Assembly: GCA_944322855.1 (NCBI GenBank)
Contig: CALUQG010000003.1
Location: forward strand, 1-64,000
Length of the DNA: 64,000 nucleotides
Reading direction: 5' to 3'
Source of the DNA: Candidatus Gastranaerophilales bacterium
Lineage (GTDB): Bacteria; Cyanobacteriota; Vampirovibrionia; Gastranaerophilales; Gastranaerophilaceae
The notes under the pieces are model-generated. The model worked only from the letters and a program-made list of their open reading frames with translations, was not told the origin of the DNA and searched no databases. The number at the start of each line of letters is the position of its first letter. The stretch's first letter is position 1. Positions 1 to 64,000 of this stretch are shown here, in pieces. The position numbers were made by a program, and so were the translations under genes.

Positions 1-4
1 GGCT

Positions 5-34
5 CCACCCGTTCTTTATATAAAGAATGGGTGG
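5..34. repeat. 30-bp near-perfect palindrome
   Basis: Arms 5-19 and 20-34 are complementary except for one pair, and as RNA that pair would be a G-U wobble. No T-run follows on either strand, so it is not a standard intrinsic terminator. It may end a transcript entering from the left, or act as a DNA cruciform or protein site. Confidence 0.6.
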
Positions 35-256
35 AAAATAAAAACAAAAAATAATTGTGTTCCCCAAAAATTCAAAGATCCTGAACACACCAGACCAAAG
101 CATTAATTTCCAAAATCACGCTTCAGGATGACAGGGATATAATCGGGATGCCTTTGGGCAGGCGTCTTGGATTATTGGCAGTTCGGGCGGAGTAACGTCC
201 GCCCTCACAGGACGTGCTCGCTCCCTATGGTCGACTCCGCACTAGCCAAAATCCGC

Positions 257-300
257 TATGCCCAACCTACGTTTTTCATCTATAAATCCGCTTTGCCCAA
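257..300 (-). repeat. 44-bp dispersed repeat, copy A
   Basis: Read on the minus strand, it aligns without gaps to 2589-2632 on the plus strand at 38 of 44 positions, including an identical 15-bp core. The two copies are inverted relative to each other and bracket the flagellin gene. Confidence 0.75.
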
Positions 301-321
301 CCGATGTCTCGCATCTACTTT

Positions 322-2139
322 CTACCCCCTGATAAGCGCCATGATAACAGCATTGTTCGCAGACTGAGCCTGAGCCAGAAGCGAAGCTGTGGTCTGCTGC
401 AGAATCTGGTTTTTGACATAATCAGCCGACTCTTGAGCAATGTCAGCATCCATGATTGTGGACTTTGACGCAGTTAAGTTCTCAATCTGCGACGTTTGAG
501 TGTTCAAAACTGACTCAAGCCTGTTCATAATAGCCCCAAACTCGGAACGTTTTTTAGAAATCCTGTCTAAAAGAGCATCAATGTCGTTAAGCGAATTGGA
601 AGCAGTTTGAGAAGAAGAGAAATCAACGTCAATATCCCCTAACTCAAACGAGGTGTTGAAAATGATAGCATTGGCATCAGCCGAGGCATTCGCTCCGACC
701 TGCAAACGAATAGCACCAACAGCTGACGGATCATCCGGATTAGTCGATTGAGTTTCCCATTTTAACTTAGGCGGATATGTCGAAAAATCCCAGATATTCG
801 TATCCCATCCTGCCCAGTTTGCAGGATCCTGCATCTCTGCAGTAGTGAGACCGACAACATTTTGAGTTATTCCTTCATAATTACTTCCAACACCTGTTGC
901 CCTGTCTATTCCTGCAATTTCTTTATCCCATATGCAGTCTTGTATCGTTCCATTGTTAGAACCATAACTACTGTTCATCCCGACTAATGCTCCATCACTG
1001 TCATACGGATCATTTATTTTACCTGCAAAAAAACATTTAGAAATAATCCCACCATAAGTATTACTGCCTGCCAGCCCTCCTGCTCTTACACCTTTAATTG
1101 TTGCAAGAGAGTATGACTGGCTGATAGTTCCGCTATTTGTACCAACTATACCTCCGGGACTGCCTCCACCACCAACATAACCGGTAGTATACACATTAGA
1201 TATCTTTCCATAATTTCTTCCGGCAATAATACCAATATCTTCATCAGCATAAGAGTTCGCATTTTCAATACCTAAATTTTTAACTTCACCTGCTTGTTCA
1301 ATATAATAAAACAGTCCTGCACCACTCGTATCACCAAGGTCTACTGTCAAATTGCTTATCACATGCCCGTTGCCGTCCAGAATACCGCTAAATCTATTAT
1401 CAAAATCCCCAATCGGATCCCAGTTGGAATAGGAGGAGAGATCAATGTCATTCATCAAGATGTACTTGCCGTCAAGGTCATTACGAATATTGTCTAAATC
1501 CTGAGCTGTCTTGATTACAGTGTAACCTTGAGCAAGAGCTTCCTCTTCCGTCATCCTGGAAACAGAAGAGAGAGTGCTGACACCTGAAGAACCGCTTAAA
1601 GCAACACTTTCATGGGTTTGTGGGGGGCTGACGGCTGAAACATCAGAAACTGAAACACTTTCAGCATTCAACTTCCACGAGTAACTTCCGAACGCAGAAA
1701 AAGTTGAAGCAGTAGCAGTCCCGCTATCAAAAATCTTCATCCCGTTGAAATTGGAAGAATCAATAATCCTGTAAACCTCCTCAATCAACAAATCAGCCTC
1801 ATCCTGCATAGCCTTCCTCGCAGAATCATCATAAATCCCGTTTGAAGCCTGCAAAGAAAGATCCCTTATCCTTAACAATAAATCTTGAACACTGCCTAAA
1901 TCGCCCTCCGCAGTGTTAAGCAAAGACAACCCGTCAGAAACATTCTTCTTCGCCTGCAAAAGCCCCCTTATCTGAGAACTCATCTTTGTGGCAACATACA
2001 ACCCTGCAGCATCATCAGAAGCCCGGTTAATCTTAAACCCCGTGCTCATCCGTTCTAATGCAGAAGAAACCGCATCAGAAGCCAAAGCTAAATTGTTCTG
2101 AGCCTTAAGCACAGAAGGATTGTAGTTGATAGATAACAT
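322..2139 (-). CDS. fliC: flagellin with a GLUG-repeat variable domain
   Basis: Structural subunit of the flagellar filament. I start it at the second in-frame Met (2139), where the protein begins MLSINYNPSV as flagellins do; the longer frame to 2199 adds an atypical hydrophobic leader. The 605-residue product has conserved N-terminal D0/D1 helices (about 1-140) and C-terminal D1/D0 helices (about 510-605). In place of the usual D2/D3 region, residues 207-460 carry five GLUG-type units of the form GGivGxNxGxI, seen in beta-helical surface proteins. Such inserts are uncommon, so the filament surface may bind something or vary antigenically. A degenerate sigma-28-like promoter lies just upstream (2161-2188), and the window encodes a sigma-28 factor (26526-27353). 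No other structural flagellar gene is in the window. Confidence 0.93.
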   Translation of the reverse strand: MLSINYNPSVLKAQNNLALASDAVSSALERMSTGFKINRASDDAAGLYVATKMSSQIRGLLQAKKNVSDGLSLLNTAEGDLGSVQDLLLRIRDLSLQASNGIYDDSARKAMQDEADLLIEEVYRIIDSSNFNGMKIFDSGTATASTFSAFGSYSWKLNAESVSVSDVSAVSPPQTHESVALSGSSGVSTLSSVSRMTEEEALAQGYTVIKTAQDLDNIRNDLDGKYILMNDIDLSSYSNWDPIGDFDNRFSGILDGNGHVISNLTVDLGDTSGAGLFYYIEQAGEVKNLGIENANSYADEDIGIIAGRNYGKISNVYTTGYVGGGGSPGGIVGTNSGTISQSYSLATIKGVRAGGLAGSNTYGGIISKCFFAGKINDPYDSDGALVGMNSSYGSNNGTIQDCIWDKEIAGIDRATGVGSNYEGITQNVVGLTTAEMQDPANWAGWDTNIWDFSTYPPKLKWETQSTNPDDPSAVGAIRLQVGANASADANAIIFNTSFELGDIDVDFSSSQTASNSLNDIDALLDRISKKRSEFGAIMNRLESVLNTQTSQIENLTASKSTIMDADIAQESADYVKNQILQQTTASLLAQAQSANNAVIMALIRG

Positions 2140-2160
2140 GTTATAAAAAATATCCCTAAT

Positions 2161-2188
2161 TAAGCGGACAAATATGTCCAAAAGTATT
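2161..2188 (-). promoter_or_regulatory. possible sigma-28 promoter of flagellin
   Basis: On the minus strand AATACTTT (2188-2181), 12 nt, then TCCGCTTA (2168-2161) partly matches the sigma-28 consensus TAAAGTTT-N11/12-GCCGATAA (5 of 8 in each box). A short dyad, GGACA-N4-TGTCC (2166-2179), overlaps the spacer. It is degenerate, and the start site it implies leaves only about 15 nt before the flagellin ATG. Confidence 0.35.
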
Positions 2189-2320
2189 ATGACGTGCAAC
2201 CAGAGAAAAATAAATTAAACAAAGGTATAAAAAATATACAACTAAAGTATGAGATTTGTCTGAAAAAAACAAATCAGTCAGTCTAATCCTTAAGGAAAAG
2301 AGCAAACTTAATTTTAATGC

Positions 2321-2345
2321 AGTTGGGCAGGTATGCCCAACCTAC
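2321..2345 (-). repeat. partial copy of the TTGGGCA repeat
   Basis: Read on the minus strand it matches the segment at 2619-2642 at about 22 of 24 positions. It contains a perfect 7-bp inverted repeat with a 4-nt loop (TTGGGCA and TGCCCAA, 2323-2340). Confidence 0.6.
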
Positions 2346-2588
2346 AACTAGTTAGTTTTTTGGAAAGTGTGAACAACAACTAAACTTCGAAGAGATTCAC
2401 AAGGTTCGTTTCGCTGCGCCTGTTCATTTTGTCAAAAAAAAGAGGCTTTTTTATAATAGCCTCGTGTTAAATACCTATTCCCGTTCCATTTATGTTTTAA
2501 GTCGGTTGGGCAGTCCGTAAGGGAAAACTAACTTGCACAACAGCATTGATAAATATGAGATTTATTTTCAAATGCAAGGCTGGGTTGG

Positions 2589-2632
2589 TTGAACATAGCG
2601 GATTTACAGTTGGAAAACGTAGGTTGGGCATA
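2589..2632 (+). repeat. 44-bp dispersed repeat, copy B
   Basis: Matches copy A (257-300, minus strand) at 38 of 44 positions. Further similarity to the copy at 2321-2345 extends rightward to about 2642. Confidence 0.75.
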
Positions 2633-2790
2633 CTTGCCCGACATCAACAACCCTCACCTACGTTTTACTTCGGAAACAGGCTCAAGTAACTCATTCCCTG
2701 GTTGTTCGCTTTGTTTCCCAAGAGAGGGCAAATAATTAAGATAAATTCTATATCCTCACAAAAATAATTCTTTGCTATCCTTTCAAAATC

Positions 2791-2819
2791 AAAAAAAAGG
2801 GAATTCGTAATGAATTCCC
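2791..2819 (-). terminator. orphan intrinsic terminator on the minus strand
   Basis: Perfect 8-bp stem (GGGAATTC and GAATTCCC) with a 5-nt loop at 2799-2819, followed on the minus strand by eight T (2798-2791). No minus-strand gene lies directly upstream of it; the nearest, map, ends at 3826 and has its own terminator. It may close a small untranslated RNA starting between about 2820 and 3090. Confidence 0.55.
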
Positions 2820-3085
2820 GTCGAATCTTGTTTGATTCCTCGTGTGTAAGTAAATAAGTAAGTAAGTGTAGGTTAGTGTGGTAGGTCAGTGTGTATGTAT
2901 TAGTTAAAAAATTTATTTTTTAATTTATTAAATCTTTTTTCTCTCTCTTTGTATCTCTCGTATATATATAAAGTATTTATCTTTTAAATAATTGCCTTTT
3001 TACGGAAAAACTTGTTAATATTTCTTAATGTTTGTAAGAGTGCCGACAATGCTTTATTTTTCGACTTTTGTTTTTAATAAATATT

Positions 3086-3094
3086 TGTGATATT
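3086..3094 (+). promoter_or_regulatory. extended -10 box, likely leaderless start
   Basis: TG-T-GATATT ends 8 nt before the ATG at 3103, and there is no Shine-Dalgarno sequence. This places transcription start at or within a few bases of the start codon. Confidence 0.4.
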
Positions 3095-3102
3095 TTTTTA
3101 TT

Positions 3103-3762
3103 ATGAAATTAGCAGATCGATTTATTTTATCTTTTTGTTTATTTATTTTTTCGTCAATAGCGGTTTTTGCAGACGTAATGCCTTTATATACCGGTGCTTT
3201 GCAAAAAGGTATAATCGGTTTTTTGCAGGTACCTCAAAAGTTTAATGTATATCTTTATCCGAGAGTTGACTCCCAGATTTTGGATACAGTGGAATGGAAC
3301 AACATAGAAGTTAAGTATAAAGATGCAAAATTAGAGCCTGCTGAGCTTTTTGCTGTGCAAATTCCTTCAAAGAATTATGCCTTTTGTATGGTAGTTGATG
3401 AGCAGGATGATTGGTACAAGATAATTTATAATAAAGAAAAAAATAAATCAGGCTGGGTTAAACCGGAAAAAGACGATGATTTTTGGGGGCTCAGGGATTT
3501 TTATTCTTTTTACGGAAGAAAGCACGGGCTTGGTTATATGAAAAACATTGATTATCACCAGCGTGGCATATACAGCGGTGCTTATGACGGTTCACAAAAG
3601 CTCGGCGGTTTTACTTTAATAAAAAATATTCGCCTTAACAAAATAAGCGGTAACTGGGCGCTTGTGACGGTTGTTGATTTTGATAACAAGCTTAAAATAG
3701 GCTATATTCGCTGGAGAGAAGATGACGGGCAAATTATTATATTTCCCAGAATGGACAAATAA
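3103..3762 (+). CDS. secreted SH3-like hypothetical protein
   Basis: A 219-residue exported protein of unknown role. It has a clear signal peptide (Lys/Arg start, hydrophobic stretch to about residue 22, cleavage probably after VFA). Two segments resemble bacterial SH3-like folds, one around residues 40-120 with a typical WYKIIY...SGWV pattern and one around 150-210. Such domains often bind cell-wall peptides in the periplasm. It is monocistronic, closed by the bidirectional terminator at 3763-3797, and appears leaderless. The function is not known; the SH3 assignment rests on sequence pattern only. Confidence 0.75.
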   Translation: MKLADRFILSFCLFIFSSIAVFADVMPLYTGALQKGIIGFLQVPQKFNVYLYPRVDSQILDTVEWNNIEVKYKDAKLEPAELFAVQIPSKNYAFCMVVDEQDDWYKIIYNKEKNKSGWVKPEKDDDFWGLRDFYSFYGRKHGLGYMKNIDYHQRGIYSGAYDGSQKLGGFTLIKNIRLNKISGNWALVTVVDFDNKLKIGYIRWREDDGQIIIFPRMDK

Positions 3763-3797
3763 AAAGAGAGTTTTGACAAACAAGACTCTCTTTTTTA
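3763..3797. terminator. bidirectional intrinsic terminator
   Basis: Stem AAGAGAGT paired with ACTCTCTT around a 13-nt loop, with A-rich sequence on the left and a T6 run on the right. It serves the plus-strand gene ending at 3762 and the minus-strand adk-map operon ending at 3826. Confidence 0.8.
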
Positions 3798-3825
3798 TTA
3801 CTTATAATTTCAATCTGATGATTGA

Positions 3826-4578
3826 TTATAATAATTTTGTAAGTATTTCAGGTTCGCCATCCGTGACGTGGACAGTATGTTCAAAATGAGCTGAAGGCCT
3901 GCCGTCGTTTGTGACAACAGTCCAGTCATCTTCAAGGGTATGTACGTCATCACCGCCAAGGTTAAGCATTGGTTCAATAGCTATTGTCATACCGTGTTTC
4001 AGAACAAAATTGTTTCCTACTCTGTAATTAAAAACAAAAGGTTCTTCATGCATTGAATGACCGACACCATGGCCTCCGTATTGACGTACTATTCCCAGAT
4101 TTTTTGATTTTGCCACATCTTCAACGGCTCCGGAAACATCGTCAAGAAGTGCTCCGTCTCTCATTTTTTCTATACCGGCAAACAGTGCTTTTTCTGTTGT
4201 TTCAAGAAGCATTTTGCATTCATCTGAAATATTGCCAACAGGGTATGTCCACGCTCCGTCACCGACAAGACCTCTGTATGTAGCTCCGACATCGATGCTT
4301 ATTATATCACCTTCTTTGAGGATTGTTTTTTCTGAAGGGATGCCGTGAACGACTTCACCGTTTATTGAGGCACATATAGATGCCGGAAAACCGTTGTAGC
4401 CAAGAAAAGTCGGAACAGCTTTGTGCTCTTTGATGATTTTCATTGCCGCTTCATCAAGATCTTTTGTTGAAAGACCGGGTTCAATGATTTTTTTCATTTC
4501 CTGATGAACCAGAGCAACTATGTTGCCGGCTTCTTTCATCAGTTTTATTTCTTCTCTTGATTTTTTATGAACTGTCAT
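3826..4578 (-). CDS. map: type I methionine aminopeptidase
   Basis: Removes the initiator methionine from new proteins in the cytoplasm. At 250 residues it is the usual size of the short type I enzyme. All five dimetal ligands are visible (D96, D107, H170, E202, E233), with catalytic-site histidines H78 and H177. Its start codon overlaps the adk stop codon (TAATG), so translation is probably coupled. In many bacteria adk and map follow secY; here the pair stands alone, about 24 kb away from secY and on the other strand. The start is fixed by the overlap. Confidence 0.97.
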   Translation of the reverse strand: MTVHKKSREEIKLMKEAGNIVALVHQEMKKIIEPGLSTKDLDEAAMKIIKEHKAVPTFLGYNGFPASICASINGEVVHGIPSEKTILKEGDIISIDVGATYRGLVGDGAWTYPVGNISDECKMLLETTEKALFAGIEKMRDGALLDDVSGAVEDVAKSKNLGIVRQYGGHGVGHSMHEEPFVFNYRVGNNFVLKHGMTIAIEPMLNLGGDDVHTLEDDWTVVTNDGRPSAHFEHTVHVTDGEPEILTKLL

Positions 4579-5234
4579 TATCCAATCACTTCTTTCAATT
4601 TATTGTATATTTCATCGATTGTGCCTGTAGCATCCAGTTTTACAAGGATGCCTCTTTTTTCGTAAAAATCAATCAGAGGAGCAGTTTGTGCAAAATATGT
4701 ATCAAATCTGTTTTTTGCGATTTCTTCCGTATCATCTTTTCTTTGAACAAGGGCAGTACCGCATTCATTACAGATACCTTCTTTTGCAATAGGAGTTGTT
4801 TTTAAATTATATATAGCTCCGCATTTTGGACAAGAACGTCTGTAGATAATTCTTTCCATAAGATTTTCAATCGGAATATCAAAATATATAACCTTTGCTT
4901 CCGCTTGAGTGTTTGCATCAATTTCTTTGAGCATTTCATCAAGCATTTCAGCCTGTTCAATACTTCTCGGGAATCCGTCAAGAATAAATCCCTTCTGTAC
5001 ATCAGGCTGTTTTAGTCTATCTTTGATAATTTGTGCAACAACTTCTACCGGAACAAGTGCGCCTTTTTCAACATAGTCTTTTGCTATTTTACCGGCTTCA
5101 GTTCCGTCAGCCATAGCCTGTCTGAGCAATGAACCTGTATCAACATGAACAAGACCTGTCTCTGCAGCAAGTTTTTTTGTCTGTGTACCTTTACCGCTTG
5201 CCGGCGGCCCCATAAAAATCAATTCTTTTTTCAT
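4578..5234 (-). CDS. adk: adenylate kinase with zinc lid
   Basis: Interconverts ATP + AMP and 2 ADP in the cytoplasm. The P-loop is GPPASGKGTQ (residues 9-18) and the AMP-binding FILDGFPR motif is at 83-90. The lid (about 130-165) carries four cysteines, C135, C138, C155 and C158, the structural zinc site of long-form adenylate kinases. At 218 residues it is normal length. First gene of a two-gene operon with map. No ribosomal protein gene is next to it, unlike the common secY-adk-map order. Confidence 0.97.
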   Translation of the reverse strand: MKKELIFMGPPASGKGTQTKKLAAETGLVHVDTGSLLRQAMADGTEAGKIAKDYVEKGALVPVEVVAQIIKDRLKQPDVQKGFILDGFPRSIEQAEMLDEMLKEIDANTQAEAKVIYFDIPIENLMERIIYRRSCPKCGAIYNLKTTPIAKEGICNECGTALVQRKDDTEEIAKNRFDTYFAQTAPLIDFYEKRGILVKLDATGTIDEIYNKLKEVIG

Positions 5235-5312
5235 GATTTAACTACCTTTATACAACCTTATACAAATTATGTGCTTATTCTAGCACGTGAGTATATCTTA
5301 TACAAGAAAATG

Positions 5313-6170
5313 TTAAATGGAATTGAATGTTTCAAATGCTTTGTAGGAGCTTCTGACAAGTCCTGATGAAACAACTTGTTTTATACCGGCTTGTTTGGCA
5401 AGGTCTGCAATTTGGTCAAATTCTTGCTGTGTATAATATTTTTCAACTTCAAGATGATTTTTCCCCGGCTGCATATACTGGCCTATTGTAACAATATCAC
5501 ATCCGACAGCATCAAGGTCAAAGAAGGTTTGTTTAAGTTCTTCAAGTGTTTCTCCGAGTCCTACCATTAGTCCTGATTTTGTTTTTATTTCAGGATAATT
5601 TTCTTTTATATGTGAAAGAAAATCTAAAGAGCGTGCATATTTTGCGAGAGGTCTTGCTTTAGGGTAGAGTCTTCTTACTGTTTCTATATTGTGATTAAAG
5701 ACATCAGGCTTTGCTTCCGCAACAATGTCTATCAATTCATGTATCCCTTCAAAATCAGGTGTAAGAACTTCGATTTTTATTTTCGGACAAAGTTTTCTTG
5801 TCTCCAGAATTACATCTCTGAAGCAGTCTGCACCCTGCAAAGGTAAATCATCACGAGTGACTGAGGTTATGACTGCGTAATCCAGATTCAATTCTTTGAT
5901 AGCCTGAGCAACTTTTTTTGCTTCATCAGTATCAGGTTTTTGAGGTGTTCCTCCTGATATATTGCAAAATCGGCAGTTCCGTGTACAAATTGTTCCCATT
6001 ATCAGAAATGTCGCTGTGTTTTTTGAATAGCACTCGGCTTTGTTCGGACATCTTGCTGCTTCGCAGACGGTGTTCAGGCATTTATTTTTTAATATGGAAC
6101 GAACAAGTTTTGTTTTTTCTGTGTCAATAATGCCTCTTTTGAGATAGTCCGGCAGTCGTTTTCTTTCCAT
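5313..6170 (-). CDS. lipA: lipoyl synthase
   Basis: Radical-SAM enzyme that inserts two sulfurs into octanoyl groups on carrier domains to make lipoate. The auxiliary-cluster motif is C36-x4-C41-x5-C47 and the radical-SAM motif C62-x3-C66-x2-C69. The C-terminal RSSY motif (273-276) supplies the serine ligand of the auxiliary cluster. The start at 6170 overlaps the stop of lpd (TAATG) and is preceded by AGGAG. Pairing with dihydrolipoyl dehydrogenase suggests service to the glycine cleavage system or a 2-oxoacid dehydrogenase encoded elsewhere. No octanoyltransferase gene is in the window. Confidence 0.97.
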   Translation of the reverse strand: MERKRLPDYLKRGIIDTEKTKLVRSILKNKCLNTVCEAARCPNKAECYSKNTATFLIMGTICTRNCRFCNISGGTPQKPDTDEAKKVAQAIKELNLDYAVITSVTRDDLPLQGADCFRDVILETRKLCPKIKIEVLTPDFEGIHELIDIVAEAKPDVFNHNIETVRRLYPKARPLAKYARSLDFLSHIKENYPEIKTKSGLMVGLGETLEELKQTFFDLDAVGCDIVTIGQYMQPGKNHLEVEKYYTQQEFDQIADLAKQAGIKQVVSSGLVRSSYKAFETFNSI

Positions 6171-7513
6171 TAATTCTCCTTTGGCAGGCTGAGGCTCATT
6201 TTGCCCAACCCTAAAATTGCTTCAAATACTGCTTCTGAATATGTCGGATGCGCAAAGACTGTTTTTAGAATATTGTCTGTTTTTATTTTGTTATCAATCA
6301 TCAATGAAAATTGATGTATTAATGATGAAGCTTCGGGGCAGATTATATGTGCGCCTGCAATTCTGTCGTCTACTGACAATACCTTGATGAAGCCATCAAT
6401 CTCATCATCTGCAAAAGCTTTTCCGAGTGCTGAAACCGGAAATGTTGATGCTTTATAATCATATCCATACAGCATTTCTTCGGTTTTTCCGACCCAGGCA
6501 ATTTCAGGATTTCCGTATATAACTGACGGAATATTATTTATATTAAAGCAGATAGCTTTGTTTTCGGTTATATAATCAATTACGGAAATTGCTTGATGTA
6601 CTGCACTGTGAGCTAGCTGCATTTTTCCGTTCAAATCGCCTATGGCAAAAATATTTGGATATATAGTTTGAAAGTTTTGATTTACTTTTATAAATTTTCC
6701 ATCTTTTTCAAACTCTATTCCTTCAGGAAAAACTGTTTCTCTTCCTGCCGCACATAATATAATATCAGGAGTTATTGTTTGATTGTCTGATAAAGTTAGT
6801 GTTGTATCCTTAATATTATCTATTTTTGTTTGTGTGTAGAATTTTATTTTGCTTTTTTTTAATAGTCTTTCAAGCCTTTTGGAAACATCCAGGTCTGCTG
6901 CAGGCAAAAGTCTTTCTGCTATTTCAACGACTGTGACATTTTTGTTAAGAGAACTGAAAATCCTTGCCCATTCTGTTCCGATTGCACCTGAGCCGACAAT
7001 CAGTATATTCTGTGGAATTTCTTTAAGATTTAAAATATCATCAGAGTTTAAAATGAATTTTCCATCGGTTTTCAGTCCGGGAATATCGTGTGGTTTTGAA
7101 CCTGTAGCAAGTATGATATTTTTACATTTATATGTAATGCCGTTGGCTTCAATTATGTCAGGTTCTGTAATTTTTGCATTTGCATTGATTATGCTTACAT
7201 CATAGCTTTGTATAAGTCGTGTTAATGATTTTTGAAGCTTTTGTGTAATAGTATTTTTTCTTTCAAGTATTTTTTCATAATCATATGAAAAATCACTTAT
7301 TTTTATTCCGAATTTTTCAGCTTTTTTAATGCTGTTATACAAATCACAGCTGTGCATAATGGTTTTTGTCGGAATACAACCTTTATTGAGACAGACTCCG
7401 CCGACAGCTTCTTTTTCAAAAAGCACAACTTTCAATCCTTTTTGTGATGCTCTTATAGCTGCTGTATAGCCTGCCGGCCCTGCTCCTATTATTCCTAAAT
7501 CATAGCTAATCAT
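6170..7513 (-). CDS. lpdA: dihydrolipoyl dehydrogenase
   Basis: FAD-dependent E3 enzyme that reoxidises dihydrolipoamide with NAD+. It has an N-terminal FAD motif (GIIGAGPAGYTA), the redox pair C41/C46 in GVCLNKGCIP, a central NAD motif (IVGSGAIGTEWA) and the C-terminal HPTYSE with the catalytic His-Glu. I choose the start at 7513. An upstream in-frame ATG at 7531 adds six residues, but a TATAAT box (7523-7528) lies inside that extension and no Shine-Dalgarno is present, so the mRNA is probably leaderless from about 7513-7516. It is the first gene of the lpd-lipA operon. Confidence 0.95.
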   Translation of the reverse strand: MISYDLGIIGAGPAGYTAAIRASQKGLKVVLFEKEAVGGVCLNKGCIPTKTIMHSCDLYNSIKKAEKFGIKISDFSYDYEKILERKNTITQKLQKSLTRLIQSYDVSIINANAKITEPDIIEANGITYKCKNIILATGSKPHDIPGLKTDGKFILNSDDILNLKEIPQNILIVGSGAIGTEWARIFSSLNKNVTVVEIAERLLPAADLDVSKRLERLLKKSKIKFYTQTKIDNIKDTTLTLSDNQTITPDIILCAAGRETVFPEGIEFEKDGKFIKVNQNFQTIYPNIFAIGDLNGKMQLAHSAVHQAISVIDYITENKAICFNINNIPSVIYGNPEIAWVGKTEEMLYGYDYKASTFPVSALGKAFADDEIDGFIKVLSVDDRIAGAHIICPEASSLIHQFSLMIDNKIKTDNILKTVFAHPTYSEAVFEAILGLGKMSLSLPKEN

Positions 7514-7522
7514 ATTACGATT

Positions 7523-7530
7523 ATTATACA
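7523..7530 (-). promoter_or_regulatory. -10 box of the lpd-lipA operon
   Basis: TG-TATAAT on the minus strand, with the hexamer at 7528-7523. It ends 9 nt before the ATG at 7513. The distance implies a leaderless or near-leaderless mRNA. Confidence 0.5.
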
Positions 7531-7600
7531 TTATTAAAATTCGGGCAATTTTTTTGCATATTTTTTGTTTATTAAAATAGGTTAGATTTTAGGGAAAAAT

Positions 7601-8566
7601 ATGTTTTTACCTGTGGGCAGAAAAATATTACAATCAGCACTGAAGGGGATTCCTTACGACTTGAAAGGTGTCCGGCATGTTGAAAGTGCTTCTTTTTCCT
7701 TGTCTAATCCTTATATACTTGAAGGCTGCGATGAAGTTATTTTAAAAAATTCGGGAAAAATCAGAAAATATCTTGAGGGAAAACCTCTTAATGATACAGT
7801 TAATATCTTTGATGAATTGTCGAAAAAAACAAATATATTATCAGATGTGTTCAAAAAATTAAATACTTCTCTTAATGAAAAAGAACTCGTATCATATCTT
7901 GAAAACAGTAAGTTGAGTAATTTATACAGTGTTTACGTAAAAACAGGAGAAAAAGGTTTGTATAGTGTGTTTTTAACAAAGGCACTAAAAAAAGACAAAA
8001 ATATTCTTGAAACTTTAAAAAAAGAAAATACAGCGCTGTCGGACTGGAAAAATAATTTGAGTGGAAGCTTTTCACATCAAACTGATTTTGGATTTTCACA
8101 AAATGAAATAAAAAATCTGTATCAGAAAGCTTTTAATGGTGTGAAAGTTCCATCAGGTGTAAATTATGATGCATTTGTTTATTTAAATAACCTTAAACCT
8201 GAAATAGCATCGAAATTTGATGCACACGGACTGGCTAAAATCGGTGTTGCTGACCAGCTTGTTCAGTTAAACAATCTTTTGTCAAAAGGAATTGATAAGA
8301 AAAGGCCATTTTATACAGCTCCATTGGCAGTTTCAAAAGATGCGGCCGGTATTGGTTCAGGCCTTGGAACCGCAGGCGGTCATGCTTATCGTGACGGTTC
8401 TTTTATAATTGTTTCGGCAAAGAATAAATCATTAAGAGATGACGGAATAAAATATGTAATAGTAAACGACGCTTATTATAATATTATTGATGATCTGGCA
8501 AAAAAATTTCCTGCCCAAAAATTTATAAGAGCAGATAAAGCTGTTGATTTTTTTAATGCTATGTGA
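7601..8566 (+). CDS. hypothetical protein, unknown family
   Basis: A 321-residue, Lys-rich protein that I do not recognise. There is no signal peptide or clear membrane helix. The N-terminal two thirds are helical and charged. The C-terminal part (about 230-321) is more conserved-looking, with a Gly-rich stretch (IGSGLGTAGGHAYRDG) followed by alternating beta/alpha segments ending in a conserved-looking DKAVDFF helix. An AGGG-type ribosome binding site precedes the ATG. It stands alone between the divergent lpd operon and the histidine kinase gene. Confidence 0.75.
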   Translation: MFLPVGRKILQSALKGIPYDLKGVRHVESASFSLSNPYILEGCDEVILKNSGKIRKYLEGKPLNDTVNIFDELSKKTNILSDVFKKLNTSLNEKELVSYLENSKLSNLYSVYVKTGEKGLYSVFLTKALKKDKNILETLKKENTALSDWKNNLSGSFSHQTDFGFSQNEIKNLYQKAFNGVKVPSGVNYDAFVYLNNLKPEIASKFDAHGLAKIGVADQLVQLNNLLSKGIDKKRPFYTAPLAVSKDAAGIGSGLGTAGGHAYRDGSFIIVSAKNKSLRDDGIKYVIVNDAYYNIIDDLAKKFPAQKFIRADKAVDFFNAM

Positions 8567-8613
8567 GTTTTTTAAAGGAAAATTTTATACCTGTATCGGA
8601 TTTTTCGCTTTGA

Positions 8614-8622
8614 TGGTATAAT
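8614..8622 (+). promoter_or_regulatory. extended -10 promoter of the histidine kinase
   Basis: TGG-TATAAT, a perfect extended -10 element, ends 10 nt before the ATG at 8633. There is no Shine-Dalgarno sequence and no good -35 box. The same TGGTATAAT occurs before the ROK kinase gene (51408-51416). Confidence 0.6.
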
Positions 8623-8632
8623 TATTTTTGGT

Positions 8633-10444
8633 ATGAGTAAGACATCACTAAGTATTAGTACACAAAATAAATTAATTCTGCTGGGTCTGGTTGTCAGCAC
8701 TGTATTGATAGTGGGGCTTGCAGTATTTGCCATTACTAATATTCAGCAAAAAATAGCCGAAGTATACAGCGGTTTTGGCGAAATCTTAACCAGAACTCTT
8801 GCTATTGAGAGTGTGGAAATTACAAAGGATGTCCAGGAATTCGACAAGTTTTCTACACTGCAAAATCATACAAAGTCTATAATAAACAGCAATAATGAAA
8901 TAGCTTTTATTGAATTTCAAGATGATAAGAATAATGTAATATATTCCAGCAAAAAAGATTATCCACACCGTGCAGCGCAGGCTATGATAACAAGTTCTTC
9001 ACAGCTGCTGGTTGATAATGACGGTGTGAAAACTAATATAGGTAAAGTTATTGTCGGCCTTTCAGGCGGTGCAACAAAAGATATTTCACATGCTACAAGA
9101 AACTCTATGCTTGTTGTTTTTACAGTAGCATGGCTTGTTTTTACGCTTGTGATTTTGATTAATACAATTTTGATTACCCGTGAACTTTCAATGCTTCATC
9201 ACGGTGTAAAAAAGATTTCTACAGGGGCTTTTGGTTATACATTAGATGACAAAAATACTTCAGGCGAAATAAAGGATTTAATACAGGCTTTCAATGATAT
9301 GTCTTTGCGTCTTCATCAATATGAAGAGCAGAATGTTGACCAGCTTACACTCGAACGTAACAAATTTGAGGCTGTTTTGATGAGCATTGTTAACGGGGTT
9401 GTGGTTTGTGATAATTATGACAATGTTGTACTTGTTAATAATGCCGCAAAAAAAATGCTCGAGATTGAAGACGAGCAGATTTTGAATACGAAAATTCAAA
9501 TGTATTGTGATACAGACGGGGAACTGTGTTTTAAAGAAAAAATTGAGCAATTCAAAGATACTCCGCTTGATATAATGGAGAATAAACCTCTAGAATTCAA
9601 TATTGAAGTAGATACCAAAGTGCTTAAATGCGTAATTTCTCCTATGTTTTCCAAAAATCAGGATTATGTCGGGTATGTAATTGTTCTTATCGATGTGACA
9701 AAAGAAGTTGAAATTGACAAAATGAAAAGCAATTTTATTTCAAATGTCAGCCACGAGCTTCGCACTCCTGTCACTGTGTTAAGAACATATATCGATACGT
9801 TGTATAACCACTCAGATGATTTTGATGAAAAAACCAATAAAGAATTCTTTGAAGTTATTAATAAAGAAGCTGCAAGACTTCAAAAAATGGTTAATGATAT
9901 TTTGGATTTTTCAAGACTCGAAGCTGGAAATGTAAAAGTAGAAAAGGAAAAAACAAATATTGTCCCGGTAATCGAACAGCAGATAAAATCAATGCAGGTG
10001 CTCGCAGAAGAAAAGCATATTACCTTCTCTTTGATAAAGGAACCTGATTTGCCGGAAATACCCATAAATGTTGACAGTATCGAAAGAGCTTTGAATAATT
10101 TGCTTTCAAACGCAATAAAATATTCTCCTGAAAACGGAAGGATAAAAGTAAGAGCAGAATTAGCCAGAGATCCGAATTTTGTTGAAGTGTCCGTTGAGGA
10201 TCAAGGATGTGGTATTCCTGAAGAACATCAAAAAAAGATATTTGAAAGATTTTACAGGGTAGAAAATGATACACACACCGTCAAAGGCACCGGTCTCGGG
10301 CTCCATCTTGTGAAAATAACTATTGAAAAACATCATCAAGGCGAAGTCTTTGTTAAAAGCAAACCCGGAGAAGGGTCTACTTTTGGCTTCAGGCTGCCTA
10401 TAAATCCTGTTGAAAAAACAGAAGAAGATGATGAAATTCAATAG
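8633..10444 (+). CDS. membrane sensor histidine kinase (HAMP-PAS-HisKA-HATPase)
   Basis: Sensor kinase of a two-component system. Order: membrane helix at about 13-35, extracytoplasmic sensor to about 157, second helix at about 158-182, HAMP linker, PAS domain at about 243-355, HisKA with phospho-acceptor H374 in NVSHELRTP, then HATPase with the N box (NNLLSNAIKYS), G1 (DQGCGIPEE), F box (FERFYR) and G2 (GTGLGLHL). This is the WalK/VicK layout, shared by cyanobacterial NblS. No response regulator gene is next to it, so it is an orphan here. The gene appears leaderless (see 8614-8622). NblS orthology is inference from architecture only. Confidence 0.93.
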   Translation: MSKTSLSISTQNKLILLGLVVSTVLIVGLAVFAITNIQQKIAEVYSGFGEILTRTLAIESVEITKDVQEFDKFSTLQNHTKSIINSNNEIAFIEFQDDKNNVIYSSKKDYPHRAAQAMITSSSQLLVDNDGVKTNIGKVIVGLSGGATKDISHATRNSMLVVFTVAWLVFTLVILINTILITRELSMLHHGVKKISTGAFGYTLDDKNTSGEIKDLIQAFNDMSLRLHQYEEQNVDQLTLERNKFEAVLMSIVNGVVVCDNYDNVVLVNNAAKKMLEIEDEQILNTKIQMYCDTDGELCFKEKIEQFKDTPLDIMENKPLEFNIEVDTKVLKCVISPMFSKNQDYVGYVIVLIDVTKEVEIDKMKSNFISNVSHELRTPVTVLRTYIDTLYNHSDDFDEKTNKEFFEVINKEAARLQKMVNDILDFSRLEAGNVKVEKEKTNIVPVIEQQIKSMQVLAEEKHITFSLIKEPDLPEIPINVDSIERALNNLLSNAIKYSPENGRIKVRAELARDPNFVEVSVEDQGCGIPEEHQKKIFERFYRVENDTHTVKGTGLGLHLVKITIEKHHQGEVFVKSKPGEGSTFGFRLPINPVEKTEEDDEIQ

Positions 10445-10453
10445 CTTTACTTA

Positions 10454-11041
10454 TTAATAATTTCTACACTGCTCAAAAAAGTAATTTTTTTGGTGCTGAC
10501 AGAACGGACATTTTTCTGGAGGCTCTTTCCCTTCTATTGTATATCCGCATTTTGAACATTCCCAGATTATAGTTTTGTCTTTACTGAAAATAGTATTATT
10601 ATCCAGATTTTCGAGGAGTTTTTTATATCTGGTCATATGCATTTTTTCAATATTTCTTATTCTGTCAAATAAAAAAGCAATCTCTGTAAAACCTTCTTCT
10701 TTCGCTTCATTGGAAAAACGGGCATACATATCCTCCCACTCATAATTTTCTGTGTCGGCTGCTATTTTTAAGTTTTCTCTGGTTTTAGCTATATCACCTT
10801 TATTGAGCAGCTTTAGCCAGATTTTTGCGTGTTCTTTTTCATTGTCTGCTGTTTCTTCGAAAATTTTGGCTATTTGTTCGTAGCCTTCTTTTCTTGCCTG
10901 TTGTGCGAAAAATGTATAGTTGTTTCTTGCTTTTGATTCTCCGCAATAGGCTTCTTTGAGGTTTTTTTCAGTCTTTGTGCCACAAAGCTCCTGTGTGAGG
11001 AAAGAAGTGAAATCTTCATTGCTGTCTCCTGTGTAATTCAT
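10454..11041 (-). CDS. rbr: rubrerythrin
   Basis: Non-heme diiron peroxidase that removes hydrogen peroxide in anaerobes. The ferritin-like domain (about 18-145) has ligand motifs around E35, E68-x2-H71, E103 or E101, E112 and E132-x2-H135. The C-terminal rubredoxin-like iron site is C162-x2-C165 and C178-x2-C181. The start at 11041 follows AAGGAG at ideal spacing; an upstream in-frame start at 11083 is less likely. It converges closely on the histidine kinase gene (9 bp between stops). It supports an anaerobic lifestyle. Confidence 0.95.
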   Translation of the reverse strand: MNYTGDSNEDFTSFLTQELCGTKTEKNLKEAYCGESKARNNYTFFAQQARKEGYEQIAKIFEETADNEKEHAKIWLKLLNKGDIAKTRENLKIAADTENYEWEDMYARFSNEAKEEGFTEIAFLFDRIRNIEKMHMTRYKKLLENLDNNTIFSKDKTIIWECSKCGYTIEGKEPPEKCPFCQHQKNYFFEQCRNY

Positions 11042-11328
11042 TTTTTCTCCTTGTGTTAATTCAACTGCATTATTGAAACACAATTTAGCAGAAATCCTTT
11101 TATACTCATGGTTTAGCCGTTATGTTTACAATTAATGTTAAGATTTGTAAAGTGTCATGACTGCGGCTATATCTCAATTCCGGCATGCATTTCCATGCTT
11201 TTTGCATAAAAAAGGCAATTTTGTAAATGAAATATTTTTTATATATATACAGGAACGAGGAATCAAAAAGACTATAAAAAGGTCTTAGCTTTAGAGGAAT
11301 TTATAAGGAATATTAGGGGATAAAGATT

Positions 11329-12549
11329 ATGATTTACAGCACAACGGGAGTTTTACCAAATTATACTTGGCAATATGATATGTTAGGTGCAGCAGGCTAT
11401 GTAAGCCCGGCTATATTGGCTCCTAATGACTCTTTAGGCGCATTGAATGATACGTTGCTGTATAACAACAATGCAGGCGTTGATAGACTGGTTGCTGACT
11501 CAACATATCTTTATAACGCAGCTATTCCGTCTATGCACCAGTTTATGGCAAATCTTTCTAAACGCTGGCAGGAAATGATGCTGCAAATACAGTCGCAATG
11601 GCAAAACCCTGTAGGAAATATTAATTCAACTACAAATATAAATACTTCAAATAATGCATCTGCAGCTAATAACAATGGGACATTAAGTGAAGATAAGATT
11701 ATATCTACACTGGAAAAAATGGGTTCAGGCGATGCTGTCAGTGACAGAGTAAATCAAAAAATTACTGTTGACGGAAAAGAAACCACTATCCTTCGCAGAT
11801 TAATTGAATTGTGCAACGAATACAGAAAAGATCCTGACAATGCCAGATTAACTAAGGATAATTATGAAACAATCTGGGCTATTGCAGACAAATATGCTAA
11901 AAATGGTACAATTTCATCAGAAGAATTTGCTACATTGAAAAGAATAGCACTTGATCCAAAAGTCGGAAGCGAAAATGAACCTGAAGATAATACTCCGGTG
12001 TCAACTCCGATGACTGAAATTGCTGAACATAAAAAATCAGATGTTTCTTATAAAAACAACGTAACAAATATTGCAACTGAATACAAAGATGCTTTGTATT
12101 CCTGGGGTACAGATTATGCTCATCTCGAAGCAGCAACAAACGCCATCAATGCTGATAATGTAGTAGAAGTATTTGATGAATTCTACAACAAATATGGTAT
12201 TGGCGAGGGTGAAACTCTTATAGATGCTATATACAATGACTTTGATGATTGGACAAACAGCTGGTACGGAATAACAGGTGCTGCTCCTACATTTAAAGCT
12301 CTGCACGATACACTTGTTCAAAGAGCACAAAATCATATTGAAAGCTTTGGTGATAAAGACGGAAAATTGCAAAAAGCTATAGATGATTTTAATACAGCAT
12401 TCAATAGTATAAATGATGATAACTATGATGACAAACATCAAGCTTTGAAAACAATGTTCTCAAATATGATACAGGCTATTAAAACAGCAGAAGCTGAAAC
12501 ACTAAAAGCTGAAAAGAATTTGGTAGAACAAAGCAAACAAGATAAATAA
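11329..12549 (+). CDS. hypothetical helical protein
   Basis: A 406-residue acidic protein without a recognised domain. There is no signal peptide. The N-terminal 80 residues are Tyr/Asn/Leu-rich with a Trp-containing helix (KRWQEMMLQIQ). A Ser/Thr/Asn-rich linker spans about 98-118, and the rest is predicted helical with Lys/Glu/Ala heptads, so it may be a secreted or surface helical-bundle protein. A purine-rich leader carries AGGGG before the ATG. It is followed by the strong terminator at 12593-12625, so it is a single-gene transcript, probably well expressed. Function unknown. Confidence 0.7.
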   Translation: MIYSTTGVLPNYTWQYDMLGAAGYVSPAILAPNDSLGALNDTLLYNNNAGVDRLVADSTYLYNAAIPSMHQFMANLSKRWQEMMLQIQSQWQNPVGNINSTTNINTSNNASAANNNGTLSEDKIISTLEKMGSGDAVSDRVNQKITVDGKETTILRRLIELCNEYRKDPDNARLTKDNYETIWAIADKYAKNGTISSEEFATLKRIALDPKVGSENEPEDNTPVSTPMTEIAEHKKSDVSYKNNVTNIATEYKDALYSWGTDYAHLEAATNAINADNVVEVFDEFYNKYGIGEGETLIDAIYNDFDDWTNSWYGITGAAPTFKALHDTLVQRAQNHIESFGDKDGKLQKAIDDFNTAFNSINDDNYDDKHQALKTMFSNMIQAIKTAEAETLKAEKNLVEQSKQDK

Positions 12550-12592
12550 TAAATGATTTATTCCTCGGTTTATAATAGGTATGGTAGGTTTC

Positions 12593-12625
12593 AAGGGCAC
12601 AGAATGTGCCCTTTTTATTTTTTTA
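12593..12625 (+). terminator. strong intrinsic terminator
   Basis: A 9-bp perfect stem (AAGGGCACA and TGTGCCCTT) with a GAA loop at 12593-12613, followed by a T-rich tail. It ends transcription of the gene at 11329-12549. It lies just beyond the metW stop, but the minus strand has no T-tract after it. Confidence 0.9.
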
Positions 12626-13243
12626 TAAATCTTTTTCTATTATAAAAACAGCTTCTTCGCAAATCAGATTGGCAACAAACTCAGTCAGCGGATTTTTGTG
12701 AAGCTTTCCTCGTTTTATATATACAGATTTTTTTATTTTTATGTTTCGTTCTTTGCAAAACTCAAAAAAATCTTTTATTGTTAAAAGGTGAATATTCGGT
12801 GTGTTATACCAGCTGAACGGCAGCATTTTTGATTTTGGCATTTTACCTTTGAAAAACAGATAAAATCTGACTCTCCAGTATCCGAAATTCGGAAAGCTCA
12901 CTACTCCTTTTTTCCCTGCTCTCAGCATTTCTTCTATAACATAGTCAGGTTTTTCTGTAGACTGGAGGGTCTGATTTAGGATTACATAGTCATATTGTTT
13001 GTTGGAAAATTCTTTCAATCCGTCATCAATGTCCCCCTGAATGACAGAAAGGCCTTTTTGAATACTATGTATAACATTTTCTTGATTTATATCAATTCCT
13101 GAGCCCGTGCAATATTTTTTTTCAATTAACATTTTCAAAAGTTCACCGCTTCCGCAGCCAAGGTCAAGAATTTTTGAATTTTCTTCAATATTGTCTGTAA
13201 TAATGGAATAGTTTAGGTGTAATGAATCGGTCTTTTTATTCAT
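12623..13243 (-). CDS. metW: methionine biosynthesis protein MetW
   Basis: SAM-methyltransferase-like partner of MetX in homoserine acetylation. The Rossmann motif I is [10 protein letters not shown] near residue 35, and the MetW-typical stretch [11 protein letters not shown]...[12 protein letters not shown] is present. I start it at 13243, where GGAG sits 7 nt upstream; an earlier Met at 13267 lies deeper inside metX. It overlaps the end of metX by 8 nt, so the pair is co-translated. At 206 residues it is the expected length. MetW is thought to help MetX activity; its own methyl acceptor is not established. Confidence 0.93.
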
Positions 13244-14387
13244 TTGTTTCTCCGTTATTTTTTGCAAGAAAACTTTTTACTATTTTAGTTTGTGTCTCAA
13301 ATTCAAGTAGAAAAGCATCGTGTCCGCAAGGAGATTCTATTTCGCAGAAAGAAACATCTCTTCCTGCTTTTATTAGTGCCTGTACAATTTCTTTTGACTG
13401 TGAAGTCGGGAAAAGCCAGTCTGATGTAAAAGATATAACAAGAAATCTTGCATTTGTCTTTTTAAAAGCTGCATTCAATGAGCCGTGCTTATGTGCAAGA
13501 TCAAAATAATCAACCGCTTTTGTTATATATAAATAGCTGTTTGCATCAAATCTGTCTACAAATGTTTGTCCCTGATGCGCAAGATAGCTTTCAACCTGGA
13601 AATCTATATTGAAATCAAAATTCGGGATGTCCACTCCGTTTATTTCATTTTTGAATTTTCGTCCGAATTTGTTGTGCATAGATTCTTCGCACAGGTAGGT
13701 TATGTGTCCTATCATTCTTGCAATAGAAAGACCTTTTGACGGCTGGTGTTCCTGATTGTAATAGTTGCCGTTATTGAAATACGGGTCTGATAAGATGGCA
13801 TTTCTTCCGACGGCATTAAAAGCAATCCCCTGTGCGGAAAGACGGCTTGTTGATGCAATTATTATCACTGCTTCGACCATATCAGAATGAGTAATAGACC
13901 ATTCAAGAGCCTGCATTCCGCCCATTGAACCGCCTGCAACAATGAGCTTTTTTACACCAAGAAAATCAATAAGTTTTTTTTGTACTTTTACTGCATCTTC
14001 TATCGTAATGACAGGAAAATTTAGTCCATATGGCGTACCGGTTTCGGGGTTTATTGAACAAGGCCCTGTTGTACCTGAACATCCGCCTAGCATATTGGAA
14101 CAGATAACAAAATATTTGTCTGTGTCAAAAGCTTTTCCCGGGCCTACCATATCATCCCACCAGCCGGGTTTTTTATCAGTTTCACTATGAAAACCGGCTG
14201 CGTGTGCATCTCCTGTTAATGCATGCAAAAGCAAAATAGCATTGTCTTTGTTTTCATTTAAGGTCCCATAGGTTTCATATGCAACCTGTACAGGCCCGAA
14301 ATCCTTTTTTGATTCGAGCTCTATATTTTCTTCTATATTAAAATATTTTGTCTGTACAATTCCTACAGAATTTTTATTATTTGTCAT
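13236..14387 (-). CDS. metX: homoserine O-acetyltransferase
   Basis: Alpha/beta-hydrolase-fold enzyme that activates homoserine for methionine synthesis. The nucleophile is S154 in GGSMGGMQ, with D323 and H356 (CGHDAF) completing the triad; the early motifs LLLHALTG and GCSGTTGP are present. The start at 14387 follows an AGAGGA site; an upstream Met at 14423 has none. Family members may use acetyl- or succinyl-CoA, and I cannot decide that from inspection. No SAM riboswitch or S-box is seen upstream, but a 10-bp dyad lies at 14447-14475. Confidence 0.93.
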
Positions 14388-14446
14388 TGCTTCCTCTTTG
14401 GATATTTCAATCAATGATATCACAAAGTTTATGCTTAATTTCAGTT

Positions 14447-14475
14447 TTGTAAAAAAAGATTGTACTTTTTTACAA
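14447..14475. promoter_or_regulatory. 10-bp dyad between metX and its divergent neighbour
   Basis: TTGTAAAAAA (14447-14456) and TTTTTTACAA (14466-14475) form a perfect inverted repeat with a 9-nt spacer, about 60 bp upstream of metX and 85 bp upstream of the gene at 14560. It could be a repressor site for either gene or an RNA hairpin in the metX leader. Confidence 0.4.
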
Positions 14476-14559
14476 CAAATAATTGTACATTGGTCTATTT
14501 TATATTTTCCAATTCCAACTTACACTAACAATGGATATCTTATTGAGAGGAGTCTTGTA

Positions 14560-14868
14560 ATGCTTACGGAAAGATATACAGACAGTGTCAATCAAAGACA
14601 TCAGATTGAATTTAATAATATTAGCAAAGAAATTCTTCCCTGGCTGGAAGATTTGGCTGCGGAAACAAATTGTAAAATTGACAGAAAAGAATGGAAAAGT
14701 AAATATAACAGTTATGTTATCTATGATTATGAACCTTTCTGCTCAGACGGGTTTGAAATAAATCTCGTTGTGTCTTCATACAGCAGAGCACATCTTGATT
14801 TTTTGAAATATCTTTATGATAACAAAATAAATACAATAGAGTATTTAAACAGCTGCGTTATAAGCTGA
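14560..14868 (+). CDS. small hypothetical protein
   Basis: A 102-residue acidic cytoplasmic protein that I do not recognise. I start it at 14560, directly after a GAGAGGAG ribosome binding site; the longer open frame from 14398 adds residues antisense to the metX leader and lacks such a site. The sequence is mixed alpha/beta with conserved-looking Trp and Tyr (LPWLEDLA, YDYEPFC, FEINLVVSS). It diverges from metX and converges on the secreted-protein gene with 4 bp between them. Confidence 0.7.
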   Translation: MLTERYTDSVNQRHQIEFNNISKEILPWLEDLAAETNCKIDRKEWKSKYNSYVIYDYEPFCSDGFEINLVVSSYSRAHLDFLKYLYDNKINTIEYLNSCVIS

Positions 14869-14872
14869 TGAT

Positions 14873-15760
14873 TTATTTAATAAGAACCGCATCTTCTCTA
14901 AGCTGAATTGTAAAGTTAGAGCCGGCAGGAATAGTGATTGACTTTCCTTTGTAAAAAATAGCAATAACAGGTGATGCGACAAAATTTATTGCAAATACTA
15001 CAGTTCCTGTTAAAAATGAGAATGGTGTAAGAATAATTTCAACTCCGCTGTCATTTTTGGCAAGTTTGCGTGTAACCCGCCACATCTTTTTGAAAAAAGT
15101 TGTTCCGGGTTTCATTGCTTTTAGAATGTTTTTTAAATACATTCTTTTACCTTTTATATTATTGAGGAAAATGTGTTTTCCGTTTGCAATACTGATTTTG
15201 GCATCTATATTATATGTTCTTCCTTTGTATTGCATTTGATTTACCTCAATAACAATCAAGCCTCCGTTTCCTGTGATTTGCGGAGGATGAGAGTCTGCAA
15301 TTTTTCCGTAAAAAATTGTACCGGATGGGATAGTTACATATCTGGAGGTTTCTGGGTATATACTTTTGAAACTCAATCTCGCACCTGTCGGTGTACTGCT
15401 GGAGATGTTTGTCAGCAGTTTAACCTTGAATTTTTTTCCTTTTGGAACAACTATTGAAGCGCTTTGATTGTTTTTGTAATAACTGTTATTTGTGTTAACA
15501 GATGGAGTAACCGTATTTTGTGCAGGTTTTGCTGTTTGCGTATTTGTCTGAGCAGCGGATTGCTGTTTTGGCTGTGTTTGAACTTTCGGCGGAGCAACTT
15601 GAGCAGGAGTAGATGAAGGGGCAAATGCATCAGCACCTGTGTCTGTGTATATTTCTAAGTCAGGCAGCACCGGCAGTTCAGGCAGGGTTTCCTGAGCTAT
15701 AGCTGACAGCTGGCATAAAAATATGTTAGCAATTATTACCAGTGATAAAATCTTTTTCAT
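14873..15760 (-). CDS. secreted protein with proline-rich linker
   Basis: A 295-residue exported protein. A signal peptide covers about 1-22 (cleavage near AIAQE), then a Pro/Gln/Thr-rich low-complexity linker to about residue 95, then a beta-rich domain starting KGKKFKVKLLTNISSSTPTGARLSF. The last 80 residues include a hydrophobic stretch (about 245-270) and end in a short beta segment (GSNFTIQLREDAVLI). The beta domain, with its repeated 'IPxGxxFxxxL' edges, resembles barrel modules of secretion and conjugation proteins of the TrbI/VirB10 type, but this is a weak resemblance and I give no function. It is transcribed away from rpoB. Confidence 0.7.
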   Translation of the reverse strand: MKKILSLVIIANIFLCQLSAIAQETLPELPVLPDLEIYTDTGADAFAPSSTPAQVAPPKVQTQPKQQSAAQTNTQTAKPAQNTVTPSVNTNNSYYKNNQSASIVVPKGKKFKVKLLTNISSSTPTGARLSFKSIYPETSRYVTIPSGTIFYGKIADSHPPQITGNGGLIVIEVNQMQYKGRTYNIDAKISIANGKHIFLNNIKGKRMYLKNILKAMKPGTTFFKKMWRVTRKLAKNDSGVEIILTPFSFLTGTVVFAINFVASPVIAIFYKGKSITIPAGSNFTIQLREDAVLIK

Positions 15761-16136
15761 ATCATGATTTTAAATCACTCATTTCTGGTTTTAATCCACA
15801 AAAAATAGGAGATTGAAGTGTTTATAATTATTGAAATTAGTAATGACACTTGACAGTCTATTACAGTAACAGCAGGTATTTGAATACAAATGTAACAATT
15901 TTGTGTATAAATGTTACATTTTATTTCATTGAAAGTTGGAAAAATCGGTATTTTTCTTGACGGGCATGTTTTAGCGAATAAGATTATATAATGGTTAGAT
16001 ATGAGTATAAATCTATTGTAATTACATAAATATTTATAAACAGCAGGGGTGAATAGCCGCTCTGTGTCCGAAAAATTTAATAACAACAGTTTACACAATT
16101 AACAATGTAGTACGCCACATTTAGCGAGGTAAATAA
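15761..16136. other. 376-bp divergent control region upstream of rpoB
   Basis: No gene. It separates rpoB from the divergent secreted-protein gene. It contains a 9-bp inverted repeat (AAATGTAAC 15888-15896 and GTTACATTT 15913-15921) and a TATAAT box at 15987-15992, which would give rpoB a leader of about 135-145 nt. A GAGG site lies just before the rpoB ATG. The rplKAJL genes that precede rpoB in many bacteria are absent, as in cyanobacteria. Confidence 0.6.
15987..15992 (+). promoter_or_regulatory. probable rpoB operon -10 box
   Basis: TATAAT on the plus strand, the best -10 match in the spacer. No clear -35 box is found at 16-18 bp. The implied mRNA leader is long. Confidence 0.4.
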
Positions 16137-19100
16137 ATGTCGACAACAAATCAAGCAACCAGAGTAACACCAATGGGTATCCCGAATACCAGATTGGATG
16201 ATTTACCTGACTTAATCGAAGTTCAAAAGAATTCTTTTGAATGGTTTTTGAAAGAAGGATTGAAGGAAGAATTGCTTTCTTTTTCTCCGATAAAAGACTA
16301 TACAGGTCGATTGGAGCTGCATTTCCTCCCGAATTATACATTCGACAATCCGAAATACACAATTGAAGAAGCTCGTATCCACGATGCTACTTATGCAAAA
16401 CAATTGCGTGTCATGGTTAGATTGGTAAACCGTGATACTGGTGAAATAAAAGAACAGGAAGTCTATATCGGTGATATTCCGACGATGACTGACAAAGGTA
16501 CATTTATTGTTAACGGTGCAGAACGTGTAATCGTTTCTCAGATTGTACGTTCTCCAGGTGTATATTTCAAACGTGAAATATCTCCAACCGGTAAACGTCT
16601 GTACAATGCTACTCTTATTCCAAACAGAGGAGCATGGTTGAAAATTGAAACAGATGCAAATGATGTTATATATGTCAAAATTGATAAAAACAGAAAGATT
16701 TTGGCAACTACATTACTTAAAGCACTCGGTATTACAGTTTCTGAAATGGAAACTCTGTTTACACATGCAGAGTTCTTGAAAAAGACATTAGACAAAGATA
16801 CAACAGAAACAACCGATGATGCTTTAATTGAAATTTATAAAAAACTTAGACCCGGTGATCCTGCTTCTGCTGCAGGCGGACGTTCAATTTTGGAAGCTCG
16901 TTTCTTTGATGAAAAGAAATACGATATAGGTCGTGTCGGTCGTTATAAATTGAACAAAAAACTCGGTCTTAACCTCCCTGAAACTCAAAGAACAATTACA
17001 GTTCAGGATTTGGTCGCATCAATCGAATATTTGATTAACCTTACATACGATGAAGGTTCTGTGGATGATATCGATCATCTCGGAAACAGAAGAATACGTT
17101 CTGTTGGCGAGCTGCTTCAGAACCAGTTCAGAGTCGGTCTTTCCAGAATTGAAAGAATTGTAAAGGAAAGAATGACTCTTCAGGATTCTGACACTTTGAC
17201 ACCTTTGAATCTTTTAAATACAAAGCCGTTAGTCGCTTCTTTGAAAGAGTTCTTTGGTTCATCACAGTTGTCTCAGTTCATGGATCAGATTAACCCGCTT
17301 GCTGAGTTGACTCACAAAAGACGTATTTCGGCTTTAGGCCCCGGCGGTTTGGTTAGAGAAAGAGCAGGGTTTGCTGTTCGTGATATTCACCCTTCACATT
17401 ACGGACGTATTTGTCCGGTAGAAACACCTGAAGGACCGAATGCAGGTCTTATCGGTTCACTTGCTACTCACGCAAAAGTAAATGATTACGGATTTATTGA
17501 ATCTCCGTTCTTTGCAGTCAAAGATGGTGTTGTTACAGACGAAGTTCACTATCTCACAGCTGATGAAGAAGATAACCTGCGTATTGCACCTGCAGACCTC
17601 GAGTTGAACGAAGACAGAAGCATTAAATATCCATATGTACCTGTTCGTTACAGATCAGAGTTCACAATGTCAGAAGCAAACAGAGTTGACTATATCGGGG
17701 TATCTCCTATTCAGATATTCTCTGTAGCTACTTCTTTGATACCATTTATCGAACACGACGATGCTAACCGTGCTTTGATGGGTTCTAACATGCAGCGTCA
17801 GTCTGTACCTCTTCTTATTACAGACCGTCCTGTTGTTGGTACAGGTCTTGAAAAAAGAGCTGCAAAAGACTCAGGCATGGTCGTTGTTTCAGATGTTGAC
17901 GGTGTGGTTGAAAAGGTTGTTGGTGAAGAAATTTATATTAGAGATAAAGCTAACAAACTTCACAGATACCAATTGATGAAATATGTAAGAAGCAACCAGG
18001 ACACATGTATTAACCAGAAACCGATTGTAAGAGACGGTGATGAAGTTAAAGCCGGTGATGTAATTGCTGACGGTGCTTCAACACATATGGGTGAACTTTC
18101 ACTCGGCAAGAACGTACTTCTCGCTTATATGCCTTGGGAAGGCTATAACTACGAAGATGCTATTTTGCTTTCTGAAAGATGCGTTCATGATGACATATTT
18201 ACATCAGTTCACATTGAAAAATTAGAAATAGATGCACGTCAGACAAAACTCGGCCCCGAAGAAATTACAAGAGAAGTTCCGAATGTTTCTGAAGAAGCAC
18301 TCAGACACCTTGATGAAAGAGGTATTGTAAGAATCGGTGCAAGAGTTTATGCAGACGATATTCTGGTAGGTAAAGTTACACCGAAAGGTGAATCAGAACA
18401 TCCACCGGAAGAAAAATTGTTGAGAGCAATTTTTGCTGAAAAAGCAAGAGATGTAAAAGATAATTCATTGAGAGTTCCTCATGGTGAAGGCGGTCGTGTA
18501 GTCGATGTTAAGGTATTCGATCGTGAGAAAGGTGATGAACTTCCTCCTGGAGCTAACACCGTTATCAGAGTTTACATTGCTCAAAAACGTAAAGTTTCAG
18601 TTGGTGATAAACTTTCAGGTCGTCACGGAAACAAAGGTATTGTTTCAAGAATTCTTCCTAAAGAAGATATGCCTTTCTTGCCGGACGGAACACCAGTTGA
18701 TATCGTTTTGAACCCACTCGGTGTACCTTCTCGTATGAACGTTGGTCAAACATATGAGAACTTGCTCGGTATGGCTGCATATTTGAACAAGGAATATTAT
18801 GAAGCACCTTCATTCGACGAAATGTACGGCAGCGGTATGTCCGAAAAAGTTACAAAAGAAGAACTTTTGAAAGGTATTAAAAAAGCCGGTGTTGACTGGG
18901 TAGGTGAAGACGGTAAAGTCAGACTTATTGACGGCAGAACAGGTCAGCCTTTTGACAGACCGGTTGCTGTTGGTTTGACTTATATACTTAAACTTGTCCA
19001 CCTTGTTGACGACAAAATCCACGCAAGAAGCACAGGTCCTTACTCACTTGTTACTCAGCAGCCATTGGGTGGTAAAGCTCAATTCGGCGGTCAGAGATTT

Positions 19101-19451
19101 GGTGAGATGGAGGTATGGGCGCTTGAGGCATATGGTGCTGCATATACTCTTCAAGAAATGTTAACTATCAAATCAGATGATGTTAACGGACGTTCAAGAG
19201 CTTATGAAGCTATTGTCAAAGGTGACAATATTCCAAGACCGGGTATTCCTGAATCATTCAAGGTACTTGTCAGAGAACTTCAATCTATCGGTTTGGATAT
19301 TACCGTAGCTAAAAAAGGCGGAGAAGAAGTTGATTTGATGTCTGATACAGATGATTTGAGAAAATCTTCTGCAAAAAGAACACTTTCAGATATTGATTCA
19401 GAGTTATTGAACATCAATTTCTTTGAAACTCCAACCACATTTAAAGAATAA
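16137..19451 (+). CDS. rpoB: RNA polymerase beta subunit
   Basis: Catalytic beta subunit of RNA polymerase. The 1104-residue protein is full length and of the compact cyanobacterial size. Typical segments are visible in order: the rifampicin region (about 375-430, [19 protein letters not shown] and RVCPVE-like [12 protein letters not shown]), the switch segment GYNYEDAI, the [10 protein letters not shown] motif and the C-terminal clamp motif [24 protein letters not shown]. It starts with ATG after a GAGG site. It is the first gene of the rpoB-rpoC1-rpoC2 group, but the spacer to rpoC1 carries a palindromic repeat element. Confidence 0.98.
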
Positions 19452-19460
19452 ATTTGGATT

Positions 19461-19546
19461 GTCATGCCGGATTTATTCCGGCATCTGTCCAACTTTTGAA
19501 TATATCTTCTAATTTGGAAAGATCCCGTAATTATATCGGGATGACA
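19461..19546. repeat. nested palindromic element in the rpoB-rpoC1 spacer
   Basis: Bounded by TGTCAT (19461-19466) and ATGACA (19541-19546). Inside are two hairpins: 8-bp arms 19465-19472 and 19478-19485, and 6-bp arms 19522-19527 and 19537-19542. It resembles dispersed REP-like palindromes; arms of the same style (ATCCTGAA...TTCAGGATGACA) occur at 78-134. It may stabilise or attenuate the transcript between rpoB and rpoC1. Confidence 0.7.
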
Positions 19547-19593
19547 AAATAAAAAAACTTAATTAAGCAATAATAAAAATAAGGAGATAAAAA

Positions 19594-21315
19594 TTGTCTA
19601 CAAGTATAGATTATTTTGACTATATACGAATCAGTATCGCATCTCCGGAGCGTATATTGAAATGGTCATACGGTGAGGTTACCAAACCTGAAACAATAAA
19701 TTATCGAACATTGAAACCGGAAAGAGACGGTTTGTTCTGTGAAAGAATTTTCGGGCCTACAAAGGACTGGGAATGTTTTTGCGGAAAATATAAAAGAGTT
19801 AGACACAAAGGTATCATCTGTGAAAGATGTGGTGTTGAAGTTACAGATTCAAAAGTAAGAAGACACAGAATGGGGCATATTAAACTTGCTGCTCCTGTTT
19901 CTCACATCTGGTTTTTGAAGGGTATTCCTTCATATCTCGGTTTGCTTTTGGATATGTCATTGAAAGATTTGGAACAGGTTATTTATTTCAACAATTACGT
20001 TGTAATTGACCCTGCCGATTCTGGATTTAAAAAATATCAGTTATTGAGCGAAGAAGAATATGAAGATTTCATCATGGAAAACGAAGAGTCTGCATTGAAA
20101 GTTGGAATTGGTGCAGAAGCTATCAAAGAACTTCTCGGTGAAATCAACATGACTGAGCTTGTTGAAGAAATCAGAAACGAGCTTGCTCAAGCAGGCGGTT
20201 CTGTTCAAAAGAGAGCTAAATTAATCAAAAGATTGAGACTTATAGAATCTTTAATTGCTTCTAATACAGAACCTACATGGATGATAATGGATGTACTGCC
20301 TGTTACACCGCCTGACTTAAGACCTATGGTTCAGTTAGACGGCGGACGTTTTGCTACATCTGACTTAAACGATTTGTACAGACGTGTAATCAACAGAAAC
20401 AATCGTTTGTTGAGATTGCTTGAAATGGGTGCTCCTGAGATTATCGTAAGAAACGAAAAACGTATGCTTCAGGAGGCTGTGGATGCTCTTATTGATAACG
20501 GTAGAAGAGGCAGAACTGTTGTTGGCCCTAACAACAGACCGTTGAAATCTTTATCAAATATTATCGAAGGTAAACAAGGCCGTTTCAGACAGAACCTGTT
20601 GGGTAAACGTGTTGACTATTCAGGCCGTTCAGTTATTGTTGTAGGACCGAGTCTGCACCTTAACCAGTGCGGATTGCCTAAAGAAATGGCAATTGAACTG
20701 TTTAAACCTTTCGTTGTAAACAAATTAATAGAACGTGGTCTGGTACAGAATATCAAGTCTGCGAAGAAAAAAATAGAACGTTCCGAACCTGTTGTTTGGG
20801 ATATTTTGGAAGAAGTTATTGATGGACATCCGGTACTGTTGAACCGTGCTCCTACACTTCACAGATTGGGTATTCAGGCTTTTGAACCAAAATTGGTTGA
20901 AGGTAGAGCTATCCAGCTCCATCCGCTCGTATGTACAGCATTCAACGCTGACTTCGATGGTGACCAGATGGCTGTTCACGTACCTCTTTCAATTGAGGCA
21001 CAAACTGAAGCAAGAATGTTAATGCTCGCAACAAATAACATACTTGCTCCTGCTACTGGTAAACCTATTATTACACCTACTCAGGATATGGTTTTGGGTA
21101 TGTACTACCTGACTATTCTGAAAAACCATGACGGCTCTGACGAGGAAGTCAAAGGTTATTTCTACAGCTTTGCTGATGCTATTTCCGCTCTCGAAGCAAA
21201 GATAATAGATCTTCATGACAAAATCGTTGTTAGAGATGAAAAAGGTGAAAGAATTGAGACTACTGTCGGAAGAATTATATTTAACGAAACAGTAAGAAAC
21301 TCATTGTCTTCATAG
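19594..21315 (+). CDS. rpoC1: RNA polymerase gamma subunit (N-terminal half of beta')
   Basis: N-terminal part of the split largest subunit. It has the zinc motif near the N-terminus ([20 protein letters not shown]), the lid/rudder region, and the active-site loop NADFDGD (residues 451-457) whose three aspartates hold catalytic magnesium. It ends at residue 573, just past the point where bacterial beta' continues. The start codon is TTG at 19594, fixed by AAGGAG seven bases upstream. A separate gamma subunit is a hallmark of cyanobacteria and plastids. The spacing of 54 bp to rpoC2 with its own ribosome site excludes a simple frameshift. Confidence 0.97.
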
Positions 21316-21369
21316 TGGAAAAACAGAATCCTCAGATGTACAAAACAAACTAAGGGAAGAAAAGAAAAC

Positions 21370-24300
21370 ATGGATACATTACTTCAAAAACATAATAAGA
21401 AAACAATGGAGTTCATTAATCAGGTAATGAACAAAAAAGCATTGAATAACCTTTTGGCTCAGGTATATCTTGAGTACGGCGGATCTAAAGCTGCAACTCT
21501 TGCAAACAACCTGAAAAACCTGGGGTACAAATATGCTACACTTTCCGGTACAACTATTTCAATCAGTGACTTGAGTGTACCGCCTGTTAAAAAACAACTT
21601 CTTGCTGAAGCAGAAGCTGAAATTGATAAATCTACAAACAGATATTTAAAAGGTGAAATTACAGAAGTTGAAAGATATACAAAAGTAATTGACACCTGGT
21701 CTGAAACAACAGCAAAATTGACAGAGCAGGTAGTTGAAAACTTTGACAGATTGAATCCGGTTTATATGATGGCATTCTCCGGTGCGAGAGGTAACTTATC
21801 ACAGGTATCACAGCTGGTTGGTATGCGTGGTTTGATGGCAGACGCACAGGGACAGATTATTGACTTGCCTATCAAATCAAACTTTAAAGAGGGTCTGTCA
21901 GTTACTGAATACATCATTTCTTCATACGGCGCACGTAAGGGGCTTGTTGATACAGCGTTGAAAACAGCTGACTCTGGTTATTTGACAAGACGTCTTGTTG
22001 ACGTTGCTCAGGATGTAATTATTAGAGATGATGATTGCCATACAACTAAATTCATTACAATGACAGATATCAAAGACGGTGATAAAATTGTTGCTCCTTT
22101 GAAAGAAAGACTTCTTGGCAGAACTATTGCAGAAGACATTAAAGATGCAGACGGCAATGTACTTGTTGCTGCCGGAACAACAATGAATAGAGATGATATC
22201 AAGAAAATCGATGCAATTGAGCTGCACGCTTTAAAAGTTCGTTCAGCTTTGACTTGTGCATTGGAATACGGTGTTTGTCGTAAATGTTACGGCTGGGCAA
22301 TGACTACTCAAAAAATGGTTGATATTGGTGAAGCAATAGGTATTATTGCCGCTCAATCAATCGGCGAACCAGGTACACAGCTTACAATGAGAACTTTCCA
22401 CACCGGCGGTGTATTTAAAGGTTCTGGTGCAATGAAACACATCGATGCTGATATTGACGGTGAGATTGTTTCTAAACTCAGAACTAAAGAAATGAGAACA
22501 CGTCACGGTGATATAGTTCAGGTAAATATCCAAGAAGGCGATTTAGAGCTTAAAGGAGCTAAACTCAGCAGAAAATATCACATACCTACCGGTGCAAAAA
22601 TGTTTGTGGCAAATGGTATGAAGATTAAAAAAGGTGATCCAATTGCTGAATTTGAACCTGCTTCAACAGGTGACGGAAGCCGTCTTACAGAAAAAGCAAC
22701 AAAAGATATTAACTCTGATTTGTCTGGTGAAGTTATATTTGAAGATTTTGTTGCAGATGAAAAGAAAGACAGACAGGGCAACATCTCAAGAACTGCAAAC
22801 AAAAACGGTATAGTTTGGGTTCTCGGCGGTGATGTATACAATCTGCCTGGCGGTTCTAAGATCCTTGTAAAAGACGGTCAAAAAATTAAAACAGGTGAAA
22901 AACTTGCTGAAACTCATATTTCATCTGAACACGGCGGTGAAGTTAGAGTCGGCGACAATCTTGTTGTTGAAGAAGTTAAGTATGAAGGCAAAAAGATTAA
23001 GAAGATTGTTCAAGGTAAAGAATTAACAATTGTTATTGCTTCTATTGCGCCTTCAAATGCTACTTTTGAAACTACTAAGAAAGAACAATTCTGGACAGTT
23101 GAATCAACTGGCGAAAAATATATTGTAAAATCTCCTGCTGATACTACTGTTGAAAACGGAATGATTATTGCTGAGCTTATTGACGATGAATATGCAGTAA
23201 CTTCTTCCGGTGAAATTAGATATCAGGGTATTGAAGTTGATGACAACCAAATCATCACAAAACCAGGATCTGTAATCTTTATACCTGAAGAAGTTCATCA
23301 AATCAGCAAAGATGTTACTTTAAAAATGGTTGAAAACAATACATACGTTACAGCAGGTACAGAGGTTGTTAAAGACCTTTATACTCATATTGACGGTATT
23401 GTTGAAATTAAAGAGTTTAATGATATTATTCACGAAGTTGTTGTAAGACCAGGTGAAATATATACATTGGATTCTCTTGGTGATTTAAAAGTTGAAGAGG
23501 GTGAAGTTGTTGAAGCCGGTACTCAAATTGCACCGAAAATTAAAGCAAAAACAACTTCAATAGTTACAATTCTTGAAGCTGAAAATGACAATATTGAAAT
23601 TGATGATCTCGATGAAGATATTGATGTTTCTTCTCTTGATGAAGATGCAATGGCAAACAAACCAATACAGATTCTTGTAAGACCTGTTCAACAGTTTGAT
23701 ATCAAGCCGAAATCTGTAAGCATAGAATTTGAAAGTACAGATGAAGCAATAAGTATTGTTCCTGTTACTCAATTGCAGTACAAAGACGGTGCAAGAGTAA
23801 GAAATCTCGATGGTGCTACTTTGACAAGAACAAGTCTTGTTCTGCAAATGCAGGGTTATTTGAGCCATTTAAAAGGTATGGTTGAAATGACTAAAGATGA
23901 TGCTTTGAAAGTAGTTGTACTTGAAACATTAATTGTTAGACGTGAAGTTGAAGGTACAAACAAAGCTTCGTTGCAGACTGAATTGCTTGTAGAAGACGGT
24001 CAGGTTATTGCTCCGAAAGAGCCGGTTGCAAAAACACAGGTGCTTGCAGTAAACGATGGTGTTGCAAGTATTAAATCAGATAAAGAAGATTTGAGAAGAA
24101 TACTTCTTATCTCTGATGCTGTAGAGCAAACTGTGAAATTGAAAACAAAACCTGTTGTTAAAGAAGGCGATTTTGTAAGACGTGACGGTGTTATTTCAGA
24201 AAGCGGAGAAACTACTCCTACATCCGGACGTGTTGTTTCTGTCAATAAAGACTCTATTGTTATAAGAGTCGGAAGACCATACTTAATCAGCCCGGGTACA

Positions 24301-25209
24301 ATGCTTCAGGTTGATTCAGGTTCGCTTGTACTTCGTGGTGATATGCTTGCAAACCTTGTATTTGAAAGACAAAAAACAGGTGACATCGTTCAAGGTCTTC
24401 CGAGAGTAGAAGAACTTCTTGAAGGTAGAAAACCGAAAGATTCTGCTATTCTTGCTGAATTTGACGCTGTTGCTGAAATAGAGATAGAAGATGATGTGCC
24501 GAGATTGTATCTCAATAGCGAGAACGGCAGAACAGAAATCAAATATCCTATTGATTCAAATATTATCGTACAGGATAAACAGCAAATCCATGTCGGCCAG
24601 CCGTTAACAAGCGGTCCATTGAACCCTCATGATGTTATCAGATTGAACGGTATTGAAGCTGCTCAACAGTACCTTGTAGATGAAGTACAAAGAGTTTACC
24701 GTTCTCAAGGTGTTGAAATTGCTGATAAACACGTTGAAATTATTGTTCGTCAGATGACTAAGAAGGTTAAAGTCGTCGAGTCAGGCGATACAAAATTGCT
24801 GCCTGGTGAATTGATTGAAATTCAATCATTAGAAATAGAAAATCAGGCTGTTGAAGAAGCAGGCGGTCAGCCGGCTACTTATGAACCTGTATTGCTCGGT
24901 ATTACAAAAGCTTCTTTGAATACAGAAAGCTTTATCTCTGCAGCTTCCTTCCAGGAAACAACAAGAATTCTTACAGAAGCAGCTGTAGAAGGTAAAAAAG
25001 ATCTTTTGAGAGGCTTGAAAGAAAACGTAATTATCGGTAGATTGATACCTGCCGGTACAGGTTTCTATCATTTGACTCACGCATCTGAAGAAAAGGATAA
25101 AGAAGCTCAAAGAAGAGCAGCACAAAAGAACAATGCACGTAAACCTTCCGCAATACTGGAAGAGATTGAAGGTATGTTCGGTGCTCCTGATTTCACAGTT
25201 GGTGAATAA
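21370..25209 (+). CDS. rpoC2: RNA polymerase beta' subunit (C-terminal half)
   Basis: C-terminal part of the split largest subunit, 1279 residues, close to cyanobacterial rpoC2 in length. Visible: the bridge-helix region (SGARGNLSQVSQLVGMRG), the trigger-loop region (YGARKGLVDTALKTADSGYLTRR), the second zinc site around CALEYGVCRKCYG, and IGIIAAQSIGEPGTQLTMR. A large insertion follows (about 370-950), made of repeated barrel-like segments, matching the cyanobacterial SI3 insertion. The C-terminal clamp region ends in an acidic tail. An AAGGGA site precedes the ATG, and the strong terminator at 25229-25262 closes the operon. Confidence 0.97.
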   Translation: MDTLLQKHNKKTMEFINQVMNKKALNNLLAQVYLEYGGSKAATLANNLKNLGYKYATLSGTTISISDLSVPPVKKQLLAEAEAEIDKSTNRYLKGEITEVERYTKVIDTWSETTAKLTEQVVENFDRLNPVYMMAFSGARGNLSQVSQLVGMRGLMADAQGQIIDLPIKSNFKEGLSVTEYIISSYGARKGLVDTALKTADSGYLTRRLVDVAQDVIIRDDDCHTTKFITMTDIKDGDKIVAPLKERLLGRTIAEDIKDADGNVLVAAGTTMNRDDIKKIDAIELHALKVRSALTCALEYGVCRKCYGWAMTTQKMVDIGEAIGIIAAQSIGEPGTQLTMRTFHTGGVFKGSGAMKHIDADIDGEIVSKLRTKEMRTRHGDIVQVNIQEGDLELKGAKLSRKYHIPTGAKMFVANGMKIKKGDPIAEFEPASTGDGSRLTEKATKDINSDLSGEVIFEDFVADEKKDRQGNISRTANKNGIVWVLGGDVYNLPGGSKILVKDGQKIKTGEKLAETHISSEHGGEVRVGDNLVVEEVKYEGKKIKKIVQGKELTIVIASIAPSNATFETTKKEQFWTVESTGEKYIVKSPADTTVENGMIIAELIDDEYAVTSSGEIRYQGIEVDDNQIITKPGSVIFIPEEVHQISKDVTLKMVENNTYVTAGTEVVKDLYTHIDGIVEIKEFNDIIHEVVVRPGEIYTLDSLGDLKVEEGEVVEAGTQIAPKIKAKTTSIVTILEAENDNIEIDDLDEDIDVSSLDEDAMANKPIQILVRPVQQFDIKPKSVSIEFESTDEAISIVPVTQLQYKDGARVRNLDGATLTRTSLVLQMQGYLSHLKGMVEMTKDDALKVVVLETLIVRREVEGTNKASLQTELLVEDGQVIAPKEPVAKTQVLAVNDGVASIKSDKEDLRRILLISDAVEQTVKLKTKPVVKEGDFVRRDGVISESGETTPTSGRVVSVNKDSIVIRVGRPYLISPGTMLQVDSGSLVLRGDMLANLVFERQKTGDIVQGLPRVEELLEGRKPKDSAILAEFDAVAEIEIEDDVPRLYLNSENGRTEIKYPIDSNIIVQDKQQIHVGQPLTSGPLNPHDVIRLNGIEAAQQYLVDEVQRVYRSQGVEIADKHVEIIVRQMTKKVKVVESGDTKLLPGELIEIQSLEIENQAVEEAGGQPATYEPVLLGITKASLNTESFISAASFQETTRILTEAAVEGKKDLLRGLKENVIIGRLIPAGTGFYHLTHASEEKDKEAQRRAAQKNNARKPSAILEEIEGMFGAPDFTVGE

Positions 25210-25228
25210 GCAGCGCAAACTCAATAAA

Positions 25229-25262
25229 AAAGCCCTTGCTCAATTGCAAGGGCTTTTTTTAT
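25229..25262 (+). terminator. rpoB-C1-C2 operon terminator
   Basis: An 11-bp stem (arms 25229-25239 and 25246-25256, core GCCCTTGC/GCAAGGGC) with a 6-nt loop, followed by a run of T. Strong and correctly placed 20 bp after the rpoC2 stop. Confidence 0.95.
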
Positions 25263-25289
25263 TAAGAATTGCAACAAATGAATATAAAA

Positions 25290-25481
25290 AAGGAAATTTT
25301 TATTCTTGAGCTTCATTGATAAAAACGTGAAGTGTTCTTATTTATCCATCAAGACAATCAATATTGATTGTACAGTTAATACTAACCTTTAATAACCTAA
25401 TAACTCCATAAACTCTATAACCTAACTACCAAAATTACTAACCGAATCAATGCCTTTGTTGTAAAGCAAAGGCTTTTTTTT
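25290..25481 (+). ncRNA. candidate small RNA with G-free core and own terminator
   Basis: Between the rpoC2 terminator and the next gene, a segment of about 190 nt ends in a second intrinsic terminator (GCCTTTG 25452-25458, CAAAGGC 25467-25473, then eight T to 25481). It contains an 18-bp perfect palindrome (25354-25371) and then 68 nt with no G (25376-25443), rich in short TAACC/CTAAC units. A 5' hairpin followed by an unstructured C/U/A-rich stretch and a terminator is the form of a trans-acting small RNA. No open frame fits. The 5' end and promoter are uncertain. Confidence 0.5.
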
Positions 25482-25600
25482 ATGTGATTTTTGTAAAGAA
25501 ATGTTAACTTATTTTTTTGATAAAAAGCAATTATCAGAGAGAAAAATACTTTATATAGGTAAGGGATAAAAGGGATTAAATTTTATAGGGAGAAAAAATT

Positions 25601-25840
25601 ATGGCAGTTGGACCAAGAGATTACATTGATCAGTTGTTAGTAAAAAAATACGCAGATGAAAAAGTGGATAATCCAAGCATTGCACATATGGTTGACGCTG
25701 ACAAAATGCTAAATGCAATGGGTGATTTCTCTGATATGAGAAAGAATATGATGCTTTTGAATAATAAACTGCAAAATTTCTGTGCAGCATTGAATGCAAA
25801 ATCAGCACAATATCGTTGTTCAAGATTTGCCACAGCTTAG
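25601..25840 (+). CDS. small hypothetical protein
   Basis: A 79-residue protein of unknown family with a strong AGGGAG ribosome site and a clean ATG. It is Met-rich (9 Met) and helical, with no signal peptide or membrane helix. A central segment KNMMLLNNKLQNFCAALN looks amphipathic. It is likely a lineage-specific small protein and, given its leader and ribosome site, probably expressed. No functional hint from its neighbours: maf lies 60 bp downstream and has its own promoter. Confidence 0.65.
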   Translation: MAVGPRDYIDQLLVKKYADEKVDNPSIAHMVDADKMLNAMGDFSDMRKNMMLLNNKLQNFCAALNAKSAQYRCSRFATA

Positions 25841-25884
25841 AGATAATTAGCTTAGAGCTGTTAAACACATTGTGATAAATTTCG

Positions 25885-25893
25885 TGTTAGAAT
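25885..25893 (+). promoter_or_regulatory. extended -10 promoter, leaderless maf
   Basis: TG-T-TAGAAT ends exactly 6 nt before the ATG at 25900, and no Shine-Dalgarno is present. The transcription start would fall on or next to the A of the ATG. Confidence 0.55.
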
Positions 25894-25899
25894 TGCTCT

Positions 25900-26529
25900 A
25901 TGAACAAAGATTTTCAAAATAAAAAAATCATTCTGGCTTCTCAGTCTCCGAGAAGACACTCTCTCATCAAAAAACTTAATATTGATTTTGACGTAGTCAA
26001 ACCGGAATTCGATGAAAAAATGGATTCTGACGACTATTCGGATGACAAAATCAAATCCCTCTCTCTTCAAAAGGCTTTGTCCGTTCTGGATGAAAACGGG
26101 GCGGACAAAAAATCCCTTTGTGCAGGGTGTGATGATTATTTGGTTGTTAGTGCAGATACAGTAGTTGTTCTTGATAATAAAATATTGGGAAAACCTAAAG
26201 ATGAGCAGCAGGCTGTAAAAATGCTGCATGATTTGAGCGGCAAGACCCATTTTGTTGTGACTGCCGTTTCTGTTGTTGATGGTGAAACAAAGAAAACATT
26301 TTCCGAGTTAACAAAAACATTTGTAAGCTTCCAAAATTTGTCAGATAACCAAATAGAGAATTATGTTAAAGATAAAAAGCCTCTTGATAAAGCAGGTGCG
26401 TATGGTATTCAGGAAATGGGTCCCGAGTTTATAAAGTCAGTTGACGGTGATTTGGAAAACGTAATCGGACTTCCTACAAAATCCGTCAAAAAACTGTTGC
26501 TGCTGGCAGGTTACAGGTTTGATTATTAA
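25900..26529 (+). CDS. maf: Maf-family nucleotide pyrophosphatase
   Basis: House-cleaning pyrophosphatase acting on non-canonical or excess nucleoside triphosphates. It has the N-terminal LASQSPRR motif (residues 12-19), the catalytic base D86 in SADTVVV, KPLDKAGAYGIQ and the C-terminal NVIGLP motif. At 209 residues it is typical. Substrate (dTTP/UTP versus other) cannot be told by inspection. It converges with the sigma-28 gene and overlaps its stop by 4 nt. The mRNA appears leaderless. Confidence 0.93.
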   Translation: MNKDFQNKKIILASQSPRRHSLIKKLNIDFDVVKPEFDEKMDSDDYSDDKIKSLSLQKALSVLDENGADKKSLCAGCDDYLVVSADTVVVLDNKILGKPKDEQQAVKMLHDLSGKTHFVVTAVSVVDGETKKTFSELTKTFVSFQNLSDNQIENYVKDKKPLDKAGAYGIQEMGPEFIKSVDGDLENVIGLPTKSVKKLLLLAGYRFDY

Positions 26530-27353
26530 GATACAATGCTCTGTCTCATTCTGTCCGAGCGAGATGAACTTAATATGTTTTTAAGTTTCATGATAGCCTG
26601 TGCGTGCAGTTGGCATACCCGTGATTCTGAAACGTTTATGGTTTCGCCGATTTCTTTGAGAGTCATGTTTTCGTGGTAATAAAGAACCATAATCATTCTT
26701 TCTCTTTCGGGAAGCCTTCTCAATGCGAGCTGGAGTTCTTTTTTTACGTCTTTGTCTACAAGTTGTTCAAGAGGATTTTTGGAGTGTTCATCTTGAATAG
26801 TATCAATTATTTCTACACTTTCTTCGGAAGAGCCTTTCTTCTCATATATTGAACCGATTTGCATTTCATCGGCAAGAAGACTTTCGATTTTTTCTTTTTC
26901 CATACCCATTGCATTTGCAATTTCTGTTGTAGTTGCAGCTCTGCCAAGAGTTTGTTTTAATTTTTCGGCTACGGATTTTATTTCTTTTATTTTCTTTCTT
27001 GTAGAACGGGGAACCCAGTCTTGCGAACGTATTTTGTCTATGATTGTTCCTCTTATTCTCATAAGGGCATAGGTTTCGAATCTTGCACCTTTGTCAGGAG
27101 TGTATTTTTCAATTGCGTCAATCAGTCCTTCAACACCGTAGCTTGTAATATCTTCAATAGAAAAAGTTTGCGGCAGATTCATTTTTATGCGGCCGATAAC
27201 GTATCTTGTCAGGTATATGTATTGAACAATGAGTTTATCCCGGAGTGATTTATTAGACTTGTCAGCCAGATAAGCAAGCCATAGTTCTTCCAGTTCAGCA
27301 TCTGAAAGTCTTTTTATTTTGTTATAAGAACTGTATTCTAATTCGTCACTCAT
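26526..27353 (-). CDS. fliA: sigma-28 / FliA-type RNA polymerase sigma factor
   Basis: Alternative sigma factor of the FliA/SigD/WhiG family that directs late flagellar genes. Region 2 spans about residues 35-110 (IEDITSYGVEGLIDAIEKY, ARFETYALMRIRGTIIDKIR, then WVPRSTR), region 3 about 115-170, and region 4 about 205-265 with the helix-turn-helix TLKEIGETINVSESRVCQLHAQA. At 275 residues it is normal length. With the flagellin (322-2139) and the sigma-28-like boxes at 2161-2188 and 63937-63964, it ties the window to motility. No anti-sigma FlgM gene is seen next to it. Confidence 0.92.
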   Translation of the reverse strand: MSDELEYSSYNKIKRLSDAELEELWLAYLADKSNKSLRDKLIVQYIYLTRYVIGRIKMNLPQTFSIEDITSYGVEGLIDAIEKYTPDKGARFETYALMRIRGTIIDKIRSQDWVPRSTRKKIKEIKSVAEKLKQTLGRAATTTEIANAMGMEKEKIESLLADEMQIGSIYEKKGSSEESVEIIDTIQDEHSKNPLEQLVDKDVKKELQLALRRLPERERMIMVLYYHENMTLKEIGETINVSESRVCQLHAQAIMKLKNILSSSRSDRMRQSIVS

Positions 27354-27490
27354 CTCTGTTCGTTATCCAACGATTTCTCCCCTAAAACCTTCATACAGGC
27401 TGCTTAACAAAATATTTGCAAAACCGGTACGAAACACAAATGTGTGATGGTAATATTATATATTTAATTCTACCTTTTACGGATAAATAC

Positions 27491-27512
27491 AAATCATGCA
27501 TATGTATGATTT
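27491..27512. promoter_or_regulatory. 22-bp palindromic operator candidate
   Basis: AAATCATGCAT followed by ATGTATGATTT, one mismatched pair. The ten bases ATGTATGATT (27502-27511) recur exactly at 27571-27580, 69 bp away, between the sigma-28 gene and the rpsE promoter. Confidence 0.45.
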
Positions 27513-27626
27513 TTGGCTTTTTAAACATTGTTGCAATTTTTATGAAAAATATTGCATAAAAATTTTTTGCATGTATGATTAATATGTCAGAAAAGTTACC
27601 CGACAATTTAATACATATTCAGCTAA

Positions 27627-27632
27627 TATAAT
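27627..27632 (+). promoter_or_regulatory. probable rpsE operon -10 box
   Basis: TATAAT on the plus strand, about 80 bp before the GTG start of rpsE. A convincing -35 is lacking. Confidence 0.4.
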
Positions 27633-27713
27633 TTAGCTTTGTTTTTGTTGTATAAGTTGTCTATATATTTAAACAATTACAAGATTACAATTACGCTAAG
27701 GAAAGGTAATACA

Positions 27714-28385
27714 GTGGAAGAAAAAGAAATTCAAGAAGTAGAAACAGTTGAAACTACTGAAGTAACTGAAACTGCTGAAGCAGTTGAATCTGCAGAGGTA
27801 TCAGAAGCTGCTGAAACAGCTGCTGCAGAAGAAAAACCTGCCAAAAAGAGAGCTGCTAAAGGCAAAGGCAGAAGAAAAATTGAAACAGTTGAAAATGCTC
27901 CTCAATCAGAATGGAAAGAAAGAGTAGTTCAAATAAGACGTGTTACAAAAGTTGTAAAAGGCGGTAAAAAACTCAGCTTTAGAGCTATCGTTATTGTCGG
28001 TAACTCAAAAGGTCAGGTTGGTGTAGGATGTGCTAAAGCTTCTGAAGTTATTATTGCTATACAAAAAGCAATTGCAGAAGGAAGAAAAAATCTTATTACT
28101 GTACCGATTTTCAAAACAACTATTCCTCATCCGATTGTTGGACGTTCAGGAGCAGGTGCAGTTATGTTGAAACCGGCTTCTCAAGGTACCGGTGTTATCG
28201 CAGGCGGTGCAGTTCGTGCAGTGCTCGAACTTGCAGGTGTTGAAAATATTTTGAGTAAATCATTAGGCTCAAAATCTCCGCTCAATGCTGCTAATGCAAC
28301 TATGGATGCTTTGAAAAATCTCAAAACATTTGGTGATGTTGCTAAAAAACGCGGCTTGACTCTTAACCAGATGTTGAATGCATAA
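27714..28385 (+). CDS. rpsE: ribosomal protein S5 with acidic N-terminal extension
   Basis: Small-subunit protein involved in decoding accuracy. The S5 core starts near residue 60 ([20 protein letters not shown]) with the conserved [22 protein letters not shown] and [14 protein letters not shown]. The start is GTG at 27714, preceded by AAGGAAAGG; a longer frame to 27639 lacks a good start. The product is 223 residues against about 165 usually. The extra 55 or so are almost only Glu, Val, Ala and Thr followed by a basic patch. It is the first gene of the local operon; rplR and the rest of the spc operon are missing upstream. Confidence 0.96.
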
Positions 28386-28424
28386 GTTAAATACACTCAA
28401 TAAGTAATAAAGGAATAATTAACA

Positions 28425-28616
28425 ATGGCTAAAGATAAATTAGAAAAAGTATCAATCAAGCTTGTAAGAAGTTTGATAGGTTCTACAAAAGATCAAATCA
28501 AGGTTGTTCGTGCTCTTGGTTTGAAAAAAACAAATGATATTGTGGAACATTATAACTCAGCTACTATTATGGGTATGGTTAATAAAGTTCCCCACCTCGT
28601 AGAAGTAATAAAGTAA
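28425..28616 (+). CDS. rpmD: ribosomal protein L30
   Basis: Large-subunit protein of 63 residues, with the family pattern KLVRSLIGSTKDQIKVVRALGLKK and a C-terminal VPHLVEVI. It has a normal ribosome site (AAAGGAA), 39 bp after rpsE and 21 bp before rplO, in the standard rpsE-rpmD-rplO order. L30 is absent in many photosynthetic cyanobacteria and in plastids, so its presence is worth noting for a genome on that branch. Confidence 0.95.
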   Translation: MAKDKLEKVSIKLVRSLIGSTKDQIKVVRALGLKKTNDIVEHYNSATIMGMVNKVPHLVEVIK

Positions 28617-28637
28617 TTTAAGAAAAGGATTAATAAA

Positions 28638-29090
28638 ATGGCAGAAAGAATAGCATTAGAAGATTTGAGACCTGCTGAAGGTGCTACTCACAGAACAAAA
28701 AGAGTAGGCAGAGGCAGATCATCAGGTCGTGGTAAAACATCTTGTCGTGGTCACAATGGTGAAGGTCAACGTTCAGGATCAAGTTCAAAAAGAGGTTTTG
28801 AAGGCGGACAGATGCCGTCTTACAGACAGATGCCAAAATTAAAAGGCTTTACAAATTTTGCAGCTTTGAATTATGCTCAAATTAACGTAAAAGATCTTGA
28901 AAAATTGGATGCAGCTGAAATCGATTTGAACTATTTAATCGAAAACGGAAAAGCTCATCCGTCTACAGTAGCTTTGAGAGTTCTCGGAAACGGCGAAATT
29001 TCAAAAGCTGTTACTGTAAAGGCCAGATATTTTACACCTTCCGCTAAAGAAAAAATTGAAAAAGCCGGCGGAAAGGCTGAATTAGTTTAA
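28638..29090 (+). CDS. rplO: ribosomal protein L15
   Basis: Large-subunit protein, 150 residues. The N-terminal Gly/Arg-rich tail (THRTKRVGRGRSSGRGKTS) and the GFEGGQMPSYRQMPKLKGF block identify L15. A GGA-type ribosome site precedes the ATG. It is followed by an 11-bp hairpin (29101-29133) before secY, which could reduce secY expression relative to the ribosomal genes. Confidence 0.97.
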   Translation: MAERIALEDLRPAEGATHRTKRVGRGRSSGRGKTSCRGHNGEGQRSGSSSKRGFEGGQMPSYRQMPKLKGFTNFAALNYAQINVKDLEKLDAAEIDLNYLIENGKAHPSTVALRVLGNGEISKAVTVKARYFTPSAKEKIEKAGGKAELV

Positions 29091-29100
29091 CAATTATTGA

Positions 29101-29140
29101 AACTACATGCATTGGACAACAGTGCATGTAGTTTTGTTAT
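29101..29140 (+). terminator. hairpin between rplO and secY, possible attenuator
   Basis: An 11-bp perfect stem (AACTACATGCA 29101-29111 and TGCATGTAGTT 29123-29133) with an 11-nt loop, then TTGTTAT. The short T-run suggests partial termination or an mRNA-stabilising hairpin rather than a full stop, since secY has no other obvious promoter. Confidence 0.5.
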
Positions 29141-29200
29141 AAGAATATCGCTTTTTATTTTCTATTTTAAGCGGTGTTCACTAAATGGAGAGGATATATA

Positions 29201-30544
29201 ATGCAAAATGCAAGAATGAAACCGCCATCAATGGATGATGTGGTATCAATGTTTCAGGCATCAGGTCTGAAAGCAAAATTAATATTTACTTTTGCTATGA
29301 TTGCTGTTTTTAGACTAGGGGTTGCTTTACCGTTGTTCGGTATTGATAATGAGGCTTTTTCAAGAATTGCCCAGGGAAACAATATCATCGGCTTTATTGA
29401 TTTGTTTTCAGGCGGTGCGTTAGCCAATGTGTCTATTCTGGCTCTCGGTATCGGGCCTTATATCACGGCTTCAATCATTATGCAATTGTTGACTGTAATC
29501 ATTCCCCATCTTGAGCAGCTGCAAAAAGAAGAGGGTGAAGCAGGCAGAAGAAAGATTTCTCAATATACAAGATATTTTACCGTATTTATTTCTTTCTTTC
29601 AGGCAAGTATATTTTTACTTTATTTGCTTCATCAAGCACCGGCTGCTATTTTGCATGGTGTAAATCATACAATGTTTTTTATAGGCTCCGCAATCATTTT
29701 GACGGCAGGTTCCGTATTTGTTATGTGGCTTGCTGAGCTTATGACAGAAAGAGGTATCGGTAACGGCGGTTCTTTGTTGATTTTTGTGGGTATTATTTCA
29801 AGAATACCTTATTACTGTGAAAAAACAGGTCAGCTTGTTGCAAATGACTCTTCACTGCAGCTCGGATTGCTTGCATTGCTCGCAATATTCTTTGCAACAA
29901 TGGTATTGATTGTTGTTATGCAGGAAGCTATCAGAAAAGTTTTGATTGTTAACCCTAAAAGACAGGTTGGAAACAAAATTTACGGTGGTGTAAACACTTA
30001 TATTCCGTTTAAAATGAATCCCGGCGGTGTTATGCCTATCATTTTTGCTATTGCAATTTTGTTATTCCCGACTACTGTTATAAGTTTAATCGGTCAGACT
30101 AATTTGCCTGCAGGGCCGGTCAAAGATGCGATTACATGGCTGTCAACCACATTGAGTCCTTCCGGATGGGTTCATTATGTATTGTATTTCTTGTTAATTG
30201 TTTTCTTAACTTTCTTTTACGCTTCAATTATGCCTAATATGCAGCCAAAAGAAATTGCTAACAATTTGAAGAAGTACGGTTCTTCTATTCCGGGGATTAA
30301 GCCTGGTAAACCGACTGCAGAGGCGTTGGATAAAATTCTTTCAAGAATTACACTTCTTGGCGCTTTGTGTTTAGGTGTGATTGCTCTTATTCCTTCAGGT
30401 GCTTCTTATATTACTAATATAACGACACTGCAGGGTATCGGCGCAACCTCCTTAATCATCATGGTCGGTGTTGCTCTTGATTTTATCAATCAGATAAAAA
30501 CTCAACTCCTTGCAAAAAACTATGAAAGCTTTTTGAAGGAATAG
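29201..30544 (+). CDS. secY: SecY preprotein translocase subunit
   Basis: Channel subunit of the Sec translocon, with about ten membrane helices. The start at 29201 has GGAGAGG just upstream; a GTG nine codons earlier is less likely. Family motifs: FRLGVALPLFGI-like first helix, GIGPYITASIIMQLL, ERGIGNGGSLLIF, and PGIKPGKPTAEALDKILSR near the end. At 447 residues it is normal length. It closes the partial spc operon; adk and map, often next, lie at 3.8-5.2 kb instead. Terminated at 30566-30600. Confidence 0.97.
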   Translation: MQNARMKPPSMDDVVSMFQASGLKAKLIFTFAMIAVFRLGVALPLFGIDNEAFSRIAQGNNIIGFIDLFSGGALANVSILALGIGPYITASIIMQLLTVIIPHLEQLQKEEGEAGRRKISQYTRYFTVFISFFQASIFLLYLLHQAPAAILHGVNHTMFFIGSAIILTAGSVFVMWLAELMTERGIGNGGSLLIFVGIISRIPYYCEKTGQLVANDSSLQLGLLALLAIFFATMVLIVVMQEAIRKVLIVNPKRQVGNKIYGGVNTYIPFKMNPGGVMPIIFAIAILLFPTTVISLIGQTNLPAGPVKDAITWLSTTLSPSGWVHYVLYFLLIVFLTFFYASIMPNMQPKEIANNLKKYGSSIPGIKPGKPTAEALDKILSRITLLGALCLGVIALIPSGASYITNITTLQGIGATSLIIMVGVALDFINQIKTQLLAKNYESFLKE

Positions 30545-30565
30545 AAATATTTTACAATTAAATAG

Positions 30566-30600
30566 AGGCAGTATGTAAAAAACATACTGCCTTTTATTTT
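30566..30600. terminator. secY terminator
   Basis: An 11-bp perfect stem (AGGCAGTATGT and ACATACTGCCT) with a 5-nt A loop, followed by TTTTATTTTT. It lies between secY and the convergent gene ending at 30594 and overlaps the end of the latter. Confidence 0.92.
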
Positions 30601-31439
30601 TCTAGAAGTATAGGACTTTCTTTTATTAATTTTATATATTTTTCAATGATATTTTGAGGCATATACATATACAAACTGCCAAGGGCATCGCAGTTAATGT
30701 GTTCACTGTTTTTTGTATTTGAAATCATTTTAGCAATAATTTCATTCGGGTCATCAGTTCCGTAGTTATTGATTAATTTTTTTATTTCATTATTTTCTTT
30801 TTCAAATCCCAAAAATCTTCTTCCTCGTTTATAATGAGCAATTAGAGAACCTTCTTCCGCTAACGAAACAATTTGCGGATTGATATTATTTTGAATACAG
30901 TATTCTATGGCAATTTGGTCGGCTGCTTTTCCTATTCCCGAATATTCATTCTCAAAATTGTTTTGGAGATATTCAATAGAAATTCTCGGGCCGAATATAT
31001 CTGCTTCGGGATAATCTTTGCTTAGCTTGCTGTCCATAAATAAGGATGAGAATTTATAGTTTTTGGCCTTTTCAAAATCACAAATAGTTACATAGCCGAG
31101 CTCTCTGTTTGATTGAGGTTCTAATAAGTGATAGGTTGTATACCATTTGTCTTTGGAAACAGCAATGTTAACTTTTTGTTTTATTTTCTGAATAGTTTTT
31201 GTCTCAGGATTGAAAACTTTTTTGTATATAACAGCTTTTTGTGCCGGATTTTGTTCTGCTTCTATGCAGGCTAATAATTTATTTTGAAAAGTATTATGCG
31301 ATACAATAATCTTTTTTATTTTTTGAGTTGGCTCAAAAACATCATTTAAAACCTTCTTTTTAGGTGGTGCGATATGTGTTGTAACTGTTTTGCCCAGTTT
31401 TGATACACAGTTATTAATGTTGAAAATTTTTAAATTCAT
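30594..31439 (-). CDS. GNAT-like hypothetical protein
   Basis: A 281-residue protein, last in the Tat/aldo-keto reductase operon (49 bp after tatC). I start it at MNLKIFNINN (31439), which has GGATGG upstream; a Met three codons earlier is possible. The longer frame overlaps tatC out of frame. Residues about 125-250 show the order of an N-acetyltransferase fold: a beta strand RELGYVTICDF, then ISIEYLQNN, then a YSGIGKAADQIAIEYCI helix in the acetyl-CoA loop position, and a HYKRGRRFLGF end. This is a pattern-based, unconfirmed assignment. The N-terminal 60 residues are basic and unassigned. Link to the reductase is by position only. Confidence 0.55.
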   Translation of the reverse strand: MNLKIFNINNCVSKLGKTVTTHIAPPKKKVLNDVFEPTQKIKKIIVSHNTFQNKLLACIEAEQNPAQKAVIYKKVFNPETKTIQKIKQKVNIAVSKDKWYTTYHLLEPQSNRELGYVTICDFEKAKNYKFSSLFMDSKLSKDYPEADIFGPRISIEYLQNNFENEYSGIGKAADQIAIEYCIQNNINPQIVSLAEEGSLIAHYKRGRRFLGFEKENNEIKKLINNYGTDDPNEIIAKMISNTKNSEHINCDALGSLYMYMPQNIIEKYIKLIKESPILLEK

Positions 31440-31488
31440 TTTTACCATCCAGATTACAAAAATAAAAACATGAGAAAAATATTTATTG

Positions 31489-32220
31489 CTATTGTTTTTT
31501 TTCAATAAATTTTGCTGCAAGCACTCCTGCTTCAAACAGGAGCCAGGTTGGAATGCCAAGCATCAATTGGCTGACAACATCAGGAGGTGTGAAAATAGCC
31601 GCAAGTATTAATATAATAACGATAATATATGGACGGGTATTTTGTAGTGTTTGTACACTTACTAGACCGTATTTTATTCCTGCCAGGACAACAAGAGGTA
31701 TCTGAAACATTAAACCGAAGGCCAGAATTAAACCGGCGGAAAGAGTTATAAAGTTTTCAAGGCCGAGAGTTGCTTCCAGATGTGAAGTAGAAAATCCTGC
31801 TGAAAAATTCATTATTAAAGGAAGGATTAAAAATATACAGAATCCTGCTCCCAGAATAAAAAGAAAGGTCGAAATAAACACCAGCCAGCCGAGAAATTTT
31901 CTTTCGTGTTCATATAAAGCAGGCAAAATAAATTTGCGCACCTGTATAACAATATATGGAAATGCAAGAATAAAACCTATAACAAGTCCTGCTTTAAGCT
32001 GAATTACAAAAACCTCCATCGGTGAAAAGTAATGAAGTTTTGCAACTCCTTGAGGCAGTGAGTTTTTTATTAAAAAATCTATAAATTTTGGTGAAAGATA
32101 AAATCCGGCAGGTGACATTATAACAATAGCAGCAATGCATCTTATCAGCATAAATCTCAATGCTTCAAGATGCTCTAAAAATGACTGTTCTTCTGAATTG
32201 TCATTTTGTTTTTCTGTCAT
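31489..32220 (-). CDS. tatC: TatC, twin-arginine translocase receptor
   Basis: Core receptor of the Tat pathway, which exports folded, often cofactor-bearing proteins. Six membrane helices are visible; FLEHLEALRFMLIR is the conserved N-terminal segment and FTPPDVVSQ the periplasmic motif before the last helices. At 243 residues it is normal. It overlaps tatA by 4 nt (ATGA). The two upstream genes in the operon encode proteins with twin-arginine motifs, so the translocase is co-expressed with its likely substrates. Confidence 0.95.
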   Translation of the reverse strand: MTEKQNDNSEEQSFLEHLEALRFMLIRCIAAIVIMSPAGFYLSPKFIDFLIKNSLPQGVAKLHYFSPMEVFVIQLKAGLVIGFILAFPYIVIQVRKFILPALYEHERKFLGWLVFISTFLFILGAGFCIFLILPLIMNFSAGFSTSHLEATLGLENFITLSAGLILAFGLMFQIPLVVLAGIKYGLVSVQTLQNTRPYIIVIILILAAIFTPPDVVSQLMLGIPTWLLFEAGVLAAKFIEKKQ

Positions 32221-32435
32221 TTTGTTGAGACTTCTTCTGTTTTAGCTTCATTTTCAGCAGCTTTTTGAGCGTTGTCGGTTAGTTCCTGCGCTTCTTTTTT
32301 CAGTGTTTCTTTTGCATTTTTAAATTCATAAGCTGCTCTTCCCATTGCTTTGGCCAGTTCAGGTATTCTTTTTGAACCGAACAAAAGTAATATTACTACT
32401 ATAATTAAAAATATTTCTGTAAAACCTATAGACAT
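32217..32435 (-). CDS. tatA: TatA-family translocase protein
   Basis: A 72-residue pore-forming partner of TatC. It has the single N-terminal membrane helix (about 6-20), the FGSKRIPELAKAMGRA hinge and amphipathic helix, and a Lys/Glu/Ala-rich tail. The conserved FG pair at the hinge is present. No separate tatB is seen; a bifunctional TatA is common in TatAC systems. It is 41 bp downstream of the polyferredoxin gene, with ribosome site AGGAGAT. Confidence 0.94.
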   Translation of the reverse strand: MSIGFTEIFLIIVVILLLFGSKRIPELAKAMGRAAYEFKNAKETLKKEAQELTDNAQKAAENEAKTEEVSTK

Positions 32436-32476
32436 GATATCTCCTAACTTTCTCCTAACTTTTTTCTTAATATTTA

Positions 32477-33796
32477 TTATATCTGAGTTTGTTTATTTAT
32501 GGAAACAATTTCTATCGAATGTGTCGGGCAGATTTGCATGCAGGCTCCGCATCCGATACATTTTTGAGGCAAATAAACCGGAATTTGCCCTGGCTTGGCT
32601 TCAATTGCTCCTTTAGGACAGATGTGAGCACACAGACCGCATTTTGAACAGGTATCTTTATCCATTTTTACGAGACCTATCCTGCAGTTTTGTTTTTCTT
32701 TTAAAGATAGTTTTTTGATTGCCCCGGTGGGACATACATCTGAACAGTTTTTGCAGTCAAATTCACATTTACCTTTTGAAAAATCTATATGTACGGTTTC
32801 GTATTCTGCATCCGGCTTTTTTAGAATTTTACCTTTGCAGTGTTCAACACATAATCCGCAGTTTGTGCATTTTTGAGTGAATTCATCCACTGAGCCTGCA
32901 CCGGGAGGACAAATAGGCCGTTTTTTAAAGTTTTCAACAATATTTTTTGCAATATCTTTGCCTTTTGCAAGTACTGCAATTGCTGCTGCGGCTGCGATAC
33001 CTGCAGTAATAAATGACCTTCTCGAAGGTTCAAATTTTACTTCTTCTTTAATATGACCGAACAGAATGCCTTTACCCGGACATTTTGCAACACATCTCAA
33101 GCATCGAGTACATCTTTCGTTATCAAGAGTCTTTTGTTTTGAGTCGATTGCTCCTGCAGGGCATTCTTTTTCACACTGGCCGCAGCCTTTACAAATATCT
33201 TTTGAAATGTATAGTTTGTTGTATCCGTATTTTGAAAAAATTCCAAGTAGTGTTCCTACAGGACAAATAGTTGTGCAAAATATTCTGTTTTTCCATAATA
33301 CCAGTGATGTAATAATTAACAAAGGCAGCCAGACATAAACTGTAAGGTGTTTTATATCTACAAATCCTGTTAATATGTTTCCAAAATTAGAGTATGGATC
33401 GAAAACTCTTAAAACAGCAGTTGTCCCTGTAATCATTGCCGCAAGGCAAAATGCAAAAATTGTGTATCTGATATAATGGAAATTTTTTGTTTTACCGGAT
33501 TTTCGTCTGAAAATCCAACCGATAAAATCCTGTAATATCCCGAAAGGACAGAAAACGGAACAATAAAATCTTCCAAATAAAAAAGCCGCTGCCAGATTAA
33601 ATACAACAATGATTAAAGTAATTATTGAAAAATCAACAAACAGTTTTGACAATGCCGGCCCGAGATTAAAAGACATAATAATTGCGGCAGGTTTAATATT
33701 TGTTAAAAAGGCAATAATAGCAATACTGAAACATATCACAGCCAAAACCAGCCTTATTATATAAGGTTTCTTATTTCCATGAAATGTTTTGAACAT
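32477..33796 (-). CDS. NapH-NapG-like membrane polyferredoxin with internal twin-arginine motif
   Basis: A 439-residue electron-transfer protein. The first 180 residues are NapH-like: four membrane helices with CSVFCPFG (79-86) and CTTICPVG (174-181). Two 4Fe-4S motifs follow (C202-C212 and C229-C239). Then SRRSFIT (258-264) starts a hydrophobic helix (265-277), an excellent internal Tat motif, and the rest carries about four more Cys motifs (C310-C320, C344-C355, C383-C393, C413-C423). That is the layout of NapH fused to the Tat-exported NapG. It would take electrons from quinol or a cytoplasmic donor and pass them to a periplasmic partner, probably the reductase encoded 2 bp upstream. Confidence 0.85.
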   Translation of the reverse strand: MFKTFHGNKKPYIIRLVLAVICFSIAIIAFLTNIKPAAIIMSFNLGPALSKLFVDFSIITLIIVVFNLAAAFLFGRFYCSVFCPFGILQDFIGWIFRRKSGKTKNFHYIRYTIFAFCLAAMITGTTAVLRVFDPYSNFGNILTGFVDIKHLTVYVWLPLLIITSLVLWKNRIFCTTICPVGTLLGIFSKYGYNKLYISKDICKGCGQCEKECPAGAIDSKQKTLDNERCTRCLRCVAKCPGKGILFGHIKEEVKFEPSRRSFITAGIAAAAAIAVLAKGKDIAKNIVENFKKRPICPPGAGSVDEFTQKCTNCGLCVEHCKGKILKKPDAEYETVHIDFSKGKCEFDCKNCSDVCPTGAIKKLSLKEKQNCRIGLVKMDKDTCSKCGLCAHICPKGAIEAKPGQIPVYLPQKCIGCGACMQICPTHSIEIVSINKQTQI

Positions 33797-33798
33797 TG

Positions 33799-35037
33799 TT
33801 ATACACCTTTTAGCTTTTTATATTCTCTGTCAACCATTGCAAGCAATTCAGGAATATCAAGCTGCTGCGGACATTTTGTTTTACAAAGGCCGCATTTTAT
33901 GCATTTGTCAGCTCTTGCAGATTCTTTCAGTGCTTCATAATGATTGATAAAACTTCCTGTTTTGTTTGAACGATCGTCAATTTTATATTGATTGTAGAGT
34001 GAAAAAATGCTGGCTATATCTACACCAACAGGACATTCACAGTATCTGCAAGATGTGCAACCGATTGAAAGTGTTTTCAGGTGTGCTTCAATAGCTTTTG
34101 TGTAGACCTCCTGTTCTTCAGGGGAAAGAGGTTTCAAGTTTGTGAAAGTCTTTATGTTATCTTCAAGATGCTCCGGTTTTGTCATACCGCTTAGCATTGT
34201 CAAAATACCATCAAGACCGGCAATCCATCTGAAAGCCCATGATGCAGTGCTTGCATTCGGATTGTAATCTTTCAGGATTTTTGTTGCTTCTTCATTCAAA
34301 TTTGCCAGTGCACTGCCTCTGAGCGGTTCCATTATGATAATAGGTAAATTAGCTTTTCTTGCAATGTTATATTGTTCTTCTCCTCTGCAGGCTTTCCAGT
34401 CGAGTCTGTTTATCTGCAGCTGTACAAATTCCCATTTGTCGTAATAATCAATGATTTCTTGTAGTAGTTCAGGAGTGTCGTGATGAGAAAAACCAAGATA
34501 TTTTATTTTTCCTTCTTTTTTCATTTTTTCTAAAAACGGAATAACATTGTATTTTTTTGTGTTTTCCCAGTTATGTTTGTTTAAGCAGTGAACAAGATAA
34601 AAGTCAAAATAATCTGTCTGACATCTTTCAAGCTGCTCATTGAAAATTCTTTCAACGTCTTCTTCTTTTTCAAGCATCATAACAGGCATTTTGGTTGTGA
34701 GATTGAAAGAGCTTCTGTCATATTTTTTCAAAGCATCGCCCATTGCTTTTTCACTTTTTCCGTTCATATACATATATGCTGTATCAAAATAGTTAATGCC
34801 GCTTTCAATAGCTCTTTGAACCATTTTTTTGTTCAAAGCATCGTCAATGACTCCATTTGCATTAGTTGGCAATCGCATAGCACCAAAACCCAGCATTGAT
34901 ACATTAATATTCCTGAATTTTGTAGTGGTAACACCTCCTGTTACCTGCGGTGTTTTGGCTTTGAATGTGCATCCGCTTAGAAAAATTGCACCGCTTGCGG
35001 CAAGTAATGAATTTTTTATAAATTCACGTCTATCCAT
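33799..35037 (-). CDS. Tat-exported lipoprotein aldo/keto reductase with ferredoxin domain
   Basis: A 412-residue AKR-fold enzyme with a C-terminal 4Fe-4S domain. The N-terminus is a Tat signal (DRREFIK, R3-R4) followed by a hydrophobic stretch and a lipobox ending at C23 (FLSGC), so it should be folded in the cytoplasm, exported and lipid-anchored. The AKR tetrad is visible: D85, Y90, K116 and H150. The C-terminus has a Cys cluster (CTSCRYCEC) and a 4Fe-4S motif (CIKCGLCKTKCP). Electrons probably come from the polyferredoxin next door rather than NADPH. GAGG precedes the ATG. First gene of a five-gene operon with tatAC. Substrate unknown. Confidence 0.9.
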   Translation of the reverse strand: MDRREFIKNSLLAASGAIFLSGCTFKAKTPQVTGGVTTTKFRNINVSMLGFGAMRLPTNANGVIDDALNKKMVQRAIESGINYFDTAYMYMNGKSEKAMGDALKKYDRSSFNLTTKMPVMMLEKEEDVERIFNEQLERCQTDYFDFYLVHCLNKHNWENTKKYNVIPFLEKMKKEGKIKYLGFSHHDTPELLQEIIDYYDKWEFVQLQINRLDWKACRGEEQYNIARKANLPIIIMEPLRGSALANLNEEATKILKDYNPNASTASWAFRWIAGLDGILTMLSGMTKPEHLEDNIKTFTNLKPLSPEEQEVYTKAIEAHLKTLSIGCTSCRYCECPVGVDIASIFSLYNQYKIDDRSNKTGSFINHYEALKESARADKCIKCGLCKTKCPQQLDIPELLAMVDREYKKLKGV

Positions 35038-35077
35038 ATTTACCTCATTTTATTTTTCCAATACCATTATTTTATAT

Positions 35078-35106
35078 GTTATCACCTGGTAGCTGCTCTA
35101 AGTCAA
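35078..35106 (-). promoter_or_regulatory. promoter of the reductase-Tat operon, with operator in the spacer
   Basis: On the minus strand TTGACT (35106-35101), 17 bp, GATAAC (35083-35078). A dyad-like site lies in the spacer at 35087-35101, matching the site in the opposite promoter (35127-35141) at 11 of 15 positions. The start site would be near 35071, giving a leader of about 34 nt. Confidence 0.6.
35087..35101. promoter_or_regulatory. operator copy 1
   Basis: TGGTAGCTGCTCTAA, 11 of 15 identical to the perfect dyad at 35127-35141, and 40 bp from it start to start. Confidence 0.5.
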
Positions 35107-35121
35107 GTTTTTTCAAGTCTG

Positions 35122-35150
35122 TTGACTGATAGTTGCTATCAAGTATTATA
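35122..35150 (+). promoter_or_regulatory. promoter of the metallophosphatase operon
   Basis: TTGACT (35122-35127), then 16-17 bp to TATTAT or ATTATA (35144-35150). The dyad 35127-35141 fills the spacer, the classical place for a repressor to block polymerase. The start would be near 35157, about 22 nt before the ATG. Confidence 0.65.
35127..35141. promoter_or_regulatory. operator copy 2, perfect dyad
   Basis: TGATAG-TTG-CTATCA, 6-bp perfect arms. It is a mirror-position partner of 35087-35101 about a centre at 35114. The size fits a dimeric winged-helix repressor; no regulator gene is nearby. Confidence 0.6.
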
Positions 35151-35178
35151 CTTTAATCATAGCCTTTAGGTATTAACT

Positions 35179-36648
35179 ATGTCATTAAATCCTATCTTTT
35201 TTAATTTTAAAGGAACAACAAATATATACACAATAACAGATACCCATCAGGATACAAGAAAAACCCGTACCGTTTTGTCAGAAGTGGTTAATAAGGCAAA
35301 GAAACAAAATAATGTTTTGCTTTTAAACTGTGGGGATATGTTTAAAGGAATTTATCCAAGAGAACTCGAGGCTGATAGCTTTGTAAAAGCAAAGGAATTG
35401 GCGCCTGAGCTTGAAATTGTTACAACACTCGGAAATAACGATTTGGGATTTAATGAACAGCATTTAAAATATCTTATTTCTACAATAAAAAAATTTTCAG
35501 AAAACGGAATAAAAACGGTTTGTGCAAATCTCTTTGAAAAAAATACAGGTAAACGTCCAGAGTGGCTTAGTCCTTATGTTGTTGTGGAAAGAGATGGAGA
35601 CAAAAATTTTATTACAGGTTTTTGTATTAATAATATAAATTCAAATGAACTTTCTGTTCAACCGGTTAATCAGGAGCTTGTTCTTGATGAAATCAAAGAA
35701 TATATAGAAAAAGAAAAACCTGATAATGTAATATTTTTAAACCACGATTATTTTAAATCAAGTGCAAAATTACTTGATAAAGCATTGTCTAAAAATATAA
35801 AAGTGGACACTATTATAGGTGGGCACGACCATAAACCTGACGGACATATTCATAAGGAAGAAAAAATATATTATCCGCCGCCGTTTGGTGAAGCAGTATT
35901 GAATTTTCAGATATATAAAAAGGATGACTTAAAAAAGAATAAGAATATAAAATTTTTACCTTATCAAAAAATCAAAATTGATAAAAATATGCTTGAAGGC
36001 CTTATTGAATATGAACAAAAAACAGGACTACAAGAACCTTTTGCTGAATGCAGAATAAATTTTACAAAAAAATATGCTGAACCTTGCTCTCTCGGTTCTT
36101 TTCTTGCTGATGAAATAAAAAATTCGACAAATGCTGATATCTGTATTTTTTCAACCGGACTTCTTATGAAACCTCTTCCATACGGGAAAAGGCCTATTAC
36201 AAATTACGATTTTCAAAAGACAATGGTTGCTCATCTTCCAATAAAAAAAATTGAGTTATCTCCGGATGAGTTGAAAAAAGTATTTGAACACAGTTTAGAA
36301 AGCAGAGCCTTGGAAGCTTCAGGAAATTCAAAATTTTTACAGGCATCTTCTAACATAAAAATTTTTGGAATATGTGATAAATCAAAACAAAAATATACGG
36401 TTAAACAAATATTTATAAATAGCAAGCCGATATTGGGGGCAAATTCTCAGCAAAAGATAATTTGTGCAATGGATGAATACATTGCAAACGGCGGTCAGGG
36501 GTATGAATTAATAAGAAATAAACCTAAACAGGATACCGAACTAACTATAGACAATGCGTTAAAAAATGCACTGACTGTTACAGCTTTAAAGTATCCGAAA
36601 AATTCTTTATACCCTCAGTATGAAATATATGAAAGGGTTGTAGAATGA
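35179..36648 (+). CDS. 5'-nucleotidase-like metallophosphatase
   Basis: A 489-residue member of the 5'-nucleotidase / UDP-sugar hydrolase / 2',3'-cyclic phosphodiesterase superfamily. The dimetal site motifs are present: TDTH (residues 20-23), NCGDMF, GNND in place of the usual GNHE or GNHD, LNHD and GGHDH. The C-terminal domain (about 285-489) matches the substrate-binding half (SLGSFLADEIKNSTNADICIF, YIANGGQGYE). Unlike most relatives it has no signal peptide; it begins MSLNPIFFNFKG. First gene of a three-gene operon under the operator-bearing promoter at 35122-35150. The substrate is not predictable here; GNND lacks the usual catalytic His, so activity may differ. Confidence 0.85.
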   Translation: MSLNPIFFNFKGTTNIYTITDTHQDTRKTRTVLSEVVNKAKKQNNVLLLNCGDMFKGIYPRELEADSFVKAKELAPELEIVTTLGNNDLGFNEQHLKYLISTIKKFSENGIKTVCANLFEKNTGKRPEWLSPYVVVERDGDKNFITGFCINNINSNELSVQPVNQELVLDEIKEYIEKEKPDNVIFLNHDYFKSSAKLLDKALSKNIKVDTIIGGHDHKPDGHIHKEEKIYYPPPFGEAVLNFQIYKKDDLKKNKNIKFLPYQKIKIDKNMLEGLIEYEQKTGLQEPFAECRINFTKKYAEPCSLGSFLADEIKNSTNADICIFSTGLLMKPLPYGKRPITNYDFQKTMVAHLPIKKIELSPDELKKVFEHSLESRALEASGNSKFLQASSNIKIFGICDKSKQKYTVKQIFINSKPILGANSQQKIICAMDEYIANGGQGYELIRNKPKQDTELTIDNALKNALTVTALKYPKNSLYPQYEIYERVVE

Positions 36649-36679
36649 ATGTTTCTCCTGTAAGTATACACATTCATAT

Positions 36680-37816
36680 ATGCCAAATCAGGGCGGCAAC
36701 AGGATAATGCCGCCGGAATCTGTTGTTTCTGAAATGGTGAAAAATCTTGACAGGCATACGCTTGCTATTTATAAAAACGGAAAAATTAAATATTATAATC
36801 AAAGAAATCTGAAACCTGTATTTCTGGCACTGGAAGATTTTCATAATGATTTTAGTGATTGTTTTATTGTAGATAGGAGAGTAAGCAAGGCTTCTGCAAT
36901 GCTTTTTGCATACGGGAATGCAAAAAACATAAAAACTCCGCTTATATCAAAATCCGCTGCAGAATTTTTTGATAGGACTAAAATTAATTATCAGACGGAT
37001 GAAATTGCAGACAGTGTTGTTGATATAAACTCAAAAATAAAATGCCCTCTGGAAAAAACAGTGCTTTATACGGACAATCCCTCCTATGCATATAATTTGC
37101 TAAAGCCAAAAGTTTTTCCTAAAGGTATTGAATTTGAAAAACAGTTTTATAAAGATTTTCTGACTCCAGAACAATACAAAGAGCTGGATAAGAAGCTAAA
37201 TCTTTTATATATGAATAAAAAGAATTTAAATTCCTCCCTTTCTTTCAAAGGCGGTTTGTATGATGCAACCGCTTTTATACAGGCACATACCCTTTTGAAC
37301 AGAGGTCTGACAAATATAGGAGGATGTGCAATCCCTAATGCGATAATGTCTAATACAAAAGAAGAAGCTCTCGAAAGAATAGGTATGTCAACTTTGAGTG
37401 TGACTTTTGCTTTTATTATGCCGCTTTTGCTTTTACCCCGTTACAATAAATTTTTTCTTATGAAAAACGGAATAGTTAAAAATTTTTCTAATAATGAAAA
37501 GAAAATAATACAGGTTTCAAAAGAATATTTGACGAAAGATGTTGAATGTATGATTAGAGGTATTCGTCAATCGGCAAAGGAATTAAAGGCAGAAACTGAT
37601 TTTGAAAATGTACTTAAAAGATTTGAAGGACGGGAGGAAGATTTAAAAAACAAACTTTTAAAAGCTCATGAGCAGATTTTGCGCTCTGACTTTATTTCGA
37701 CGGGACTTTTGATGGGAAGTATTCCATGGATTGCAACGGGAATTACGGAATACAAAACCGGACGTAAAGGCTTTTCTGCAACATTTAATATGCTTGATGA
37801 AAAAAAACATATCTAA
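36680..37816 (+). CDS. hypothetical protein, membrane-associated
   Basis: A 378-residue protein that I do not recognise. The N-terminal half is mixed alpha/beta and charged. A hydrophobic segment follows near 240-258 (TFAFIMPLLLLPRYNKFFL) and a weaker one near 340-360 (GLLMGSIPWIATGI). The ATG at 36680 lacks a ribosome site. A better-placed ATG at 36645, which overlaps the metallophosphatase stop (ATGA), opens a 20-codon frame in another register, so the true N-terminus may be MNVSPVSIH plus a frameshift. The gene overlaps the next one at an A8 run. It probably works with the metallophosphatase, by position. Confidence 0.65.
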   Translation: MPNQGGNRIMPPESVVSEMVKNLDRHTLAIYKNGKIKYYNQRNLKPVFLALEDFHNDFSDCFIVDRRVSKASAMLFAYGNAKNIKTPLISKSAAEFFDRTKINYQTDEIADSVVDINSKIKCPLEKTVLYTDNPSYAYNLLKPKVFPKGIEFEKQFYKDFLTPEQYKELDKKLNLLYMNKKNLNSSLSFKGGLYDATAFIQAHTLLNRGLTNIGGCAIPNAIMSNTKEEALERIGMSTLSVTFAFIMPLLLLPRYNKFFLMKNGIVKNFSNNEKKIIQVSKEYLTKDVECMIRGIRQSAKELKAETDFENVLKRFEGREEDLKNKLLKAHEQILRSDFISTGLLMGSIPWIATGITEYKTGRKGFSATFNMLDEKKHI

Positions 37817-38501
37817 AAAAGAACATAAGAAAAAGAAATTGAAACGCCTTGCCGGTACTCTCGCTTTTGCCTTTATACCGGGGATTATATTATCCAAACT
37901 TGTGACAAAAGGACTTGCTGCAAAGAGTTCTAATATCATTAAAAACAATGCTCAAAGTTTTAATTATACTTCCGGGGTAAGTATGTCAAAAACTATTAAT
38001 GCGATGAAATGGGCTTTTACCGGATTTCTTGCAAAACTACCTTCCTCCAGAGACAAATATGAACTCAGAGACAGGGCTGCCAGAGAAGGTGCTACTTTTG
38101 TTATGTTTTTTGGCGGTGATTTCTTGATAAACAATATTCTAGGCAGGCTGTCAGATTATTTTCTCGGTACAAAAATTATGAAAACGGATAAATATGCAGG
38201 AGAAAAAATAGGATTTTTTAAAGGTTTTACCCTTCCAATCAGAAGATTTAAATATCTGGACAGGCTGAAAAATGTCTCTCCTCTTGAATTAAAAAGGACA
38301 AAAAATGTCGGAGCACTTCTTTACTGGATTTCGTTGGTTACGAATATGGCTGTTTTAGGATTTAGCGTTCCTCATTTTTTGAATAAATTTTTGAGATATT
38401 CAGTACAAAAAGACAAACAAAAACAGAATGAAACGCTTAAAATCTATTCAACACATTTTTATAAGGATATAGACAACTGGCTTGAGACAGAGAACTTTTA
38501 A
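37797..38501 (+). CDS. hypothetical membrane protein
   Basis: A 234-residue basic protein beginning MKKNISKKEHKKKK, with hydrophobic segments near 18-35 (GTLAFAFIPGIILSKLV), 98-115 (VMFFGGDFLINNIL) and 178-198 (LLYWISLVTNMAVLGF). I start it at 37797; the frame opens earlier (37731) but only inside the preceding gene. The 20-nt overlap runs through an A8 tract. A single-base change there would fuse it to the gene at 36680 into one 600-residue protein. It converges with the yjbQ-like gene with no spacer. Function unknown. Confidence 0.6.
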   Translation: MKKNISKKEHKKKKLKRLAGTLAFAFIPGIILSKLVTKGLAAKSSNIIKNNAQSFNYTSGVSMSKTINAMKWAFTGFLAKLPSSRDKYELRDRAAREGATFVMFFGGDFLINNILGRLSDYFLGTKIMKTDKYAGEKIGFFKGFTLPIRRFKYLDRLKNVSPLELKRTKNVGALLYWISLVTNMAVLGFSVPHFLNKFLRYSVQKDKQKQNETLKIYSTHFYKDIDNWLETENF

Positions 38502-38915
38502 CTATTCTCCCATAACTTTTACTATTACTCTTTTTCGTCTTTGACCGTCAAATTCAGCATAGTATATTTGCTGCCAGGGGCCAAAATCGAGCCGGCCTTT
38601 TGTTATAGGAACAATAACTTCATGTCCTATTAAAAGACTTTTCAAATGGCTGTCACCGTTAGTTTCGCCTGTTCTGTGGTGATTGTAATTAATATCAAAC
38701 GGAGCCAGTTCTTCAAGCCATTTGTCAATATCAGCAATAAGTCCGTTTTCTGCATCATTGACGTATACACCTGCAGTGATATGCATTGCGGAAACAAGAA
38801 CCATTCCTTCTTGTATACCGCTTTTTTGTACTATTTCTTCGACTTCATCTGTTATATTTATATATTCTCTGTGGTTAGATGTATTGAACCATAAATATTC
38901 AGTTGCAAATTTCAT
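38502..38915 (-). CDS. YjbQ / UPF0047 family protein
   Basis: A 137-residue protein of the YjbQ family, annotated in several organisms as a secondary thiamine-phosphate synthase because some members rescue thiE mutants. The family blocks are visible: [43 protein letters not shown] with the metal-binding histidines, and [24 protein letters not shown] precedes the ATG. It is a single gene converging on the plus-strand operon. The physiological substrate in this organism is not known. Confidence 0.9.
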
Positions 38916-39249
38916 AAAATATAAACTCCTTTTTGTGTTCGTCTTTTTTAGTTATTATAGCAGTTTATTTATTAATTTTTGTAATATTTATATCAAAAAA
39001 TTTGAAATAAACACTACAGATGTCATAGAATTGGATATGTATTTATATTCATCAGTACCAAATGGTTTCAATCAAAATAAAATTCTTTGTAAAAACTTGA
39101 TAAATCAGTTTTTTTACAAGGAGTTTGAAAATCTAAACAAAAATAAAAATACATAATTACGGAGCTATCTCATTTAAATAAGGAAACGAGGTAGCTTCAA
39201 TTATTTATTAGAGAAAATAATTAAATTAATAATATTCAAGGAGCAAAAA
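38916..39249. other. 334-bp gene-free spacer
   Basis: No gene that I can support; a 39-codon open stretch near 39034-39156 has no ribosome site. A weak hairpin (AGCTATCTC and GAGGTAGCT, about 39165-39196) without a clear T-run lies before the gene at 39250, which has AAGGAG. Confidence 0.5.
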
Positions 39250-40581
39250 ATGAAAATTTCAAAAATTTCAAAAACAGATATTCAAACAAAGACGCAAAGA
39301 CAAAAAATTGATATGACAGGATTTGATGCCGAACCGGCTCCGTCTCAAGAAACATCAATAACCAGTAAAAAAGCAAGCGATGCAATAAAAAACAGTTTTT
39401 TGAGTAATGTCTCTTTTGGCGGACATAAAGAAGAATTTTCAACAATAAGCTCCGGTTATCAAAAAAATTATATATGGGGAACATCAGGTGCAGTTCATAC
39501 AAGATTGTCCGATCCGTTGAAAGATTTGTCTACTCATTCTATATCTATGAACGGATGCAATGGTTATCATCAAGATAATGTCGAGGAGTACCTTATTAGA
39601 AATTCTTCATCTTTTTATCCGAATTCTTCTATTGAAAACATAAAAAACAACCATAGAGATTATGAAACACACAGGGCTTACTTTGCAGACCCTGAAGAAG
39701 TTATTGATGATGCAAAAAGACGTGATTTTGATTTTATCGTATATGACAACAGGCCAAAGTATCCCAGATTGGAAGAGTTGAAGAAAAATTATTTCTTTGA
39801 CAATGCTTTTTTTGATAAAAAAATACATGGATACTGGTGGACTTCTGAATATGAATATGCAACAAACTACGGTGAATATTTTGATACAATCAGAGAATAT
39901 TACGAACGTCTTGAAGCTGCTGATGTAAAAGAATATTTTAACCAAAAACATATTGCAAAAGTTAAAAACATTAACAATGATGAAAAAATAGGCTATTACG
40001 GCGCTAGGCTGGAACAATCAAGACATCAGCAAAAACTTGCGGAAGAGGCCAGAAATATTTTCAATGAATCCGCACACCTGTTCATGGAAAAAGATGATGC
40101 TAAAAAGAAAGTAAAATTCTACAAAGATGAAATCAGATATATCCCTCAAGACATTGAAAACACACAGAAAAGTATAGAACTTCGTATGGTTAAAATTGAC
40201 AAACTTGATAAATATATTGAAACTGAAGAAGCCTATATTAAAATGAGAAAAGAATATTATATAGACAATCCTATTGTTGAAAGAGATTACTACTCTACGG
40301 AAGAGGAGCTTGCAAAGAAAAATCTGAAAGCTATAGATGAAATTCTGAAGCCAAATGTGGAACAAATAGAGACACTAAAAAAACAAAAAGAAGAAATTGA
40401 AAAAGAAATTGCGTCTATGAAAGAACATATTGCAACTCAAGAAAGCAGATTGTATTCGATAAGAGAAGATTTACCAAAAGCCGAGCAGACTCTTAACGGA
40501 ATTCTCTCTACACTGGCAAATAATTACAAGAAAATGGAAGATTTTTACAATAAAAACATACAGGAATGGCAGTACAATTAG
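39250..40581 (+). CDS. coiled-coil hypothetical protein
   Basis: A 443-residue protein with a strong AAGGAG site. The N-terminal 60 residues are low-complexity and polar and end in VSFGGHK, similar to short N-terminal tags on other hypothetical proteins here. The central part (about 60-240) is rich in Tyr, Asp and His with several Trp (YWWTSEYEY). The C-terminal half (about 255-440) is a long Lys/Glu/Ile/Leu coiled coil. No signal peptide or membrane helix. Its end overlaps the next gene by 16 nt, so it heads an operon with a GH13-like enzyme, a methyltransferase and a SPASM protein. Confidence 0.7.
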   Translation: MKISKISKTDIQTKTQRQKIDMTGFDAEPAPSQETSITSKKASDAIKNSFLSNVSFGGHKEEFSTISSGYQKNYIWGTSGAVHTRLSDPLKDLSTHSISMNGCNGYHQDNVEEYLIRNSSSFYPNSSIENIKNNHRDYETHRAYFADPEEVIDDAKRRDFDFIVYDNRPKYPRLEELKKNYFFDNAFFDKKIHGYWWTSEYEYATNYGEYFDTIREYYERLEAADVKEYFNQKHIAKVKNINNDEKIGYYGARLEQSRHQQKLAEEARNIFNESAHLFMEKDDAKKKVKFYKDEIRYIPQDIENTQKSIELRMVKIDKLDKYIETEEAYIKMRKEYYIDNPIVERDYYSTEEELAKKNLKAIDEILKPNVEQIETLKKQKEEIEKEIASMKEHIATQESRLYSIREDLPKAEQTLNGILSTLANNYKKMEDFYNKNIQEWQYN

Positions 40582-42401
40582 ATAATTTTGTAAAAATGAA
40601 ACCTGAAGACTGCTTGAATTTGAATTTTGAGCAGTCTTTAGAACTGGTAAAAAAAATAATAGGCAATGACCTATGGGAATGTGCACTTAATTTTGAAATT
40701 GAGTCACCTTATTCAACAGAAAAAAATACAAACTGGAGTAAAAAAGCCAAGTTTGTTGGTATAAATCCGAGAATAACAAAAACTTTTTGGGGAATAGTTA
40801 AATATGCAATAACTTTCCCCGAAAATGCTGTGCACATTATGCCTCTTTTTGAAACCGGAGACGGCAGTCTTTATGTACAAAATTCCTGGGAACTTAACAA
40901 TGATTTTATAGATAAAGATTTGTGCAAGCTGGGATTTAATACTGCAGAATTACAGCTAAAATTTGTTATTAATATTTTGCATGCAATGGGCAAAGCTGTT
41001 GGGTTTGATGTACTTGCTCATGTTGATAATTTTTCTGAGATTGTTTTGTTAAATCCAAAGTATTTTGAATGGATAAAACTCAATTCTTCTAAAACAAGTC
41101 AGGATTTTTCAAAAACTCCGAAACAAAATGCATCCGAAATAGAAAAATTCATTATTTCTTATTTTAAACTGCCTGTCAATTTCTATCAACTTGATGAAAA
41201 CATCCGAGAAAGCCTGTTGTTTCCATCAAATATTGATAAATTTAAAAGAAGAATGGAGATAAGAAAACTCATAAGAAATAACGGTTATGAGCCTGTGCCG
41301 GTAGTTGAACATTGTCCTATGCGTCCTATTGTCTTTGAAAAAATGGAATATTCAAAAAATGACAGCTGGGCTGTTTTTACTGTAAAAGACAAATCTGAAT
41401 ATTCTAAAATTTTTGGTGCCGTAACTCCCTACAAGTTTTATGATATAAAAGACGGATATCCCGTCAAAAACTCTTTTGATGAGGAAGTCCTTCAATACTT
41501 TATTGGTAAAATCTTTGAATTTCAAAAAGAATATGATTTTGATTTCCTAAGAGCTGATATGGCTCACAATCAAATTTCGCAGAGCCATAATAGCAGCAAA
41601 GATTTAGAAACTCCTGAAATGTGGGCAATTTTGAAAAAGAAAATTAATGAAAGCAAACCATATTTTGCAACTATAGCCGAAGCTTTTTTGAATGATTATT
41701 ACATTTCAGGTGTACAGGATATGGTTAATAAAGATTTTGATGTTGTTCTTGGGGAACTGAATTTTCATTATCTAAATGAAAATTATATAGACATTGTTAA
41801 ATGTTATAATGCGTACTCACAAAAATATAATTTTGCTCCTAGTATTACAGTATTTACAAATGACGGTGATTTACCGGAACACAAAAATTTGTATAAAACT
41901 CAGGAAGCAAACGAATGCCGTTTTTTCTCCGGTCTGTTTTTAAATATGCCTTCATATACCGCTATAGGTTTTGAAACAAGAGATCTTTCGCCGAAAGATA
42001 AATCAATGTATTCAAATTATTATGTGGTCAAACAAAATGAAGATTATACATTCGGCTCAAATGAAAGAACTTTTGAAATTTTTCATTCAATGAGAAATCT
42101 ATATGTAAAATATAAAGATATAATTGAAAATGCACCTTTGACTTTTATTAATCCTCGGGGCTGTAAGATGCTAGGCTGGTTTTATTCTTTAAGTAACGGT
42201 AAGAAACTTCTTTTTGCTGTTAACCTTGACAGTTCTTCAACGGTGCTTGAAACTGATTTAAATGCCTGGTCAAAAGCCCGTCTTATTTATACAAATTCTT
42301 TGTATAATGAAATAATACCCGAACTCGAAAATGATAACGGCAGTTTCTTTGTTATTCCTGATTTTTATATAGGAGAATGTGTTATTTATGAGCTTGAATG
42401 A
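40566..42401 (+). CDS. GH13 alpha-amylase-like protein
   Basis: A 611-residue protein with a cryptic alpha-amylase (GH13) TIM barrel. All four GH13 regions can be traced: region I GFDVLAHVDN (147-155), region II FDFLRADMAH with the nucleophile position D331, region III TIAEAF with the acid/base position E372, and region IV VFTNDGD with D433. The last 80 residues look like the domain C beta sandwich (LLFAVNLDSS). Regions I and IV deviate from the usual NH and NHD. No signal peptide, so it acts in the cytoplasm, perhaps as a hydrolase, transglycosidase or phosphorylase. The ATG overlaps the preceding gene. Very divergent; specificity cannot be read. Confidence 0.7.
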   Translation: MAVQLDNFVKMKPEDCLNLNFEQSLELVKKIIGNDLWECALNFEIESPYSTEKNTNWSKKAKFVGINPRITKTFWGIVKYAITFPENAVHIMPLFETGDGSLYVQNSWELNNDFIDKDLCKLGFNTAELQLKFVINILHAMGKAVGFDVLAHVDNFSEIVLLNPKYFEWIKLNSSKTSQDFSKTPKQNASEIEKFIISYFKLPVNFYQLDENIRESLLFPSNIDKFKRRMEIRKLIRNNGYEPVPVVEHCPMRPIVFEKMEYSKNDSWAVFTVKDKSEYSKIFGAVTPYKFYDIKDGYPVKNSFDEEVLQYFIGKIFEFQKEYDFDFLRADMAHNQISQSHNSSKDLETPEMWAILKKKINESKPYFATIAEAFLNDYYISGVQDMVNKDFDVVLGELNFHYLNENYIDIVKCYNAYSQKYNFAPSITVFTNDGDLPEHKNLYKTQEANECRFFSGLFLNMPSYTAIGFETRDLSPKDKSMYSNYYVVKQNEDYTFGSNERTFEIFHSMRNLYVKYKDIIENAPLTFINPRGCKMLGWFYSLSNGKKLLFAVNLDSSSTVLETDLNAWSKARLIYTNSLYNEIIPELENDNGSFFVIPDFYIGECVIYELE

Positions 42402-43023
42402 ACATATAACAAAACATATTGTCTGGTCAAAAGATGATGATATGGAAGAAATTTTTGAAAAAATATACAAAAGAAATCTCTGGCAAAGCAGTGAATCTGC
42501 TTCAGGTAAGGGTTCTGAAATAGAAGCTGCACAAAACTTATTAGAAAAACTTCCGTTGCTATTAGAAAAGTATAATATCAGAAGTATAACAGATGCTCCC
42601 TGCGGTGATTATAACTGGATGAAAAAGCTGAATTATAAATTCGAAATTTATCAGGGTATAGATATTGTTAAAGAAATTATTCAGAACAATAAAATTTATG
42701 AAAACACAAATATTCGTTTTGATTGCGCTAATATACTGGATTGTAAACTTAAAAAAACAGACCTTATACTTTGCAGAGACTGCTTTATCCATTTTGATTT
42801 TTCAGAAATATTCCATTGTATAAATAATTTTAAACAAAGTGAAAGCGAATATTTGCTGCTCACTAATTATGATATTTCTCAAAATGGAGACGTTTTGACG
42901 GGACAATTCAGGAAAATAAATTTGCAGTTGCCTCCTTTTAATTTTCCTGTACCTCTGGAAAAGCTGGAAGACGATATCGCAGACGGAAAATATTTGTGTT
43001 TATGGAGATTGAGTGAATTATGA
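42388..43023 (+). CDS. class I SAM-dependent methyltransferase
   Basis: A 211-residue methyltransferase of a family often found in surface-glycan and modification clusters. Features: NLWQSSESASGKGSE near the N-terminus, the SAM-binding motif ITDAPCGDYNWM, an acidic strand end YQGIDIV, and LCRDCFIHFDFSEIF; it ends with LQLPPFNFPVPLEKL. The start is placed at 42388 (MSLNEH) with AGGAG upstream; it overlaps the GH13-like gene by 14 nt. The next gene overlaps by 4 nt (ATGA). The acceptor is unknown, but the context suggests a sugar or a peptide. Confidence 0.85.
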   Translation: MSLNEHITKHIVWSKDDDMEEIFEKIYKRNLWQSSESASGKGSEIEAAQNLLEKLPLLLEKYNIRSITDAPCGDYNWMKKLNYKFEIYQGIDIVKEIIQNNKIYENTNIRFDCANILDCKLKKTDLILCRDCFIHFDFSEIFHCINNFKQSESEYLLLTNYDISQNGDVLTGQFRKINLQLPPFNFPVPLEKLEDDIADGKYLCLWRLSEL

Positions 43024-43919
43024 TAAATCTTCCTTTTCAGATGAATATAGATTTTATTGTCGAAAAATCGGGTTTGGATGAGTTTGTATTTAACAAACTG
43101 TTTGATGAACTTCAAAATATAATGCCTGAACCTGTAGTCTCTTTTTATATAAATAGCTTGGAAGACTATACTGAAATAAAAAAATTGCTGCAGTCTAAGA
43201 AAAATCCTTTTCAAATAATTTTGAAATATAATCCTGAAATTTCAAAAATTCCTTTTAATGACATTTCTGTTCAGATAACTTCAAATATTCCTTCTCTTGC
43301 AAAAATAGTTGAAAATATCGCAAACAAAACATCAAATAGCGTTATTATCGAAATAGTTTCTGATGAACAAGGATATGAGAACTATAAAAAAGAAATTTTG
43401 AGGGTAAGAAATATTAATTTGAATAATATTTTTATTCATCCATATCTTACAGAAAATGAAGTGAAAAACTATTTTTGTAATGTTTTAAACCGACCTTTTT
43501 TGACCTGCGCTGCACCGTGGCTAAATCCGGTTATACATTCCAACGGGGATGTGTATTGCTGCAAATATAACTGTATAGGTAATATAAAAGAAAACGGACT
43601 TTTGGATTTGTGGAATAATCAAAAAGCTGATGATACAAGAAAATCTTTGTGTTCTCAAAAAAATCTCTCTGCCTGTGTAAAATGTTCAAAAAAATATGAT
43701 GATACATTTCTGATAGTTGAAAAGGCAAGGTTGGTTTATAAAAACAAAATTTATAATTTTGCATCTGAAATCAATTATACAAAATCCGCACCAAAACTTG
43801 CTGTTACCGGAAATGAAAAAGATAAAAACAGCTATGATTGTTCTATTGTTCCTGTATTTAGAGACGAAGATTTGATTAATCTGACAAAGTCGCAAAAGGT
43901 TATTATGCTGTTAGAGTAG
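43020..43919 (+). CDS. SPASM-domain protein lacking a radical-SAM motif
   Basis: A 299-residue protein. Residues 163-222 form a SPASM-type domain: CAAPWLNP, SNGDVYCCKYNCIGN, a Leu-Trp segment (LLDLWNN) and the final CVKC, seven cysteines that usually hold auxiliary 4Fe-4S clusters. The N-terminal half shows repeated beta/alpha units like a partial barrel, but no CxxxCxxC that would bind the radical-SAM cluster. It may be a partner or carrier for a radical-SAM enzyme elsewhere, or a degenerate family member. It overlaps the methyltransferase by 4 nt. Confidence 0.8.
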   Translation: MINLPFQMNIDFIVEKSGLDEFVFNKLFDELQNIMPEPVVSFYINSLEDYTEIKKLLQSKKNPFQIILKYNPEISKIPFNDISVQITSNIPSLAKIVENIANKTSNSVIIEIVSDEQGYENYKKEILRVRNINLNNIFIHPYLTENEVKNYFCNVLNRPFLTCAAPWLNPVIHSNGDVYCCKYNCIGNIKENGLLDLWNNQKADDTRKSLCSQKNLSACVKCSKKYDDTFLIVEKARLVYKNKIYNFASEINYTKSAPKLAVTGNEKDKNSYDCSIVPVFRDEDLINLTKSQKVIMLLE

Positions 43920-43941
43920 TATTTGGGGATGGAAATTATTT

Positions 43942-44424
43942 ATGAAAAAATGCAAAAGTTTTCAACCGGTTATAAATTTCAACAGCAAGATTTTAATTCT
44001 GGGTTCTATGCCGGGAATACAATCTCTTGAAAAGCAGGAGTATTATGCGTATCCACAGAATAGATTCTGGAGAGTTATGGCTTTTTTGTGCCATTGCTCT
44101 GACTTACAAGATTTTGATTATAACAAAAAGCTAGAAATTATACTGAATAACAATTATGCTCTCTGGGACGTTATTGCTTCATGCGAAAGACAAGGCAGCC
44201 TTGATACGAATATTGTAAAAGAAGTACCTAACAAAATACCGAAACTTCTCAAAAATTATCCGAATATTGACACAATATATTTAAATGGAACAAAGGCATT
44301 CTCTGCTTTGAAAAAATATTTCCCTGAACTTTTGTTACAATATCATTGCAGAAAACTGCCCTCCACAAGCCCTGCTAATGCAAAGTTTAAATTAAAAGAT
44401 TTGTATGAACTATGGAAAATGTGA
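43942..44424 (+). CDS. DNA-deoxyinosine (hypoxanthine) glycosylase
   Basis: A 160-residue member of the uracil-DNA glycosylase superfamily, family 6 type, which removes deaminated adenine (hypoxanthine) from DNA. The motif ILGSMPG (residues 19-25) followed by YYAYPQNRFW is diagnostic, and LPSTSPAN near the C-terminus is the second motif. It lies 22 bp after the SPASM gene and may be in the same transcript, though its function looks unrelated. Confidence 0.9.
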   Translation: MKKCKSFQPVINFNSKILILGSMPGIQSLEKQEYYAYPQNRFWRVMAFLCHCSDLQDFDYNKKLEIILNNNYALWDVIASCERQGSLDTNIVKEVPNKIPKLLKNYPNIDTIYLNGTKAFSALKKYFPELLLQYHCRKLPSTSPANAKFKLKDLYELWKM

Positions 44425-44816
44425 TGAAAGGTAACTATTAATACGAAGAATGTTTTATTAGCAAATTGACACATTTTTTCACTATATTTTGTTTTATTGG
44501 TATAACAAATACATTTATTTTAATTCTTTAATGTATTCTTTGCCGTACAACTCAAAAACAGTGCATATCTCGCTGAAATTCTGCAATTCTCAATCTATTC
44601 GTACAGTCCAGAAAAAGTCCGGTTTTCCAGTTTGATTTTTTTGTAAACTTAATTTTACCGACTGCAAAATGCCTATACAAAACTAACTTCACCAAAATAA
44701 TCTATCTATCCGTACAAATCAAATTGGACAAAAAACTACAATTTAATTCAAATCCAAAAATGGGTACACTAAAAACAAAAAAGCCCGAAACTTTAATTGT
44801 TTCAAGGCTTTTATAG
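44425..44816. other. 392-bp gene-free spacer
   Basis: No gene. Three copies of a short [CT]CGTACA unit (44543-44549, 44599-44605, 44710-44716) are embedded in AT-rich sequence, and the tRNA terminator lies at 44771-44809. Confidence 0.5.
44771..44809 (-). terminator. terminator of tRNA-Ala
   Basis: On the minus strand, AGCC plus GAAAC pair with GTTTC plus GGCT around an 8-nt-class loop with a small internal bulge, followed by T6GT5. It lies 8 nt after the tRNA 3' end. Confidence 0.7.
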
Positions 44817-44892
44817 TGGTGGAGGATAGGAGATTCGAACTCCTGACCCCCTGCGTGCAAAGCAGGTGCTCTACCAGCTGAGCTAATCCCCC
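44817..44892 (-). tRNA. tRNA-Ala (anticodon TGC)
   Basis: A 76-nt cloverleaf on the minus strand. The acceptor stem is GGGGGAT paired with ATCCTCC (one G-U), the D arm contains AGCTCAGCTGGTAGAGC, the anticodon loop TTTGCAC gives TGC, and the T arm has GTTCGAATC. The 3' CCA is encoded in the DNA (44819-44817). It is a single gene with its own terminator and a structured leader upstream (44911-45013). Confidence 0.97.
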
Positions 44893-44910
44893 ATGGATTT
44901 TTGTATATCC

Positions 44911-45013
44911 GCACCTGCATCAGGTGCTTAATTTCAAGTTTGTAAAGCTTGCGCTTTACGGGGTTAAGCTAATCATTTACAATTCTCTCACTAACCCTCG
45001 CCATTTCCGGCGA
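44911..45013 (-). other. hairpin-rich leader upstream of tRNA-Ala
   Basis: About 100 nt with three consecutive inverted repeats: GCACCTG/CAGGTGC (7 bp, 3-nt loop, 44911-44927), GTAAAGC/GCTTTAC (7 bp, 4-nt loop, 44942-44959) and TCGCC/GGCGA (5 bp, 44998-45013), plus a 6-bp long-range pair GGGTTA/TAACCC (44961-44966 with 44992-44997). It is GC-richer than its surroundings and may be a structured RNA or a repeat element. Confidence 0.45.
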
Positions 45014-45065
45014 CAATTATTATCATACATGCTAATTTTTTTTTGTAAAGAGCAAACTAAAAAAA

Positions 45066-45710
45066 TTATATGTCCAATCCGATGACATCTATATCATGAT
45101 AATGTGCTTTTATCTTTGAATGATATTCTTTTGTCAATCCAGCCATAATTATACCCAGATATGCCCCGAGTATTGCTTCCAATTGAGATACAGGCAGCAT
45201 GTTTGAGGGTAAATCCTTAAAGCCGAAGCGGTGTTTTAATGCACTTTGCAGAGCTTTACAGTCCACAGGAGATCTGTCTTTATAAATCCCTGAAAGTCCA
45301 AATGACGATTTTAATTCATGTATATCATACCTGAATATATCCACACCGGCTTTCTTTAATTCAAGGAAAACATCACATCCTCTATGAGAATATCTTTGAA
45401 TCCAATCTCTATCTTTATCAATCAATTCACTGCTTTGTACAAGCTGATATTCTCTTGATATCAGTTTCCATTTTGCATTCAGCATCAATGGGTTTTCAGG
45501 CATTGCTATATTTATTATCGAATTTTGTTTTCCGACCAGTCTTTTAAAGAAAAATCTAACGTCTTCCATCGAAAAAAGTTTGTCCAGTGTTATAATTTTT
45601 AAATTTCTGTCAATTATTGCAACACCGGTCTCATTTGTAGAATTTGAACCCAATGATATTCCAACAAAGTATAATTTGTTTTCAAATTTTTTTTCGTTTG
45701 TTTTACACAC
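45066..45710 (-). CDS. DUF429-like, RNase H-fold protein
   Basis: A 214-residue protein resembling the DUF429 group of predicted RNase H-fold nucleases: a first strand YFVGISLGSNSTNETGVAIID, an INIAMPENP segment in the position of the second acidic motif, and a C-terminal QLEAILGAYLG helix. The first motif has Ser where relatives have Asp (GISLG versus GIDLG), so catalytic ability is uncertain. The only start in frame before the core is GTG at 45710, without a clear ribosome site. It is 22 bp downstream of the membrane protein gene at 45733 and likely in its operon. Confidence 0.5.
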   Translation of the reverse strand: MCKTNEKKFENKLYFVGISLGSNSTNETGVAIIDRNLKIITLDKLFSMEDVRFFFKRLVGKQNSIINIAMPENPLMLNAKWKLISREYQLVQSSELIDKDRDWIQRYSHRGCDVFLELKKAGVDIFRYDIHELKSSFGLSGIYKDRSPVDCKALQSALKHRFGFKDLPSNMLPVSQLEAILGAYLGIIMAGLTKEYHSKIKAHYHDIDVIGLDI

Positions 45711-45732
45711 TTAAACTATCAAACCTTTTGCA

Positions 45733-46317
45733 TTAATATACTGTTCTTCTTACAGCATTAAATCTACCCTGGTTTCTGCTTTCATACAACTTTTCAAAAT
45801 TATTTTGAACATCTTTGTAATTTTTCACTGTAAGTTCTATAGATTTGTTTACCACAATAAACATTATAGGTAAAGATATTAATACAGTCATAATTCCAAC
45901 GAACATATGTTTTGAAAATTTTATCAAATGAGCTTTTTCTTTTGCTGCATTAATATTGCTTCTGTACTGAGATAGCAATTTGTTGAATAGTTTTGTTCTC
46001 TCTTCCATAGGGATTTTGTCAAAATATTCAACATTTTCGGCATTAACCATTACAACAAACTTTTTTGCTCTTGGAGCATTGTTTCTTACGACGGGTTTTT
46101 CAATTTCTGCATAGGGATCAAATTCTTCTCCTTTTTGCAGATTTTCTTCAAAATTCCCGCCAAGCAGAGCTGCCGGACTTTGTGACAAAAAACCCTCAGA
46201 ATCATCAGTAAAATTACTCATGCTTCTAATTGTTTCTTGCAGCTTTTCAATTTCTGCTTTTTCATCAAAATTTAAATTCTGGAAATCATCATCGCTTCCG
46301 CTCAAATTACCTGACAT
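45733..46317 (-). CDS. hypothetical protein with one C-terminal membrane helix
   Basis: A 194-residue protein. The first 80 residues are acidic and disordered-looking; then a basic stretch (APRAKKFVVMVNAENVEYF), a helical segment with KEKAHLIKFSKHMFVG, one membrane helix (about 139-157) and a short Asn/Arg-rich tail. There is no signal peptide. The single helix near the C-terminus suggests a tail-anchored type membrane protein. I do not recognise the family. It is followed by the DUF429-like gene. Confidence 0.6.
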   Translation of the reverse strand: MSGNLSGSDDDFQNLNFDEKAEIEKLQETIRSMSNFTDDSEGFLSQSPAALLGGNFEENLQKGEEFDPYAEIEKPVVRNNAPRAKKFVVMVNAENVEYFDKIPMEERTKLFNKLLSQYRSNINAAKEKAHLIKFSKHMFVGIMTVLISLPIMFIVVNKSIELTVKNYKDVQNNFEKLYESRNQGRFNAVRRTVY

Positions 46318-46439
46318 TTTCCCTCTAAACTTCGTTTGTCTGTTGTATTTGTAGAATGTTTTTGTGCTAAACTAATTATATTATACTACATTATAAAAAA
46401 AATTTACCAGACTTTAATGTATTTTATACGGAGAGAGAC

Positions 46440-47477
46440 ATGTTTGATTTTGATAGAAATAAACTTGAAGAATATATAGATAAATTATCCAATCCCAGAG
46501 TTTTGATAATCGGCGATATGGGGATAGATGAAATGGTTTATGGCGATACTGAAAGAATTTCGAGAGAAGCGCCTGTTTTGATTTTGAGACATTCGCATAC
46601 GAAAATTATTCTCGGTCAGGCTGCCAATGCTGCGCATAACCTGGCAACAATAAACGGAGGTAAAGTCTCTGCGATAGGTTTATATGGTGATGATTACTAT
46701 GGCCCGATGCTTTTGGAAGCCTTTCAAAAAGCCGGTATTAATACAGATTACATGGTACAGGATAAATCCCGTACCACTACTGTTAAATCAAGAATTTCAG
46801 GTGCAAGTTTTCACTCTGTAACACAGCAGGTTGTCAGAATAGACAGGGTTGATGAAAGTTCACTTTCTCAAGAAATTGAAGATAAAATTATTGAAAATAT
46901 TAAAAAAGCAATACCTGAACATGATGCAATTATTCTTTCTGACTATAATATAGGACTATTGACAGATCGTATAATCCAGGAAACAGTTAAAACAGCAAAA
47001 GAGTACGGGAAAATAGTTGTGGCAGATGTTCAAAAAAATATGACAAGATACAAAGGTGTTTATGCCTTAACTCCAAACCAGCCGGATAGTGAAAAAGCTG
47101 TCGGATATTTTATAAAAGACGAAAATTCTTTGTCTAAAGCCGGCGAAGATATTTTAAAAATGACAGATGCTAAAGTTCTTCTGCTCACCAGAGGCGGTGA
47201 CGGGATGGCTGTTTTTGAACATGAAAAGCCTACTCATACAGATGTACCGGTGTTTAACAAAACCGATGTTTTTGATGTAACCGGTGCCGGTGATACTGTT
47301 GTTGCTTCGTTTACACTTGCGCTTGCAGCAGGTGCAGAACCAAAGTATGCCGCAATAATCGGTAACATTGCAGCAAGTATTGTAATTCGCTCGTTCGGAT
47401 GTGCAACAACAACTATTCAAGAATTGAAAAACAGTCTTCATAAAATGAATATGAATAACTATATAATTAAAGCCTAA
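46440..47477 (+). CDS. hldE: D-glycero-beta-D-manno-heptose-7-phosphate kinase
   Basis: PfkB-family sugar kinase matching the N-terminal (kinase, RfaE1) domain of HldE, which makes heptose-1,7-bisphosphate for the LPS core. Features: VLIIGDMGIDEMVYGDTERISREAPV at the N-terminus, with the substrate-contacting RISREAP, GQAANAAHNLA, and DVTGAGDT with catalytic base D285. At 345 residues it lacks the nucleotidyltransferase half, so an RfaE2 must be encoded elsewhere (standalone form). GGAGAG precedes the ATG. It is the start of a run of envelope genes. Confidence 0.9.
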   Translation: MFDFDRNKLEEYIDKLSNPRVLIIGDMGIDEMVYGDTERISREAPVLILRHSHTKIILGQAANAAHNLATINGGKVSAIGLYGDDYYGPMLLEAFQKAGINTDYMVQDKSRTTTVKSRISGASFHSVTQQVVRIDRVDESSLSQEIEDKIIENIKKAIPEHDAIILSDYNIGLLTDRIIQETVKTAKEYGKIVVADVQKNMTRYKGVYALTPNQPDSEKAVGYFIKDENSLSKAGEDILKMTDAKVLLLTRGGDGMAVFEHEKPTHTDVPVFNKTDVFDVTGAGDTVVASFTLALAAGAEPKYAAIIGNIAASIVIRSFGCATTTIQELKNSLHKMNMNNYIIKA

Positions 47478-47501
47478 AATATATCACTAAGGAGAAAATA
47501 G

Positions 47502-48170
47502 ATGAATATTAAAGATTTAAAACCCCTTGATTACATTATTATTGTTGCACTTATTGTAGTTGTTGCAATAGGAGCATTGGTGCTGTTAGGTAAAAATAAA
47601 TTTTCAAAATCTCCTGTAGAAGCAACAAAGAAAATTGCGTTTCAGGTAATGGTTAGAGGGGTTACAATAACTGACAGCAAACTTCCTTTTAAAATCGGAG
47701 ATGAATCTTTTATAACTATAAGAAATGTACCGTATACCAAACTTCAGGTTGTTGATGTTGTTGCTCAGCCAAGAAAAACAATTATTCCAATAAATAATCC
47801 GCAGCAGCCTTTTGCTGTTATAGATGATTATTCTCAGCCTTATCAATATGATCTACTTGTCACATTAATTGATGATGCAAAAATCACTAAAGATGGAGCT
47901 GTTGCAGGCGGTAATAAAGTGAAAATCGGTCTGCCTATTGTGTTAGAAGGATTTAATTACCGTATCGGCGGTACTATTTCTAATGTACAGGTTCTTGAAA
48001 ATAAAGATGTCGATGCTATTAATAAATTTGTTCAGGAGCAAAAACTTATTCAAAATGTTCAGGAAGCAAATGCAGTAGCTGTAAAAAAACAAGATTTGCA
48101 GCCAAAAACTGAAACATCTGAAAAATCTATTGATTTGAAAAACAAAGCACCTAAAGAAGAAGTTAAATAA
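47502..48170 (+). CDS. DUF4330-family membrane-anchored protein
   Basis: A 222-residue protein with one N-terminal membrane helix (about 11-31) after the conserved-looking DLKPLDYIIIVALI, then a beta-rich extracytoplasmic domain (about 42-175) and a Lys/Gln/Glu-rich tail. This matches DUF4330, best known from cyanobacteria; function unknown. AAGGAG gives the start. It lies between the heptose kinase and the O-antigen ligase genes with short gaps, so it may act in polysaccharide export or assembly. Confidence 0.8.
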   Translation: MNIKDLKPLDYIIIVALIVVVAIGALVLLGKNKFSKSPVEATKKIAFQVMVRGVTITDSKLPFKIGDESFITIRNVPYTKLQVVDVVAQPRKTIIPINNPQQPFAVIDDYSQPYQYDLLVTLIDDAKITKDGAVAGGNKVKIGLPIVLEGFNYRIGGTISNVQVLENKDVDAINKFVQEQKLIQNVQEANAVAVKKQDLQPKTETSEKSIDLKNKAPKEEVK

Positions 48171-48184
48171 AAGTTGTTGGAAAT

Positions 48185-49549
48185 ATGGAATCAAAAATAT
48201 TAGAGCTCAAAAACACATTTTACGCTTTTTTTCAAAATAAATTAGAAAAACTTACCCAAAATAGTTTTATTTTGCAAAAAATTGACGAAATAATTTTTGT
48301 TTTCATTGGGTTGACTCTTCTGGTTTCAACCTTTATGGAAAGCGAAAAAATAGGTGCATTCGCTATAGCGGTTGTGATTTTGACTGTAATCAAACTGTTT
48401 ACTAAAAAGGGTGCAAAAGTAGTGTTTACACACTGGGATGCTGCTATATTAGTTTATTTTGTTATTTGCTTTATAAGCACAATTAACTCAACGCTTGTTT
48501 CTCAGAGTATTCATGGATTTTTGAAAACAGTAATATATATATTCTATTATTTTTGCGCAGTGAATTATTTTCAATCAAATCAAAATAAAATCAGATATGT
48601 ATTTTACTTTGTTGCTGCTTTATGCTGTATAGAAGGACTTATAGCTATTTTTCAAAACTTTTCAGGTGTAGAGCAGATTTCTACTTGGCAGGATGCAAAT
48701 TATATAAACCCTGAGGATGCAATAGCCAGAGCTTATGGGACTTTGAAACCTTATAATCCAAATTTATTAGGCGGATATCTGATAGCCGGTCTTCCGTTTG
48801 TTTCCGGAGCAGCTTCTTTATGCTTGATAAAAAAACAGTGGAAGATGTTTGTTCTGTTTACTGCTGCTTTTTTAGTTTGTTCACTGGCTGTATTTTTGAC
48901 CGGTTCAAGAGGTGCTTATCTCGGACTTGGAGCTATTCTTGCCGGTGCAATTATTATTGTAGGATTGCTTCTAAAAACGGATTTTTCTCATGAAAGGACT
49001 CTTAAATCAATTTATAACAAAGCTGTTGCAGCTTTAATAGGCTTGTTTGCGCTTGTTTTAATAGCGGTTCCTAAAGTTACAAAACGATTGCTTTCAATAT
49101 TTATATTGAGAGGTGATTCATCAACTTCTTTCAGGATGAATGTTTATCATTCATCCTGGCAAATGTTTTGTGACAATTGGATTTTAGGAATAGGTGCAGG
49201 AAATCGTACCTTCAGAGAAATATATGGTTTGTACATGCTTACAGGTTATGATGCATTGAGCACGTATTCGGTACCTTTAGAAATCGCAGTTGAGGCCGGG
49301 ATTTTTGGATTGATTGCGTTTGTTTCTTTTGTCGTACTTTTTCTAATAAAATCGTTTAAATATATTCTGGAAAATGCTCCTGAAAGACTAGCTGAAAAGT
49401 TGATTGTTGCATCTGCAATATTGACCGTTATGGGTGTGTTCACACATGGAATGTTTGATACAATATATTTTAGACCTCAGGTTCAGTTTTTGTTTTGGAC
49501 AATGATAGCTATGTCATCGTCTTTGCTTGTTTTAAAAGAGGACAGGTGA
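48185..49549 (+). CDS. IctB-like O-antigen ligase family protein
   Basis: A 454-residue polytopic protein with about ten to twelve membrane helices. The Wzy_C core (about 225-345) includes the typical LTGSRGAYLGLG and, ahead of it, AYGTLKPYNPNLLGGYLIAG, a signature of the cyanobacterial IctB branch once proposed as a bicarbonate transporter. The large periplasmic loop carries RMNVYHSSWQMF and GAGNRTF. Context (heptose kinase upstream) favours a role in joining or polymerising surface polysaccharide. In a non-photosynthetic organism carbon-concentration is unlikely. Confidence 0.85.
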   Translation: MESKILELKNTFYAFFQNKLEKLTQNSFILQKIDEIIFVFIGLTLLVSTFMESEKIGAFAIAVVILTVIKLFTKKGAKVVFTHWDAAILVYFVICFISTINSTLVSQSIHGFLKTVIYIFYYFCAVNYFQSNQNKIRYVFYFVAALCCIEGLIAIFQNFSGVEQISTWQDANYINPEDAIARAYGTLKPYNPNLLGGYLIAGLPFVSGAASLCLIKKQWKMFVLFTAAFLVCSLAVFLTGSRGAYLGLGAILAGAIIIVGLLLKTDFSHERTLKSIYNKAVAALIGLFALVLIAVPKVTKRLLSIFILRGDSSTSFRMNVYHSSWQMFCDNWILGIGAGNRTFREIYGLYMLTGYDALSTYSVPLEIAVEAGIFGLIAFVSFVVLFLIKSFKYILENAPERLAEKLIVASAILTVMGVFTHGMFDTIYFRPQVQFLFWTMIAMSSSLLVLKEDR

Positions 49550-49635
49550 CTGATGATTTGTGCCGGCGGCAATTGACACGGGGTGGATTAAGTTAATGAA
49601 TAAAGAATAGATACTTTATTTGTGAGGTATAAAAG

Positions 49636-50835
49636 ATGAAATTGTCAAAAAGAATAACATTAACAGTTCTTGCTTTAATAGGATTTATTACATCAATTAA
49701 GCTTTCTATAATATATATTGATGCAAATTTTAATCCGTATGCATTGTCGAGTTTTTGTTCTATAAATGATCTGATTGACTGTGACGGGGTTGCAAAAACT
49801 ACCCATTCACAGTTTTTGGGAATACCTTTGGCATTCTGGGGTTTGTTTTTGTATTTTGTATTTTTGTTTTTTATATATGTTGATAAACTTCAAAAAATTC
49901 AAATTAAGAATGTACGAATATTTGGTTTTACAGAAGTTTTCAAAAATCCGGAATCTTATATTTGCGCTCTCGGTATTATTGCTTTTGCAATTTCAATGAG
50001 TCTCGCTTTTATATCTATATTTGAAATACATAAAATATGTGTACTATGCTTTTTTACATATATTTTGAATTTGTTAACAGGACTTTTGGCAAAACCTTCT
50101 GATGAAAGTTATCTGCAGGTTTTTGTAACAAGTTTCAAAGATTTTATAGATGCTTTGAAAATAAGAAAATATGCAATAGCATTTACGGTACTTGTTATCA
50201 TTGCTGCAGGATTTTTGGTGTATACTACTTTATCAAATATTTTAACTCCTCAAGTAAAGTTAAAAAAAGAACTTGAATATTATTCAAAACCGCATGATAA
50301 CTATAAAGCCTCAGGAAACACACTCGGTGACCCTAAAGCGACTCTAGTAGTTCATGAGTATACTGATTTTCAGTGCCCGTTTTGTTTTGTGTTGAATACA
50401 ATGATTATGAGAGCGGTTACGGAGCTCAGTAATGTAAAATTTGTTCACCATAATACACCTTTGGATGCGGCTTGCAATCCTGCGTTGACAACTTCAATGC
50501 ATCCGGGATCTTGCAGGCTTGCTAAATACGTTATTGCTGCCGGTAAACAGGGTAAGTACTGGGATATGAACAATTTGCTTTTTGACAAAGAATTTGAAAC
50601 AGAAGATGAAATTCTTACAGCAGCTGCCAGATTAGGGCTTGATACAAGAAAGCTAAAGGAGGATGCATATTCTGATGAAACTGCAGCTGAACTTCAAAAA
50701 GAAATTCAAGAAGCAATAGATTTTGGTATAGACGGCACACCTGCGATTAGAATAAATCAAGAAACCAAAATCGGTATTTTGCCGTATGAAGAATTGAAAG
50801 AAAAACTTATAAAAGCAGGTGCAAAAGAAAGATAA
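49636..50835 (+). CDS. VKOR-DsbA fusion, disulfide bond formation
   Basis: A 399-residue membrane oxidase. The N-terminal VKOR domain (about 1-150, four helices) has the loop cysteines C41 and C49, the conserved Ser in HSQFLGIP, and the active CxxC C135-VL-C138. A fifth helix (about 180-200) leads to a periplasmic thioredoxin-like DsbA domain with C247-PF-C250 and the cis-Pro motif GTPAI. It makes disulfides in exported proteins using quinone. In cyanobacteria VKOR is fused to a thioredoxin domain; here the partner is of DsbA type. GAGG precedes the ATG. Confidence 0.93.
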   Translation: MKLSKRITLTVLALIGFITSIKLSIIYIDANFNPYALSSFCSINDLIDCDGVAKTTHSQFLGIPLAFWGLFLYFVFLFFIYVDKLQKIQIKNVRIFGFTEVFKNPESYICALGIIAFAISMSLAFISIFEIHKICVLCFFTYILNLLTGLLAKPSDESYLQVFVTSFKDFIDALKIRKYAIAFTVLVIIAAGFLVYTTLSNILTPQVKLKKELEYYSKPHDNYKASGNTLGDPKATLVVHEYTDFQCPFCFVLNTMIMRAVTELSNVKFVHHNTPLDAACNPALTTSMHPGSCRLAKYVIAAGKQGKYWDMNNLLFDKEFETEDEILTAAARLGLDTRKLKEDAYSDETAAELQKEIQEAIDFGIDGTPAIRINQETKIGILPYEELKEKLIKAGAKER

Positions 50836-51402
50836 ATGATGAAAGAAAAAATACTTCTTCATGCTTGCTGTGCGGTGTGTATGGCATACCCGGTAGATTT
50901 GTTAAAAGAAAACTACGAACCTGTGGTTTTCTTTTACAATCCTAATATTTATCCCGAAGAAGAATATCTGAGAAGACGGGATGAGTTAATAAGTTACTGC
51001 GAATGTAAAAATTATAAATATATAATTGGTGAATATGATACTGAAAAATGGAAGTCATATATATCAGGACTTGAAAAAGAACCGGAAAAAGGTTTGAGAT
51101 GTAATAAATGTTTTGATTTTCGTCTTTTAGCAGCTGCGCAAAAAGCGGTTGGAGAAGGTATAAAGATTTTTACAACAACATTGAGTGTAAGTCCTCATAA
51201 AGTATCAAAAAATATATTTGAGGCAGGAAGAAAAGCTGCAGATGCATACGGTATAAAGTTTTTGGAACAGGATTTTAAAAAGCAGAACGGGTTTTTAAAA
51301 ACTATGCAAATTGCTAAAGAAAATAATTTTTACCGACAGCAGTATTGCGGTTGTGAATACAGTATAAGAAAAAATACCGTACTCACTGAAAAAACGGATT
51401 AA
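50836..51402 (+). CDS. queH: epoxyqueuosine reductase QueH
   Basis: Last enzyme of queuosine (tRNA wobble base) synthesis, the non-cobalamin type. It has the N-terminal HACCAVC motif (C11, C12, C15), LRCNKCFDFRL in the middle, the SPHKV segment and a C-terminal YCGCEYS, which together ligate a 4Fe-4S cluster and a second metal centre. At 188 residues it is normal. It starts directly after the VKOR stop codon (ATGATG, either Met possible), so it is co-transcribed although unrelated in function. Confidence 0.94.
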   Translation: MMKEKILLHACCAVCMAYPVDLLKENYEPVVFFYNPNIYPEEEYLRRRDELISYCECKNYKYIIGEYDTEKWKSYISGLEKEPEKGLRCNKCFDFRLLAAAQKAVGEGIKIFTTTLSVSPHKVSKNIFEAGRKAADAYGIKFLEQDFKKQNGFLKTMQIAKENNFYRQQYCGCEYSIRKNTVLTEKTD

Positions 51403-51407
51403 TAATA

Positions 51408-51416
51408 TGGTATAAT
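51408..51416 (+). promoter_or_regulatory. extended -10 promoter of the ROK kinase
   Basis: TGG-TATAAT, identical to the element upstream of the histidine kinase (8614-8622), here 31 nt before the ATG. This leaves room for a leader with a GGAGTG ribosome site. Confidence 0.6.
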
Positions 51417-51447
51417 TTTGAATACAGCAGCATAATGGAGTGACAAT

Positions 51448-52437
51448 ATGCCAAACTACGCAATTGGAATTGATTTAGGCGGAACAAAAATTTTAACCGG
51501 AATAGTGAACAAAGGCAGCGGTGAAGTCTTGCATTCTATAAAACAAAAAACCGGAAAAGAAAAAGATGCTGAAAGTATTATAGAAAAGCTTAAATTTTCA
51601 ATAAAAGAGCTGCTGAATATTTCTCACTTTGATACTGCACAAATAGATTCAATAGGTATTGGTGCACCGGGACAGGTTGACAGAGAAAAAGGGATACTTA
51701 TTTCCGCACCGAATCTTAACTGTGCCAATTTGAATATTAAAGCAATTTTGGAAAGGGAATTCTATATACCAACATACCTCGGAAACGATGTCGGTATAGC
51801 AACTCTTGGCGAAATGAAATTTGGTGCAGGTGTCGGGTTTAATAATTTTGTCTGTATATTTGTCGGAACAGGTATAGGTTCCGGAATAGCAGAAGACGGC
51901 AAAATACGCTATGGTGCAACCGGTACAGCCGGGGAAATAGGTCATATAATTGTAGATGCCGGCGGACGTCCATGCGGCTGTGGGGGTAACGGGTGTCTTG
52001 AAGCTTATGCGTCAAGAACTGCCATTGAAGCAAGGATAATGGGAGCTTTGAAAAAAGGCAGACCGTCAATAATAACGGAATATATGAGAGACGGAAAAGC
52101 AATCAGCTCTAAAATGATAAGAAAAGCTCTTGAAAACAAAGATGAGTTAATTACACAAGTTCTTTTTGAAGCTTCTGATTATTTGTCAAACGGTATTGCA
52201 ACTGTAATCAATTTTTATAATCCTGAGCTAATTGTACTTGGCGGAGGATTAATCGATGCTGTTGATGAGTTTTATGAAAGAACAATTACAAAAGCAAAAA
52301 CAAAGGCATTGCCAATTCCGGCAGGTAAAATCAAATTTAAAAAAGCACAACTCGGAGACTTTTCAGGTGTCATAGGAGCGTGCTTTTTAGAAGAATTGAG
52401 TAAAAATTTGAAATTATCTCAAAAATCGCTTATTTAA
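51448..52437 (+). CDS. ROK-family glucokinase
   Basis: A 329-residue sugar kinase of the ROK family. Phosphate motif GIDLGGTK (7-14), GAPGQVD, the sugar-binding region GNDVGIATLGE and the zinc site GHIIVDAGGRPCGCGGNGCLEAYAS. These ligands and the absence of a helix-turn-helix mark a kinase, most likely glucokinase. A ribosome site (GGAGTG) lies 7 nt upstream. It has its own promoter at 51408. The convergent neighbour ends 4 bp away. Confidence 0.93.
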   Translation: MPNYAIGIDLGGTKILTGIVNKGSGEVLHSIKQKTGKEKDAESIIEKLKFSIKELLNISHFDTAQIDSIGIGAPGQVDREKGILISAPNLNCANLNIKAILEREFYIPTYLGNDVGIATLGEMKFGAGVGFNNFVCIFVGTGIGSGIAEDGKIRYGATGTAGEIGHIIVDAGGRPCGCGGNGCLEAYASRTAIEARIMGALKKGRPSIITEYMRDGKAISSKMIRKALENKDELITQVLFEASDYLSNGIATVINFYNPELIVLGGGLIDAVDEFYERTITKAKTKALPIPAGKIKFKKAQLGDFSGVIGACFLEELSKNLKLSQKSLI

Positions 52438-52440
52438 TCA

Positions 52441-53823
52441 TTAAGCTTTTGGTTGATTTTTGATTAAATCCATTTGTGTTTTATAAGTTTGCATATTTGA
52501 AGAGAATGAATTCAATCCGCTGGTAGCTGTGTTCATAGCGTTCATTGTGTCACCTTGTGTTGCTTGAGCAACTGATGTAGTTGCTGCGCCTGTTGCTGTA
52601 GCAATTCCGCCGCCTGCAACAAGTTTTGCGCCAAGAGCTTTGTCGCCCCAGACCATCATTGCACTGCCGGCTGCTGTAGCAATACCGCCTGTAGTAGTTG
52701 TAGCAGTACCGATTGTTTGTGCAGTTTTTGATGCATCATGGTTGTCTGCGTTATTAGATTTTTTAGTAACTGTTTGAGACATTATTTTGTTTAACTGTTG
52801 TTGGAAAGTAGTTGCTGTTTTTGTACTTGAAGTAGTCAAAGAATTGATTTTTGAAGAATTTGATGTGATTTTAGAATTCTTTTCACCGACTTCGCTCAAT
52901 AACTGGTTTATTTTGTCTGCATTTTTGCCTTTTGCTTGCGGCATTGAAGAACCGAATGCATTTAAAGAAGAACCTGATGCAGAAGATGCTGATTTTTTAG
53001 CACCACCTTGTTGAGCTTGCTGTTGAGCTTTTTGACCTTGATTAGCTTGAGATGCATTTTGTGAATTTTGAGCTGCTACAGCAGTAGCTGAAGTTGGGGC
53101 TGCTTGCTGGTTATCTGAAGGTAAAGAGTTCATAGCGAATGGATTACTCATACCGTTGCTGCTGCCGGCTTGAGAAGCACCGCCTGACTGAGTTGTTCCC
53201 ATTGACATACCGCCGTCTTGAGCAGGTGACTGCATAGCTTGAGCTTCAGCTCCGTTGTTTGCTTGTGCCTGTACTTGAGGTGCTGCGGCTTCCGGAGCAA
53301 CCTGAGGAGTGTAATCCTGTCCGTCTTCAGCCATCAATTGTTCAATTTCTGCATTCAAGTCGTCAACTTCACCTCTTAATTGAGTGCTTTCTTCTGCAAC
53401 TTGATCTCTTTCATTAAGATTTTTATCTACAGTTTTCTTCATTTTGTTTTCAGCTTGTTTTTGTTTTTTAACCTGCTGATTTACAAATTTTTCATCATCT
53501 GCTGCTGTATCTGAATAATCTTCACAGTCTGATTTATTTGATTTTGCTTCAGATGTTGCGCTTTCAGTTATATTCAAAAGTGATTTGCTTTCTTTTTCTT
53601 CTTTAGTTTCAGGTTTAGATTTGACAAAACCGTCATAGTTCTGGAAGTTGGCATCATTTACTGTATTATAATTGCCAGCATATGAATATAAACCGTTAGA
53701 TTTTAATTCTTTATTTTCTTTTACTTCTCTTGTTTCTTTTGTATTTTGTGTTTCTTTAACACCTTGTTGACCTTGAACTTTTTGATTTGATTCCGGTAAA
53801 GTGATTTTAAATGGATTACTCAT
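52441..53823 (-). CDS. Ala/Gln/Ser-rich hypothetical protein
   Basis: A 460-residue protein of low complexity. It begins MSNPFKITL and repeats SNPFAMNS near 225, so a short SNPF motif occurs twice. Residues about 100-170 are a charged coiled coil; 170-300 are Gln/Ala/Gly/Ser-rich; 300-360 is a Ser/Thr-rich helical region; the last 100 residues contain a hydrophobic Gly/Ala/Thr segment (about 375-420) that could insert in or lie on a membrane. There is no N-terminal signal peptide. The layout loosely recalls translocator or secreted-effector proteins, but I assign no family. Two GTATATAC sites lie upstream. Confidence 0.6.
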   Translation of the reverse strand: MSNPFKITLPESNQKVQGQQGVKETQNTKETREVKENKELKSNGLYSYAGNYNTVNDANFQNYDGFVKSKPETKEEKESKSLLNITESATSEAKSNKSDCEDYSDTAADDEKFVNQQVKKQKQAENKMKKTVDKNLNERDQVAEESTQLRGEVDDLNAEIEQLMAEDGQDYTPQVAPEAAAPQVQAQANNGAEAQAMQSPAQDGGMSMGTTQSGGASQAGSSNGMSNPFAMNSLPSDNQQAAPTSATAVAAQNSQNASQANQGQKAQQQAQQGGAKKSASSASGSSLNAFGSSMPQAKGKNADKINQLLSEVGEKNSKITSNSSKINSLTTSSTKTATTFQQQLNKIMSQTVTKKSNNADNHDASKTAQTIGTATTTTGGIATAAGSAMMVWGDKALGAKLVAGGGIATATGAATTSVAQATQGDTMNAMNTATSGLNSFSSNMQTYKTQMDLIKNQPKA

Positions 53824-53876
53824 AACTACTCTCTTTCTTGCCTTATTTACTTCTTGTATATATATAAAAACAAAAT

Positions 53877-53919
53877 GTATATACTAATTGCTATTTTTTA
53901 TATCATTAAGTATATACTT
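53877..53919. promoter_or_regulatory. twin GTATATAC palindromes
   Basis: The right copy is a perfect 12-bp palindrome (AAGTATATACTT, 53908-53919); the left is its 8-bp core. A 33-bp distance is three helical turns, as for co-operative binding of a dimeric repressor upstream of the gene at 53823. Confidence 0.45.
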
Positions 53920-54148
53920 ATGCCCAAAACCCAGTAATAACAAGAAAAATTTTGTTTACATAACTTAATATTTTGTACGGAGTTAAAGTTATTTTTTTTA
54001 TTAAAGACGCAATTTCTCTTAAAAATTTGTTTTTATATAATTGTGAAAGTTTGATTATTTGTATCAGTATGTAAATTAATTATAAAGTTTACCCAATATG
54101 ATATAGATAATATAACTTTTTGATGTATAATATCATAGTGAAGTTGCT

Positions 54149-54167
54149 CTGACAGCATTGCTGTCAG
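54149..54167 (+). promoter_or_regulatory. inverted repeat in the leader of the RHH gene
   Basis: CTGACAGC-ATT-GCTGTCAG, 8-bp perfect arms, between a TATAAT box (54126-54131) and the AAAGGAG site. Autoregulatory operator or mRNA hairpin. Confidence 0.5.
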
Positions 54168-54190
54168 CAAAAATCATCAAAGGAGAAAAA

Positions 54191-54379
54191 ATGGCAAGAA
54201 TATTAGTATCAATGCCCGACGAATTTTTAAGCAAAATCGATGCGGTTGCTGATAATGAACAAAGAACGAGAAGTGAACTTGTTAGAGAAGCTTTGAGAAG
54301 CTATATCAAACGTACAAAATTGCCAAGCCCCCAAAAAGCTTTAAGCAACGCAAAAATCCTTGAAGAAATTCTTGATTAG
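54191..54379 (+). CDS. ribbon-helix-helix (CopG-like) DNA-binding protein
   Basis: A 62-residue transcription factor. The N-terminal strand MARILVSMPDEF and the helices that follow (LSKIDAVA, TRSELVREALRSYI) are the CopG/MetJ-type ribbon-helix-helix fold. AAAGGAG gives the start at 54191; the longer frame from 54158 is not needed. Such proteins are often antitoxins, but no toxin gene follows; the next gene is a cytidylyltransferase. It may regulate itself through the inverted repeat just upstream, and possibly the downstream sugar-activation gene. Confidence 0.88.
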   Translation: MARILVSMPDEFLSKIDAVADNEQRTRSELVREALRSYIKRTKLPSPQKALSNAKILEEILD

Positions 54380-54428
54380 TTTCGTATATTGCGTATTTTT
54401 TACTTTATTATTTGTTTAGAGAAAGACA

Positions 54429-55148
54429 ATGGAAATATTGGCTATCATACCCGTACGCGGTGGTTCAAAAGGTATACCGGGTAAAAATATAAAGCTGCTT
54501 GCCGGCAGGCCTTTGCTTGCTTACACTGTTGATGCTGCTTTAAATTCAAAATATGTTTCAAGAACTGTTGTTTCAACAGAAAATGAAAAGATAAAAAATA
54601 TTGCCAAATCATTGAATGTTGAAGTTTTGGACAGACCCGCGAAACTTGCTCAGGATGAGACAAAAACTGCTCCTGTTTTGCTTCATGTTCTTGAACAACT
54701 TGAACAAAAAGAAGGTTATATTCCAGATGTTGTTGTCTTGCTTCAGGCAACTTGCCCGTTAAGAGATGCAAAAGAACTGGATGAAACGATTGAACTATTT
54801 TTGAATAATCAAAATAAAGGAATCGACTCGGTTTTTGCGGCAAAACAAATTGGAACAACACACTCAAAATGGAGAAAATCTCCATCCTGTGTTTCAGAAC
54901 CATATTACGAATGTCTTTTTGATTACAGAAACCGTCCGAGAAGACAAGACACTGACAAGCATTATCCGCTTTTTGCTGAAACCGGAGCAACATATATTAT
55001 CAGGACTGATATTTTAAAAAAAGTCAAAGATTTTATCGGAGAAAAGCCTGAATTATATCTAAACGGTTCATTTGGCGACATAGATAATCCTGAAGATTTT
55101 GAGAATGCTGAAAAAATTATTCTTCAAAGAAATACAGGAGAATTATAA
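54429..55148 (+). CDS. CMP-sialate-type cytidylyltransferase
   Basis: A 239-residue enzyme that activates a nonulosonic acid (sialic, legionaminic or pseudaminic type) with CTP, in the NeuA/PseF family. The N-terminal motif IPVRGGSKGIPGKNI is diagnostic, followed by LLQATCPLRDAKEL and a C-terminal GDIDNPEDF. The exact sugar cannot be told. Nonulosonic acids decorate LPS, capsule or flagellin; a flagellin gene lies in the window, so flagellin modification is one possibility. It is followed closely by a DciA-like gene. Confidence 0.87.
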   Translation: MEILAIIPVRGGSKGIPGKNIKLLAGRPLLAYTVDAALNSKYVSRTVVSTENEKIKNIAKSLNVEVLDRPAKLAQDETKTAPVLLHVLEQLEQKEGYIPDVVVLLQATCPLRDAKELDETIELFLNNQNKGIDSVFAAKQIGTTHSKWRKSPSCVSEPYYECLFDYRNRPRRQDTDKHYPLFAETGATYIIRTDILKKVKDFIGEKPELYLNGSFGDIDNPEDFENAEKIILQRNTGEL

Positions 55149-55149
55149 A

Positions 55150-55713
55150 GTGAAAAAGCTTATTTATTCAGAAATGAATCCTCTTGGAAATATTGTAGAT
55201 AGTGTAATAAATAATTCTTCATTGAAAAATGGGCTGAAAAAAACAACATTGCTTAAGTTTTGGTCGAAGACCGCCGGTAAAAAGTTTGAAAAAGTTTCAG
55301 AAATATCAAATTTGATGCAAAAGCCTGACGGAAAGTATATTTTGTCTGTTGCTTGTGCAAATTCTTCTGTGACTGCCGAGTTGACAATGTTCAAGTCTCA
55401 ATTAATAAAAAAAATGAATACTTTTGCTGTTCCTTTGGGGATAGAGATTGAAGATATAAACTTTTCTCATAAAATATGGCAGTCTAAAGAAGAAAAAATA
55501 AATGAGGATAAATTTAAACTGCTTGATGAAAATCCATACAAAGAAAATTTGACCGGATTTTCACCTGAGGAAATTTCTCTTGATGAAGATGAACTTAATG
55601 AAATAAAAAATAATATTGAAAAAAACAGTGTACTTTCACCTGAGCAAAAGAAAAGATTTTTTAATTCAATTGTTAATGATTTGAAAGTTCAAAAGTTTTT
55701 GAACAAAAATTAA
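55150..55713 (+). CDS. DUF721 / DciA-like protein
   Basis: A 187-residue protein with a DUF721-type core (about 20-115: LKFWSKTAGKKFEKVSEI, YILSVACANSSVTAELTMFKSQLIKKMN), the fold of DciA, the ancestral loader of DnaB helicase in many bacteria lacking DnaC. The C-terminal 80 residues are acidic with no clear match. The start is GTG at 55150, one base after the previous stop and with AGGAG in reach; a longer ATG-start frame lies inside the previous gene. DciA function is inferred. Confidence 0.75.
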   Translation: MKKLIYSEMNPLGNIVDSVINNSSLKNGLKKTTLLKFWSKTAGKKFEKVSEISNLMQKPDGKYILSVACANSSVTAELTMFKSQLIKKMNTFAVPLGIEIEDINFSHKIWQSKEEKINEDKFKLLDENPYKENLTGFSPEEISLDEDELNEIKNNIEKNSVLSPEQKKRFFNSIVNDLKVQKFLNKN

Positions 55714-55807
55714 TTGTTAAATTTTATTAAACCGTATAAACATATAAGCAACTGAAAAAATTTACTGACTTATTTTAGACATAGTTTAAGAAAGGTTTAT
55801 GTTTTAA

Positions 55808-58800
55808 ATGAGTCTGAAAATTTATTCGTCCGGAATTAATTTTAAGCTGGTATCAAACAGTGTTGCTGCTGATAAAGAGTCGAAAGTCAACAGTTCAAAA
55901 TCTGAAAATAATTATAAGAGTGTAGGTTTGACATCTCGCTATAATGATCATTTGCTTGCATTTAAGGCACGTGTGGATAAAGGGCTTGAGCGTTTTTATA
56001 ATGCAAACAAAGACAGAATGCCGGTTACTGTAAGAAGGTATGTTGAAAATCTTGAGGACAAAACACGTTTAACACCATTGGAAGCTCAGAGAAGAGCGTT
56101 TGAAAAACTGCAAGCTGCACAAACTGTTGAAGATATAAAAAAAGCTTATCAAGATGACAAAATTTTTGAAAATCTTATAAATCCTGAAAAATCAAAAGCT
56201 ACAAGAGGGATTATTATGTCTATAAAAGAGAACAAGGAGCTTCTTGATTTGTCAGGTGAAAGTGCTTTAAAAAACAATGAAAACTTTACCGTATATCTGG
56301 TTAAAAAAGTTTTTCTTGAAGCAAAAACTGTTGATGAAATAAATAAAGATTTGGAAAATGATTTGAATGATGATTTTAAGGCTGATTTCAAATTTAAAAA
56401 TCCGAACTCCCCATATATTCACTACTCTACCCTCAAAGCTCTAGGAATAGAAACTCCTGAACCGGAATATCAGCAGTCGTTGAGATACACCCGTGACGGC
56501 TATGCTGATACAGTTGGCCAAAAAATTTCACAGGGGCAGAAGGCTTTCTGGGAATCTCTTGATATGAATGAAAGAACTGAAAGAGCTAAAAAATCTGTAG
56601 AAAATTTTGAAAACTGGTGGAATTCACTTTCTCAAAACGAAAAACTTGATATGATTGCAGATCAGCTGAATGAGCTTGAAATGCTTAAGTTGTTTAAAAA
56701 ATATAAAAGAACGGTTGAAAAAGAACAAAAAATAAGCGATACAGAAAATCCTGATGATGTTAAAACTCAAAAAACGTCACAAAAAAATAAAGTCGGATCT
56801 AAAAAACTGAATCAAGATGAGCTGTTTAAAAAATGGGCAGCAAATAACTTAAAAATATTTGAAGAATCTCTTTCGGAAGCGCAGAAAGACAGCCTTCATA
56901 TAAAAAGAATGCAAAGACTTTCCGCAAGATGGAAAGAAATGACACCGGCCGAAAAAACGAATTATATCTCTAAAATGAAAGCCGGTTCAGATCCGCTGAG
57001 ATTTACAATGATTGATGCATGGAATCATAGTCAAAATCTGATAAAAGCACTTTCATTACATTTAAAGCAAAATCAGATATACAAACCTGCGGATTTGTTA
57101 TATTCAACTCAAGAATTCAGCCAGTTTCAATCACAGGTTATGACAGAGTTCTGGGAAAAAAATCCTGATTTTTCAGTAGAACTCGGACAAAATATAATAA
57201 AGTCTCAGGAAAAAATTAAAGCAGCAATACAAAGAGGCACATTTGAAGAGTTAAAAAAACAGATTATGAGAGATAAAAATCAGAGGGTAAAAGAAATTGA
57301 AAAATATAAAGCTGCTAATACACAATCTGCATCTTCAAATTCGCAAGAAACTCAAGGTCTTGAACCTGATTACAAAAAAGAATTTAAAAAAGCGTACGAC
57401 TCTCATATATACGGAAAGCTAAAATCAATACCGAAAAATTATTACAATGATCTTTATGAGGATCTTTTAAATTCTTTACCGGAAAATGTGATTAGGCTTT
57501 GGACTGAAAATCTTAATGGGAAAGAGCTGAGTGATGATGAACTGGCTTTTCTTAAGCAGTATATAGGAAAAGAAACTCCTAAATCCGCAAGATGCAATAG
57601 AGCGATAGAAGCAGCAATGGCTGATACACTTTTTGAATTTACAAAAGACCCTGAAGTTTACACAATGTCAAATTCTGATGTAAAAACAGCAATGTACCAC
57701 CTGGAAAGAGGCGAGCAGCCAATTGTCCTTGACTCTCACAAAGTCGGTAAGAGGTATGTTTTAAATATACTCAAGAAAGGCAAAGTTGATGTAAACAGAG
57801 TAAATACTCTGTATGAAACTTACAAAAAAGATCTTACAGAAGATGAAGTAAATGATATCTTTTCAAACTACTTTACTATTGATAAAAACGGTATAATGGG
57901 GCATATAGATGAGTTTAAGAATAATAATCTAGATGATTTATTACAAACTAAACAAGCGATAAAAGATTACATCAAGACATACGGCCGATCCGCTTTAATT
58001 TTGTTTTCTGATAAAAGCGCTTATACTGTTAAAGTAAAAGATGCTTTTAACAGAAAATTTCTTGCCAATATGCCTGATGAGCTTAGAAATCACTGCTTTT
58101 TGAAACCTTCTTTGACTTCATATGATGATATACAAAATGAACAAAAAATTATTCGGGCAAAGTATCTTTGGGGAAAAAGATTTAGCTTTTTACCTCAAGA
58201 TGTTATAAATACTTATTTCAAAAATGTTGCAATACATTTGAGAAATTTAAAATCATCTGATACTCTTGAGGCATATATTGAAGAAATGTGTACAAAAAGA
58301 AGAAATATAAAAGCAAATGCCAAAGTTGCTATTATTGAAAAATCTGATTTGTCTGACAATGACAAGCTGAATTTTCTTGCAATGGAAGAAGCTATGGCTG
58401 ATGTACTTTATGATGCAACAGGCAACTTGGAAGTTTATTCACTTGAATTTGAAAACTTGTGTGATAACCTCGAACTTTTTTCAATGGCAACAAAATTTCC
58501 GACTGAGACAAGAACTTACACACCTGCACAGCATAACAGTGAAATGACAATTGCCGCAAAGAAAAAACCAAACTTGGGACAATTGAAGCAGCTTTATAAA
58601 GAATATCTTGAAGAGCTTCAGGATTGGGAAAAAGAAAACGAACAAATCAGTAAAGATGAGGTCAATACAGAACTTCTTTACAGATTAAATCCCGAAGAAG
58701 ATAATCCATTGAAGGACTATTATGTTGCTCAAAGAATGGCAAAATACAATTTTCAGGTAGAAAAAATAACAATACCTGCAGGAACACCTGTTAATAAGCT

Positions 58801-58819
58801 GCCTGATTTTATGAAATAG
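55808..58819 (+). CDS. large helical hypothetical protein with internal repeats
   Basis: A 1003-residue protein of unknown family, highly charged and almost all helical, with no signal peptide or membrane segment. It begins MSLKIYSSGINFKL, then polar. Two kinds of internal repeat can be seen. A Trp motif (FWESLDMNERTERAKK..., WWNSLSQNEKLDMI, RWKEMTPAEKTNYI) occurs around 245-290 and 345-400. A longer unit starting EAAMADTLFEFTKDPEVY near residue 600 recurs as EEAMADVLYDATGNLEVY near residue 860. A ribosome site AAAGG is present. Possibly a secreted or scaffold protein; no function assigned. Confidence 0.7.
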   Translation: MSLKIYSSGINFKLVSNSVAADKESKVNSSKSENNYKSVGLTSRYNDHLLAFKARVDKGLERFYNANKDRMPVTVRRYVENLEDKTRLTPLEAQRRAFEKLQAAQTVEDIKKAYQDDKIFENLINPEKSKATRGIIMSIKENKELLDLSGESALKNNENFTVYLVKKVFLEAKTVDEINKDLENDLNDDFKADFKFKNPNSPYIHYSTLKALGIETPEPEYQQSLRYTRDGYADTVGQKISQGQKAFWESLDMNERTERAKKSVENFENWWNSLSQNEKLDMIADQLNELEMLKLFKKYKRTVEKEQKISDTENPDDVKTQKTSQKNKVGSKKLNQDELFKKWAANNLKIFEESLSEAQKDSLHIKRMQRLSARWKEMTPAEKTNYISKMKAGSDPLRFTMIDAWNHSQNLIKALSLHLKQNQIYKPADLLYSTQEFSQFQSQVMTEFWEKNPDFSVELGQNIIKSQEKIKAAIQRGTFEELKKQIMRDKNQRVKEIEKYKAANTQSASSNSQETQGLEPDYKKEFKKAYDSHIYGKLKSIPKNYYNDLYEDLLNSLPENVIRLWTENLNGKELSDDELAFLKQYIGKETPKSARCNRAIEAAMADTLFEFTKDPEVYTMSNSDVKTAMYHLERGEQPIVLDSHKVGKRYVLNILKKGKVDVNRVNTLYETYKKDLTEDEVNDIFSNYFTIDKNGIMGHIDEFKNNNLDDLLQTKQAIKDYIKTYGRSALILFSDKSAYTVKVKDAFNRKFLANMPDELRNHCFLKPSLTSYDDIQNEQKIIRAKYLWGKRFSFLPQDVINTYFKNVAIHLRNLKSSDTLEAYIEEMCTKRRNIKANAKVAIIEKSDLSDNDKLNFLAMEEAMADVLYDATGNLEVYSLEFENLCDNLELFSMATKFPTETRTYTPAQHNSEMTIAAKKKPNLGQLKQLYKEYLEELQDWEKENEQISKDEVNTELLYRLNPEEDNPLKDYYVAQRMAKYNFQVEKITIPAGTPVNKLPDFMK

Positions 58820-58823
58820 CAGG

Positions 58824-60125
58824 CTATGAACCTGAAACTATTATTGTAAAATCACTGTGTACACAGTACATTCTGACCGGATCATAAACAAACTGTGATG
58901 ATTTTATTTCAGGAATTTGTTTTTTGAGCCATCCTACAAAGTCACTTGTTACTGCCGCATTGTGACCTATAATTTGAGAATGCGGTAAGTGAGCTCTTCC
59001 GACACAGTTGACTTCATATCCGGAATTTGTGAGTTCATCTTTTATTCTCATAGCTTCTTCTTCTTTGTCATAAGCATACATAATACCGGCAACAAGCTTT
59101 TTATCAGTTGTTGAAGGTTTATCTCTGTATACCATTCTGTCTATAACTTCCTGTGTTTTTTCAGGGTCAAGTATCCAGTAGCTTATATAACCTTTTTTTG
59201 AAGGAGCGCCAGGCAATGTTGCAAATTCAACATCACTCATATCAATATTTCTCAAAGCAGCAGCCAGATGAGACATTTCATATAACGACAGATTTGTTTT
59301 GACGTAAGTGGAAGCTATATTTAGTACTTCAGGAATTTGAGTGATAACAGAAGGAGATTGCAGTTTTTCAAGTACAGCTTTTACAAACCACTGTTGTCGG
59401 GATGTTCTTCCTATATCTCCAAGTCCGTCTTTTCTGAACCGGAGGTAGCCTTCAACCTGATTTCCGTTCAGAACATGAAGTCCTTTGGTAAGATTTATGT
59501 GTAATCCAGCTGAATTGTCGTTGTAATACATATCTTTTTCAATGTAAACAGGTACACCGCCGAGAGCATCAACCAGCTTTTTTACACCGTCATTATTGAT
59601 TAATACGTACTTGTCAATTTTCACTCCAAGAGTATCTTCAACGGTTTTTATCGTCAAATCAATACCTCCTAAAGCGTGTGCAGCATTGATTTTTTGGACT
59701 CCGTAGTCTCCAGCAAGATAAACTTTGCTGTCTCTGGGTATTGAAATGGCATTTATTGAATGTCTTGAAGGGTCAAAATTTACAAGAATCATTGTATCTG
59801 ATCTTGTTCCTTTAAATTTGTCTGCATTTTCTCCGTTTGAATCAACACCTACGATAAGTATATTTTGTCTGTGTTGAAGCAAAGACGGAAGGTTAAATCC
59901 TTTTTGAGCTTTGGGGTCCAGTTCTTTAAACATCCCCATAACTATTTTAGCGTATTTGCTGTCAGAACCAATTGTTGCGATATATGCAATTCCTGCAACT
60001 ATTACAACAATTGCGGTTAAAAGCAAGCTCATTATTGCTTTTCCAAAGCCGCCTTTGGATTTTGACTGTTTGTGTTTATATAAATATGCATTATATTGTT
60101 CGTCTTTATTTTTTAGTTCATTCAT
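58824..60125 (-). CDS. LytR-CpsA-Psr (LCP) family protein
   Basis: A 433-residue membrane-anchored protein: cytoplasmic N-terminus, one helix (about 31-51), then the LCP domain (about 85-245) with RSDTMILVNFDP, SIPRDSKV and FRKDGLGDIGRTSRQQ, the Arg/Asp residues that bind polyprenyl pyrophosphate. A C-terminal LytR_C-like domain (about 343-420) follows. In many bacteria LCP proteins transfer glycopolymers from lipid carrier to the cell wall; cyanobacterial relatives exist. AGGA precedes the ATG. It is a single gene, converging 4 bp from the large hypothetical. Confidence 0.93.
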   Translation of the reverse strand: MNELKNKDEQYNAYLYKHKQSKSKGGFGKAIMSLLLTAIVVIVAGIAYIATIGSDSKYAKIVMGMFKELDPKAQKGFNLPSLLQHRQNILIVGVDSNGENADKFKGTRSDTMILVNFDPSRHSINAISIPRDSKVYLAGDYGVQKINAAHALGGIDLTIKTVEDTLGVKIDKYVLINNDGVKKLVDALGGVPVYIEKDMYYNDNSAGLHINLTKGLHVLNGNQVEGYLRFRKDGLGDIGRTSRQQWFVKAVLEKLQSPSVITQIPEVLNIASTYVKTNLSLYEMSHLAAALRNIDMSDVEFATLPGAPSKKGYISYWILDPEKTQEVIDRMVYRDKPSTTDKKLVAGIMYAYDKEEEAMRIKDELTNSGYEVNCVGRAHLPHSQIIGHNAAVTSDFVGWLKKQIPEIKSSQFVYDPVRMYCVHSDFTIIVSGS

Positions 60126-60267
60126 ATTTCTATCCTGATTAAAATTTTTAAATAAAAAACGTTTAAAACTTCCAGAATGAAGAAAGTGCTTATTTTTACA
60201 ATAAATATATTACTTCAAAAAAATTATTTTTAATACATTGTTTGTTTTAAATTTATAATTTTTTGCT

Positions 60268-60273
60268 TATAAT
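60268..60273 (+). promoter_or_regulatory. -10 box for leaderless proB
   Basis: TATAAT ends 6 nt before the ATG at 60280; no Shine-Dalgarno precedes that ATG. Transcription should start at the ATG itself. Confidence 0.55.
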
Positions 60274-60279
60274 CTCAAT

Positions 60280-61449
60280 ATGACTATGACTGATATCAGA
60301 GAAAAGATAATAAACGCAAGAAGAATTGTTTTTAAGTTTGGTACTAATATTTTGAGAAATGATGATAAAGAAATTTCTCTATCCCGTATATATACGTTTA
60401 TTGAAGATATTGCCAAATTAAAAAAACAGGGTAAAGAGCCTATAATTGTTACTTCCGGTGCTGTGGGTCTCGGTGCCAAACGACTGAATGTTGATCCTAC
60501 TGAAAGTATGTCTGTAAAGCAGGCATGTGCTGCAGTCGGACAGTCTCGATTGATGTCTATATACGAGGACGGTTTTGACAAGTATGGATTTATAACATCT
60601 CAAATTCTCCTAACGGAAGAGGATTTTACTCACAGAAAGAAATACCTGAGTCTTCATGATGCGTTGAATACTCTTATTGAACTTGGAACAATTCCTGTGA
60701 TAAATCAAAATGATACAGTTTCTACAGCCGAATTAGATTTTTATCAGGATGCTTTTCAAGTTTCATTTTCTGATAATGACAAGTTGTCGGCACTGGTTGC
60801 AAGTGAATTGGATGCGGATTTGCTGGTTGTTCTTTCAGACATTGACGGATTGTATGATGACAATCCCAAAATAAATCCGAATGCTAAAAAAATCGATGTT
60901 GTAGAAAAAGTTACTGACGATTTTAATAATTATATTCAAAATGCTCTAAGCCCGACGACAGGCGGACGTGGAGGTATGAAAACAAAGCTTGAGGCAATGA
61001 AAGTTGTTACACGTTCCGGTGCAACAGCCGTTATTGCAAATGGTAAAACTCCTCATATAATAAAAATGCTTTTTGATGAGAATATGAAAGAAAATATCGG
61101 TACGGTTTTTCTTCCGATAGAAAATCTTGCAAACAAAAAACGCTGGATTGCTTATGCTACAAATATAGAAGCACGATTAAAAGTTAATGACGGAGCAAAA
61201 AAAGCGCTTGTAAGTGAAAACAAAAGTCTTTTACCAATAGGAGTACTGGAGATAGAAGGCGATTGCCAAAAAGGGGATATAGTCAGCATTATTGATACCG
61301 AAGGCAATGAATTTGCAAGAGGAATGATTAATTATAACTGCTCTGATTGTCAGAAAATTATCGGTCATCATTCAGATGAGATATTAAACATACTCGGTTA
61401 TAGGAATTATGATGCATTAATTACAAGAGATAATATAGCTTTGTTGTAA
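60280..61449 (+). CDS. proB: glutamate 5-kinase
   Basis: First step of proline synthesis, ATP + glutamate to glutamyl-5-phosphate. The amino-acid-kinase domain has VFKFGTNIL, TSGAVGLG, the INQNDTVS motif and LSDIDGLY; the C-terminal PUA domain (about 290-370) is present (IGVLEIEGDCQKGDIVS). At 389 residues it is the long, PUA-bearing form. Two ATGs are in frame at 60280 and 60286. The gene appears leaderless. proA follows 36 bp later. Confidence 0.95.
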   Translation: MTMTDIREKIINARRIVFKFGTNILRNDDKEISLSRIYTFIEDIAKLKKQGKEPIIVTSGAVGLGAKRLNVDPTESMSVKQACAAVGQSRLMSIYEDGFDKYGFITSQILLTEEDFTHRKKYLSLHDALNTLIELGTIPVINQNDTVSTAELDFYQDAFQVSFSDNDKLSALVASELDADLLVVLSDIDGLYDDNPKINPNAKKIDVVEKVTDDFNNYIQNALSPTTGGRGGMKTKLEAMKVVTRSGATAVIANGKTPHIIKMLFDENMKENIGTVFLPIENLANKKRWIAYATNIEARLKVNDGAKKALVSENKSLLPIGVLEIEGDCQKGDIVSIIDTEGNEFARGMINYNCSDCQKIIGHHSDEILNILGYRNYDALITRDNIALL

Positions 61450-61485
61450 TTTAAAACAAAATTGAAATTTATAAGGAAAAATAAA

Positions 61486-62790
61486 ATGGTCATATCTGTA
61501 GAAACAATGGCTCAAAATGCCAAACTTGCATCTTATACTTTATCTTCAATAAAGACAGCTGTAAAAAATAGAGCGCTTCTTAATATTGCAAAAAAAATTG
61601 AAGAAAATAAACAGCTGATTTTGAAAGAAAATGAAAAAGATCTTGAGCAGGCAAAACAATTGCTTGAAAATGGCGAAATAAATCAAAGTACATATAACCG
61701 TTTGAAACTTGATGAAAATAAAATGAGAGATATGGTCAACGGAATAAAAGATGTTAAAAAACTAGAAGATCCTGTAAATAAAAAATTATGGGCTATGGGA
61801 TTGGATACAGGTCTTGATTTGTATAGAGTCAGCTGTCCGATTGGTGTTATCGGAGTTATTTTTGAAGCCAGGCCTGATGTAATTCCACAGATTTCCGCAC
61901 TTGCAATAAAATCAGGAAACGCAGTAATTCTGAAGGGCGGAAAAGAAGCTTATAATACAAATCTTATACTTGCTAATCTCATAAAAGAGGCTCTCTCTGA
62001 AATTCCTGAATTTCCTGAAAATGTAATCAATCTCTTGTTTACAAGAGATGATGTTGCTCAAATGCTTGCTCTTGATAAGTATATTGATCTTATTATTCCA
62101 CGTGGAGGAAAATCTCTTGTTAACTATGTAAAAGACAACACAAAAATCCCTGTGATGGGGCATTCTGACGGCATATGCCATATATATATCGATGAATTTG
62201 CCGATTTAAAAAATGCTGCAGAAATTTGTGTTGATGCAAAAGTTCAGTATCCAAGTGCCTGCAATGCTGTGGAAACAATTTTAATACATGAAAGTCTTGT
62301 TGAAAATTACCTGCCGCAGCTTGTTGAAGAACTTGAAAAAGCCGGTGTTACCGTAAAAGGCTGTGAAAAATGTAAAGAGTCAGTTCCTCATATTGTTCAA
62401 GCAACAAAGGAGGATTGGGCAACTGAATACGGAGATAAAATTGTTTCAATTAAATCAGTAAAAGATATTTTTGATGCAATTGCTCATATAAATGTGTATG
62501 GTTCTGGGCATACAGATTGTATCTTGTCTGAAAACAAGCAGTGTGTAGAAACATTCATGAATCTAGTTGATTCTGCAGGTGTTTTTGCAAATGCGTCAAC
62601 AAGATTTGCTGATGGTTATAGATATGGACTCGGAGCCGAGGTTGGTATTTCTACCTCAAAAACTCATGCAAGAGGCCCAGTCGGTTTGGAGGGGCTTGTT
62701 ATATATAAATACAAATTGTTTGGCTCAGGACAAACAGTTGCTCCTTATGCTGACGGTAAAAAGACATTTATACATCAAAGAATTATTTAA
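61486..62790 (+). CDS. proA: glutamate-5-semialdehyde dehydrogenase
   Basis: Second proline-synthesis enzyme, reducing glutamyl-5-phosphate with NADPH. The start at 61486 follows AAGGAAAA; the frame opens eight codons earlier without a proper start. Motifs include PIGVIGVIFEARPDV, GNAVILKGGKEA, the catalytic Cys in PSACNAVETILIH, and the C-terminal RGPVGLEGL. At 434 residues it is normal. It forms an operon with proB and possibly hemW, 8 bp downstream. Confidence 0.96.
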   Translation: MVISVETMAQNAKLASYTLSSIKTAVKNRALLNIAKKIEENKQLILKENEKDLEQAKQLLENGEINQSTYNRLKLDENKMRDMVNGIKDVKKLEDPVNKKLWAMGLDTGLDLYRVSCPIGVIGVIFEARPDVIPQISALAIKSGNAVILKGGKEAYNTNLILANLIKEALSEIPEFPENVINLLFTRDDVAQMLALDKYIDLIIPRGGKSLVNYVKDNTKIPVMGHSDGICHIYIDEFADLKNAAEICVDAKVQYPSACNAVETILIHESLVENYLPQLVEELEKAGVTVKGCEKCKESVPHIVQATKEDWATEYGDKIVSIKSVKDIFDAIAHINVYGSGHTDCILSENKQCVETFMNLVDSAGVFANASTRFADGYRYGLGAEVGISTSKTHARGPVGLEGLVIYKYKLFGSGQTVAPYADGKKTFIHQRII

Positions 62791-62798
62791 AATATAAA

Positions 62799-63890
62799 AT
62801 GACTCAAAGCGCATATATTCATATACCTTTTTGTAAAAGAAAGTGTTATTACTGTTCTTTTGTTTCGTATGAAAATAAAAGAGATTTGGATTTTGACGAT
62901 TATCTTAAAATACTCTTAAAGGAGATTGAATATTTTTACAAAGGTGAAAATCTCAAAACTCTTTATATAGGCGGAGGTACACCGTCTATTGTTGATGCAA
63001 AATATTATAAAAAGATTTTGAAACTTTTTTCTTTTGAAAAAGATGCGGAAATAACTATCGAAATCAATCCTGAAACTGTCGATATAGAATATTTGTCAGC
63101 ATTGAAAGAAATTGGCTTCAATCGTATTTCAATCGGGGTACAATCTTTTGATGACAAAATACTAAATTCAATAGGGAGAGTTCACAATTCAGCGAGAGCA
63201 ATTGAAACTGTAAAAGCTGCTCAAAATGTCGGATTTTACAATATTAGTGTTGATTTTATCTATGGTTTACCGGGGCAGACTCTTGATGGATTTGTTAATG
63301 ATTTGAAAAAAGCTGTTGGTCTTTGTGTATCTCATATTTCGCTATACGGATTGAAGATTGAGAAAGGATGCAAGTTCTTTATTCAAAAACCTGATGCGCT
63401 GCCGGATGATGATATGCAGGCGGATATGTATCTTGCAGCAATAAAATACCTTGGTGAAAATGGCTTTTTACATTATGAAATAAGTAATTTCTGTAAGGCT
63501 GAGAAATATTCGAGACATAATTTGAACTACTGGAATGATGGAGAGTATTATGGTTTTGGTGCTGCAGCACATGGCTATGTAAATAACGTTAGATATTCAA
63601 ATTTTTACGGTCTTGAACAATACCAGAATAATTTTACGCAGAAGCCGTATTCAAAAGTTCTTTCAAAAAAAGAACAACTGGAAGAAACTATATTCCTTGG
63701 ATTTCGAAAAGGCGAAGGAATAAACATACAAGAGATTAACAGTAAATTTGATATTGATTTTGAAAATCTTTTTTCAAAGATTATAGATAAATATGTACAA
63801 AGCGGACATTTAATAAAAACGCAGACAGGATACAGACTTTCTGATGAGGGCTTTTTGCTGTCTAATATTGTGCTTTCAGAGTTTATTTGA
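62799..63890 (+). CDS. hemW: HemW, radical-SAM heme chaperone
   Basis: A radical-SAM protein related to HemN but now known to bind and insert heme. The cluster motif is C12-x3-C16-x2-C19, without the fourth cysteine typical of HemN coproporphyrinogen dehydrogenase, and HNLNYW matches the HemW heme-binding HNxxYW motif. Other blocks: YIGGGTPSI and GVQSFDDKILNSIGR. At 363 residues it is normal. It has no clear ribosome site and follows proA by 8 bp. Presence of HemW implies some heme use. Confidence 0.92.
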   Translation: MTQSAYIHIPFCKRKCYYCSFVSYENKRDLDFDDYLKILLKEIEYFYKGENLKTLYIGGGTPSIVDAKYYKKILKLFSFEKDAEITIEINPETVDIEYLSALKEIGFNRISIGVQSFDDKILNSIGRVHNSARAIETVKAAQNVGFYNISVDFIYGLPGQTLDGFVNDLKKAVGLCVSHISLYGLKIEKGCKFFIQKPDALPDDDMQADMYLAAIKYLGENGFLHYEISNFCKAEKYSRHNLNYWNDGEYYGFGAAAHGYVNNVRYSNFYGLEQYQNNFTQKPYSKVLSKKEQLEETIFLGFRKGEGINIQEINSKFDIDFENLFSKIIDKYVQSGHLIKTQTGYRLSDEGFLLSNIVLSEFI

Positions 63891-63936
63891 ATTGTAAAAA
63901 TTCATTAACAATTATGGAAAAAACAGGAAAAATCAT

Positions 63937-63964
63937 TAAAGTTTAAATGAAAATTTTCCGACAT
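63937..63964 (+). promoter_or_regulatory. sigma-28-like promoter at the window edge
   Basis: TAAAGTTT (63937-63944) is an exact match to the sigma-28 -35 octamer. After 12 bp comes TCCGACAT (63957-63964), sharing CCGA with GCCGATAA. It reads plus-strand out of the window, probably into a flagellar or chemotaxis gene not seen here. Confidence 0.6.
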
Positions 63965-64000
63965 ACATAATGAAAGTGTAAAGTAATCGTCAAAAGGGAC

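Follow-up and report, generated by a model that had tools for sequence, protein, structure and literature searches.

A predicted small RNA gene behind rpoC2

A non-coding gene located behind rpoC2 in Candidatus Gastranaerophilales very probably makes a short RNA. The existence of this gene was well supported by the comparison of genomes, and its product is predicted. The gene was studied in a contig stretch of 64,000 nucleotides, referred to as the window, and in the genomes of relatives. It appeared as a free-standing intergenic unit without an open reading frame, in which a promoter block, a G-free core and an intrinsic terminator travelled together while the neighbors changed. Given its changing places and its own start and stop signals, the unit was considered to be a real RNA gene, and the RNA, if it acts, would act in trans. 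An earlier note on this DNA had put forward such a gene as a candidate, and the conservation of the promoter block, the unpaired core and the covarying terminator in relatives supported the proposal in part, for a transcript that is predicted.

In the window, rpoC2 ended at 25209 and was followed by a separate terminator at 25226-25259. Apart from that terminator, the small RNA unit had an intrinsic terminator of its own, as the earlier note had stated, which closed the unit before the next gene. A conserved promoter-like block (25258-25323), overlooked previously, abutted the rpoC2 terminator. Since this block lies just upstream, the transcript probably starts near 25330, and the small RNA is probably transcribed from about this position to 25481. 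The features of the locus were collected in Table 1.

Table 1. Features of the small RNA locus, in window coordinates
Feature	Position	Strand	Basis
Upstream promoter box TTTATTAAGAATTGCAACA	25258..25276	+	Constant spacing to the core promoter in every aligned member
Core promoter AGGAAATTTTT, then CTTGAG, then -10-like GATAAA (25318-25323)	25291..25323	+	Block conservation
Predicted small RNA, about 150 nt here (75-150 nt in relatives)	25330..25481	+	Promoter block on the 5' side, covarying terminator on the 3' side
Perfect palindrome of 18 nt, ACAATCAATATTGATTGT, in the 5' spacer	25354..25371	.	Private to the source genome
Upstream third of the G-free run	25376..25399	+	Sequence differs and includes G in relatives
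Conserved G-free unpaired core ATAACTCCATAAACTCTATAACCTAACTACCAAAATTACTAACCGA	25400..25445	+	Near-invariant in the genus; 3' half kept across genera
Intrinsic terminator GCCTTTGTT-GTAA-AGCAAAGGC, then T8	25452..25481	+	Terminator scan; paired stem changes

The G-free core and the terminator

No G was found in the 68 nt from 25376 to 25443, just as had been claimed. This was the longest run without G or without C in the window, and the next G-free run measured 55 nt. Because a G-free or C-free run of at least 68 nt was reached in 2 of 40 simulated windows with matched dinucleotide content, the run alone was borderline unusual and weak as evidence. Conservation in relatives was strong from about 25400 to 25443 and in the terminator, and the version of 25376-25399 present here was found in no other genome compared. 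The perfect palindrome reported previously was present in the sequence and absent from every other aligned member. As neither the palindrome nor the initial third of the G-free run was found in a relative, both were placed outside the conserved unit. Thus, the check in relatives that had been proposed upheld the G-free core and the terminator as parts of the unit, and it removed the palindrome and 25376-25399.

The core was laid out as CTCTATAACCTAACTACC-AAA-TTACTAACCGA; it held many TAA stops and no open reading frame, and was unpaired by prediction. The suggestion that the lack of G keeps this segment single-stranded was supported by folding, in which the predicted unpaired fraction of the core was 0.99 for the window RNA. 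Over 60 members the mean unpaired value was 0.83 compared with 0.78 for shuffled cores, a mean that was depressed because the automatic guess of the start reached into the promoter in many members. The core differed by clade, reading CTCTATAACCTAAC in genus g1 and ACTATAACATAAC in the g2 type, and the repeated UAAC/AACC words persisted while the core shifted between clades. In g2, g27, g7, g6, g17 and g13, the shifted core ACTATAACATAACCAAAATAACCAACC was followed directly by the terminator with otherwise the same architecture, and the g12 member was similar to the g41 type.

In the alignment of members, stem pairing of the terminator was kept through changes on both sides in eight of the nine pairs. 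Double-change cells numbered 22, against 6.2 in shuffles, and none of 500 shuffles scored as high. These compensatory changes indicated selection on an RNA transcribed from the + strand.

Distribution among relatives

When 146 genomes of the family were searched at the DNA level, those of the same genus gave matches to the G-free segment and terminator with identities of about 85-88% (E 1e-22 to 1e-29), and one same-genus match was 74% identical over a longer stretch. The same-genus matches were located on contigs other than the rpoC2 contig. The exact core pattern retrieved 26 stretches from public genomes, nearly all of them named Candidatus Gastranaerophilales. A covariance model was then built from 23 members, and one strong copy was detected with it in 21 of the 22 g1 genomes, with E at most 4e-12; the sole g1 genome without a copy was an 85%-complete assembly. 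Outside g1, the model likewise detected one strong copy per genome in four g33 genomes, two g19 genomes and 19 g41 genomes. With weaker matches inspected by reading, the RNA was assigned to about 11 genera (g1, g33, g19, g41, g2, g27, g7, g6, g17, g13 and g12), and many weak matches (E 0.003-0.05) were discarded as ordinary gene-end terminators. Plasmids, phages and viral contigs gave no match to the unit, and an origin from these was rejected. One typical member was carried by a contig labelled uncultured Clostridia (L079). This public label looks wrong, because the core was identical to that of G281, a genome placed in genus g1.

The promoter block

The upstream box of the family had the consensus ATTGTTAAcTTTTGTAAAA, with the direct repeat TGTTAA-N4-TGTAAA. 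The box of the window was the weakest of the family and scored 13.8 with the family matrix, for which 1.4 matches of at least 12 are expected per window. In the g1-type block the elements (A)TTGTTAAcTTTTGTAAA, about 20 nt, AGTAAATTTTT, TTGAG and the -10-like TATAAA followed one another at fixed spacing. When the members were aligned on this block, its first ten columns were 96% identical per column in 26 members with unrelated flanks, and the identity of the box was 83% compared with about 40% further upstream. A promoter profile was built from 25 g1-type promoters, all of one clade, and applied to 103 kb from 34 loci of divergent genera. Its seven best matches, and most of the best 26, were located 88-138 nt upstream of divergent cores on the correct strand, and the block was placed upstream of the core at 23 of the 34 loci. 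This result supported the homology of both core types independently of the core itself.

The TGTTAA/TGTAAA box is a probable activator site, and its half-sites resemble the direct repeats to which OmpR-type regulators (RpaB or WalR) bind. Only a minority of genes were preceded by a box of this type, a pattern that suggested regulated expression. A promoter class with a TGTAAA/TGTTAA box, GGCAATTTT and a TATA-like -10 about 20 nt further on also recurred in several genera ahead of genes whose products are small, lineage-specific and of unknown function (L206-L229, L174:1533, L136 and L143 near 1090 on the - strand, and L250). The likeness of this class to the small RNA promoter suggests a regulon.

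Mode of action and candidate target

In the reading that we favor, with moderate confidence, the unit represents a new family of trans-encoded small RNA genes in Candidatus Gastranaerophilales; an activator would switch the gene on, and the open core of the RNA would pair with mRNAs without Hfq. Antisense pairing is preferred as the likeliest mode of action from general knowledge of such RNAs. Binding of an activator to the TGTTAA/TGTAAA box would turn on an RNA of 75-150 nt, the core of which would stay open for lack of G. It might then pair with a set of mRNAs at sites that contain G, probably within the leaders, and alter translation or stability without the help of Hfq. Hfq (PF17209) was not detected in 21 genomes, including the source genome, with five control genomes positive, and RRM proteins were likewise undetected in 21 genomes with positive controls; a small RNA dependent on either protein was rejected for this reason.

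The earlier idea that the RNA pairs with purine-rich translation starts in general was not supported, since hybridization energies were no better than those of shuffled RNAs. Over the translation starts predicted in the window, the mean was -11.1 kcal/mol compared with -11.6 kcal/mol for shuffled RNA, and no excess was observed. Long complements to the RNA in six genomes lay mostly within coding sequence, at chance level, and one leader match stood out. It was picked from this chance-level list, and one such match among about 17 is unsurprising by itself. The gene family concerned encodes about 80 residues and had no Pfam match. In genus g1, 17 of its 18 leaders carried TATAGAGTTT, which complements AAACTCTATA of the core exactly, and the remaining leader had the close variant TATAGATGTTTATG. 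Where the RNA reads AAATTCTATA in place of AAACTCTATA, as in six genomes, pairing is retained with one G-U. The genes of this family had promoters with GGCAATTTT and a box similar to that of the small RNA, which was itself located directly upstream of the gene in two genomes.

Several observations limited the weight of this match. Genome-wide, TATAGAGTTT was not enriched in the source genome (15 sites compared with 32 for the reversed word). Because its spacing to the promoter element was almost constant (one genome had 2 extra nt) and placed it at the expected mRNA start, its conservation in the leaders was inseparable from promoter constraint. The advantage of the duplex was gone if the leader starts inside TATAGAGTTT, with a mean z of 1.26 for the full leader and 0.10 for the truncated one. 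Outside g1, the search for the gene gave a single weak match, in g9, whereas the RNA was family-wide. The arrangement of these genes was also seen at an unrelated gene in G098 (L250). The TATAGAGTTT gene family is thus the best candidate target in the genus, as a lead rather than a demonstration. In the window itself, the leader of a tatA-like gene (32217-32435, - strand) had AGTTAGG twice ahead of the start codon; this word complements CCTAACT of the core, and the leader was the second best predicted partner in the window.

The main rival is a protein-binding role, because so long an open stretch was conserved. The UAAC/AACC words of the open core would then dock an RNA-binding protein, which is titrated or carried as CsrA is by CsrB. 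The conserved unpaired sequence of about 30-35 nt exceeds the usual pairing seed, the words recur and survive the changes of the core between clades, and complementarity to translation starts showed no excess. However, the most obvious candidates for the partner, Hfq and RRM proteins, were the ones undetected, and we regard this role as possible but unlikely. Like CsrB/CsrC, the RNA repeats short words and encodes no protein; its words are UAAC/AACC in an open strand, whereas those of CsrB/CsrC are GGA in hairpin loops. More speculatively still, the G-free strand of 30-35 nt may have been selected over its entire length as a linear platform that is used without Hfq, and the shared promoter class (TGTAAA/TGTTAA box and GGCAATTTT) may place it in one circuit with small lineage-specific proteins, which it would control by pairing at the extreme 5' ends of their mRNAs.

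Comparison with known RNAs

No Rfam family fitted the small RNA, for which the earlier note had likewise named no family; at permissive thresholds only sub-threshold matches were returned, mostly on the rpoC2 terminator. The identity with 6S RNA, which had already been doubted, was rejected: the long, mostly double-stranded fold with a central bubble was missing, the predicted fold being open save for the terminator, and 6S was not matched even at the permissive Rfam threshold. A housekeeping RNA, either a 6S-like regulator of the polymerase or a ribosome-associated RNA, instead of a regulator of particular mRNAs would be consistent with a single strong copy per genome and with conservation throughout the family. 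It is improbable in view of the missing double-stranded fold, the negative Rfam search and an upstream box of the minority-gene type, which suggests regulated expression.

The predicted RNA can be compared with two further known types. Yfr1 of cyanobacteria is 54-69 nt long and bears the 11-nt motif ACUCCUCACAC, unpaired between two stem-loops (PMC2190773). Both RNAs are short and single-copy, with an unpaired segment holding a strongly conserved C-rich stretch and an intrinsic terminator at the 3' end, and their hosts are of related phylum. The new RNA differs in lacking a conserved 5' stem-loop and in an open core two to three times longer. Identity with Yfr1 was rejected, for ACUCCUCACAC was absent from the window with up to one mismatch and Rfam gave no match to Yfr1. 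RNAs of the RsaE/RoxS type are C-rich single-stranded RNAs of Gram-positive bacteria, which are thought to pair with G-rich ribosome-binding sites through UCCC-type motifs, often independently of Hfq. Open C-containing stretches are common to both; the new RNA has UAACC/CUAAC words instead, without excess pairing to translation starts.

In the literature searched, no description of a small RNA in Gastranaerophilales or other Melainabacteria was found. From these comparisons of sequence, the RNA was concluded to represent a new family of regulatory-type RNA in Candidatus Gastranaerophilales. If confirmed, it would be the first conserved regulator of such kind in the gut-dwelling, non-photosynthetic relatives of cyanobacteria, a lineage in which Hfq was undetected, and would offer a concrete test system, built on a single-copy RNA, its defined promoter box and a single candidate target.

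Neighboring genes

Within the genus, the genes flanking the unit varied and included rpoC2, priA, dapF, a lexA-like gene and others. The gene order right after rpoC2 also varied among same-genus relatives (L028-L035), an unusually fluid synteny, so the changing neighbors reflect this fluidity as much as the nature of the RNA itself. A cis-acting leader or gene-end element belonging to rpoC2 or to the downstream gene (25601), or a DNA element, would suit the position between these two genes here and directly upstream of a small gene in two relatives, but is highly improbable, as promoter, core and terminator stay together while the neighbors differ and the terminator covaries as RNA and ends the unit ahead of the following gene.

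The g2-type loci (L126-L159; genera g2, g6, g7, g13, g17 and g27) shared one constant upstream neighbor, a conserved CxxCGxCC protein usually encoded on the opposite strand. An SFKG-like N-terminal motif recurred in neighboring proteins, too rarely in the compared sequence for any inference. At these loci, g6 had a rubrerythrin-like gene downstream, and g17 had a QueH-like one. In the window, the G-free RNA unit was adjoined by a gene of unknown kind for 79 residues (25601-25840), whose leader (25550-25604) contained the longest C-free run of the window, with 55 nt, and carried TTATAGGG, which could pair with CTCTATAA of the core.
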